Assembly: GCA_029549715.1 (NCBI GenBank)
Contig: JAKPIQ010000136.1
Coordinates: forward strand, 1 to 40,724
Source of the DNA: Candidatus Atribacteria bacterium
GTDB taxonomy: Bacteria > Atribacterota > Atribacteria > Atribacterales > Caldatribacteriaceae
Reading direction: 5' to 3'
Length of the DNA: 40,724 bases
The position numbers and the translations under genes were made by a program. The notes beneath the pieces are model-generated. The model did not search any database. It was given only the letters and a program-made list of their open reading frames with translations, and was not told the origin of the DNA. Each line of letters opens with the position of its first letter. Position 1 is the first letter of the stretch. Below are positions 1-40,724 of the stretch, piece by piece.

Positions 1-158
1 CAGTTCAAGTTCTGAATGGTAGCAATAAAAAACTTTACAGAAACTGCGCAAAACCAGGACAGCCAGCCCAACAAATATATATTGGAACTAACTCTGGTAC
101 GTCTATTCCAAAACAGAATAGGCAGAATTCCAGCTATAAAATAAGCTGCGGGAAGCAT
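1..158 (-). CDS. N-terminal part of a membrane protein, possibly YhfC-like (partial)
   Basis: A minus-strand reading frame open to the window edge, with 52 codons visible from an ATG at 158. It has two hydrophobic segments (about residues 3-16 and 28-48) separated by a basic turn (WNRRTR), as expected of a polytopic membrane protein. The pattern, including a Gly-x-x-x-Trp followed by a Val-Lys-Phe in the second helix, resembles the start of YhfC-family putative intramembrane metalloproteases (PF10086), but the diagnostic zinc motif would lie outside the window. The frame stays open upstream of this ATG, and a good AGGAGG lies about 27 bases before it, so the start is uncertain and the gene may be damaged. 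The function is a weak guess. Confidence 0.35.
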   Translation of the reverse strand, partial: MLPAAYFIAGILPILFWNRRTRVSSNIYLLGWLSWFCAVSVKFFIATIQNLN

Positions 159-365
159 AAGGTATATGGCTTGTACAGGTAGCCACCTCCTTTTTATCCT
201 TGTTTTGTTCCCTCTGAAACTGATAGCTAAAACGACGCCTCGCCTTATTGTACTACTTCTTCAACGATATTGCCGCCGCTATACCTGCTTTAGCAAAATT
301 AAATTGCCTCATCTGTTAACCTATCCCGGGCAAGACTAAACATACCCTGTCAAGCAATATTTTCA

Positions 366-524
366 CTATCTTCTACCACTCTGGCGATTATACTCCCAGA
401 TTGCTAAGTCCACCTCTTGAGGTAACCATCCCAGCTCAACAGCAAGTTCGTAATCCTTATTCTCGTGCAAGATATTAAAAGAGTCTGTCAAGTTTTTAGC
501 CGAAAATATTTGAGTGGCTCTCAT
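366..524 (-). CDS. Small ORF, 52 aa, unknown function
   Basis: ATG at 524 is preceded by a strong ribosome-binding site (GGGAGGAG with a 4-base gap), and the frame runs 52 codons to TAG. The predicted product begins MRATQIFSAKNLTDSFNI and is acidic in the middle (ENKDYELAVE), with no membrane segment, Cys pair or recognisable domain. It lies in the decayed left region between a transposase-like fragment and the membrane-protein start, so it may be an accessory small protein or a remnant that kept its ribosome-binding site. I do not recognise the family. Confidence 0.4.
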   Translation of the reverse strand: MRATQIFSAKNLTDSFNILHENKDYELAVELGWLPQEVDLAIWEYNRQSGRR

Positions 525-607
525 CAAACTCCTCCCTTATACTACTAGCAGGGCAGCTTCCGTATTTTCTTCCTCTGCTACCTCCATATTCTTGACTACC
601 TCTAGAA

Positions 608-739
608 TCAAAGCATATCTCTTAGCTCTCCTGATAGCTCCTCTCTTTCTATGTATATAATTGTTTCTACTATCATTCTGCCTAATTCCTTCATCAAGAT
701 ATCAAATCCCTGTTTATCAGTTGCCAGTATCCGGTACAT
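608..739 (-). pseudogene. Fragment resembling the N-terminus of an IS256-type transposase
   Basis: A 43-codon frame reads MYRILATDKQGFDILMKELG and then a helix ending IYIEREELSG. This resembles the N-terminal region of a variant IS256-type transposase (pattern TD-x-x-G-F/Y ... LG-x-M ... E-x-I ... EREELAG). The frame continues upstream with plausible coding sequence but is broken by a TAG at 764-766. It ends at TGA 608-610, after which a plausible continuation (AKRYALILEVVKN) appears in another frame and stops at 537-539. No catalytic DDE region and no terminal inverted repeats could be assigned. Read as a decayed transposase remnant; the family call is from memory of the motif and is tentative. 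Confidence 0.35.
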
Positions 740-1050
740 CTGATCTACGATCTCTTCTTTTCCCTACAGTGCCTTTTTCACCCTCCTATTGACTTGTTCT
801 TCTTCTTGGCGTTTTCCTTAATAGTGGCTCTTTTCTTAAGTGCTTTTTTTCTCTATTCGCGGATTATCCCACGAGAAGCCACTCTTTTCAATTTCAACTA
901 AAAATAGCATAGCTTTAACAAAGTTCCAGGAATAAAACACTTCTTGCACCTTTTATCCTCAAATAATCCTCCATAGTAGACGCCTCAGCAGCTTCTTGGT
1001 TTCTACTGTTACCCTCTACGCCCTCCTCGCTCTTTTCCTCACAATGCCGC

Positions 1051-1427
1051 TCACTGGCGCAGCTTTCTCATGCTCTCCGCTTTTAAGTCTTCTCCGGTTA
1101 GCGCTAAATATCTTTTAGCCATATTTAAATCAGTGTGCCCAAGAGTGCGCTGTAAGGTAAAGACATTGCCACCATTGCGCAAATATAGGAGAGCGAAAGA
1201 ATGGCGTAAATCGTAAGGAGTTATTTTATAGCCAATTTTGCAAGAGTATTCATTAAGCCTGCGGCTAAAAGAAGCTGTAGAAAGCTCTTTTCCTTCAAAG
1301 CTACAAAAGACAGTAGCATCTCGTCACTCAAGCGGTTGTAGAGAGATTCAGCTTTCTTTCCAAAAAGAAATAACCCTAAAAGGTTTTCTCGGCTGTCAGA
1401 TTGAGGAAGTTTTACTACTTTCCCCAT
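1051..1427 (-). pseudogene. Tyrosine recombinase (integrase) remnant, internally deleted and frameshifted
   Basis: The last ~80 codons (from about 1315 down to TGA at 1051-1053) read as the C-terminal catalytic end of a phage/XerC-type integrase: TPYDLRHSFA carries the HxxR-type Arg and His region (here LRH), then QRTLGHTDLNMAKRY contains the conserved G-H and the catalytic Tyr. Upstream in another frame, from ATG 1427, a short N-terminal-like piece reads MGKVVKLPQSDSRENLLG, then FLFGKKAE. The two pieces meet in different frames near 1320, and about 200 residues of a normal integrase are absent. So both ends survive around an internal deletion plus a frameshift. It begins ~90 bases past the tRNA-Glu 3' end in the same orientation, as expected of an element integrated at a tRNA. 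It cannot encode an active enzyme. Confidence 0.75.
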
Positions 1428-1518
1428 AAAAAACACCTCTCTGGAAGTCAATTTATAGTCGTCGGACTCGTGATTTTAGAGAAAGTGGAGAAGTTACAGA
1501 AATGGCTCTACAGGCTTT

Positions 1519-1593
1519 TGGTGGCCCAACGGGGAATTGAACCCCGGCTTGCGGATTGAGAGCCCGCCGAACTAACCACTATTCGATTGGGCC
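1519..1593 (-). tRNA. tRNA-Glu (anticodon CUC)
   Basis: The minus strand folds as a full cloverleaf. The acceptor stem is GGCCCAA/TTGGGCC with discriminator A and an encoded CCA (1519-1521). The D arm is GAAT/GTTC with the GG of the D loop. The anticodon stem is GCGGG/TCCGC around loop CTCTCAA, giving anticodon CUC for the Glu codon GAG. The T arm is CGGGG/CCCCG around TTCAATT. It has its own consensus promoter and very little leader. An integrase remnant sits immediately downstream of its 3' end, so the 3' half probably served as an attachment site. Confidence 0.95.
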
Positions 1594-1601
1594 ACATGTT
1601 T

Positions 1602-1630
1602 ATTATATTTCCTGTAGAATGTACTGTCAA
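1602..1630 (-). promoter_or_regulatory. Consensus sigma-70-type promoter of tRNA-Glu
   Basis: On the minus strand TTGACA (1625-1630) and TATAAT (1602-1607) are both perfect consensus hexamers separated by exactly 17 bases (1608-1624). Transcription should begin within a base or two of the tRNA 5' end at 1593, leaving almost no leader. Confidence 0.85.
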
Positions 1631-1642
1631 TGTCCATTCTAC
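1614..1642. promoter_or_regulatory. 8-bp perfect inverted repeat bracketing the -35 box of tRNA-Glu
   Basis: GTAGAATG (1614-1621) and CATTCTAC (1635-1642) are perfect inverted repeats with a 13-base centre holding the whole TTGACA box. One arm lies in the promoter spacer and the other just upstream of -35. The position is that of an operator for a dimeric regulator, though an RNA or cruciform hairpin is also possible. The symmetry is seen directly; the role is inference. Confidence 0.5.
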
Positions 1643-1865
1643 ATTTCTCTCTAAAAGTTCCAAGTCCGATAGCCACAAATCACTTGCAAAAATAGGCGGG
1701 GTATTTATGGAAGAATAGTGAGACTCTCCCAACTCGATGACTGGAAAAATCTTTTACAGCCGTTCCTGTTTGAGGGGAAAGCATAAAGTAAAGCCACCCT
1801 CCGGGCTCCCTATTCCCAGAATAAAGCCCGTACTACTTCTTTTCTCAAGCAAGATATCTATATTT
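1643..1865. other. Non-coding stretch with an imperfect hairpin after rluD
   Basis: No supported gene. GGGCT (1803-1807) pairs with AGCCC (1825-1829) and TATTC (1811-1815) with GAATA (1819-1823), a bulged stem-loop about 36 bases past the rluD stop. On neither strand is it followed by a run of U, so it is not a standard intrinsic terminator, though it is the only candidate end structure for the long operon. GAGGG and CCCCTC further on could extend the folding. A 74-codon frame crossing this interval also covers the whole tRNA and is spurious. Confidence 0.3.
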
Positions 1866-2768
1866 TTATAAAATCATACTAATAAGATTTCTCAAGTCTT
1901 GAGGAAGAGAAGCAGCAAAGGAAACCCATTCCCCAGAGGGATGATAAAAAGAAAGAGTAAAAGCATGCAAGGCTGGACGAGAAAAAAATTCTCCTCCTCT
2001 TTTACTTCCATAAACTGTATCTCCCACTATAGGGTACCCCTGAGAGGCAAGATGAACCCGGATTTGGTGGGTTCTTCCTGTTTTAGGTTTTACCAGCAAC
2101 AGAGAAAGCTCTTCTCCTTCTTCCACCACCTCTATCTCAGTATAAGCTTCCCTACCTCCCCTTTTTCTGACCTCCATTCTACAAGGATTACGAGCACTTC
2201 TCCCCAGGGGAAGTTCGATAGTTCTTTCTCCTTTCCATCTTCCTTCTACCACCGCCAGATATTCCTTCTCTACCCGGCGAACCCTAAACTCTCCTATCAT
2301 ATGAAGGTAAGCCGGATCGGACTTTGCTACTACCATCACTCCAGAGGTATTTTTATCCAAGCGGTGAACAATGCCAGGCCGCAGAGGAAAACCATATTGA
2401 GAAAGAGAGATCTGGTAATAAAAAAGGGCATTGACTAAAGTTCCTCCCTCCCAAGGAGAAACAGGGTGGACAGTAACTCCAGCCCTTTTATTCACCACCA
2501 GGATATCTTTATCCTCATAAATCACATCTAAAGGTAAATTTTGAGGAGGAGGATGAGAAATGTCTTCCACCGGCCAGCAAATCTCCAGTATATCTCCAGG
2601 ACGCACTACTTTGCTGGCCTTAGTGATAGTTTCTCCATTCCATTTTATTTTTCCTTCTCTAATTAATTTAATTATCAGGGAGCGGGAAACTTCCGGAAAG
2701 TGGCGATGCAACCAAATATCTATCCGACAAAAAGCCGGCTCATAAACTTGAATTCTCTCTTTTTTCAT
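1866..2768 (-). CDS. rluD: RluA/RluD-family 23S rRNA pseudouridine synthase
   Basis: Isomerises uridines to pseudouridine in structured RNA, probably 23S rRNA. An N-terminal S4 RNA-binding domain (about residues 15-65, including IREGKIKWNG and KVVRPGD) is followed by the catalytic domain with the family signature HRLDKNTSG near residue 136, whose Asp is the nucleophile. TGRTHQIRVHL is the second conserved block. The length (~300 aa) is normal. I start at ATG 2768 rather than the TTG one codon earlier. It overlaps the end of lspA by 29 bases, the usual lspA-rluD pairing of Bacillota. It is the last gene before the tRNA, and the ribosome-binding site is weak, which suggests translational coupling. 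Which uridines it modifies (RluA, C or D type) cannot be read from the sequence. Confidence 0.9.
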   Translation of the reverse strand: MKKERIQVYEPAFCRIDIWLHRHFPEVSRSLIIKLIREGKIKWNGETITKASKVVRPGDILEICWPVEDISHPPPQNLPLDVIYEDKDILVVNKRAGVTVHPVSPWEGGTLVNALFYYQISLSQYGFPLRPGIVHRLDKNTSGVMVVAKSDPAYLHMIGEFRVRRVEKEYLAVVEGRWKGERTIELPLGRSARNPCRMEVRKRGGREAYTEIEVVEEGEELSLLLVKPKTGRTHQIRVHLASQGYPIVGDTVYGSKRGGEFFSRPALHAFTLSFYHPSGEWVSFAASLPQDLRNLISMIL

Positions 2769-3213
2769 CAAACCATAAACTCAAGAATATCAAAATAATT
2801 CCTGCTACAATGAAAACATCGGCCAGGTTAAAAGTAGCCCAAAAAGAAGGATCTACAAAGTCTATTACATATCCAAAACGCCAGCGATCTAAAAGATTGC
2901 CCCAGGCACCGGCCAAAAAAGGGGAAACCCCCCTAAGATAGGTGACCTTCCCAAAAAGCCAGAGAAACACAATAGTGATGAAGACAGTAATTAAAATAAG
3001 CCCCTCTTTATTTATTATTTTCCAACCAAAAGCGCTACCAAAATTATAGCGCAGAGTAAGGTTAAGAATTCCCGGAATGAGAATCAGTGAATCTTGAGTT
3101 AAATTTTTTATAGCCCATTGTTTGGTCAGTTGATCCGCAGCCAGACCTATGGCAAAAAACAGAGAAAACCAAAGCCATCTTATAGCTTTTTTCTCCTCAA
3201 ATCCAGAACTCAC
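2740..3213 (-). CDS. lspA: Lipoprotein signal peptidase (signal peptidase II)
   Basis: Membrane aspartyl protease that removes signal peptides from diacylglyceryl-modified prolipoproteins. Four hydrophobic segments are visible. Family motifs appear in order: AADQLTKQWA (first conserved Asp region), YNFGSAFGW (the N-x-G-x-A-F block), GNLLDRWRFGYVIDFVD with the first catalytic Asp, and FNLADVFIVAG with the second. 157 aa is typical. The start is GTG at 3213 behind GGGGGAACC. It follows divIVA by 11 bases and overlaps rluD. Its presence implies lipoproteins, hence an Lgt enzyme elsewhere in the genome. Confidence 0.93.
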   Translation of the reverse strand: MSSGFEEKKAIRWLWFSLFFAIGLAADQLTKQWAIKNLTQDSLILIPGILNLTLRYNFGSAFGWKIINKEGLILITVFITIVFLWLFGKVTYLRGVSPFLAGAWGNLLDRWRFGYVIDFVDPSFWATFNLADVFIVAGIILIFLSLWFDEKRENSSL

Positions 3214-3224
3214 GGTTCCCCCGC

Positions 3225-3779
3225 TTAAAAATCATCCTGAAAATCTCGGAAAGAAAAACGAGATATTTCTCCTCCCTCTTCTTCTTTGTTTTCTTCTTCC
3301 TCTTCTCCCGTCAGAGCTTTGGTATTCCAATCTTTCTCTTTCCATTCTAAACTATCCATAAAAGTTTGTAATAGAGATCTAAAACGAATCTGGAAAAGAC
3401 GATATTGCTCTAAAAGAGCCTGATGCTGCTTCTCTATTTCTTTTTTTCTCTCCAGAGCTTCTTCGATAATTTTTTGTGCTCTAATTTCTGCCTCTTTTAA
3501 AACCATCTGCGACTCTTTTTTGACTATTTCTCTCTCTACTTCTGCTTGCTTTTCCCATTTTCTCATCCGATCCTCCATCTTTACTAATTCTTCTTCTTTC
3601 TCTCCCAGCATTTGCCTAAGCTCCCGGTTCTCCCGCAAAATTTTTTCTCTTTCTGCTATCATGCCCTCCAGTTGAGAAGCCAATTCTTCCAAAAATTCTC
3701 GCACCTCATATTCATTATAGCCCCGCAAGGAGCGATTAAAATCTATTTCCCGCACATCTTCCGGTCTCCACCAAGTCAT
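3225..3779 (-). CDS. divIVA: DivIVA-family cell division and polarity coiled-coil protein
   Basis: The N-terminal ~60 residues match the DivIVA/GpsB membrane-binding domain: RPEDVREIDFNRSLRGYNEY then EVREFLEELA, with the RGY-x-x-x-EV-x-x-FL core. It is followed by a long Glu/Lys-rich coiled coil (about residues 35-150) and an acidic Gly/Glu tail. Family members bind curved membrane and recruit division or wall proteins at septa and poles. ATG 3779 has an ideal AAGGAGG seven bases upstream. Its place between proC and lspA, downstream of ftsZ, mirrors the Bacillota division region, although the sepF, ylmG and ylmH genes usually seen nearby are missing. Confidence 0.88.
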   Translation of the reverse strand: MTWWRPEDVREIDFNRSLRGYNEYEVREFLEELASQLEGMIAEREKILRENRELRQMLGEKEEELVKMEDRMRKWEKQAEVEREIVKKESQMVLKEAEIRAQKIIEEALERKKEIEKQHQALLEQYRLFQIRFRSLLQTFMDSLEWKEKDWNTKALTGEEEEENKEEEGGEISRFSFRDFQDDF

Positions 3780-3791
3780 CTCACTTCCTCC

Positions 3792-4586
3792 TTACTTCCC
3801 TACATTCTTAGCTCTCTTGTACGCTTCCTCCACTGCCTCCATCACCAATCCCCTAAAGGCTCCCTCCTCCAGTTTCTTTATACCAGAAATAGTAGTACCT
3901 CCCGGAGAAGCCACCCAATTTTTTAGCTGAGCCGGGTGCATACCTCGAGCTTTTAAGAGAGATGCCCCACCTGCTACCGTTTGAACAGACACTTTCAGGC
4001 TCTTCTCCCAGGGAATACCTATCTTTACTCCTCCGTCAGCCAAAGCCTCTATAAAAAGAGCTACAAAACCTGGACCACTACCGCTGAGAGCAGTAAAAAG
4101 GTCTAATTCTTCCTCTTGCGCTTCAAAAACCCACCCCAAGGAAGAAAGGAGAAAAAGGAGATCCTCTCGTTCTTCAACTTTTACCCTCGGCGAAAAACAT
4201 ACTGGAACCACACCTTCTCCCACTTCTACACATAAATTGGGCATAACTCGCACTATTGCTCCCTGAGGAGCAAATTCTTCCAAATCTTGGATTTTTGCTC
4301 CCGCCACTGTTGATATAAAAACCGCCGGAGATAAATCGCGGAGAGAAAGAAGAGCCTCTCTCACATCCCCAGGTTTTACAGCTAAAAATATAAAACGAGG
4401 AGCTTCTAAATTACTCAAATCTTCTACCCATTCCAGACCCAAAGAAGAAGCAAGACTTTTTGCTTTTTCTAACACCTGGTCGAAGAGAAAAAACCGAAAC
4501 TTTTTATGCCAATTGTCTCGACACAAACCCCGAACCAGAGCACTTCCCATGTTCCCACAACCGACAAAAAGCATACTGTCTTCCAC
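3792..4586 (-). CDS. proC: Pyrroline-5-carboxylate reductase (proline biosynthesis)
   Basis: Catalyses the last step of proline synthesis, NAD(P)H-dependent reduction of 1-pyrroline-5-carboxylate. An N-terminal Rossmann motif FVGCGNMGSA is followed by FIFLAVKPGDV, the SGSGPGFVALFIEAL block and the C-terminal signature running from MHPAQLKNWV to GGTTISGIKKLE. About 264 aa is standard. I choose GTG 4586 because AGGAG lies eight bases upstream and it falls one base after the yggS stop. Longer TTG (4607) and shorter ATG (4574) starts are possible. A biosynthetic gene inside a division cluster is somewhat out of place, though yggS-proC pairs are known widely (E. coli yggS-yggT is next to proC-like yggR neighbours). 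Confidence 0.92.
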   Translation of the reverse strand: MEDSMLFVGCGNMGSALVRGLCRDNWHKKFRFFLFDQVLEKAKSLASSLGLEWVEDLSNLEAPRFIFLAVKPGDVREALLSLRDLSPAVFISTVAGAKIQDLEEFAPQGAIVRVMPNLCVEVGEGVVPVCFSPRVKVEEREDLLFLLSSLGWVFEAQEEELDLFTALSGSGPGFVALFIEALADGGVKIGIPWEKSLKVSVQTVAGGASLLKARGMHPAQLKNWVASPGGTTISGIKKLEEGAFRGLVMEAVEEAYKRAKNVGK

Positions 4587-4587
4587 T

Positions 4588-5325
4588 TCATTCACTCCTC
4601 TCTCCAAATATGGCTCGACCTAAACGTAGTATAGTAGCTCCTTCTAAAATAGCCCATGGAAAGTCATCGCTCATCCCCATAGATAACTCCTGAAAACTGG
4701 TAATCTGGGGCATTTCGCGATTCACTTCTTCTTTAAGTTCTCGTAGACGGGAGAAAATCTCCCTTACTTCTTGTTCTTCTCCTCCAACAGGACCAATAGT
4801 CATAAGACCTCTCAGTTCTAAATGAGAAAGCTGAGCAACATGATAAACCAAAGATAACAATTCTTCTTCCCTCACTCCTCCTTGAGTTTCTCGACCGGTA
4901 AGATTAACCTGAATCAAAACCGGAAATTTTTTATTTAAATCCCTTGCTCTTTTTTCCAGCTCCTCTCCTTTATCTATACTATCTAAAGAATGAAGACACT
5001 GGAAAAATTTTACCACTTTTTTCGCTTTATTTCTCTGCAATCGACCCACAAAGTGCCATTCTACTTCTTCAGGTAAAAGAGGCATCTTCTTCAGCGCTTC
5101 TTGAACCCTATTTTCTCCCAGAGAAACCAAGCCCAGGGAAATCGCATCTTCAATTTTACTTATTTCTACTCCTTTGGTTACTGCTACTACTTTTATATCT
5201 TCGGGCTTTCTCCTTGCTTTCTGAGAAAAAAGGACTATCTTTTCTTTAACTATTTCCCAATTTTCCCCTACCCCATATCCACCACCTGCCAGGGTTTTAC
5301 TTCTCCCCAGGGGGAGCGTATCCAT
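4588..5325 (-). CDS. yggS: YggS/PLPBP-family pyridoxal phosphate homeostasis protein
   Basis: A PLP-binding alanine-racemase-fold protein without known catalysis, involved in vitamin B6 and amino-acid homeostasis. The PLP lysine lies in VVAVTKGVEI (Lys about 51). LGENRVQEA, WHFVGRLQRNKAKKV, VLIQVNLTGRETQGG and the C-terminal signature SMGMSDDFPWAI are all present. The start is uncertain: ATG 5325 overlaps the preceding radical SAM gene by 58 bases and adds ~17 residues before the point where relatives begin (around GENWEIVKEK), yet no normal start codon lies closer. A CTG at L12 behind GGGGAG is an alternative. Its place in the ftsZ-divIVA interval matches ylmE of Bacillota. Confidence 0.9.
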   Translation of the reverse strand: MDTLPLGRSKTLAGGGYGVGENWEIVKEKIVLFSQKARRKPEDIKVVAVTKGVEISKIEDAISLGLVSLGENRVQEALKKMPLLPEEVEWHFVGRLQRNKAKKVVKFFQCLHSLDSIDKGEELEKRARDLNKKFPVLIQVNLTGRETQGGVREEELLSLVYHVAQLSHLELRGLMTIGPVGGEEQEVREIFSRLRELKEEVNREMPQITSFQELSMGMSDDFPWAILEGATILRLGRAIFGERSE

Positions 5326-6830
5326 TCTTCATCTCTATTTAACTCCCCCAATAAATCTCGCCAGGCCCTCCGCGACCAGGGGTGAGGATGAAACAATAAC
5401 TGAGGAACTTTTTCTCCTATCAGCCGATCTCCCCGAGCAAGAAGTAATTGAATCCAAGCCAAGCGAGGACTTTCTCCAGAAAAGGGAACATTCAATTTAA
5501 TTAATCCTCTTTCCCAGATTCTTTTTTCTCTCTTCCAATCCCGAAGAGAAGGAGTCTTCCAGTCGGCAAGAGGAGTATGAGGCTTGGGCACCAGAAAACT
5601 ATAAGAAACTAAAATTCTCTGGGGATTCTTTATCCGAGCAATCAACTTTGACAAAAATTCCAAATCCTCTTCTACTCCTCCCCCTGGTTTACCTAACATA
5701 AAATAGAGTTTCACCCTTTTTATCCCTCTCTCCAGGAGTTCTTCTATCAGCTCTATCCATTCCTGGTTAGAAAGCCCTTTCCCCAGCTTACTTCGAGCAG
5801 AAAAGCTTCCACTTTCTGGAGCAAGGGTCAAGGTTTCTATCCCTCCTTGCGAAAGCAAATCCCACAGCCACTCTTTCTCCACTAAGGAAACAGCAGGAAG
5901 AGAAGAAAGAGTAAATTTTTTACCTCTGCAGAGCAGATATCTCAGTATCTCCCCCACAGCGGGATGAGATAGTAAATCTACTCCCACCAGGCCTACCTTG
6001 GGAGACCAGGGGGAAACATGGTCAATCATTTTCTCTACCAATTCTAAAGACCTGTTGCGTAAAGGATGGTATATATTTCTACCAGCACAGAAAGAACAAT
6101 GATATCTGCAACCCCTGCTTACCTCTACCAGAGAGGCACCCTGAAAATAAGAAAAAGGGGTATAAATAAAAGTGCGAGTTTCAAACTTCTCTATATCAAC
6201 CCACTGTCTTTGTACTGGAAAAGAGAACTCTTTTTCTTTTTCAAAGCCTTGGAGCTCACCTTTGTGATAAATAGGATGAACTCCACTCGGGACATATACT
6301 CCGGGAACTTCTCCCAGAATCTTCTTCATCTCTTCCCTGTTTTTGTCCCTCTCTGCTCCTTCCCTCCACAAGGCAAGAATCAGAGGAAAAATTTCTTCTG
6401 CTTCTCCTATCACTATAAAATCCATAAATGGAGCAATGATTTCTGGATTGAGAGTAGCAGCAGGTCCACCACTTATCACCCAAGGATCTTTCTCTTTTCT
6501 ATCCCGGGAAAAAAGAGGGATCCCCCCTTCTTGCAATAAACATAGAAGGTTAAGAATGTCTAATTCGAAAGAAAAGTGAAACCCTATGACATCAAAAGAA
6601 TTAAGAGGCAAACCACTTTCCAGTGACCGCGGTCCTCGGTCACAGAAAAACCTCTCTCCTCGCCACTCGGGGGCTTCAAAAAGGAGGCGGATGATAGATT
6701 GATAGCCTAGGTTGGCCATCCCCAAAGAATAGTCTCCCGGGAAGCAAAGGGCAAACAGAAACTTACCCACTTTAGTGGAAAGGAAAATTCCCTGCTCTTC
6801 CTTTCCGTAAACTTTTATACCTTCGGCCAT
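5268..6830 (-). CDS. Radical SAM protein with B12-binding-like N-terminus (TIGR03960-like)
   Basis: The radical SAM cluster motif CRYHCSFC (Cys 241, 245, 248) follows VEVSRG, so it binds a [4Fe-4S] cluster and S-adenosylmethionine. The N-terminal ~160 residues (FPGDYSLGMANLGYQSI, then FDVIGFHFSFE and WVISGGPAATLNPE) have the B12-binding-like fold seen in the uncharacterised family TIGR03960 and related B12-type radical SAM proteins. No DUF2344 partner is fused or adjacent, unlike the common Bacillota arrangement. It starts four bases after ftsZ at ATG 6830 with a poor ribosome-binding site, suggesting coupling. The substrate is unknown; the 520-aa length and position between ftsZ and yggS give no direct clue. 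Confidence 0.8.
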   Translation of the reverse strand: MAEGIKVYGKEEQGIFLSTKVGKFLFALCFPGDYSLGMANLGYQSIIRLLFEAPEWRGERFFCDRGPRSLESGLPLNSFDVIGFHFSFELDILNLLCLLQEGGIPLFSRDRKEKDPWVISGGPAATLNPEIIAPFMDFIVIGEAEEIFPLILALWREGAERDKNREEMKKILGEVPGVYVPSGVHPIYHKGELQGFEKEKEFSFPVQRQWVDIEKFETRTFIYTPFSYFQGASLVEVSRGCRYHCSFCAGRNIYHPLRNRSLELVEKMIDHVSPWSPKVGLVGVDLLSHPAVGEILRYLLCRGKKFTLSSLPAVSLVEKEWLWDLLSQGGIETLTLAPESGSFSARSKLGKGLSNQEWIELIEELLERGIKRVKLYFMLGKPGGGVEEDLEFLSKLIARIKNPQRILVSYSFLVPKPHTPLADWKTPSLRDWKREKRIWERGLIKLNVPFSGESPRLAWIQLLLARGDRLIGEKVPQLLFHPHPWSRRAWRDLLGELNRDEEWIRSPWGEVKPWQVVDMG

Positions 6831-6834
6831 TAAC

Positions 6835-7884
6835 TTATTTTTTTCTCAAAAAAGCAGGAATATCCAGGTCATCAAAAGAAAAGGAATCAGAAATCTCGCC
6901 TACTTCCTCCTCCCCCTTCTTTTCTTCATTCTGATCAAATCCCGTAGCAATAACAGTAATTTCTATCTCATCTTTCATTTTCTCGTCAACTATTGCCCCA
7001 AAAATGATGTTAGCTTCTTCTGAGGCAGCCTGGGTGATTATTTCTGCTACCTGGTTTACATCCCAGATACTAAGGTTAGACCCCCCGGTGACATTAAACA
7101 GTATTCCTTTAGCACCAGAAAAAGGAGTCTCTAACAGGGGACTATTTACCGCAAGATGTGCCGCTTCCTTAGCTTTATTTTCACCACCAGCTCTACCGAT
7201 ACCCATAAGAGATGTTCCTGCCCCCTCCATTATGGCTCTAACATCAGCAAAATCTAGATTAACTATTCCTGGAATATTAATAAGATCAGAAATGCTTTTC
7301 ACTCCCTGTAAAAGAATGCTATCTGCCATCTCAAAAGCTTCCCTTACCGAAGTAGAAGAATCAGCAATCTGCAAAAGACGGTCGTTGGGAACCACGATTA
7401 AGCTATCTACTTGCTCCCGCAAAAGTGCAATCCCTTCTTCTGCCTGTTGCATCCTCTTTTTCCCCTCAAAACTAAAAGGTTTGGTAACTACAGCTACGGT
7501 CAAAGCACCTAATTCTTTAGCCAAAGCAGCCACTATCGGTGATGCCCCAGTGCCTGTCCCCCCTCCCATGCCAGCAGTGATGAATATCATATCTGCTCCT
7601 TCCAAAATTTCAAAAATCTTCTCTTTGTCTTCTGCTGCTGCTTTCCGACCTACTTCCGGATCGGCACCTGCTCCCAATCCTCGGGTCAGCCTGGCTCCAA
7701 TTTGTAATCGAATATCAGCTAAAGATTGCTCTAAAACTTGAGTATCAGTATTCATGGCTACAAAAGTAACTCCCTTAAGACCAATTCGGACCATGCGATT
7801 AACCGCATTTCCTCCTCCACCACCTACACCGATGACTTTTATATTAACTTTTCCGTTACGAAGCCCTCGAGAACCCGAATGCAT
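6835..7884 (-). CDS. ftsZ: Cell division GTPase FtsZ
   Basis: Tubulin-like GTPase that forms the Z ring. [15 protein letters not shown] begins the Rossmann core, the tubulin signature GGGTGTG is at residues 107-113, and the T7-loop block [11 protein letters not shown] contains the catalytic Asp. The C-terminal tail [12 protein letters not shown] is the usual peptide that binds FtsA and other partners. 349 aa, complete. ATG 7884 has GGAGG nine bases upstream. It is the last dcw gene and follows ftsA by 18 bases. With no sepF nearby, FtsA (present) is the likely membrane tether. Confidence 0.97.
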
Positions 7885-7902
7885 AATTATCGCCCTCCAC
7901 TT

Positions 7903-9168
7903 TCACTCCAACATAAAAAAGTCTTTAAACCAATCTATAATTTTAGATCCCCGATCCTCTAATTCGAGAACCAGCGATTTTTTGCCCCTTCTCTCTGTGA
8001 TGTCTTCCAGACCAAATTGCAACAAACCACAAGCAGTAGAAAACATGGGGTGGGATACAGTCTGAATCATCCCCACATGGTCTTTGCTCTCTGGAGAGCC
8101 CACCCTCACCGGCAATTCTAAAATAGAAGAACCCAACTCTGCTATGCCCTCTAAAAGAGCACTTCCTCCCGTTAAAACTGCTCCTCCTCGCAAAAAAGGA
8201 TAAAAACCCGAAGATTTAATCATCCGGCGGCTCAACAGAAATAGTTCCTTTACTCGAGCTTCTATTATCTCACAAGCATATTTCCTCTTTACCGTTTGTA
8301 GAGAGGAAAGCCCCAAATCTTTGACTTCAATAACTTCATCATCAGGAATATGCCGGCTAAAAGCACAACCATGATGCAGTTTAATTCTTTCCGCTTCATC
8401 CCGGGAAGTCCGTAAACCCACAGCCAAATCGGAGGTAATATTTTCTCCTCCTAAAGGAACCACTCCCGAATAGCGAATGGATCCTCCATAAAATATGGCT
8501 ATATCCGCCGTACCTCCTCCTATATCTATTAAAGCAATTCCCATCTCCTCCTCCATGGGATGCAGAACAGCCAAAGCAGAAGCAAGAGGCTGAAAAATCA
8601 ACCGGTGAACCTCCAAGCCTGCCTGTTGAAAACTCTTAGAAAAATTATGAAACTGGCTATCTTCTATAGTGATCAGGTGGGTTTTCACTCGAAGCCGAGA
8701 ACCAATCATACCCACAGGATCAGCTATTCCCGCCTGATCATCCACTATATATTCCTGAGGTAAAAGATGTAATATCTTTTTCCCTTCTAAATTTACTTCT
8801 GCTTTGGAACCTTCCAGAGCCTTGTCCACATCTCGAGAGTTAATCTCTCGTCCTCCTTTATTCAGAAAAACTTCATTCTCCAGGTTAAAAGAAGATACAC
8901 CATCACCAGCCACTCCAGCATATATCAAATCAGGCATAACATGAGCAATTTCCAGAGCCAAAGAAAATGACTCTCGAACCGCCCCTGCTGCTTTGTTAAT
9001 GTCTATTATCTTCCCTCTCCTGATACCCCGGGCACTACTTAGCCCCACTCCCAAAACTTCAATGGTATTGTTTTTTTTCCGCCCGATCAGGGTACAAACC
9101 TTACTGGTTCCTATATCCACTGCTCCCAAAACAGGAGAATAACTGTTCGAGTATCGCCAATTCTTCAA
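7903..9168 (-). CDS. ftsA: Cell division protein FtsA
   Basis: Actin-like ATPase that tethers FtsZ to the membrane. It has the phosphate-1 loop GAVDIGTSKVCTLIG, the phosphate-2 block IALIDIGGGTADIAIF and the adenosine region LTGGSALLEG. The C-terminus IIDWFKDFFML is the expected membrane-targeting amphipathic helix. 421 aa is typical. The start codon is TTG at 9168, overlapping the ftsQ TGA and preceded by GGGAGG, so translation is probably coupled to ftsQ. Confidence 0.96.
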   Translation of the reverse strand: MKNWRYSNSYSPVLGAVDIGTSKVCTLIGRKKNNTIEVLGVGLSSARGIRRGKIIDINKAAGAVRESFSLALEIAHVMPDLIYAGVAGDGVSSFNLENEVFLNKGGREINSRDVDKALEGSKAEVNLEGKKILHLLPQEYIVDDQAGIADPVGMIGSRLRVKTHLITIEDSQFHNFSKSFQQAGLEVHRLIFQPLASALAVLHPMEEEMGIALIDIGGGTADIAIFYGGSIRYSGVVPLGGENITSDLAVGLRTSRDEAERIKLHHGCAFSRHIPDDEVIEVKDLGLSSLQTVKRKYACEIIEARVKELFLLSRRMIKSSGFYPFLRGGAVLTGGSALLEGIAELGSSILELPVRVGSPESKDHVGMIQTVSHPMFSTACGLLQFGLEDITERRGKKSLVLELEDRGSKIIDWFKDFFMLE

Positions 9169-9812
9169 GAAAGATCCTCCCTGGCCGGCACTATGATCAA
9201 ATCATCCCCTACCCGAATATCAAACCCTCCTACCTCCAGATATCTCACTGATACGTCTCTCAAGTAGGGCTTAAGAATAGCCGACTTTTTCTTCAAATTA
9301 TTAACTCCCTCACACTTTATAAATATACCATTTTGCAGCTCCAAAATAAATAACTTATCACTCTCCACCACTATCGCTGAAAGAGGAATTTCAAACTCTC
9401 TTTTCCACTCTTTAATTAGACTCAAAGCTTCCAGTAACAAGCTTTTTTGGTTTTCTGGTAAATAAACCCTCACCAAATCGGAAGAGGAAGCAGGAATTTC
9501 TACCCCTTCCTCATCTACACAAAAAACCCTATCTCCTATTTCTATCCAGGCCTCCGGCTGACGTTCTTCTATTTCTATCCGTACCAGATAGGGAAAAACC
9601 TTGCTTACTTTTGCTTCCTTTACTTCAGGAAGCCCCTCCAGTCTTTTTTCAATCTCCCAGGAGCGAAGAGCAAAAATGTTACCACCCAGAGGAATGTCAG
9701 CCATATCTAATAGCTCCTCTTCTGGTAATCGTTGGTTACCGCTTATCTCTACTGCTTTCACTTTAAACAAGCCTGTCCGGAAAACCAGACTGAATAAAGC
9801 AAAAGAGACCAC
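9165..9812 (-). CDS. ftsQ: Cell division protein FtsQ (in-frame part)
   Basis: Bitopic divisome protein: a short cytoplasmic part, one membrane helix, an extracellular POTRA domain and a beta domain. A hydrophobic segment (FALFSLVF) is followed by VKAVEISGNQRLPEEEL (POTRA) and PYLVRIEIEERQPEAWIEI. The open frame begins with a GTG in the middle of the membrane helix and has no good ribosome-binding site. The missing first part is encoded just upstream in another frame, beginning at GTG 9868 on the murB stop, with the shift in a nine-T tract (see 9813-9868). So the protein is probably ~230 aa, made by a -1 shift, or the reference has a homopolymer error. It lies between murB and ftsA as usual. 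Confidence 0.85.
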   Translation of the reverse strand: MVSFALFSLVFRTGLFKVKAVEISGNQRLPEEELLDMADIPLGGNIFALRSWEIEKRLEGLPEVKEAKVSKVFPYLVRIEIEERQPEAWIEIGDRVFCVDEEGVEIPASSSDLVRVYLPENQKSLLLEALSLIKEWKREFEIPLSAIVVESDKLFILELQNGIFIKCEGVNNLKKKSAILKPYLRDVSVRYLEVGGFDIRVGDDLIIVPAREDLS

Positions 9813-9868
9813 CCCTAAAATAAAGTAAAAAAAAAGATCTGCCCAAAAAGCTTAGTTTTTTTCCACAC
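9813..9868 (-). other. Frameshifted N-terminus of ftsQ with a U9 slippery tract
   Basis: GTG at 9868-9866 overlaps the murB stop TAG and reads VWKKTKLFGQIFF, a typical FtsQ basic cytoplasmic tail, up to nine T residues (9827-9835 on the plus strand as A9). Reading on in frame soon hits TAG. A -1 slip at the tract gives FYFILGVVSFALFSLVF and joins the ftsQ frame perfectly, restoring a full transmembrane helix. Ribosomal or transcriptional slippage, a real mutation, or a one-base homopolymer error would all explain this. Confidence 0.6.
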
Positions 9869-10803
9869 TAAGGCCATAATTCTACTTCTCTTTCTAACCA
9901 CATATTTTTATTCATATATACCTCTTTTTGTATCCAATTCATAAGATATTCTATTTCCCAGGATTTTGCTCCCCCTAAATTGACAATAAAATTAGAATGC
10001 TTGGAGGAAACTTGAGCTTTTCCCACTCGCAAACCCTTAAGCCCCATTTCTTCTATTATTCGAGCAGCACTATCTCCGGGGGGGTTGCGAAATACACTAC
10101 CCGCAGAAGGCCACTCGAGAGGCTGTCTCTCTCGGCGCAAATAACAAAATCTCTTAATTTTTTCCCGAGAGACCTTCTGGTCCTCGGGAAAAAGGTGGAA
10201 AGCAGATCTCAAAATAACTGTTCCCTCTCCTTGTTTTAAATTAGAGTCCCGATAAGAAAAAGTTAAACAGCTTCTTGTCAACCATTCTTTTTTCCCACTC
10301 TTCCAGCGGACCTTCACCCTCTCTACCAAAGAACCAATTTCTTTCCCAAAACATCCGGCATTAATTCTAACAGCTCCCCCTACAGTTCCCGGTATCCCCA
10401 CCAAAAACTCACTTCCTCCCAAACCTTCCTGGAGAGCAAAACTAACCAGCTGGAAAAGAGAGGCACCTCCTCCCCCTTCTACGGTATTGCCCTCTCTTTT
10501 GAGTTCACAAAAATTCCCCTTCAGCCGAATTACCACCCCCGGAAACCCCTCGTCTTTTACTAAAATATTAGAACCGTGCCCTAAAATTTTCCATCTTATT
10601 CCTTCTTTTTCACAGAGAAAAATAACTTGATCCAGCTCCTCCTCATCTTTTACCTCGACCAGAGCGAGAGCTCTCCCTCCCACTTTCCAGGTAGTAAAGT
10701 CTCTCATTTCCGGCTGGACAATGATAGACAAGCCGGTAGTGTTCTCCAGCTCGCTCCTTATTTTCCCCCATTTGGGGAGCAAAGAATCAGCCCCACCTTC
10801 CAT
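9868..10803 (-). CDS. murB: UDP-N-acetylenolpyruvoylglucosamine reductase MurB
   Basis: FAD- and NADPH-dependent reduction of enolpyruvyl-UDP-GlcNAc to UDP-MurNAc. The FAD domain shows TTWKVGGRA, LGHGSNILVKDEGF and GIPGTVGGAVRINAGCFG; the substrate domain has SYRDSNLK and WPSAGSVFRNP with the catalytic Ser, and SSKHSNFIVN near the end. It is the shorter Bacillus-like type II form. I start at ATG 10803 (AGGAG four bases upstream). A longer frame to 10860 is open but only overlaps murC, and a TTG seven codons downstream is an alternative. It overlaps the end of murC by 46 bases. Confidence 0.94.
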   Translation of the reverse strand: MEGGADSLLPKWGKIRSELENTTGLSIIVQPEMRDFTTWKVGGRALALVEVKDEEELDQVIFLCEKEGIRWKILGHGSNILVKDEGFPGVVIRLKGNFCELKREGNTVEGGGGASLFQLVSFALQEGLGGSEFLVGIPGTVGGAVRINAGCFGKEIGSLVERVKVRWKSGKKEWLTRSCLTFSYRDSNLKQGEGTVILRSAFHLFPEDQKVSREKIKRFCYLRRERQPLEWPSAGSVFRNPPGDSAARIIEEMGLKGLRVGKAQVSSKHSNFIVNLGGAKSWEIEYLMNWIQKEVYMNKNMWLEREVELWP

Positions 10804-12143
10804 ACGTCTCCTGCACCCATCGTAACAACTAAGTCTTCCGGTTTCAATATCTTCAAGCACTCCTGAGCCGCTTCTTCCGGGCTCTCCACTAACTGAACTT
10901 TTTCAAATCCATTTTTCCTCATTTCCCGGTAAATCAATTCTGCAGAAATACCAGGAATAGGCTTTTCTCCTGCTGAGTAAACAGGTAAAATGAAAACCTG
11001 ATGAAATTTTTCTAAAACTCTGGCCATCTCTCGATATAGCTGTTTAGTTCTAGTATAACGGTGAGGCTGAAATATGACTACTAAACTTCCCTCCGCATAA
11101 TCTAGAGCAGTTTGCCACACAGTTAGCATTTCTGTAGGATGGTGGGCATAATCATCTATCACCAGTGCTCCTTTTACTCTCCCTATTTTCTCGAAACGCC
11201 TTTTCACTCCTCGAAAGGAAGAAATAGCTTCTTTCAAATGATTTATCCCTATCCCTACCTTCAATCCCACCGCTATAGAGGCCAAAGCATTATTTACGTT
11301 GTGTAGCCCGGGCACTCGTAATTCAAAATCAGCCAATTTTTTACCCTTCCAGTCTACCTGAAAAAGGAAACCATTTTTCTTTTTTTCTTTAATTCTCCCC
11401 CTTATATCTCCTCCTTCTCTACCATAAGTCACAATTTCTAAAGAGGAAAGATAAGGCAATATGGAACGAACGGTGGGGTGGTCCTGGCAAACTACTCCAA
11501 AACCACCTTCCTTTATCTGATGCAAAAAACGGACGAAAGCCTCTTTCTCCTTTTCCATATCTCCATAAAAACTCAGATGGTCGTCTTCAATATTTGTAAC
11601 TACAGCGCAAAAAGGATTGAGCTTCAAAAAAGAACCATCGCTTTCATCTGCTTCAGCTATAAAAAATCCTCCCTTCCCGGCTTTGGCATTACCCCCTATA
11701 TCTTCCAACTCTCCCCCCACCGAAACCGTAGGATCCAAACCCGCTATTTCGAAAAGTAGAGAAATCATGGAGGTAGTAGTGGTTTTACCGTGAGTCCCAG
11801 CCACAACGATACCTTTTTTATCATTCACCAAAGATGCCAGCATATCTCCCCTAAGAATAATGGGAAGATTCAGCCTCTTAGCCTCTTTTAATTCCTCATT
11901 CTCTTCAGGTATAGCTGAAGAAACAATCACTGCTTCTGCTCCCCAGACCTGTTCCAGACGATGACCTAAAAAAACTTTTACTCCTCTTGCCTTTAGGCGT
12001 GCTATAGCTTCATTCTCTATGATATCAGAACCACTAACCACATATCCCTGTTCATGGGCTATTAGAGCTAAGCCACTCATCCCTACTCCTCCGATACCAA
12101 TAAAGTGGAGATTACGGGGTAATAGATAACCTGTTTCGTCCAA
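10758..12143 (-). CDS. murC: UDP-N-acetylmuramate--L-alanine ligase MurC
   Basis: Adds L-Ala to UDP-MurNAc using ATP in the cytoplasm. It has the N-terminal Rossmann motif HFIGIGGVGMSG, the P-loop GTHGKTTT (residues 116-123), the family block EADESDGSFL, the HNVNNALASIAV motif and DDYAHHPTEM in the C-terminal domain. 461 aa is normal. It starts with TTG at 12143 behind GGGAGG and overlaps the end of murG by 32 bases. Confidence 0.96.
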   Translation of the reverse strand: MDETGYLLPRNLHFIGIGGVGMSGLALIAHEQGYVVSGSDIIENEAIARLKARGVKVFLGHRLEQVWGAEAVIVSSAIPEENEELKEAKRLNLPIILRGDMLASLVNDKKGIVVAGTHGKTTTTSMISLLFEIAGLDPTVSVGGELEDIGGNAKAGKGGFFIAEADESDGSFLKLNPFCAVVTNIEDDHLSFYGDMEKEKEAFVRFLHQIKEGGFGVVCQDHPTVRSILPYLSSLEIVTYGREGGDIRGRIKEKKKNGFLFQVDWKGKKLADFELRVPGLHNVNNALASIAVGLKVGIGINHLKEAISSFRGVKRRFEKIGRVKGALVIDDYAHHPTEMLTVWQTALDYAEGSLVVIFQPHRYTRTKQLYREMARVLEKFHQVFILPVYSAGEKPIPGISAELIYREMRKNGFEKVQLVESPEEAAQECLKILKPEDLVVTMGAGDVWKVGLILCSPNGGK

Positions 12144-13239
12144 TTCGTTTCCTCCCTCTTAGTTCCTCGATTATGGTCTGCGCAATTCGGGAAGCTGCCT
12201 CTTGCATATATTCTCCCTTTAAATTGGAAAAAACACAAGGGGGAGAAATCAAAATCTTTTCCATCTCTTCTGTAAGCAGAGAAGAGGTCAAGTCCTTTTC
12301 CTTTATAACTCGGGCCAAACCTTGCTTCTCCAGCCACTGAGCATTATACAATTGATGGTCATCGGTGGCTTCCCCATAGGGGATGAGGATGGCTGGTAAC
12401 TCAAACCAGAAAAGCTCAAAAACAGTATTAGCTCCCGCCCGGGCAATAGCTAGATCTGCTGCTGCATACGCTACTCCTGGCTGGGGTAAAAATTTATAAA
12501 CCAAATAAGGAAAAGGGAATTTTTCCGCCATTTCTTTGGTACGTTGAAAACCTTCCTCACCAGTAATATGAATTACCTGCAACCCTTTTTTCCCTAGCCA
12601 ATCTCTAGTTCCTAAGAAATTGACGTTAATTATTTCTGAACCCCGACTTCCTCCCATAACTAAGATAGTTTCTCGGTCTTTCTCCAATCCCAATTTTTGC
12701 CGAGCTTCCTCTCTTTTGCCCTTCCAATTCACTACTTCTTCCCGCAAGGGATTACCTGTTATCTCAATCCTCATCTCTTTATCCTTCCAGTAAGAAATAG
12801 TCTCCGGAGCAGAAACAAAGATCTTCTTGGCCCAGCGAGATACCACTCGGTTAGATAGGCCGGGATAAATATTCTGTTCATGAAGGTAAATGGGAACACC
12901 TAAAATTCTAGCCCACAGAGCACTCAGAAGAGAAAGATAACTTCCCATGCCCAATAAAGCCTGCGGACGATAGCGAAGAAAGTAAAAACCGGTCTGGAAA
13001 AAACCCACTAAATTATCCCCCAGCATAGATAAAAAAGAAAGACCCCACTTTCTATCCCAGCCTCGAGCTCGAATAAAAAGAAGTGAAAAACCAGCTTCCT
13101 TAACTAACTTTTCTTCCATTCCTCGCTTAGTTCCCAAAAATACTACTTGCAGGTTTTCCTTTTTCATTTCTTGAGCGATACAAAGAGAAGGGAAAATATG
13201 CCCTCCTGTTCCCCCACCGGCAATAAAAATCGTTTCCAC
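12112..13239 (-). CDS. murG: UDP-GlcNAc transferase MurG (lipid II synthesis)
   Basis: Peripheral membrane GT-B glycosyltransferase that adds GlcNAc to lipid I. The N-terminal GGGTGGHIFPSL is the lipid-binding G loop, ALLGMGSYLS the second, and LHEQNIYPGLSNR the third conserved block. The C-terminal donor site has GGSRGSEIINV and RAGANTVFELFWFELPAILIPY. 375 aa, complete. GTG 13239 follows the ftsW stop immediately, with GGGAGAG as ribosome-binding site. Confidence 0.96.
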   Translation of the reverse strand: METIFIAGGGTGGHIFPSLCIAQEMKKENLQVVFLGTKRGMEEKLVKEAGFSLLFIRARGWDRKWGLSFLSMLGDNLVGFFQTGFYFLRYRPQALLGMGSYLSLLSALWARILGVPIYLHEQNIYPGLSNRVVSRWAKKIFVSAPETISYWKDKEMRIEITGNPLREEVVNWKGKREEARQKLGLEKDRETILVMGGSRGSEIINVNFLGTRDWLGKKGLQVIHITGEEGFQRTKEMAEKFPFPYLVYKFLPQPGVAYAAADLAIARAGANTVFELFWFELPAILIPYGEATDDHQLYNAQWLEKQGLARVIKEKDLTSSLLTEEMEKILISPPCVFSNLKGEYMQEAASRIAQTIIEELRGRKRIGRNRLSITP

Positions 13240-14397
13240 CTATTCTCTCCCTCGAGCAATATTAAATAGAATCCCCAACTCGCTAAGAGTAACAATCAGA
13301 GAAGAATTACCATAACTCACCAAAGGCAGAGTTACCCCTGTAACGGGAATAAGCTTTAACACCGCACCCATATTAATAAAAACCTGCAACATGATGCTAA
13401 TGGTGATACCCATAGCCAAAAGCCCTAAAAACTCATCCTGGGCTTCTTGAGCAATTTTCCAGCCTCGCCACAGTATAATAGCAAATAATACCACCACCAG
13501 AGAGGTTCCTACAAATCCCAATTCTTCTCCTATAATAGCGAAAATGAAATCGGTATGGCGGTCAGGAAGGAAAAAAAATTTCTGACGACTTTCTCCCAAC
13601 CCTCGCCCCACCACTCCTCCCGAACCCAGGGCTATAAGAGATTGGATAGTGTGAAATCCTGTTCCCAGAGGGTCTTTCCACGGATCCCAAAAAGCCAGAA
13701 TCCGTTCTTGCCAGTATTCTTTTCCTCCAAAAAAAATGAGAAAAATACCACTGGGTATTAAAACTATCAAAATTAAAAGGAGGTGCTGCAATTTACTTCC
13801 ACCCAAAAATAGCATAACAAAAGCAATAAGAAACAGAAAAAAAGCGGTGCTTAAGTCTGGCTCAATCAATACCAAAAGACATATCAATCCCACTAAAATC
13901 AAAAAAGGCACAATTCCCCGTCGGAAATCCTCTACTCTCTCTTTATAGTTTGCTAAAGCGTCAGCTAAATATAAAATTATGCTCAATTTAGCCAGCTCTG
14001 AAGGTTGAAAGCTAAAAACTCCCAAATTTATCCACCGGTAGGAACCTCCACTCACTTTTCCTATTCCGGGTATAAAAACCAAAATTAAACAGACAAAGGT
14101 AGCTAAAAGTAAAAAATGGTTTAGACCCCGCAACCGTTCCAGGGAAATAAAAGTAAATATAGTTAAAAAAATAAAACCTATTCCTATCCCTAAAAGATGT
14201 CTTTTTAAGAAATAAAAAACATCGCCATAGGCATACAAAGCAGTAGTCATACTGGCACTAAAAACCATGAGAATTCCTAAAAGCAGGAGCAAAGACATGG
14301 ACCAGAAAAGATAAGGATCGATATTCCACCATCTTGATTCTCTTTTTCCCAAAAATGTTTGATTAATAGCGGGAAATTCCGCTTCGTTCCAATTCAT
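13240..14397 (-). CDS. ftsW: SEDS-family peptidoglycan polymerase FtsW
   Basis: Septal glycan polymerase that works with the class B PBP encoded by ftsI in this cluster. About ten membrane helices are visible, with RWINLGVFSFQPSELAKLS (catalytic Asp region), AFWDPWKDPLG, HTDFIFAIIGEELGF and PLVSYGNSSLIVTL. The usual SYGGSSL appears here as SYGNSSL, a small departure. I start at ATG 14397 (385 aa) since the longer frame to 14484 only runs into murD. The ribosome-binding site is poor, so coupling to murD is likely; a downstream TTG is possible. Confidence 0.93.
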   Translation of the reverse strand: MNWNEAEFPAINQTFLGKRESRWWNIDPYLFWSMSLLLLLGILMVFSASMTTALYAYGDVFYFLKRHLLGIGIGFIFLTIFTFISLERLRGLNHFLLLATFVCLILVFIPGIGKVSGGSYRWINLGVFSFQPSELAKLSIILYLADALANYKERVEDFRRGIVPFLILVGLICLLVLIEPDLSTAFFLFLIAFVMLFLGGSKLQHLLLILIVLIPSGIFLIFFGGKEYWQERILAFWDPWKDPLGTGFHTIQSLIALGSGGVVGRGLGESRQKFFFLPDRHTDFIFAIIGEELGFVGTSLVVVLFAIILWRGWKIAQEAQDEFLGLLAMGITISIMLQVFINMGAVLKLIPVTGVTLPLVSYGNSSLIVTLSELGILFNIARGRE

Positions 14398-15712
14398 AGA
14401 CCAATTGACGGAAGTGCTCCCCCCTTTCTTCAAAACTACGATATTGATCCCAGCTGGTACAGGCCGGAGAAAGAAGTACGGCATCTCCCTCCCCCGCTAA
14501 GCTTTTTGCTTTCTTTACCGCTTCCTCAAGAGAAAAAACCAGATGCCGCTCTAAATGAGGAGGAATAAATTTCTCTATTAGATTTCGAGATTCCCCATAA
14601 ACCACTACTGCCTTAACTTTACCACTTTGGAAGGTAGTGGTAAGCTCACTAAAGTCATCGATTTTTGCTTTTCCCCCCAATATCAGAATAACAGGACAAG
14701 ATAAAGACTCTACAGCCACTCTGGTCGAAGAAGGAGTAGTAGACTTAGAATCGTTAAAGTAATCTATCCCCCCCCAGCTTCCTACTTTTTCTAAGCGATG
14801 AGGTAGAGAAGAAAGAGAGGCTATGGCTTCCTCTGCTACTTTTTTCTCTACTCCTGCGAGTAGAGCTATAGACAGAGCCACCAGCAGATTTTCTTGCTGG
14901 TGCTTCCCGGGTAAGGAAAAATGGGAAAGAGAGAAAAGGGGCTCCTTCCCCCGAAAAACTTTATTATCCCAGATATAAAAACCTTCCGACAGTTTCTTAT
15001 CTCGGGCCACCGGTATTAATTGAGACTTAACCAACCGAGAAAAACGAGCCGACCAACAACTGGAAGAAAAATTAATCACGGCAAAATCAGTTCTTTTCTG
15101 GTTCTCCAGAATGCGAGCCTTGGCCCAAAAATAATTTTCCGTGGTAGAGTGGTAATCTAGATGATTGGGAAATAAGTTGAGCACCACAGCCACTGAAAAG
15201 CGAGCCTTATCAATGTGGGCTAACTGAAAGCTACTCAGTTCTACCACCCCCCAATCAAATTTTTCAGGAGCGGAGAGGCTTTCTATCAAAGGACAGCCCC
15301 AGTTTCCCCCTAAAAAAACTGACCAACCAGCTCTTTCTAAAATTTGTTTGGTCCAAAAAACAGTAGTACTTTTTCCGCAAGAACCAGTAACACCAATAAG
15401 GGGAAAAGAAATAAATCGAGTAGCTAGCTCTATCTCACTAATCACCGGTATTTTGCGTTCTTTTGAAGCTCGTAAAACCGGATGAGTTAGTGGTATACCA
15501 GGGCTAGTTATGACCTCTGAGATAGAAGGAAAATCAGCTTTCATCAGAAAATCTGCCGGGGAACAAAACTCAAACCTTTCATCTTCTTTTATATCTTGAG
15601 GTATGTGCTCTTCTTCAAGATAGTCATCCATAGCTAAAACTTTTTCTTTCTGCCTCAACAGGAACCGGGCAGCTGCTATCCCTGTTCTCCCCAGGCCCAA
15701 AACTACTCGCAC
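14363..15712 (-). CDS. murD: UDP-N-acetylmuramoylalanine--D-glutamate ligase MurD
   Basis: Adds D-Glu to UDP-MurNAc-L-Ala. GLGRTGIAAARFLL is the N-terminal nucleotide-like fold, GVTGSCGKSTT the P-loop, VVELSSFQLAH and LNLFPNHLDYH the central-domain motifs, NDSKSTTPSSTRVA the C-terminal domain, and LLSPACTSWDQYRSFEERG the end signature. 449 aa. The start is GTG 15712 behind GGGGGATG, four bases after mraY. It overlaps the chosen ftsW start by 35 bases. Confidence 0.95.
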   Translation of the reverse strand: MRVVLGLGRTGIAAARFLLRQKEKVLAMDDYLEEEHIPQDIKEDERFEFCSPADFLMKADFPSISEVITSPGIPLTHPVLRASKERKIPVISEIELATRFISFPLIGVTGSCGKSTTVFWTKQILERAGWSVFLGGNWGCPLIESLSAPEKFDWGVVELSSFQLAHIDKARFSVAVVLNLFPNHLDYHSTTENYFWAKARILENQKRTDFAVINFSSSCWSARFSRLVKSQLIPVARDKKLSEGFYIWDNKVFRGKEPLFSLSHFSLPGKHQQENLLVALSIALLAGVEKKVAEEAIASLSSLPHRLEKVGSWGGIDYFNDSKSTTPSSTRVAVESLSCPVILILGGKAKIDDFSELTTTFQSGKVKAVVVYGESRNLIEKFIPPHLERHLVFSLEEAVKKAKSLAGEGDAVLLSPACTSWDQYRSFEERGEHFRQLVYELERSGISRY

Positions 15713-15716
15713 TTTT

Positions 15717-16682
15717 TCATCCCCCTACCATACTTAAAAGCGCCACTACCACTGCCACTGCCTGAATAATCCAGAACCTCACCGTAATTTTACTCTCTTT
15801 CTCCCCCCGGAGTTCAAAATGATGATGGAGAGGACTCATAAGAAATATTCTTTTTCCAAACACCCGGAAGGAAAACACCTGAAGAATCACCGAAAGAGTA
15901 TCCAGAACATAAACTATACCAACCAGGGCCAATAACCAGGAATAACCAGAAAAAAGAGCCAGAACTCCCATAAGAGCCCCTAACGATAAGGAACCACAAT
16001 CCCCCATGAAAATCCGGGTAGGCCAGAAATTAAACCATAGAAAAGAAAGCAGTGCTCCGCTGAAGATAACTGCCACCTGAGCTAAAGAGTAATCTCCCTG
16101 TAATAGAAAAACTACCATCCAAAAACTAAAAGTCAAAATCCCACAACCTGCTGACAATCCATCCAAACCATCGGCAATATTAAAAGCGTTGGCAGAGGCC
16201 AGAATTAAAAACAAACTATAGAGAAAGAAAGGGATACTTCCCAGCTCTATAACTCTGCCCCCCCGGGAAATAGCCAGGTGGTGAGGAAAAAGAGGAAATG
16301 CTATTGCTAAAATAAAAACGGCTAACACTAGCTGCAAAAGGAATTTGTGGCGGGCTTTCAGGCTCCAAGGCTCCCCCCTAAAACATTTAAAGTAGTCATC
16401 TAATAGCCCTAACCCACCAAAAGATAATAAAGTTATCAGTATAATCCCCATCTGCGGGGTAAACTTCTGGAAAAGAGAAAGCACCAATAATCCAGAGAGA
16501 ACAATGATCATTCCTCCCATACTGGGAGTGTTTTCTTTGTAAAGGTGCAGATTGGGACCTTCCTTTTTTATTTTCTGACCTATATGGTTTTTTTCCTGCC
16601 AGCCAATGAAAAAAGGAAATAAAAACAAAGCCAAAGCAAAAACTCCCAGAAAAGAAAAAATTAAATTTCTAATCTCACTCAT
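15717..16682 (-). CDS. mraY: Phospho-MurNAc-pentapeptide translocase MraY
   Basis: Integral membrane enzyme that joins phospho-MurNAc-pentapeptide to undecaprenyl phosphate, forming lipid I. About ten membrane helices. It shows TPSMGGMIIVLSG, GLLDDYFKC with the Asp pair, NAFNIADGLDGLSAG, IFMGDCGSLSLGALMG and MSPLHHHFELRG. I choose ATG 16682, which overlaps the murF stop as ATGA and has GGAGAGAG upstream, over the ATG four codons earlier. 321 aa is typical. Confidence 0.95.
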   Translation of the reverse strand: MSEIRNLIFSFLGVFALALFLFPFFIGWQEKNHIGQKIKKEGPNLHLYKENTPSMGGMIIVLSGLLVLSLFQKFTPQMGIILITLLSFGGLGLLDDYFKCFRGEPWSLKARHKFLLQLVLAVFILAIAFPLFPHHLAISRGGRVIELGSIPFFLYSLFLILASANAFNIADGLDGLSAGCGILTFSFWMVVFLLQGDYSLAQVAVIFSGALLSFLWFNFWPTRIFMGDCGSLSLGALMGVLALFSGYSWLLALVGIVYVLDTLSVILQVFSFRVFGKRIFLMSPLHHHFELRGEKESKITVRFWIIQAVAVVVALLSMVGG

Positions 16683-18070
16683 TGCTCTCTCCATTCCGGA
16701 GGAATGGCTCTCTCCAGTTCTACTTTTCTCGACCCTTTAAAAAGTATCGCCCACTGCTTTCCCCGAGGGGGGTGGTGAGCAAGAAATTCCTGTGCCTCAG
16801 GGGAGGTAGAAAATAGTAAAAATCGACCTTCCTGTATTTCCTTTTTAGCTATGGCTTCCGCTGCTTTCTTCATTTCTTCTCCTACCAACAGGGCCCGAGA
16901 AAGAGAAGATTCCTTTAATTCTCTCAAAAATTCTTGATGAGCCTGGGAAGTAATGCTCCCCAATTCTAACATATCTCCCCACACTCCCCAGACTTCAAAT
17001 CCCAAAGAAGCGAGAGAGTTCAAAAACCGTAAAGATTTATGAGCAGAAAGGGGATTAGCGTTATAAGAGTCGTCGATTACGATTCCTCTCTCATGAAAAA
17101 AGAAGTTTCCTCTTCCCGGGGGAGGTTGCCAATCTTTTAAACTCTCCGCTACTTCTTCTACTTTTATATTCAATTCCCGAACCAGGTGGAAAGCAGGCAA
17201 CAACATGACCGCTATCTCAGGGAAAAGAAAAGGAGCATAAAAACAAAAATCATCTCTCCCCATTCGTACTTCTACTTTAGCTTCCCAGGTCAGAGGATTG
17301 AGTGAAAAACTTTTTAAGCAGATATGATTAGTAGGGGAAAGACCAAAAGATATAATCTTTTTCTCTCTCAGTTCTTCTCTTTCCTCCACTAATTTACTCC
17401 ACTCCTGGTCGGTGTTGAGGTAAATTATCTCCGTTTTCTCCCTTATCAGTTTAATTTTTTCCTCTACTACTTCTTCTACGCTACCTAAGCCTTCTAAGTG
17501 CCCCTCTCCAAAAGAGGTAAAAACCACCATTTGAGGATCGATCATTTCTGCCAGCTTTTCCATTTCTTTTCTTTGATTTATGCCCGCCTCTATTATTAAA
17601 TAATCATTATCTTCTCTAAAATTAACTAAGGAACTAGCCACCCCTATTATGGTATTAAAGCTCTGAGGAGTTGCCTCTACCAAAAAACGCCTGGATAGTA
17701 AAGAATCAAAAAAACTTTTACAGGTAGTTTTGCCTACTGTACCGGTAATAGCAATCTTATACCCCCCTAATTTACGAGAAGCTCCTTTTCCCAATTGATA
17801 AAGAGCTAAAAGAGTATCCGGTACCTGGAAAACATAAACTTCCCCAACACCGCTCTCCACAGAGCTCACCAGGACTCCTGGCGCACCTTTCCTTACTGCT
17901 TCCTCTACAAATAAATGTCCATCAGTCTTCTCGCCTTTAAGCGCTATAAAAAGCTGCCCTCTTTTCAAGGAGCGACTATCAATAGCCACTCCTTGAAAAG
18001 AGGAAACATTACCTATTTTTTGTATTTCAGCTTGAGTAATTTCTGCTATTTCCTGCGGTGAAAATCTCAT
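16679..18070 (-). CDS. murF: UDP-MurNAc-tripeptide--D-Ala-D-Ala ligase MurF
   Basis: Adds the D-Ala-D-Ala dipeptide, completing the UDP-MurNAc pentapeptide. It has the N-terminal GVAIDSRSLKRGQLFIAL block, the P-loop ITGTVGKTTCK, FNTIIGVASSLV, GINQRKEMEKL and DDSYNANPLS, all MurF features. GEGHLEGLGS stands where GEAHLE is usual. 463 aa. ATG 18070 lies inside the murE end (44-base overlap) with AAGGA just upstream. Confidence 0.94.
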   Translation of the reverse strand: MRFSPQEIAEITQAEIQKIGNVSSFQGVAIDSRSLKRGQLFIALKGEKTDGHLFVEEAVRKGAPGVLVSSVESGVGEVYVFQVPDTLLALYQLGKGASRKLGGYKIAITGTVGKTTCKSFFDSLLSRRFLVEATPQSFNTIIGVASSLVNFREDNDYLIIEAGINQRKEMEKLAEMIDPQMVVFTSFGEGHLEGLGSVEEVVEEKIKLIREKTEIIYLNTDQEWSKLVEEREELREKKIISFGLSPTNHICLKSFSLNPLTWEAKVEVRMGRDDFCFYAPFLFPEIAVMLLPAFHLVRELNIKVEEVAESLKDWQPPPGRGNFFFHERGIVIDDSYNANPLSAHKSLRFLNSLASLGFEVWGVWGDMLELGSITSQAHQEFLRELKESSLSRALLVGEEMKKAAEAIAKKEIQEGRFLLFSTSPEAQEFLAHHPPRGKQWAILFKGSRKVELERAIPPEWREQ

Positions 18071-19559
18071 TTTCCTTCTCTTTCAATAGTTTCCAGGCTA
18101 CGTAATGATCGTTATGAGGAACTATCTTCCCTTTGTACACCTGAAACCTCTCTGGACCTTTCCCCGCCAAAAAAACCGTATCTTCCTTTTGAGCTAACTC
18201 CAAAGCCCGCCGGATGGCATCTGCTCGGTCTAAGATCACTTCAAAAAACAATTTCTTGTTTGATGCCACCTTTTTTACCCCCTCCAGAGCATCCAGGGCG
18301 GTTTGCTCCGGTGCCTCTCCTCGAGGGTTGTCAGTAGTAACAATACATACGTCACTAAAGCGAGCTACCGTTTCTCCAATGAAGGGCCTTTTCCCTCTAT
18401 CTCTTTCCCCTCCACAACCAAATACGGTAATTACTTTTCCGGGAGTCAGTTCCCGAATAATAGAGAGGCTTTTTTCTAATCCATGCCAGTTATGAGCAAA
18501 ATCTACTATCACGGTAAAATCTTGACCTGCTTCCACAAACTCCCACCGACCGGGAACATGACGAATCCGAAACAGAGACTCCTGAATGCTACTTGTATCC
18601 AAACCATAAAAAAGAGCCAAAGAAATGGCAGCAAGAGCATTATACACATTATGAACTCCGGGAAAGTGAATCACTATCTCCATTTTTCCCCACGGACTTC
18701 TAACTAAAAAAGAGCTGTGGCGGAGGGAATAATTAATCTCTTCCCCCCTCACCTCCGCCTCCCGGTTCAAGCCATAAGTGAGAAAAGGAACTCCTATACT
18801 TTTTATCATCCGCAGACAACCTTCGTCATCTCCGTTTACCGCTACTACTCGAGGATGATTCTTAACCAGATTTTCCTCTACCATTTGTAGAAGCTTCTTT
18901 TTACTTGCAAAATAATGTTCGAAACTACGGTGAAACTCCATATGTTCAGAAATTAAGTTGGTAACCAAAGCAGAATCAAATTTTACCCCCTCTACTCTCC
19001 CCAGCGCCAGAGCATGGGAAGAGACCTCTACCACTGCATCTTTTATACTCATTTTTCGCATCTGATAAAGATGGCGGCAAAAAGAAAGGGATTCTTCGGT
19101 AGTATTCACCGCTTCTTCTTCCCAAGGGCCTATAATGTTCCGTGCGGTGGTGAGAAGACCACAGGGAAAGCCACTCCCCTCCCAAATGGAGCGGAGGAAA
19201 AAACAAGTGGTAGTTTTTCCATTGGTACCTGTTACTCCCATAATCCTCAGAGCAGAAGAAGGGTCATCATAGAAAAAGGAAGAGGCCAAAGCCAGCGCTC
19301 TTCTCCCTTCAGAAACTAAAACCCAGGACCCCTTAGAAGGGGCAAATTCTTTTTTTTCTAAAACTACTAAAATCGCTCCTCTTTCTACAGCTTCCTGGAT
19401 ATAAAAGTGACCATCAGTATTAGATCCGGGAAGGGCAAAAAAAACATAACCAGGCTGCACTCGACGAGAATCAAAGGTCAAACCTCTGACCTCTTCCTGG
19501 AAATTTTCAATTCTTCCCTCTTCAAAAGAAAATGAAGACAAAAATTGATCTATAGTCAA
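18027..19559 (-). CDS. murE: UDP-MurNAc-tripeptide synthetase MurE, probably meso-diaminopimelate adding
   Basis: Adds the third stem-peptide residue. It has TFDSRRVQPGYVFFALPG at the N-terminus, the P-loop GVTGTNGKTTT (109-117), SSHALALGRV, the lysine of FASKKKLL expected to be carbamylated, and GVHNVYNALAAI. The specificity motif at 410-413 is DNPR, the form linked to meso-diaminopimelate in characterised MurE enzymes, but it is followed by GEAP rather than the usual SEDP. VDFAHNWHGLEK at 352-363 differs from the common VDYAHTPD. 510 aa. It starts with TTG 19559 overlapping the ftsI stop, with GGAGG nine bases upstream. Confidence 0.94.
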   Translation of the reverse strand: MTIDQFLSSFSFEEGRIENFQEEVRGLTFDSRRVQPGYVFFALPGSNTDGHFYIQEAVERGAILVVLEKKEFAPSKGSWVLVSEGRRALALASSFFYDDPSSALRIMGVTGTNGKTTTCFFLRSIWEGSGFPCGLLTTARNIIGPWEEEAVNTTEESLSFCRHLYQMRKMSIKDAVVEVSSHALALGRVEGVKFDSALVTNLISEHMEFHRSFEHYFASKKKLLQMVEENLVKNHPRVVAVNGDDEGCLRMIKSIGVPFLTYGLNREAEVRGEEINYSLRHSSFLVRSPWGKMEIVIHFPGVHNVYNALAAISLALFYGLDTSSIQESLFRIRHVPGRWEFVEAGQDFTVIVDFAHNWHGLEKSLSIIRELTPGKVITVFGCGGERDRGKRPFIGETVARFSDVCIVTTDNPRGEAPEQTALDALEGVKKVASNKKLFFEVILDRADAIRRALELAQKEDTVFLAGKGPERFQVYKGKIVPHNDHYVAWKLLKEKENEIFTAGNSRNYSS

Positions 19560-21247
19560 AATAGTCCTACCTCCGCTTTATTTGACATTATACCAGCATA
19601 ATTAATAATACCTTGAGCAATCTCTCTAAAAACGGGAGCAGCAGTGTCTCCACCATAGTACTCTCCCTGGGGTTCATCCAGAACTACAATAACTCCAAAG
19701 CGAGGCTCGGGGACAGGGAAAAATCCTACAAAGGAAGAATAAAACTTATGAGGGTCATAGCGACCGTGAGAGCCTACTTTTTGGCCAGTTCCTGTCTTTC
19801 CTGCTATGCGATATCCCTCTATATAAGCTTTCTTCCCCGTTCCCTCTCTTACTGCTTTTTCCATCATTTCCAGAACTAAAGACGCCGTTCTCTCCGATAC
19901 TACTTCTCCTGAAATAGAAGGAGGGAAACTTTTTACTACCTCTCCTCGAGGAGAGGTTATTTCACTCACCAGACGGGGTTGCATAACCACTCCCCCATTA
20001 GCCAAAGCAGAAAGAGCTCTTAAAAGCTGCAGGGGAGTAACCATCATCTCCTGACCAATGGGAATAGCACCTATAGAAAGCAAAGACCACTCCCGAGGAG
20101 GCCGTAAAAGACCCTGCTCTTCTCCCGGCAATCCTACCTCACATTTTTCCCCCAATCCAAAATTTTTCAAATAATAAAATAGTTTATCTTTACCTAATCT
20201 TTCAGCCAAGGTGATAATTCCCACATTACAAGAATTAATCAATAAATCTTCCAGTTTTTCTTCACCATGAGCCTTAATATCTCGCACTCGATGATTATAT
20301 ACCATAATGAAACCAGGACAAAAGAATTTATCCTGGAGAAAAGTTTTTTCTTCTTCTAAAGCTGCAGCCATCACCAACGGCTTTACTGTGGAGCCCGGTT
20401 CAAAAACCATATTGGTAGCCAAATTCTTCCAGGATTCAGGAGGAAAAGCTTGAAAGTTGCGATTATCAAAGGAAGGACGACTGGCCAGAGCCAAAATATC
20501 CCCATTCTGGGGATTGTTAACTATCACCACTCCCCCAAGAGCTTTGGTTCTTTCCATAGCTTGATCCAGAGCTTCTTCAACAAAAAACTGAATAGTGCTA
20601 TCTACAGTTAAACGAAGGTCGTTGCCGTTTTGAGGCGGTAGATACTTAGTGGTAAGGGGAATTTCCCGCCCCAGTGCGTCCTTTTCATAAAATGAATAAC
20701 CTGTTTTACCCGAAAGGTAGGAATCAAAAGCAAACTCTAAACCTTCCAGCCCTCGCCCATCTTTTCCTACAAAACCCAAGAGATTGCTAAACAGGGGAGC
20801 TTGAGGATAAAAACGAGTGGGCTTCTCTTGCCAGCTTATTCCTTTCAGTTTTTTCTCTCCTAAAATTTCTTTTAAATATAGTGGTGCCTGGTCGGCTATC
20901 TCTATCCAAGATTGTCCACTGCGGAACTTTTCCTGTAGTTCCAGCGGAGAAAGGGAAAGAAGCCGGGATAACTCCTCTACCACCTCTTCTAAATCATCGA
21001 TCTGGGGAAGATAGGCAGTGATAGAGAGCACTCCCACATCTTCAGCCAGTATTCTACCATCGCGGTCTCGAATAGAGCCTCGTTGAGGTGGAAGTTCTCC
21101 CAATACTAAGCGAGACAAAGCTTCGTCTCGGTAAAACTTACCTCGCACTATTTGAACAGAAAAAACGCGAATTATAATAATTCCCAAAAGAAATAAAGTT
21201 AAAAAGAACAGAAAATTTGCCCGCCGGGCAAATTTTCTGGAAATCAT
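19556..21247 (-). CDS. ftsI: Class B penicillin-binding protein FtsI (septal transpeptidase)
   Basis: Division-specific D,D-transpeptidase that cross-links septal peptidoglycan. One N-terminal membrane anchor (about residues 11-30) follows a basic tail. The PBP dimer domain has PPQRGSIRDRDGRILAED. The active site comprises FEPGSTVKPL (nucleophile Ser 286, Lys 289), the SxN motif in NSCNVG and AGKTGTGQK (KTG). No PASTA domains follow, so it is FtsI-like rather than SpoVD-like. 563 aa. ATG 21247 overlaps the ftsL stop. Confidence 0.96.
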   Translation of the reverse strand: MISRKFARRANFLFFLTLFLLGIIIIRVFSVQIVRGKFYRDEALSRLVLGELPPQRGSIRDRDGRILAEDVGVLSITAYLPQIDDLEEVVEELSRLLSLSPLELQEKFRSGQSWIEIADQAPLYLKEILGEKKLKGISWQEKPTRFYPQAPLFSNLLGFVGKDGRGLEGLEFAFDSYLSGKTGYSFYEKDALGREIPLTTKYLPPQNGNDLRLTVDSTIQFFVEEALDQAMERTKALGGVVIVNNPQNGDILALASRPSFDNRNFQAFPPESWKNLATNMVFEPGSTVKPLVMAAALEEEKTFLQDKFFCPGFIMVYNHRVRDIKAHGEEKLEDLLINSCNVGIITLAERLGKDKLFYYLKNFGLGEKCEVGLPGEEQGLLRPPREWSLLSIGAIPIGQEMMVTPLQLLRALSALANGGVVMQPRLVSEITSPRGEVVKSFPPSISGEVVSERTASLVLEMMEKAVREGTGKKAYIEGYRIAGKTGTGQKVGSHGRYDPHKFYSSFVGFFPVPEPRFGVIVVLDEPQGEYYGGDTAAPVFREIAQGIINYAGIMSNKAEVGLF

Positions 21248-21579
21248 TCTCCTTGCGTCTCCTTTGGCGTTTCTACTTTTAGAACCAGCTCTCCTTTCCC
21301 ACCTCCTAAAGCAGAGCTGGACACCATATAAACAGTTTTATCCGGATAAATCATGCCCAGCTGGTTTATGGCTACTTCTTTTATTCTCTCCAGAGAAGAC
21401 AATTGAGCGATTTCCATTTTTAGTTTATCCTTGGTGGCCAGTAAATTATCAACATCCTCCCTTTTTTGCTCCACCAAAAAACTTTTTTCTAAAAGCATGG
21501 CTTGTAAGGTAACATAAAGAAAAGACAGAGAAAAAACAAAAAATAAACCAAATACCAACCAGGACTTAGCTTTCTTCAT
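21244..21579 (-). CDS. ftsL: FtsL-like bitopic division protein
   Basis: A small protein with one membrane helix (about residues 8-28) and a leucine-zipper-like coiled coil (VEQKREDVDNLLATKDKLKM) ending near INQLGMIYPDKTVYMV, the typical FtsL architecture. It would bridge FtsQ-type proteins and the FtsW-FtsI synthase. FtsL is poorly conserved, so the call rests on size, topology and position between rsmH and ftsI. I choose ATG 21579, with AAGGAGG seven bases upstream, over the GTG one codon earlier. Confidence 0.85.
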   Translation of the reverse strand: MKKAKSWLVFGLFFVFSLSFLYVTLQAMLLEKSFLVEQKREDVDNLLATKDKLKMEIAQLSSLERIKEVAINQLGMIYPDKTVYMVSSSALGGGKGELVLKVETPKETQGE

Positions 21580-21600
21580 CACTATCCCTCCTTATTTTTC

Positions 21601-22482
21601 TCATCCCCGCCTTTTTGCTGCTCTCAACCGGCCACTGCGAGCCCGAGGATTATCTTTCACCTCCTGGGGAGTGGGACGAACAGGTTTTTTGGTCAATATT
21701 TCCCACTCTTCCCTGTGTCGAAAAAAACTTTTTACTATCCGATCCTCCAGAGAGTGATAACTAATTACCACTACTCTCCCCCCCTCCTCTACCATAGAAG
21801 AAACTTTCTCCAGGGCCTCTTCTATCTCCTTTAATTCCTCATTTACAAAAATGCGTAAAGCCATAAAAGTACGAGTGGCGGGGTGGATTTTCTCCCGCTG
21901 AGGAACCACTCTTTCTATAATCTGAGCCAGCTCTCGAGTGGTAGCTATAGGTTTTCGCTCCCGCTCTCTCACTATTGCCTGAGCAATTTTTCGAGAAAAC
22001 CTTTCTTCCCCGTAATAATAAATGAGATCGGCCAGCTCCTTTTCTGATAATTTATTTACTACCTGGTAAGCATCCTGTTTCTGCGATAAATCCATCCTCA
22101 TATCCAGAGGCCCTTCTTTCTGGAAGCTAAACCCCCTTTCTGCCTCATCCAGCTGCCAGGAAGATACCCCCAGATCAAACAATATTCCCGAAACTTGCTC
22201 TGTGCCCAGAGAAAGAAGAATTTGGTCAATCTGAGAAAAGTTTCCCCGCACCAGATAAACTGGAAGAGGAGAATGTTGCAGAGTTTTTTCTGCCATTTTT
22301 ATGGCTTCTTCATCTCGATCTATTCCTATCAGCACAGCTCCTTCCTCAAGCTGGGATAAAAGAGAAAGAGCATGCCCTCCTCCTCCCACGGTGGCATCTA
22401 CATAAACTCCATCTTTTCTCCAGAGAAGATAATAGAGAACTTCTTTCTCCATCACTGGTTGATGAAAAAGATAAGTATTCAT
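21601..22482 (-). CDS. rsmH: 16S rRNA (cytosine1402-N4)-methyltransferase RsmH (MraW)
   Basis: SAM-dependent methylation of C1402 in the ribosomal P site. The SAM loop is YVDATVGGGGHALSLL, followed by LIGIDRDEEAI, GILFDLGVSSWQLDEAERGF with the catalytic region, MDLSQKQDAYQVVN and VVISYHSLEDRIVKSFFR. The C-terminus NPRARSGRLRAAKR is the family tail. 293 aa. It starts two bases after the mraZ stop with GGGG upstream. Confidence 0.97.
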   Translation of the reverse strand: MNTYLFHQPVMEKEVLYYLLWRKDGVYVDATVGGGGHALSLLSQLEEGAVLIGIDRDEEAIKMAEKTLQHSPLPVYLVRGNFSQIDQILLSLGTEQVSGILFDLGVSSWQLDEAERGFSFQKEGPLDMRMDLSQKQDAYQVVNKLSEKELADLIYYYGEERFSRKIAQAIVRERERKPIATTRELAQIIERVVPQREKIHPATRTFMALRIFVNEELKEIEEALEKVSSMVEEGGRVVVISYHSLEDRIVKSFFRHREEWEILTKKPVRPTPQEVKDNPRARSGRLRAAKRRG

Positions 22483-22484
22483 GA

Positions 22485-22916
22485 TTAAATCCCCGTGTCC
22501 ACTATCTGTTCGGTGATCTCGCTAAACTTTTTTTCCATCTCTTCATGATATGGTTTCCAAATTTCTTCCGCCCAAATCTCCAGGCGTTCCCCTACTCCCA
22601 CCCAGACCACTTGTCGGTTTATTTCCGCATAGTTTTTTAAGTAATCAGGAAGAACAATCCTTCCCTGCCCATCAAGATCGAGGTAAATGGCATTAGCCAG
22701 AAAAAAGCGGGAAAACTCTCGAGTTTCTTTGCGAGTGAGAGAAAGAGTGGAAATCTTTTGATAAAGTTTGTTCCAAAGTTCTTCAGGATAAAGAAATATG
22801 CACTTTTCCATCCCTTGAGTAAGATAAACTTTTCCGGTGATTTCTTCTCTAAAGGAGCTAGGAATTACCACTCGATTCTTTTCATCTACAGTGTGGTAAT
22901 AATGGCCCAGAAACAT
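22485..22916 (-). CDS. mraZ: MraZ, transcriptional regulator of the dcw cluster
   Basis: AbrB-like DNA-binding protein that forms rings and controls its own operon. Two MraZ repeats are visible: HTVDEKNRVVIPSSFREEI, and LDLDGQGRIVLPDYLKNYAEI with the DxxGR core. The start is ATG 22916, nine bases after GGGAGG, giving the normal 143 aa (the open frame extends further but only through the operator). It is directly downstream of four GTGG direct repeats with 10-bp spacing, so autoregulation is supported by sequence. Confidence 0.95.
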   Translation of the reverse strand: MFLGHYYHTVDEKNRVVIPSSFREEITGKVYLTQGMEKCIFLYPEELWNKLYQKISTLSLTRKETREFSRFFLANAIYLDLDGQGRIVLPDYLKNYAEINRQVVWVGVGERLEIWAEEIWKPYHEEMEKKFSEITEQIVDTGI

Positions 22917-22919
22917 CTT

Positions 22920-22953
22920 CCACTTCCTCCCACCTTCTACCACTATACACCAC
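22920..22953 (-). promoter_or_regulatory. MraZ operator: four GTGG repeats at 10-bp intervals
   Basis: On the minus strand GTGG occurs at 22953, 22943, 22933 and 22923 (5' ends), exactly one helical turn apart, ending three bases before the mraZ ATG and covering its ribosome-binding site. Known MraZ boxes are short TGGG-type direct repeats spaced the same way. A possible -10 box TATGCT (22961-22956) abuts the first repeat; no convincing -35 was found. Confidence 0.8.
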
Positions 22954-23032
22954 TTAGCATAAACTAACAGGGAGGAAATATAAATAGAACACCTGTTTCA
23001 AATGAGAAAATTTTTTACTGGAAGAGAAAACT

Positions 23033-23749
23033 CTAGGTAAGGATTTGTTTAAATTCCCCCCAGCTGGGGAAAGAAGAAAACATAAAAGAAGTAGTAGCTG
23101 AGCCGATTTGAGAAAGAGAATGGGCATCGGAAAAGCGAAGGAATCGAAAACCCTCTAAGCCTAACTCATTTACTGCTATTTCCGGGGAACAGTGGCTCGA
23201 TAACTCCACCACCTTTATTTCCAGATCTGGAGGGATAAAACCAAGTTGAGAAATTATACTGTAACTCCGGCGATCCACATGGGCAGGAATAACTATCCCC
23301 CCTCTATTCCTTACTCTATCCACCACTTGCTCCACGGATAAATCCAGAGGATGAACCAGAAGATTCCTTTTTTTTTCTTTTATTTCTCCCTCTTCACTTA
23401 TTATCCACTCTTCCCCCCATACTTCTTCTTGCAGAGGAATGAAAGGAAGGAACTTTTCTATTTCCTGATTGAAGTCATAAAGTTGGGATAAAGAAGGAAA
23501 GAAGGAAAGAAGGTGCACTTCCTCCCGAGTCTCTACTTCTAATCCTGGTATCACCCAGATACCAAACTTTTCCCCCAAAGTTACGGTTACTTCCACATTA
23601 TTACAGGCATTGTGATCAGTTACCGCAATCAAGCCGATATTTTTCTCCCAGGCTTCCAAAACAATGCACTGAGGCAACATATCTCGATCGGCACAGGGGG
23701 ACAAAACACTGTGAATGTGAAGATCGGCCAAAAAAGCTCCTTTAGCCAT
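23033..23749 (-). CDS. PHP-domain metal-dependent phosphoesterase
   Basis: The PHP (polymerase and histidinol phosphatase) metal-binding motifs occur in order: ADLHIHSVLSPCA, AVTDHNACNN, PGLEVETREEVHLL, IVIPAHVDRRSYS and FSDAHSLSQIG. These supply the His and Asp ligands for a two- or three-metal centre, so a phosphoesterase or phosphatase is expected. 238 aa, a single domain with no polymerase part. It is the last gene of the five-gene hydrogenase-like module and overlaps the DRTGG gene by eight bases. In such operons PHP proteins are thought to act in signalling, but the substrate is unknown. Confidence 0.85.
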   Translation of the reverse strand: MAKGAFLADLHIHSVLSPCADRDMLPQCIVLEAWEKNIGLIAVTDHNACNNVEVTVTLGEKFGIWVIPGLEVETREEVHLLSFFPSLSQLYDFNQEIEKFLPFIPLQEEVWGEEWIISEEGEIKEKKRNLLVHPLDLSVEQVVDRVRNRGGIVIPAHVDRRSYSIISQLGFIPPDLEIKVVELSSHCSPEIAVNELGLEGFRFLRFSDAHSLSQIGSATTSFMFSSFPSWGEFKQILT

Positions 23750-24095
23750 GCCTTTTGGTGCCCGGTATCCCCAGAGAAGAAAGAACGCTAACTGCCTGGT
23801 AGCTGGTCAAAGAAGTGCGTAAAATGGTTATCCCTTCTTTTTGAGCCCTCTTCGTGGTTTCTTCATTAACTTCTTGATAATTACAAATCACTATACAGGG
23901 CATACCCACCAACACTGCCACCGCCACCACATTAGGATGAGACTGAATGGTAACCCAAATACTTCCTTCTTTAGCATTGGCGATACAATCACTGAGAAGG
24001 TCTCCACAGTATCCTCCTGCTATATCCTGTTCTGCTATTTTTTCTCCCACTACTATTTCCGCTTTCAGCGGTTCAACAATTTGAGTCACTTTCAA
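23742..24095 (-). CDS. DRTGG-domain protein (module copy 2)
   Basis: A single DRTGG-like domain (117 aa): MKVTQIVEPL, then GGYCGDLLSDCIANAKEGS and IWVTIQSHPNVVAVAVLVGM, the pattern of small DRTGG proteins found beside [FeFe]-hydrogenase-like genes in anaerobic bacteria. The domain is of unknown function; it also occurs with CBS domains and in phosphotransacetylases, which suggests ligand sensing. Start TTG 24095 with AGGAGG upstream. It lies between the hydrogenase-like gene and the PHP gene. Confidence 0.8.
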   Translation of the reverse strand: MKVTQIVEPLKAEIVVGEKIAEQDIAGGYCGDLLSDCIANAKEGSIWVTIQSHPNVVAVAVLVGMPCIVICNYQEVNEETTKRAQKEGITILRTSLTSYQAVSVLSSLGIPGTKRHG

Positions 24096-24101
24096 GATTC
24101 T

Positions 24102-25424
24102 TTATTCCTCCTTTTTGGCCATGGTTTGCGGAACCTTACTGGCCAAAGCATGAACCTCTCGCACTAAAGCACGTAACTGCTCCTGTAGCATAAAAGGACA
24201 ATCTACTTCCTCTGCCTTTTCCCTTACTATATCCTCAGCCAAGGCTCTGCAGGTAGGGGAACCGCAAGCTCCACAATCCAGACCGGGAAGTCTTTCTAAA
24301 AGTTTTTCAATCATCTGATATTTTTCCAAAGCTCGTTTAAAATCTTTGTCCAGTTTTAAGACTTCCTTAGCCTGATAAATCTCCTTTCTCTCAAATACTC
24401 CTTTTCTACGCCACTCTTCCATTTCTTCCTCTTTTATGGGTCGAAATTCAGTATATCTCTTAAGTAGATGATTGATGCCTACTTTAGCAATGAAAGGATT
24501 CTGTACTGCCAGCACTCCTCCAATGCATCCTCCTACACAGGCTTGAGCCTCACAGTAAACCACATTTCTCAATTCTCCCATCTCGATTTTTTCCAGTACT
24601 GAAATAACTTGATGGATACCATCTACAGCCATATATTCCCCTTCTTCTAGCGAGTCCTGCTCTCCTCCCGAGCGAGCCCAGCCAATACCTCGAAAACTAG
24701 CTAAAGACAAAGAAGGAGGTTCTTCCAGCTCTCCTACTATATTAACCAAGCGAGAATAAATATTGGCTACAGAGATAGCTCCATCTATGCTTCCCAAACC
24801 ATCCCCACTTTGCCTGGATTCGGTTACCTTAGCCGGACAAGGAGTAATAAAAAAGACCCCGATCTCCTCGGGGCGATATCCTTTTTCCATAGCTTGCATT
24901 CTTGCTAATTTGGCTGCTACTCCCAGGGGAGAATCCAAAGGCAATAAATTTTCTATTAAAGAAGGAAACCTAACCTCTATCAGTCTTACCACTGCAGGAC
25001 AAGCGGAGGAAATTACTGGAGTGGCTATCCATCTCTTTTTTAAATAACGATTGATCTCTTCTGCTAAAATTTCTGCCCCTCGAGCTACTTCAAAAACTTC
25101 CTGAAAACCTAAATGTAAAAGACCTTGAAGCATTTTGCCCAACGAAATACCCACTTTAAATTGAGCATAAAAAGCAGGGGCAGGAAGAGCTATAGCACAG
25201 GAAAAATTTTTTATCACTTCTAAAGAATCAGCCTGAGCGTATTTAGCATGATTAGGGCAAATCCGAATGCATTCTCCACAATCGATGCATCTTTCCTCGT
25301 CAATTCGGGCCTTTCCTTGTTTCACCCGAATGGCCTCAGTGGGGCAGTGGCGAATACAATGAGTACAACCTTTGCATTTCTCTTCATCCAGACGAACAGA
25401 ATGAAATATCTCTTCGTTTATCAT
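24102..25424 (-). CDS. Sensory-type [FeFe]-hydrogenase-like iron-sulfur protein
   Basis: A 440-aa multi-cluster protein. The N-terminus has two [4Fe-4S] ferredoxin motifs (Cys 17/20/23/27 and 46/49/52/56). The central domain is the [FeFe]-hydrogenase large-subunit fold with all four Cys ligands of the H-cluster cubane: Cys142 in SSACPAVV, Cys196 in TPCPAK, and Cys296 and Cys300 in EAQACVGGCIGG. The residue before Cys142, the proton-relay Cys of catalytic enzymes (TSCCP), is Ala141. The C-terminus (CGACGSPTC, Cys384-392, plus Cys409) is another [4Fe-4S] domain. The Cys-to-Ala change and this architecture match sensory group C/D hydrogenases. Neighbours encode an RsbW-like kinase and two DRTGG proteins, so a sensing role for H2 or redox state is likely. 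H2 turnover, if any, should be slow. Confidence 0.85.
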   Translation of the reverse strand: MINEEIFHSVRLDEEKCKGCTHCIRHCPTEAIRVKQGKARIDEERCIDCGECIRICPNHAKYAQADSLEVIKNFSCAIALPAPAFYAQFKVGISLGKMLQGLLHLGFQEVFEVARGAEILAEEINRYLKKRWIATPVISSACPAVVRLIEVRFPSLIENLLPLDSPLGVAAKLARMQAMEKGYRPEEIGVFFITPCPAKVTESRQSGDGLGSIDGAISVANIYSRLVNIVGELEEPPSLSLASFRGIGWARSGGEQDSLEEGEYMAVDGIHQVISVLEKIEMGELRNVVYCEAQACVGGCIGGVLAVQNPFIAKVGINHLLKRYTEFRPIKEEEMEEWRRKGVFERKEIYQAKEVLKLDKDFKRALEKYQMIEKLLERLPGLDCGACGSPTCRALAEDIVREKAEEVDCPFMLQEQLRALVREVHALASKVPQTMAKKEE

Positions 25425-25429
25425 AGTAT

Positions 25430-25873
25430 CTATTTCTCCGGATTAAGAAAAAAATCCATGACCACTTTAGTTCCCTCTCCTATCCGGGTGTCAATTTCCA
25501 GGTGATCAGAGCATTTTTTCATATTAGAAAGACCGTATCCCGCTCCAAAACCCATTTCTCTTATATGAGGAGGAGCGGTAGAATAACCTTCTTGAAAGGC
25601 CAACTCCAGATCCGGTATACCTGGGCCCTGGTCATCTACTTCAATATGCACCCGGTCTTCATAAATCTCAGTAGCAAAAATCCCTCGATAAGCATGGATT
25701 ACTACATTCATTTCTGCTTCATAGGCAGCAATCACTACTCGACGATTAAAAGAAGGAGGAAAGCCTACTTGTTGAAGAACTTTTTTCAACTCACCAGATA
25801 CATCACCAGCACTCTGAAAATCTCCCCCCACAATTTCTCGCTCTATTTCTACTAAGACTTTATCTTCCTCCAC
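25430..25873 (-). CDS. RsbW-like ATP-binding protein (HATPase, anti-sigma/serine kinase type)
   Basis: A 147-aa GHKL ATPase domain alone. The N box is RRVVIAAYEAEMNVVIHAY (with the conserved E-x-x-x-N), G1 is VDDQGPGIPD and G2 is GFGAGYGLSNMKKCSD. This is the architecture of RsbW/SpoIIAB-type serine kinases rather than of a sensor histidine kinase, since there is no dimerisation or His domain. The start is GTG 25873 directly on the previous stop. Its place beside the hydrogenase-like gene suggests that it relays the redox signal by phosphorylating a partner; no anti-anti-sigma factor is encoded in the window. Confidence 0.85.
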   Translation of the reverse strand: MEEDKVLVEIEREIVGGDFQSAGDVSGELKKVLQQVGFPPSFNRRVVIAAYEAEMNVVIHAYRGIFATEIYEDRVHIEVDDQGPGIPDLELAFQEGYSTAPPHIREMGFGAGYGLSNMKKCSDHLEIDTRIGEGTKVVMDFFLNPEK

Positions 25874-26224
25874 CTATACTTCACTACAACCCTTCAGTCC
25901 CTGTAGATAAAGCTTCCCGCAAGATTCATACATAGGCAAATGAGTAGCTAAAAGGGGAATTTTCTTGATGGTAGCTAATTCAACAGTGTAATTATCAGGT
26001 TTTTTTCCTCGTACAAAAATAATTCCTATTATGTCACTCATCTCTGCAGTACGAATCACTTGAGGATTAGTTAGACCAGTAAGGAGCACAGAGTTTTCCT
26101 TAGTAAAAGCTAAAACATCACTTAAAAGGTCACTGCCACAAGCACAAGATGGTTGTCGATCCAAGAATTCTTCCCCTGCCAGCACCTGGGCTTGTAATAT
26201 TTCTTTTATTTCTCGCAAAGTCAT
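25874..26224 (-). CDS. DRTGG-domain protein (module copy 1)
   Basis: A second single-domain DRTGG-like protein (116 aa): MTLREIKEILQAQVLAGEEF, then ACGSDLLSDVLAFTKENSVL and NPQVIRTAEMSDIIGIIFVRG. It shares the G-DLLSD core with the copy at 23742-24095 but differs elsewhere, and carries extra Cys residues (SCACGS) at the position where the other copy has GGYCGD. It is the first gene of the hydrogenase-like module, 12 bases after the SPOR gene. Function unknown; ligand or redox sensing is inferred. Confidence 0.78.
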   Translation of the reverse strand: MTLREIKEILQAQVLAGEEFLDRQPSCACGSDLLSDVLAFTKENSVLLTGLTNPQVIRTAEMSDIIGIIFVRGKKPDNYTVELATIKKIPLLATHLPMYESCGKLYLQGLKGCSEV

Positions 26225-26236
26225 GTAATCTTTCCC

Positions 26237-26842
26237 TCATTTCCCCACAAAAGCCTCTATTCCCTGGCCTTTTAATTTGTTAGCTACCTTTTGAGCTTCA
26301 TCACTACTTTGAAAACCATATATCCTCACTCGATGTAATCCTGAAACAGGTTCAGAAACGGCTTGATATCCAAACCCCTTCAAAAGGTCCACCATCTTTT
26401 GAGCGTTGGCTGGTTGAGAAAAAGCCCCGCACTGGACAAAAAATCCTCCGGAAGGAGCTTCAGCTACCTTTGGAGGAGGAGACGATGGAGCTGCAGGTTT
26501 TGCAGGAGGTTCCACTTTTTTCTCTTCTGGAGGAGCACTTGCTGCTATCTGAGTAGAAGGAGCTACCTCTTCAGAGGGAATCTCCTCTTGCGAGGGTAAA
26601 CCTTCAACAGACTCTTCTTGATGCTCAAATTCTTCTTCCACCCAAGCATAAGTAGAAGGAGAAACTTCTTTTACTTCCACTTTCTCTTCAAAAATATTGC
26701 CAGTGAGTAGGTATTCGGTATAATAGTCCAGGTCTCCTCGAGCCATGAAAAAAGCAAAAACCACCACCAGTAACCCCCCTAAGAGGATTATAATTGTTTC
26801 TACCGGATCTTGTCTTTTTAAAAAAGCAAAAGGATTGCTCAT
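26237..26842 (-). CDS. Membrane-anchored SPOR-domain protein
   Basis: A short cytoplasmic tail, one membrane helix (about residues 15-35), a ~90-residue Pro/Glu/Ala-rich linker and a C-terminal SPOR domain (GGFFVQCGAFSQPANAQKMV to the end). SPOR domains bind denuded septal peptidoglycan, so an extracytoplasmic wall or division role is likely. 201 aa. Its ATG overlaps the valS TGA by one base. In Bacillota a SPOR gene often follows valS-folC; folC is absent here. Confidence 0.85.
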   Translation of the reverse strand: MSNPFAFLKRQDPVETIIILLGGLLVVVFAFFMARGDLDYYTEYLLTGNIFEEKVEVKEVSPSTYAWVEEEFEHQEESVEGLPSQEEIPSEEVAPSTQIAASAPPEEKKVEPPAKPAAPSSPPPKVAEAPSGGFFVQCGAFSQPANAQKMVDLLKGFGYQAVSEPVSGLHRVRIYGFQSSDEAQKVANKLKGQGIEAFVGK

Positions 26843-29475
26843 CAGATATCCTCAAGTAAAGTCTCTAATTTTTCTTCCTCTTTGACCAGCTCTGCAAAAC
26901 GTCTCTTTTCCTTTTCTACTATCTCCTCTGGAGCCCGATGCAGGAAATTCAAGTCATTAAGACGCTTTTTAAGTCTCTCCTCTTCCTTTTGAAGACGAGA
27001 GAGTTTCTTATTCAAACGCTCCACCTCCTTATTGAGGTCAATCATGCCTCCCACTAAAAGATAAATATCTGCTCCTCGTACTCTTCCCGTAGCCACCGAT
27101 TCCGGTTTTTCCAAATTACAACCCATCTCCATTATCGAACACTTAGCTAAACTTTCTACGTAAGAACGGTTACCTTCCATATATCTGTAGTAATTCTCAC
27201 CAGAAAAATTGAGTATAACTTGACATTCTTCTTTAGGAGGAATACTTAGTTCCGCTCGTAAATAGCGGATTTCTCTTATCACGTCCTGTAGAAAGGAAAT
27301 AGTCTTTTCTGCTTCCTCATCCAACCATCTTTCTTCTTTGTAAGGCCAGGAAGCAATCATAATGCTCTCTGTTTCCTTTGCAGGGAGTTTTTGCCAGATT
27401 TCCTCGGTAATGAAGGGGACCACAGGATGCAAAAGTTTTAAAATCCCTGAAAGTAAATAAATGAGGAGATTTTGAGCTTTTCTTTTTTCTCTCTCTCCTC
27501 CCTGGTAAAGGTCTACTTTACTCCATTCCACATACCAATCACAGTATTCTCCCCATACAAAATCGTAAAGAAGCTGGACATACCTGCTAAAATCTAAATT
27601 ATTTAGCGCTTCCTCTACCTCACCCAATAAGCGATGAAAACGAGAAACAATCCAGCGGTCTTTAATATCGAGAACAATATGCTCCTCACAAGCTGAAAAA
27701 TCTTCCTCATTCATTAACACGAAGCGAGAAACATTCCACAATTTATTCATAAAATTGCGGGAAGCCTCTATTCTCTCCCAAGAAAGGTTAATGTCTCTAT
27801 CTTGAACTGTAAGCCAGGCGAGAGCAAAGCGCAAAGCATCCGCTCCATACTGGTCTATTATTTCCAAAGGATCAATAGCGTTACCCAGAGATTTACTCAT
27901 TTTTTTTCCCTGAGCATCACGCACTAAGGGGGTGATATAAACTTTTCGGAAGGGGACATCTCCCACAAACTTAAGACCCATCATGATCATACGTGCCACC
28001 CAGAAGAAAATTATATCAAAAGCAGTAATCAAAACCGATGTAGGATAAAAAGTTCTCAGGTCTTCGGTATCTTCTGGCCATCCGAACACCGAAAAAGGCC
28101 ACAGAGCAGAACTGAACCAGGTATCCAGGACGTCTTCATCCTGTTTCACTGCCCCCCCACAGCGGGGGCAACTATCCGGGGTATCTCGGTGAGCAAAAAC
28201 ATAATCACAATCTTGACAATAAAAAACAGGAATCCGATGTCCCCACCACAACTGACGTGATATACACCAATCTTTGATATTATCCATCCATTCAAAGTAC
28301 ACTTTCTCCCAGCGCTCAGGAATAAACTCTATCTTCTTTTCTTTAACCACCTCTATGGCTGGCTGGGCCAGGTCCTTCACTCGAATAAACCATTGATTAG
28401 AAACTAAAGGCTCTACTACCGTGGAGCACCGATAGCAATGCCCCACTGAATGATAATAATCCTCTATTTTTTCTAAGTATCTCCCCTCTTTTAATTTTTC
28501 CACTACTCTTTCCCGGGCTTCTTCCCGAGAAAGACCAGAAAATTGAAGGGCTTCTTCACTCATAAAACCTCGCTCATCGATAACCTTGACCAGAGGTAGC
28601 CCATGTTTTCTTCCCAATTCGAAATCATAGGGGTCATGAGCAGGGGTAACCTTAAGTACTCCTGTTCCAAAATCAACGTCCACGTATTCATCGGCAATGA
28701 TGGGAAGTTCCCTTCCCACAAGCGGCAGAATAGCTACTTTTCCCACGAGGTCCTGATAGCGCTCATCCCGAGGATTTACCGCTAAAGCTACATCTCCCAG
28801 CATAGTCTCCGGCCTTGTAGTGGCCACTACTAAATAATTATCCTCATCCCGAAGATAGTACTTCACATAATAAAGGTGAGCAGAAACCTCAGCATATTCT
28901 ACTTCAATGTCAGCCAATGCTGTCTCACAACGCGGACACCAGTTTACAATGTATTCGTCTCTATAAATCAAGCCTTCTTCAAAAAGGCGGACAAAAGCCT
29001 CCCGCACTGCCCGAGATAAACCTTCATCCAGGGTGAAGCGCTCTCTCGTCCAATCACAAGAAGCTCCTATTTTTTTCAATTGTTTTACAATTCTCTCATG
29101 ATAGTGCTCTTTCCATTCCCAGACTTTTTCCAGGAACTTTTCTCTTCCCAGGTCATGGCGGCTTAATCCCTCTCGAGACAGTTGCTTCTCCACCACATTT
29201 TGAGTAGCGATGCCCGCATGGTCAGTTCCCGGCACCCAGAGAGCTCGATAACCCTGCATCCTCCGGTAACGAATCAATATATCCTGAAGAGTGAGATTTA
29301 AAGCATGACCCATATGGAGATGGCCGGTAACATTAGGGGGAGGAATTACCATAGAAAAAGGAGGAGCCTCTGAGGAAGGAGGAGTAAAATAACCCTTCTT
29401 CTCCCAGAATTCATACCACTTTTCTTCCACCGAAGAAGGGTCAAAAACCGAAGATAGAGTAGTTCGCTCACTCAT
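26842..29475 (-). CDS. valS: Valyl-tRNA synthetase
   Basis: Class I aminoacyl-tRNA synthetase charging tRNA-Val. PPPNVTGHLHMGHALN is the HIGH region, GTDHAGIATQ follows, and KMSKSLGNAIDP is the KMSKS loop. The editing domain lies between, with Cys pairs such as CPRCETALAD and CYRCSTVVEP that probably bind zinc. The C-terminal ~70 residues form the typical Lys/Glu coiled-coil arm. About 877 aa. I choose ATG 29475, with AGGGG seven bases upstream, rather than the ATG five codons earlier that overlaps the clpX stop. No T-box leader precedes it; it is read through from clpX. Confidence 0.97.
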   Translation of the reverse strand: MSERTTLSSVFDPSSVEEKWYEFWEKKGYFTPPSSEAPPFSMVIPPPNVTGHLHMGHALNLTLQDILIRYRRMQGYRALWVPGTDHAGIATQNVVEKQLSREGLSRHDLGREKFLEKVWEWKEHYHERIVKQLKKIGASCDWTRERFTLDEGLSRAVREAFVRLFEEGLIYRDEYIVNWCPRCETALADIEVEYAEVSAHLYYVKYYLRDEDNYLVVATTRPETMLGDVALAVNPRDERYQDLVGKVAILPLVGRELPIIADEYVDVDFGTGVLKVTPAHDPYDFELGRKHGLPLVKVIDERGFMSEEALQFSGLSREEARERVVEKLKEGRYLEKIEDYYHSVGHCYRCSTVVEPLVSNQWFIRVKDLAQPAIEVVKEKKIEFIPERWEKVYFEWMDNIKDWCISRQLWWGHRIPVFYCQDCDYVFAHRDTPDSCPRCGGAVKQDEDVLDTWFSSALWPFSVFGWPEDTEDLRTFYPTSVLITAFDIIFFWVARMIMMGLKFVGDVPFRKVYITPLVRDAQGKKMSKSLGNAIDPLEIIDQYGADALRFALAWLTVQDRDINLSWERIEASRNFMNKLWNVSRFVLMNEEDFSACEEHIVLDIKDRWIVSRFHRLLGEVEEALNNLDFSRYVQLLYDFVWGEYCDWYVEWSKVDLYQGGEREKRKAQNLLIYLLSGILKLLHPVVPFITEEIWQKLPAKETESIMIASWPYKEERWLDEEAEKTISFLQDVIREIRYLRAELSIPPKEECQVILNFSGENYYRYMEGNRSYVESLAKCSIMEMGCNLEKPESVATGRVRGADIYLLVGGMIDLNKEVERLNKKLSRLQKEEERLKKRLNDLNFLHRAPEEIVEKEKRRFAELVKEEEKLETLLEDI

Positions 29476-29486
29476 GTCTGTTCCCC

Positions 29487-30743
29487 TCATGCTGATTGTT
29501 CTTCTTTAGTTCCTCCCTTTTCTAACAAAGGAAGGAGAGCATTATTTTTCACTACCTCCTCATCAATCACCAACTTTTTAATATCCCGGCGAGAAGGTAA
29601 CTCAAACATCAGCTCCACCATTAACTTTTCCATAATAGCACGTAGCCCTCTGGCTCCTGTACCTTTGACCATAGCTTCTTGGGCAATGAGGCGCAATGCC
29701 TCTTCGGTAAAAACCAGCTCCACTCCCTCCATCTTTAACAAACTCTGATACTGTTTAACCAGGCTATTGCGAGGCTCAATAAGAATACGCACCAGGTCTT
29801 CTTTCCGCAAGGGCTCAAGAGCACAAACCACTGGAATACGTCCTACAAATTCAGGAATCATGCCATACTTCATCAAATCCTCTGGTTGAACTTCACTCAA
29901 AGGATTCAACAATTCCACATCAGAAGAAAGGCCCTCCCGAGCCCCAAAACCAATCTTGCGGTCTTTTAAGCGATTCTCAATTATCTTATCTAAGCCTACA
30001 AATGCACCTCCACAAATAAACAGAATGTTTTCGGTGTTAATCTGAAGGAGGTCCTGATGAGGGTGTTTTCTTCCTCCCTGAGGAGGAACACTGGCCATGG
30101 TTCCTTCCAGAATTTTTAACAAAGCTTGCTGCACTCCCTCACCTGATACATCTCGGGTAATAGAAGGACTTTCTCCTTTCCGGGCAATTTTATCTATCTC
30201 GTCTATGTACACGATTCCCTTCTCTGCTTTTTTAATATCAAAATTAGCATTCTGAATCAGGCGAAGTAGAACATTCTCTACGTCTTCTCCTACGTAGCCA
30301 GCTTCAGTTAAAGTGGTAGCATCGGCAATAGCAAAAGGAACATCTAACAGCAAAGAAAGAGTACGAGCCAAAAGAGTTTTGCCACTCCCCGTGGGACCAA
30401 TAAGTAAAATATTACTTTTTTCTATTTCTACTTCTTCCTCCGAACTGTGAGCAATTCGTTTATAATGATTGTAGACTGCCACAGCAAGTACTTTTTTAGC
30501 TCTTTCTTGTCCTATCACATATTGATCCAGAAAAGCTTTTATTTCTTTAGGAGAAGGTAGATTTTCTAGAGCAAAATCTGATTTCCGGTTTTTATCGTCT
30601 TCTCTGATGATTCCATTACACAACTCTACACACTCATCACAAATATAGACTCCCGGACCAACAATGAGTTTCTTAACTTCTGATTGACTCTTACCACAGA
30701 AGGAACAGCGTAATTTCAATTTTTCCTCCTCATACTTAGGCAT
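29487..30743 (-). CDS. clpX: ATP-dependent Clp protease ATPase subunit ClpX
   Basis: AAA+ unfoldase feeding ClpP. The N-terminal C4 zinc domain ([11 protein letters not shown] ... [10 protein letters not shown], residues 14-42) recruits substrates. Walker A is [15 protein letters not shown] and Walker [17 protein letters not shown] sits in the usual IGF-loop position for docking to ClpP, and ATG...[11 protein letters not shown] gives sensor 2. 418 aa. ATG 30743 has AGGAG upstream and follows clpP by six bases. Confidence 0.97.
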
Positions 30744-30749
30744 TATTAT

Positions 30750-31376
30750 TTACTTCTCCTTTTTATTTTTTTCTTCTGGATAAAGAACTCTATCTATTAA
30801 CCCATATTCTCGCGCTTCCTCAGGAGACATAAAGTAGTCTCTTTCTGTATCGTTTTTAATCTTTTCTACCGGCTTTCCAGTGTGATGAGCTAATATTTCA
30901 TTCAACTTTTCTCTGATTTTAATCATCTCTCGAGTATGAATCTCAATATCAGACACCTGTCCCTGTGCCCCACCCAAAGGCTGGTGAATCATTACCCGAG
31001 AATTAGGTAAGGCCATTCTTTTACCTTGAGCTCCAGCGGCTAAAATTACTGCCGCACCGCTAGCCGCCTGTCCAATACAGATAGTGGCTATATCTGGCTT
31101 TACATACTGAATAGTATCATAGATAGCCAAAGTGGAAGAGACTGTGCCACCGGGACTGTTGATGTAAAGATTAATGTCCTTTTCCTTATTGACTGCCTCT
31201 AAAAAAAGTAGCTGAGCAATAATCAAGTTAGCTACCGTATCATTTATTTCCGTTCCCAAAAAAACAATTCTATCTTGTAAAAGACGAGAGTAAATATCAT
31301 AAGCTCTCTCCCCATGGGGAGTTTGCTCCACCACCATGGGTACTAAATAATTACTCATCCGCAGGAAGTTTTTCAT
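30750..31376 (-). CDS. clpP: ATP-dependent Clp protease proteolytic subunit ClpP
   Basis: Serine protease that forms the tetradecameric chamber used with ClpX. The catalytic Ser lies in [15 protein letters not shown], the His in [13 protein letters not shown] and the Asp in [25 protein letters not shown] is the oxyanion strand. I choose ATG 31376, which overlaps the tig stop as ATGA and has GGAGG seven bases upstream; a further ATG at 31358 is possible. About 208 aa, normal with a short propeptide. Confidence 0.97.
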
Positions 31377-32680
31377 CCTATCGCCTCCTCTTCCGGGTCC
31401 TCCAGAGCTCTCCATTGATCTAAATTGATAGGCTCCTCCAGCTCCTTAACTCTAACTTTTTGAGCCAAGTCTTTAAGGGCTTTCTTTTCTTTTATATTAT
31501 ATTTTACTTCGTTTATTCTGTCATTCTCTTCCAAAATTCTTTTCACTTCTTCCTTAGTTCTACCAGTTCTTTTTGCTATTTCCTCATACTCTGCCGCTAA
31601 GTCCTCTTCCGTAACTGAAATTGCACTTTCTTCAGCATATTTTTCCAAAACAAAGAATCTCCGAAATTCCCACCGGGCTAAATCCCGTAAATTCTTTTCT
31701 AAAGTGGCAAAATCCATGTCTATTAACTCTAAATAGCGGTCTAGAGTTAGACCATCTTCTTCTAAATCCTCCCTCAGTTGGTCTATCCGCCGGCGAACAT
31801 CAATATCTAATAGAGCTTCAGGAATATAGACTTCAGATTCTCGACATAGGGCCACTACTGCTTCTTTTTCTAATCTTTCTTCCACCATTTCTTGAGCCAC
31901 AGCTTCTAACCTTTCTCTAACTTTGGCTTTTAAATCTTCTATGGAATTTAAACCCTCTTCTAAGCTGGATAGAAACTCCTGGTTTACTTCTGGCCTTTCT
32001 TTTCCCATTATCCCACTTACTGAAAACTCCACACTGGGTTTTTCTTCCCCTTCTCCCCGGGGTATTTTCCCCTTATCCCCTACTTTCATACCTAACACTT
32101 CTCGGGTAAGAGACTTATCTTTATCCAGAGAAGCCTCCGCCACTACGGCATAATCTTCATCTTCTATTTTTATCATAACCAAATCCCCTTCTCTTGCTGG
32201 TTCATCTTCTCCCTTATCTTTCCAGGTGCTATGGGAATCTATTAATTTCTCTACTTCTTTTTCTACATCTGACTCTCTGATCTCTAAGCGATATTTTCTT
32301 ACTTCTAACTCCCGGGGGTCAGCTAACTTTACTTCTGGCTCTTCTACTACTTGAAGACGAAAAACTAACGGTTCACCTTCTTCTGCCTGTATTACCTCCA
32401 GCTCCGGCTCGCCAATCACTTTAAGATTCTCCTGGGTTAACACCTCCCGAGTTACTTGAGGAATTAAATCTTGAGCCACAGTATCCATAATAAAATCCTC
32501 CCCCGCATAACTGCGCAACATAGCCCGAGGAGCTTTTCCTCTTCTAAAACCCGGTACATTCACTCTATAGCTGAGTTCTCGATAAACTTTATCCAGCGCC
32601 TCGTCTACCCGTTCTTTTTCTACCGTGATCTCCATTTCTATTACATTTCTTTCCTTTTCTTCTTTTTTAACTTCTACCAT
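31373..32680 (-). CDS. tig: Trigger factor chaperone with a reduced PPIase domain
   Basis: Ribosome-associated chaperone. The N-terminal ribosome-binding domain has the signature [13 protein letters not shown]. The middle region begins like the FKBP-type domain ([12 protein letters not shown]) and resumes at [10 protein letters not shown], but the IPGFE active-site block and adjacent strands are missing, so the domain is shorter than usual (about 68 instead of ~90 residues between EGD and the ending RPE) and probably lacks prolyl isomerase activity. The C-terminal helical arm domain is complete. 435 aa. ATG 32680 follows AAAGGTGG. It is the first gene of tig-clpP-clpX-valS. Confidence 0.93.
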
Positions 32681-32719
32681 TTATGCATATTCCACCTTTC
32701 CCGATCAAAATGATTAAAT

Positions 32720-32758
32720 TCATATAAAACAAAAAATTATACCCCATATCTTTTTCAT
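32720..32758 (-). CDS. Possible 12-aa leader peptide before tig
   Basis: ATG AAA AAG in the tig leader starts a 12-codon frame (MKKIWGIIFCFI) that ends 39 bases before tig and runs through the 3' arm and U-tract of the leader hairpin. The ribosome-binding site is weak (GTGGG inside the hairpin). It may be chance; it is listed because translation of this frame would disrupt the hairpin. Confidence 0.2.
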   Translation of the reverse strand: MKKIWGIIFCFI

Positions 32759-32768
32759 TGGGGTATAA
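32727..32768 (-). terminator. Leader hairpin plus U-tract upstream of tig (attenuator candidate)
   Basis: On the minus strand TTATACCCCA (32768-32759) pairs perfectly over 10 bp with TGGGGTATAA (32746-32737), loop 12 bases, followed at once by six T, G and four T. This is a standard intrinsic terminator shape. It begins only ~12 bases after the predicted tig start site, so it would act as a leader attenuator rather than as the end of the phosphoesterase operon, though it could do both. GGG at 32771-32769 can instead pair with the CCC of the 5' arm, a possible competing structure. Confidence 0.65.
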
Positions 32769-32786
32769 CCCACTTCGTCTGGTTTT

Positions 32787-32814
32787 ATTTTACTATAATC
32801 TCTCTGGCAGTCAA
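32787..32814 (-). promoter_or_regulatory. Sigma-70-type promoter of the tig operon
   Basis: TTGACT (32809-32814) and TAAAAT (32787-32792) on the minus strand with a 16-base spacer, ~107 bases before the tig start codon. Predicted initiation near 32780 places the hairpin at 32737-32768 at the very beginning of the message. Confidence 0.6.
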
Positions 32815-32866
32815 GAAATTTACTTACATCGGATATGTTCCTTATTTTAAGTGGTGAGCCACCTCC

Positions 32867-33001
32867 TCAAACTACAGAATACCTCTGATTTTTGATGAGA
32901 AAACTTAGCGCAGAGTAAACGTCCTTCCAACACCAAGAAAGGGCAAATATAACCCGGGTCACTACATTAGAAGAACCTATCTTTCGATCTTGTTCTTGCA
33001 T
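32867..33001 (-). CDS. Doubtful 44-aa ORF between the phosphoesterase and tig
   Basis: ATG 33001 opens 44 codons (MQEQDRKIGSSNVVTRVIFA...) ending at TGA 32867-32869. The middle is hydrophobic and aromatic (SWCWKDVYSALSF). No ribosome-binding site is visible and I recognise no family. The rest of the 400-base gap (32681-33085) holds the tig promoter and leader, plus a 7-bp hairpin (33012-33028) without a U-tract; no other gene is seen. Confidence 0.2.
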   Translation of the reverse strand: MQEQDRKIGSSNVVTRVIFALSWCWKDVYSALSFLIKNQRYSVV

Positions 33002-33085
33002 TAATCAATGTTTCTCTTAATCTAAGAGACACCAGGTTGACCAAATCAACTCCGCCGGATGATTCCTATAGATTCGACTGCAGGG

Positions 33086-33817
33086 CTATCTCCCCAGCTC
33101 TAACCGGTAAGCCAAATATTCAGGAAGCCCACTACGCAAAATTTTTAAAGAAGCAGAAGAAATATCATAATCCACTCTTTTTACCTCCACTACTTTCTTT
33201 TCTGTATCAAAAATAGCAAAGCTAGCCTGCGGATTATCATCCCGGGGTTGCCCTACACTACCACAGTTTATTAAATATCTACTATCCGGGAGTATCCCTA
33301 ATTTTCCCCCTTCTCGAAAAGAGATTCTCTCCACTCTTCCGCTCTTCTCCAGGACATAAGCTTCAGCTTGATGAGTGTGCCCGAAAAAACAGAGGGAGAA
33401 AGGAGAACTTTCAAAGACTTCTCGAGCTACAAAGGGATGGTCAATATACTCTTCTATGGGCTGGCGAGGACTTCCATGGACCCACAGAGCCTGGAGAAAA
33501 TCAGAAATAACAAGGGGTAGAGACTGAATAAATCGGATAGCAAAAGAGCTCAGGTGCTCTTGAGTCCAGAGCAAGGCTTTTGCAGCCCGGGGATTAAACC
33601 AGGAAAGAGATAGCTCACCAGTACAAGCAGCTTCATGATTACCCAGAACTGCCTTAGCTTTTTTCTTTACCACCCATCTAACGCACTCCTCTGGCTCTGC
33701 TCCATAACCGATGATGTCTCCCAGAACCACAACGTCTTCTACTTTCTCTACTTCCTCCGATACCCTCTCCAAGGCATCAAAGTTGCCATGAATATCAGCG
33801 AGAATAGCAACTTTCAA
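33086..33817 (-). CDS. Calcineurin-like metallophosphoesterase (YfcE/MJ0936-like)
   Basis: The motifs of the two-metal phosphoesterase fold are in order: ILADIHGNFDAL, VVLGDIIGYGAEPEE, AVLGNHEAAC, ALWVHGSPRQP and CFFGHTHQAEAY, then NCGSVGQPRDDN. 243 aa, one domain, cytoplasmic. Such proteins hydrolyse phosphodiesters or phosphomonoesters; the natural substrate is unknown. It starts with TTG 33817 one base after the V-ATPase D stop, so it is probably the last gene of that operon. No terminator follows at once. Confidence 0.9.
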   Translation of the reverse strand: MKVAILADIHGNFDALERVSEEVEKVEDVVVLGDIIGYGAEPEECVRWVVKKKAKAVLGNHEAACTGELSLSWFNPRAAKALLWTQEHLSSFAIRFIQSLPLVISDFLQALWVHGSPRQPIEEYIDHPFVAREVFESSPFSLCFFGHTHQAEAYVLEKSGRVERISFREGGKLGILPDSRYLINCGSVGQPRDDNPQASFAIFDTEKKVVEVKRVDYDISSASLKILRSGLPEYLAYRLELGR

Positions 33818-33818
33818 C

Positions 33819-34433
33819 TCATCTCGTCGATCCTTTAATTCTCATAATGCTTACCACTGAAGAGCGCGCTAATTCATCCAGCTTAAGAGTAATATACTTT
33901 ATAGTCTCCTGTAAATTGGGAATTAAGACATACTCTAAAGCATTAACCCGCCGGCGAGTTTTTTGTATCTCCACCGCCAGGAGCTCAATGGTTTTTTCCG
34001 CTTCTGCTAATTTGACCATCAAGGGAAAAACCTGGAAAAAAGAGCTGAAAGCTTCGTCCATCTCTGCCGGAGTATTTATTAAACTATAAGTATAAGGGTC
34101 TCCTTCTACTTTTACCTCAAAATGAGGAACTTTTACTCCGGTGATATGGCGAACTTGAACCTCGAGGCCCAGTCGCTCCCCCGGAAAAACGGTGATCAAC
34201 TTTTTATCTTCCTCAGAAAGCAAAAGAGAAGCTTTACTCTGGGCTTCAAAAGCTTTAACGATTTCTTCTTCAATTTCTTGACGTAGGTGGCGATTTTCTC
34301 TCACCGTGCGAATAAAATCCTGCATCAGAGCATCTAATTTATCTTTTAAAAGCTTATGACCTCGCTCTGCCATGCTCAGGCGACTTTTGAGCTTCATAAG
34401 CTCCATACGATTGGGATTAACATTCAATCTCAA
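33819..34433 (-). CDS. atpD: V/A-type ATPase subunit D (central stalk)
   Basis: Central rotor stalk linking the A3B3 head to the membrane ring. The signature MELMKLKSRLSMAERGHKLL opens the N-terminal helix, and the C-terminal helix ends with TRRRVNALEYVLIPNLQETI, the conserved RRVNALE-type motif. Both long coiled-coil helices are visible. 204 aa. The start is TTG 34433 with AGGAGG six bases upstream. It follows subunit B by 11 bases. Confidence 0.94.
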   Translation of the reverse strand: MRLNVNPNRMELMKLKSRLSMAERGHKLLKDKLDALMQDFIRTVRENRHLRQEIEEEIVKAFEAQSKASLLLSEEDKKLITVFPGERLGLEVQVRHITGVKVPHFEVKVEGDPYTYSLINTPAEMDEAFSSFFQVFPLMVKLAEAEKTIELLAVEIQKTRRRVNALEYVLIPNLQETIKYITLKLDELARSSVVSIMRIKGSTR

Positions 34434-34444
34434 GGGAAATCCTC

Positions 34445-35839
34445 CTATTCCTCAGAAGAAGAACTCTGATTATTATCGTAAAAGAGTTCCAGATGAATAT
34501 CTTGAATCCGCTTCAGTTCCTCTCGAGGCAACATGCGCAATAAATTCCAGCCTCGAGAAAGGGTGTTTTCGATACTGCGGTCCTCATACTCTCCCTGCTG
34601 AATGAATGTTTCTTCGAACTCTTTAGCAAACTTTATATACAAGCGGTCAAGGTCGGTAAGAGAAGCCTCTCCCAAAATGGTAGCCAGCTCTTCTGCCTCT
34701 CTTCCTCGAGCATAAGCAGCAAACAACTGGTTAGCCACATCGGGATGGTCTTCTCGAGTTTTACCTTCACCAATTCCTTTATCTCTAAGCCGGGAAAGAG
34801 AAGGCAAAACGTCAATGGGAGGATAAATGCCTTTATGTTGTAACTGTCGATTTAAAATTATCTGCCCTTCGGTAATGTAGCCGGTAAGGTCAGGGATAGG
34901 ATGTGTTTTATCATCTTCAGGCATAGTGAGAATGGGAATCTGAGTGATAGAGCCTTTTTTGCCCTGGATTCTACCTGCCCGCTCGTACATAGTAGCCAGG
35001 TCAGTATAAAGATACCCGGGATATCCTCGTCTTCCCGGAATTTCTCTTCTAGCCGCAGAAACCTCTCGCAAAGCTTCACAGTAGTTAGTCATATCCGTTA
35101 ATATTACTAAAACCTGCATATCCATTTCAAAAGCTAAAAACTCTGCTGCAGTAAGGGCCATGCGAGGAGTAATAATTCGCTCTACCACCGGATCATCAGC
35201 CAGATTAACAAAGATAACCGACCGCTCAATAGCTCCGGTGTTACGCAGCTCAGATATGAAATAGTTAGCTTCTTCAAAAGTAATACCTAGAGCTCCAAAA
35301 ACTACGGCAAATTTTTCTTCTTCTCCTAATACTTTAGCTTGACGAGCAATCTGAGCAGCCAGACGAGCATGAGGCAGACCAGAGGCAGAAAAAATAGGAA
35401 GCTTCTGTCCTCTTACCAGAGTATTCAAACCATCAATAGCTGAAATCCCGGTTTGAATAAAGTCGATAGGATAGTCTCGGGCTACAGGATTGATGGGGCT
35501 ACCGTTAATATCCAGACGAGCGTCAGGAACAATTCCCGGACCACCATCAATAGGAACTCCCGAACCATTAAAAACTCTTCCCAGAATATCGGGAGAAACA
35601 GGGAGTTCCATCACCCTTCCTAAAAACTTAACTTTACTTTGCCCCACACCTATCCCTTCTGTCCCTTCAAAAACCTGCACCAGTGCTTCACCTTTGCTGG
35701 TCATAAGTACCTGGCCCCGCCGGCGTGAGCCATCCTGTAACTCTATTTCCACAATCTCCATATATCGAGCATCTTCCACTTCTTCTACAGTAAGCAAAGA
35801 ACCAGCCACTTCGGAAATGGTAGTAAATTCTTTATACAT
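34445..35839 (-). CDS. atpB: V/A-type ATPase subunit B (non-catalytic)
   Basis: Regulatory, non-catalytic head subunit. It has an N-terminal beta barrel ([18 protein letters not shown]), [20 protein letters not shown] where catalytic subunits have the P-loop, [14 protein letters not shown], and the [16 protein letters not shown] block. No Walker A is present, as expected. I choose ATG 35839 with GAGG nine bases upstream over the TTG three codons earlier. It overlaps the end of subunit A by eight bases. About 464 aa. Confidence 0.96.
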
Positions 35840-37616
35840 TACTTTCAACCTCGCCCTTCAGTTTATTGGCTATTTCCTCTTGAACTTCTTCTATGAGTTC
35901 TTCCAGGGTCTCAATTTTCTCTTCAGGAATGTATTTCGCCCTCCCTATTTTCTCCCGAGCAGGAATAGAGAGAATATCTCTCAAAGATAGACCTCTCTCT
36001 AAAGCCTTTAAGCCTTCCTGATAATAAGTAATAATAAGTTTCAGCATCAAGTATTGCTTGCGTAAAGAACTAAAAGTATCTACCTCCTGGAAAGCACTCT
36101 GTTGAAGAAAATCTTCCCGGATAGATCTAGCTATTTCCAGCACAAATCTCTCCCGAAAAGATAGTGATTCCACTCCCACCAAACGGACTATTTCTTCTAA
36201 CTCCGCTTCCTGTTGCAAAATTTGCATAGCCAGATTTCGATTGGCAGAAAAATCAGGAGCTACATTTTCCCTCCAGAACTTTTCCAGATGAGGAAGATAA
36301 AGAGAATAGCTAATCAGCCAGTTAATAGCTGGAAAATGGCGTTGATAAGCCAGCCTATCTTCTAATCCCCAAAATACTTGCACTACTCGCAGAGTGTTTT
36401 GAGTCACAGGTTCGGATAAGTCACCACCAGGAGGTGATACTGAACCAACCACAGTCAAGGAGCCAGTTCTATCTTCTTTTCCTAAAGCAATAACTTTCCC
36501 GGCTCGTTCATAAAAACTGGCTATCCGGCTCCCCAGATAAGCAGGGAACCCTTCCTCTCCAGGCATTTCTTCCAGACGACCAGAAATCTCTCGCATAGCC
36601 TCTGCCCAGCGAGAAGTAGAATCAGCCATAAGAGCCACTCTGTAGCCCATATCCCGGAAATATTCAGCTATAGTAATTCCAGTGTAAACCGAAGCCTCGC
36701 GCGCGGCCACTGGCATATTAGAAGTATTGGCAATTAAAACAGTCCTCTTCATCAGAGGCTCCCCGGTGTAAGGATCGACCAATTCGGGAAACTCCATCAA
36801 TACATCGGTCATTTCGTTGCCTCGCTCTCCGCAACCGATAAAGACGATAACATCAGCATCCGACCATTTAGCCAGCTGGTGTTGCACCACTGTTTTTCCA
36901 CTCCCAAAAGGACCGGGAATGCAAGCTACTCCACCTTTAGCTATGGGAAAAAATGTATCAATAACTCGCTGTCCAGTAATTAAAGGCTCATCCAAGTTAA
37001 CCTTTCTTTTATAGGGACGAGGAGTCCTGACCGGCCAGCGCTGCATTAAAGTTAGGGGTCTTTCTTCTCCTCCCTGGTCAACTATGGCAATCACTTCTTC
37101 TACAGTGAAAGAACCTTCTTTTATTTCTCTTATTTTTCCTCGAACATCGGGAGGAACCATAACCCGGTGAGAGATGGCAGTAGTTTCAGGTACTTCTCCC
37201 AATATATCTCCTGGCTCTACCTCTTCTCCCACTTCAACTAAGGGATGAAAATCCCATTTTTTAGAGCGATCCAGGGCAGGCACTTCCACTCCTCGAGCAA
37301 TAAAATCGCCAGAAATTTCCCGAATAACTTCCAGAGGTCTTTGCGTTCCATCAAAAATACTGCCTATCAACCCCGGACCTAGCTCCACACTCAGCGGTTC
37401 ATAAGTTGATTCTACCGGCTCCCCGGGTCGGATTCCCGCTGTTTCCTCGTAAACTTGAATAGTGGCTTTATCCTGGCTAAGGCCAATAATTTCTCCCACC
37501 AGTTTATCTTCTCCCACTTTTACCAGATCATACATCTTTGCCCCGGGAAGTCCTATCGCTACGACCACTGGCCCATTAACGCTCAAAATTACACCTTTAG
37601 TGCTTCCCTCCAACAT
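35832..37616 (-). CDS. atpA: V/A-type ATPase subunit A (catalytic)
   Basis: Catalytic ATP-hydrolysing or -synthesising subunit. The Walker A loop is [18 protein letters not shown], preceded by the ~90-residue non-homologous insert typical of V/A-type A subunits ([19 protein letters not shown] region). [19 protein letters not shown] and [20 protein letters not shown] are further family blocks. ~594 aa. ATG 37616 (AGGA six bases upstream) is preferred to the ATG two codons earlier. Confidence 0.97.
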
Positions 37617-37630
37617 TATCATTCCTCTCT

Positions 37631-37948
37631 CTATAAAGTTATATCACTCCCAGCTGCTACCCGCACTAACTCCCTTATAAACTCGGACCCTTTTCCTATT
37701 TCTTCCTTTCGGGTGGGAATTCCTAAAATAGCTGGCAAGGCCTCGGAGCGCTGGTCTTCAAAATGATCTTTAATCAAAGAATAAAACTTCCACTCGGTGA
37801 AAATCAGGGCGTAATTACTTCTCCGCAACAGAGGCAAGAACTCTTTTGCTTCTTCTGCGGAATAAGCTACATAAACATCAAATCCCATGCCTCGAAAACA
37901 GAGGCTATTTTCTTCTCCTCCTACAAAAGCTAAACGACTATCACTCAT
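37631..37948 (-). CDS. atpF: V/A-type ATPase subunit F
   Basis: Small central-stalk subunit that binds D. It has the flavodoxin-like beginning [20 protein letters not shown] (a variant of the GDxDTVxGFRLAG pattern), the central [17 protein letters not shown] and [20 protein letters not shown] near the end. 105 aa is standard. It overlaps subunit C by eight bases. The first conserved acidic block is weaker than in most relatives. Confidence 0.9.
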
Positions 37949-38975
37949 AATAGCACTCTCGTAATTTATTTTTTATTTTTTCACTCTCTAAACCAAAATA
38001 TTTTCCTTCCAAAACCAAACGTAAATTCTTGACGTCCATGCCTTGCGCCCAGAGAAATCCAAAAACCGGCTCTGGGCCAAAAGTTTCCCACCGATAAGAA
38101 CGAATAAAACCTAAAAGATAATTATCCATATTTTTCTCTATTTCTGCTAAATAAGAAGGATCATCCCGGAAAATTCCTTTTTCAGGAAGAAGAAAATCGA
38201 AACCAAAATTACCAATTTCTTCCGCCACTCTCTCTGCAGGGACACCCAGCATTTCTAAAAGTTTTTCTTCGGGAAAAAGCGGCTGAGAAAAATAAAGGAG
38301 GTGAACTATTTCCGCTTTCCTTTCCTGATAGCGAGCCCGGAAAACTGCTCGAAAATAGGCAAAAGTTACAAAGACTAAAAACCAGTTCTTGAGAGCTTTA
38401 CTTTTGGTCTTTTGAGCTAAGAGATAAACCTGTTCTAAATAATACCGGTCCAGAACCAGTTCTACTACCTGAATAAGTCGATGGTTTTCATAGGCTTCTA
38501 AGCTATCTGTTATAGCCTCGCCCCAAAAATCGGGAAGATATTCTCCCGATTCCCCTCCTAAAAACTTATCAACTTTCCCTAAATCTAAGGTAGTGGGATA
38601 AGTCTCCTCTAGAGTTCTCCCTGCTAACCAATACTTTAAGACTAACTTTACCTGGTTAAAGTCAAACAATAGGTTAAAAAAATGGGCAACTCTGTCTCCC
38701 GGGGGATAATTACCTATCTCCTGTATGGTTTGCCAGTAGTGAGTCATCAAAGTTTTATCAATATCATAAATACGAGGAGGGACATTCTGGAAAACCTCAC
38801 CCCAGTAGGGAATTTCCATTACCCCTCGCAGAGCCTGGTCTAAGCTCTCTGAACGAAGCAAACTCTCCAGGGTTCTCTGAGTCAAGAGACCTCGCTCCAG
38901 CGCCCTAACTCTCCCTATTAAGTAGGCATAACTAGTGTCTTCACTGCTTTTAGGTTTTTCCAGGTCTACATTCAT
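37941..38975 (-). CDS. atpC: V/A-type ATPase subunit C
   Basis: Funnel-shaped subunit that joins the rotor ring to the central stalk (homologue of eukaryotic subunit d). YAYLIGRVRALERGLLTQ at the N-terminus and FGFLWAQGMDVKNLRLVLEG near the C-terminus are family features; the body is all-helical with no membrane segment. 344 aa is normal. ATG 38975 follows GAGGAATAACC, three bases after subunit E. Confidence 0.92.
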   Translation of the reverse strand: MNVDLEKPKSSEDTSYAYLIGRVRALERGLLTQRTLESLLRSESLDQALRGVMEIPYWGEVFQNVPPRIYDIDKTLMTHYWQTIQEIGNYPPGDRVAHFFNLLFDFNQVKLVLKYWLAGRTLEETYPTTLDLGKVDKFLGGESGEYLPDFWGEAITDSLEAYENHRLIQVVELVLDRYYLEQVYLLAQKTKSKALKNWFLVFVTFAYFRAVFRARYQERKAEIVHLLYFSQPLFPEEKLLEMLGVPAERVAEEIGNFGFDFLLPEKGIFRDDPSYLAEIEKNMDNYLLGFIRSYRWETFGPEPVFGFLWAQGMDVKNLRLVLEGKYFGLESEKIKNKLRECYYE

Positions 38976-38978
38976 TGG

Positions 38979-39563
38979 TTATTCCTCAAAAAGTAAGGCA
39001 GAAATTCTTCCTTCGTTCTTTCTAATGTAGCCTTCTACCACAGAAATAAAACTCAAATCTACCACCATACCTCCCCGCCTCAGGAGAAAACCTCGCTCTA
39101 TATCCTTTGCTATTCCCCCAAAGCGCAAAGATAAGTTCTTCTCTTCATTTATCTCCTCCACAAAACCACTACCCCAAATTTCTGCTTCTCGAGGGGCCAT
39201 CCACACCTCTTCATCTCCACTAACCACATACTGGGTAAGGAACTCTTTACACCATTCCCTACCTTCTGCCTCTACCTTTTCCACAAAAGCTGTCACTAAA
39301 TTCCCCTGTAGTTTCTCCCAGGCCTGATGCTTAACTTTACCCACCTCATTTTTTCCTGCTAATCTTGCCTGAGCAAGCCTACGCTGTACCTCCAGCTCTA
39401 TCTCTTTTCTGCGCTCTGCTAATAATCGATCGGCTTCTTCTTCTAATTCCTTTTGAGCTCTTTCTAACTGAGCGCTAGCTTTAGTCCGGGCTTCTTCTAA
39501 AATTCTCCTTTTTCTGAGCTCTGCTTCTTCCTCAATTTTCCTCAAAATATCTTCTAAAGGCAT
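38979..39563 (-). CDS. atpE: V/A-type ATPase subunit E (peripheral stalk)
   Basis: Peripheral stalk subunit. A long N-terminal coiled coil (about residues 5-80, Glu/Lys/Arg/Ala rich) ends with a globular domain (LSLRFGGIAKDIERGFLLRR, GGMVVDLSF), the usual E-subunit layout. ATG 39563 with AGAGG six bases upstream is preferred over the TTG two codons earlier. Its usual partner subunit G/H is not between I and K or elsewhere in the window, so it probably precedes I beyond the right edge. Confidence 0.9.
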   Translation of the reverse strand: MPLEDILRKIEEEAELRKRRILEEARTKASAQLERAQKELEEEADRLLAERRKEIELEVQRRLAQARLAGKNEVGKVKHQAWEKLQGNLVTAFVEKVEAEGREWCKEFLTQYVVSGDEEVWMAPREAEIWGSGFVEEINEEKNLSLRFGGIAKDIERGFLLRRGGMVVDLSFISVVEGYIRKNEGRISALLFEE

Positions 39564-39575
39564 GCCCAACCTCTA

Positions 39576-40052
<477 letters not shown>

Positions 40053-40066
40053 CTACAAAACCTCCT

Positions 40067-40724
40067 TCAACTTATTTTTATGTACTTGGCCCTGTGTCCA
40101 AAAGGTTTAAAATCTCTACCACCATTTTCATAAAATTTAGTAAAAAACTCTACATACTGCAACCGAGCTGAGTGGACAAAAGCGCCTAATCCGCTCATCA
40201 ACAAATTAAAAAGGTGAAAAGCTAAAGCCACCAATAAAGCAATGAGCCATCCAATATAAGGAGAACCACCAAAAAGAGAAGCCAAAGTGCGAGCTAACAT
40301 GGCAATAATACCACTAGAAAGACCTAGAGCAAAAAGACGAGAATAAGAAAGAGTATCCCCCAGATAAGAAACCAAATCGTAAAGACTCAAAAGACCAGAT
40401 AGGAACTTCATAATGACATTTTTTTGATGTCTACCTTGAGTAGCTACTAAAAAAATAACACTCCCTATTATAAGGGGTAAAGCCACTGAAGCTAAAAGAG
40501 GAGAAGCGGTAATACCTACTATGTACATTACTATGGAAATCAAAAACACAAACCAGCTCAGGTGATCCATGATAGCCACAGCATAATTACCTCTCCTCCA
40601 CTCTTTCACGACCGCAAGCATTATACCCACTAAAATCTGCACTATACCTACTCCTAAGGAAAAGATGAGCATGGTAAGAGGATCATTTAAAGGGTCGACA
40701 ACTGCTAAGCTATTTTTCAAATTA
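40067..40724 (-). CDS. atpI: V/A-type ATPase membrane subunit I, C-terminal part (partial)
   Basis: Membrane stator subunit forming the ion half-channels, homologous to subunit a. Only the C-terminal ~219 codons are in the window; the gene runs off the right edge. GDTLSYSRLFALGLSSG carries the conserved Arg expected to face the rotor Glu, and LGAFVHSARLQYVEFFTKFY with GGRDFKPF is the family C-terminus. Six or so membrane helices are visible. The Met at 40720 is internal, not the start. Confidence 0.93.
   Translation of the reverse strand, partial: NLKNSLAVVDPLNDPLTMLIFSLGVGIVQILVGIMLAVVKEWRRGNYAVAIMDHLSWFVFLISIVMYIVGITASPLLASVALPLIIGSVIFLVATQGRHQKNVIMKFLSGLLSLYDLVSYLGDTLSYSRLFALGLSSGIIAMLARTLASLFGGSPYIGWLIALLVALAFHLFNLLMSGLGAFVHSARLQYVEFFTKFYENGGRDFKPFGHRAKYIKIS

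What the first reader, a model, noticed from the sequence alone, without database searches (positions are those of the whole stretch)
32720..32814. Terminator-like hairpin at the very start of the tig-clpP-clpX-valS message
The only good promoter (TTGACT-16-TAAAAT) starts RNA about 12 bases before a perfect 10-bp stem followed by U6-G-U4. Nothing promoter-like follows before tig, so the operon must read through it. A competing GGG/CCC pairing and a 12-codon ORF crossing the hairpin could control readthrough. A leader attenuator for trigger factor and ClpXP would be unusual.
Basis: partly seen in the sequence, partly recalled or inferred. Interest (0 to 1): 0.5.

Follow-up and report, generated by a model that had tools for sequence, protein, structure and literature searches.

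The report
Conserved hairpin before trigger-factor operon
In one class of poorly studied subsurface bacteria (Atribacterota), the message for the protein-folding and protein-destroying genes tig-clpP-clpX begins with a hairpin that looks like a "stop transcription" signal and keeps its sequence across genera, which suggests a previously undescribed control switch.

Summary
On the minus strand, a strong promoter (TTGACT-16-TAAAAT) starts RNA about 13 nt before a perfect 10-bp stem followed by T6-G-T4, with tig-clpP-clpX-valS downstream and no convincing promoter between. The genome belongs to the Atribacterota.

The hairpin is conserved upstream of tig in 12 of 25 order-level genomes (5 of 10 genera, two families), essentially single copy per genome, and absent from Rfam. 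The stem is frozen in sequence (TATACCTCGAT/ATCGAGGTATA) while loop and leader vary; in genus g8, 22 of 22 arm bases are invariant against 37 of 101 flanking bases. Two pairs show convincing compensatory changes. Nearby terminators are not conserved across genera.

The attenuator reading is therefore plausible; in g2/g3 readthrough looks obligatory. The proposed details fail: the 12-codon ORF and GGG/CCC competitor are not conserved, the U-tract is lost in both congeners with data, genus g8 has a second promoter after the hairpin, and no conserved antiterminator is seen.

Best reading: a new lineage-specific leader hairpin of the tig operon acting as a partial terminator, probably tuned by an unidentified factor that reads the stem. 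Nothing has been shown by experiment.

The parts
32787..32814 (-). Promoter P1 of the tig operon: TTGACT-16-TAAAAT
   Evidence: Rank 5 of 406,840 placements in the window; near-identical in congeners G002 and G003; analogous TTTGACA..TATAAAAT upstream of the hairpin in g2/g3
32737..32768 (-). Leader hairpin, 10-bp perfect stem TTATACCCCA/TGGGGTATAA, 12-nt loop
   Evidence: Sequence; conserved in 12 genomes; compensatory changes; single copy
32726..32736 (-). U-tract T6-G-T4 directly after the stem
   Evidence: Sequence; T5-T7 invariant in g2, g3, g8, g10; degraded in G002 and G003
32769..32771 (-). GGG that can extend the stem by pairing with the bases after the right arm (UUU in own and G003, CUC in G002); g1 only
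   Evidence: Folds; alignment A3
32720..32758 (-).
   Evidence: No Shine-Dalgarno sequence; broken in G002 and G003
32692..32698 (-). Shine-Dalgarno sequence AAGGTGG of tig
   Evidence: Sequence; conserved in relatives
31373..32680 (-). tig (trigger factor), 435 aa
   Evidence: ORF; homologues in 50 of 61 genomes
30750..31415 (-). clpP (reading frame as listed; overlaps the end of tig)
   Evidence: ORF; assignment from sequence features
29487..30743 (-). clpX
   Evidence: ORF; assignment from sequence features
26842..29490 (-). valS, overlapping the end of clpX by 4 bases
   Evidence: ORF; assignment from sequence features

Best explanation
It is a conserved, tig-dedicated leader hairpin of Atribacterota (class Atribacteria). 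RNA polymerase starts at P1 and soon makes a stem-loop shaped like an intrinsic terminator. A fraction of polymerases stop there and the rest read into tig-clpP-clpX-valS, so the hairpin sets, and probably regulates, how much of the operon is made. Because the stem is frozen in sequence and not only in pairing, an unidentified factor (most simply an RNA-binding protein) probably reads it and shifts the termination/readthrough balance. Shown here: hairpin, conservation, single copy, position after a predicted and conserved promoter, strand-specific U-tract in most genera. Inferred: partial termination, the regulator and its signal. In genus g1 the element is drifting: G002 and G003 keep the stem, extended by GGG pairing, but have lost the U-tract, so there it may act as a leader structure and no longer as a terminator.
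For: The hairpin was found at the same site in 12 genomes reached by an unbiased tig protein search. Covariance model: one strong hit per genome in those 12, none in the other 38 phylum genomes. Pairing: 90% of cells pair against 25-46% in slid controls, with 3 pairs changed on both sides: UA to CG in the own genome, GC to AU in all three g1 genomes, and a third at a poorly aligned inner pair. In g8, 22 of 22 arm bases and 6 of 6 U-tract bases are invariant against 37 of 101 flanking bases, Fisher p about 8e-9. Strand asymmetry: T5-T7 follows the right arm only. Loop length varies with no fixed spacing. A d'Aubenton-type terminator score is positive for own, G004, G019 and all five g8 genomes (15 to 31), about 0 for g3. 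Other terminator-like hairpins nearby are not shared across genera. In g2/g3 only 30-34 nt lie between hairpin and tig.
Against: The U-tract is degraded in G002 and G003 (scores -40 and -19), the nearest relatives. No conserved antiterminator pairing or leader peptide was found. g8 carries a conserved second promoter between hairpin and tig, so readthrough is not needed there. Genera g4, g5, g7 and g9 lack this hairpin altogether. No RNA data were available, and the promoters are predictions.
Confidence: 0.55

Rival explanations
1. Leader stem-loop with a non-termination role: it protects the 5' end of the mRNA or is a docking site for an RNA-binding protein acting on stability or translation. 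The U-tract is incidental in g1.
For: In g1 the stem begins about 13 nt from the predicted 5' end; all three g1 species keep the stem and its GGG extension while two lose the U-tract.
Against: Outside g1 the T5-T7 is invariant directly after the stem. Distance to the tig start ranges from 30 to 202 nt, so direct control of translation is unlikely; in g2/g3 the stem lies about 60 nt from the predicted 5' end.
Confidence: 0.2
2. Plain terminator kept to stop upstream transcription (ancestrally that of tRNA-Leu), with tig expressed by unregulated leakage or, in g8, from its own downstream promoter. No regulation is involved.
For: tRNA-Leu lies upstream of tig in g3, g9 and several JS1-type genomes, where hairpins stand between tRNA-Leu and tig. 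In g8 the conserved second promoter makes the hairpin an insulator.
Against: In g1 and g2/g3 a conserved promoter lies between the upstream gene and the hairpin, so an insulator there would block tig itself. A plain terminator would not need a frozen stem sequence; neighbouring terminators are not frozen.
Confidence: 0.17
3. DNA operator: the inverted repeat is a binding site for a dimeric transcription factor downstream of P1.
For: Palindrome with conserved half-sites; the change in the own genome is symmetrical in both arms.
Against: Spacing between the TATACCTC half-sites varies (12, 13, 14 and 16 bp), the U-tract is on one side only, and distance to the promoter varies. Single copy per genome; the known CIRCE operator is absent from these genomes.
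Confidence: 0.06

Closest known systems
greA leader / GraL of Enterobacteria (Rfam RF01769)
   Same: Promoter followed by an intrinsic terminator in the leader of a housekeeping gene that must be read through; autoregulation reported to act through the leader in cis (PMC6829880).
   Different: No relationship shown: the own leader scores 16.5 bits against a gathering score of 60, E 0.69. Different gene, and greA/rnk leaders were reported to have clear antiterminators (PMC2965389), which are not seen here.
Premature-terminator attenuators in general (survey PMC2965389)
   Same: Hairpin plus U-tract in the 5' leader, downstream of a promoter, upstream of an operon.
   Different: No alternative antiterminator found; stem frozen in sequence; tig, clpP and clpX are not named in the main text of that survey.
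CIRCE operator of HrcA heat-shock regulons
   Same: An inverted repeat with about 9-bp arms between a promoter and protein-quality-control genes.
   Different: Other arm sequence, variable spacing, one-sided U-tract; no CIRCE at up to 2 mismatches in any of 25 order genomes.

Membership tests
Transcription attenuator (leader intrinsic terminator with regulated readthrough) | Promoter upstream of the hairpin, operon downstream | tested here: met
   for the own genome; conserved promoter hexamers in g1 and g2/g3. Prediction only, no mapped start site
Transcription attenuator (leader intrinsic terminator with regulated readthrough) | Stable hairpin directly followed by a U-tract | tested here: inconclusive
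   Met in own, g2, g3, g8, g10; U-tract degraded in congeners G002 and G003
Transcription attenuator (leader intrinsic terminator with regulated readthrough) | Alternative antiterminator structure or leader peptide | tested here: not met
   No conserved competitor or ORF; a protein-dependent attenuator would not need one
Transcription attenuator (leader intrinsic terminator with regulated readthrough) | Termination and readthrough that respond to a signal | not testable with these tools
   Needs RNA 3'-end mapping and in vitro transcription
greA leader (RF01769) | Covariance-model score at or above the gathering threshold | tested here: not met
   16.5 bits against 60
CIRCE / HrcA operator | TTAGCACTC-N9-GAGTGCTAA | tested here: not met
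   Sequence and spacing differ; pattern absent at up to 2 mismatches in 25 genomes
Dispersed palindromic repeat (REP/MITE) | Many copies per genome | tested here: not met
   Essentially one copy per genome

The most novel reading that the evidence does not exclude
The frozen stem is a specific recognition site for a dedicated RNA-binding regulator, possibly autogenous and reporting protein-folding or protease load, that controls termination ahead of the trigger factor-ClpXP operon. The JS1-type class would have an independent version with a different stem (CCGCAAA/TTTGCGG) at the same place, making attenuation of tig a phylum-wide strategy.
Probability: 0.2. Interest if true: 0.72.

Novelty: new member of a known kind. 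Interest (0 to 1): 0.5.

Why it matters
I found no report of a leader terminator or attenuator for trigger factor in the papers and RNA families searched. If real, it links protein-folding and ClpXP supply to transcription termination in a phylum with almost no known gene regulation. A stem frozen in sequence while its loop and leader drift points to an unknown factor that could be fished out biochemically.

Tried and rejected
Leader-peptide control (ORF not conserved). GGG/CCC antiterminator (probability about 0 in the full leader, seen only as a weak transient fold in g1). Folding the plus strand. Rfam families at gathering and relaxed thresholds. CIRCE operator. Dispersed repeat. Distant homologues by genome contigs: beyond two Atribacteria contigs the hits carried other labels (mostly Clostridia and other Bacillota) at 31% identity or less, so I did not use their leaders. 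Pattern scan of viral contigs: nothing. Literature on tig attenuation: nothing specific. Thermometer idea: the stem stays mostly paired up to 70 C in the model, so simple melting is unlikely.

Full report
What is there. The window's minus strand carries promoter TTGACT-16-TAAAAT (32814-32787), a predicted start near 32781, a perfect 10-bp stem TTATACCCCA/TGGGGTATAA (32768-32737) with a 12-nt loop, then T6-G-T4, a Shine-Dalgarno sequence and tig at 32680. clpP, clpX and valS follow closely on the same strand. The promoter ranks 5th of 406,840 placements in the window; nothing comparable lies between hairpin and tig. One of 20 shuffled windows held a comparable stem with U-tail, so the shape alone is suggestive and comparison with relatives is what decides.

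Source. The genome is an unnamed 1.45-Mb assembly. G017, a single 3.1-Mb contig, is probably Atribacter laminatus RT761, the largest genome in the phylum survey PMC11227167; that identity is inferred from size.

Conservation. A tig protein search gave upstream regions from 29 genomes. In 12 of them, genera g1, g2 and g3 of family f1 and g8 and g10 of family f3, the same hairpin stands upstream of tig: ATACC(T/C)C(G/A)AT...G(A/G)GGTAT, followed in all non-g1 genomes by T5-T7. It is missing in g4, g5, g7 and g9 and in JS1-type genomes. A covariance model finds one strong hit in each of those 12 genomes and none in the 38 other phylum genomes (the prefilter scored 129-150 candidates per genome, so weak copies could be missed). 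In the order the pattern TATACCTC-N-GAGGTATA hits only the tig sites, whereas the same pattern gives 5 scattered hits in the other phylum genomes, a fair measure of background. A looser pattern gives one other hit, in G005. The tig tree needs three changes of the hairpin label; one origin with losses is not ruled out.

Structure against sequence. On alignment A2, 90% of pair cells are paired against 25-46% in slid controls, and three pairs show changes on both sides, of which two are convincing: U-A to C-G in the own genome and G-C to A-U in g1. Six of twelve pairs never vary. In g8 the arms are 22/22 invariant, the U-tract 6/6, the loop 3/7, and the flanks 37/101. Other terminator-like hairpins in the neighbourhoods are not shared across genera. 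So the stem is constrained in sequence as well as pairing. Loop length and distance to the promoter vary and the U-tract is one-sided, which favours RNA over a DNA operator.

How it probably works. In g2/g3 only 30-34 nt lie between hairpin and tig start, and the promoter upstream is conserved while the leader is not; the operon there must be read through the hairpin. A d'Aubenton-type score (formula applied from memory) is positive for the own genome, g2, g10 and g8, near zero for g3. This supports partial termination. Against a simple attenuator: G002 and G003 have lost the U-tract but kept the stem and extended it by GGG pairing; g8 has a conserved second promoter (26/29 invariant) between hairpin and tig; no antiterminator or leader peptide is conserved. 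I therefore favour a leader hairpin that terminates part of the transcripts and is read by an unidentified factor, with the termination role weakening in part of g1. The factor and its signal are inference.

Wider pattern. In JS1-type genomes a different hairpin, CCGCAAA/TTTGCGG with a T-rich tail, stands upstream of tig, often directly after tRNA-Leu; the pattern occurs about once per genome and lies roughly 40-530 nt upstream of tig in 14 genomes. g9 has yet another terminator-like hairpin after tRNA-Leu. A terminator-like hairpin just before tig is thus a recurrent layout in the phylum; its origin as a tRNA-Leu terminator is a reasonable inference.

Verdict. Real, conserved and apparently undescribed; the attenuator function is plausible and unproven. 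The literature and Rfam searches found no match, within the limits of an open-access library.

Noticed in passing
L024, L025, L030, L172-L177, L179, L185 (JS1-type genomes), about 40-100 nt upstream of tig: A different sequence-conserved, terminator-like hairpin (CCGCAAA/TTTGCGG plus T-rich tail) precedes tig, often directly after tRNA-Leu; the pattern occurs about once per genome.
   Followed up: partly
L004, L005, L020, L021, L024, L028, L030: A tRNA-Leu gene lies just upstream of tig in both classes of the phylum, probably the ancestral gene order; not seen directly upstream in g1, g2, g4 and g8.
   Followed up: partly
L016-L019, L022 (genus g4): In place of the hairpin, g4 has a short leader with an invariant stretch CATATAATTCTTCCGATGCT just before the Shine-Dalgarno sequence.
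   Followed up: no
L008, L009, L011, L012, L013, about 100-170 nt upstream of tig: Genus g8 has a second, strongly conserved promoter-like site (TTCACA-17-TAAAAT) and a conserved leader after it.
   Followed up: partly
window 21209-21239, minus strand: A 14-bp hairpin followed by a T-rich stretch at the start of a penicillin-binding-protein-like gene (19556-21247); a near-identical one with T8 is in congener G002.
   Followed up: no
hairpin left arm in g2, g3, g8 and g10: ACCUCGAUG equals, from memory, a stretch of 23S rRNA near the peptidyl transferase centre; not tested, likely chance, and g1 differs.
   Followed up: no
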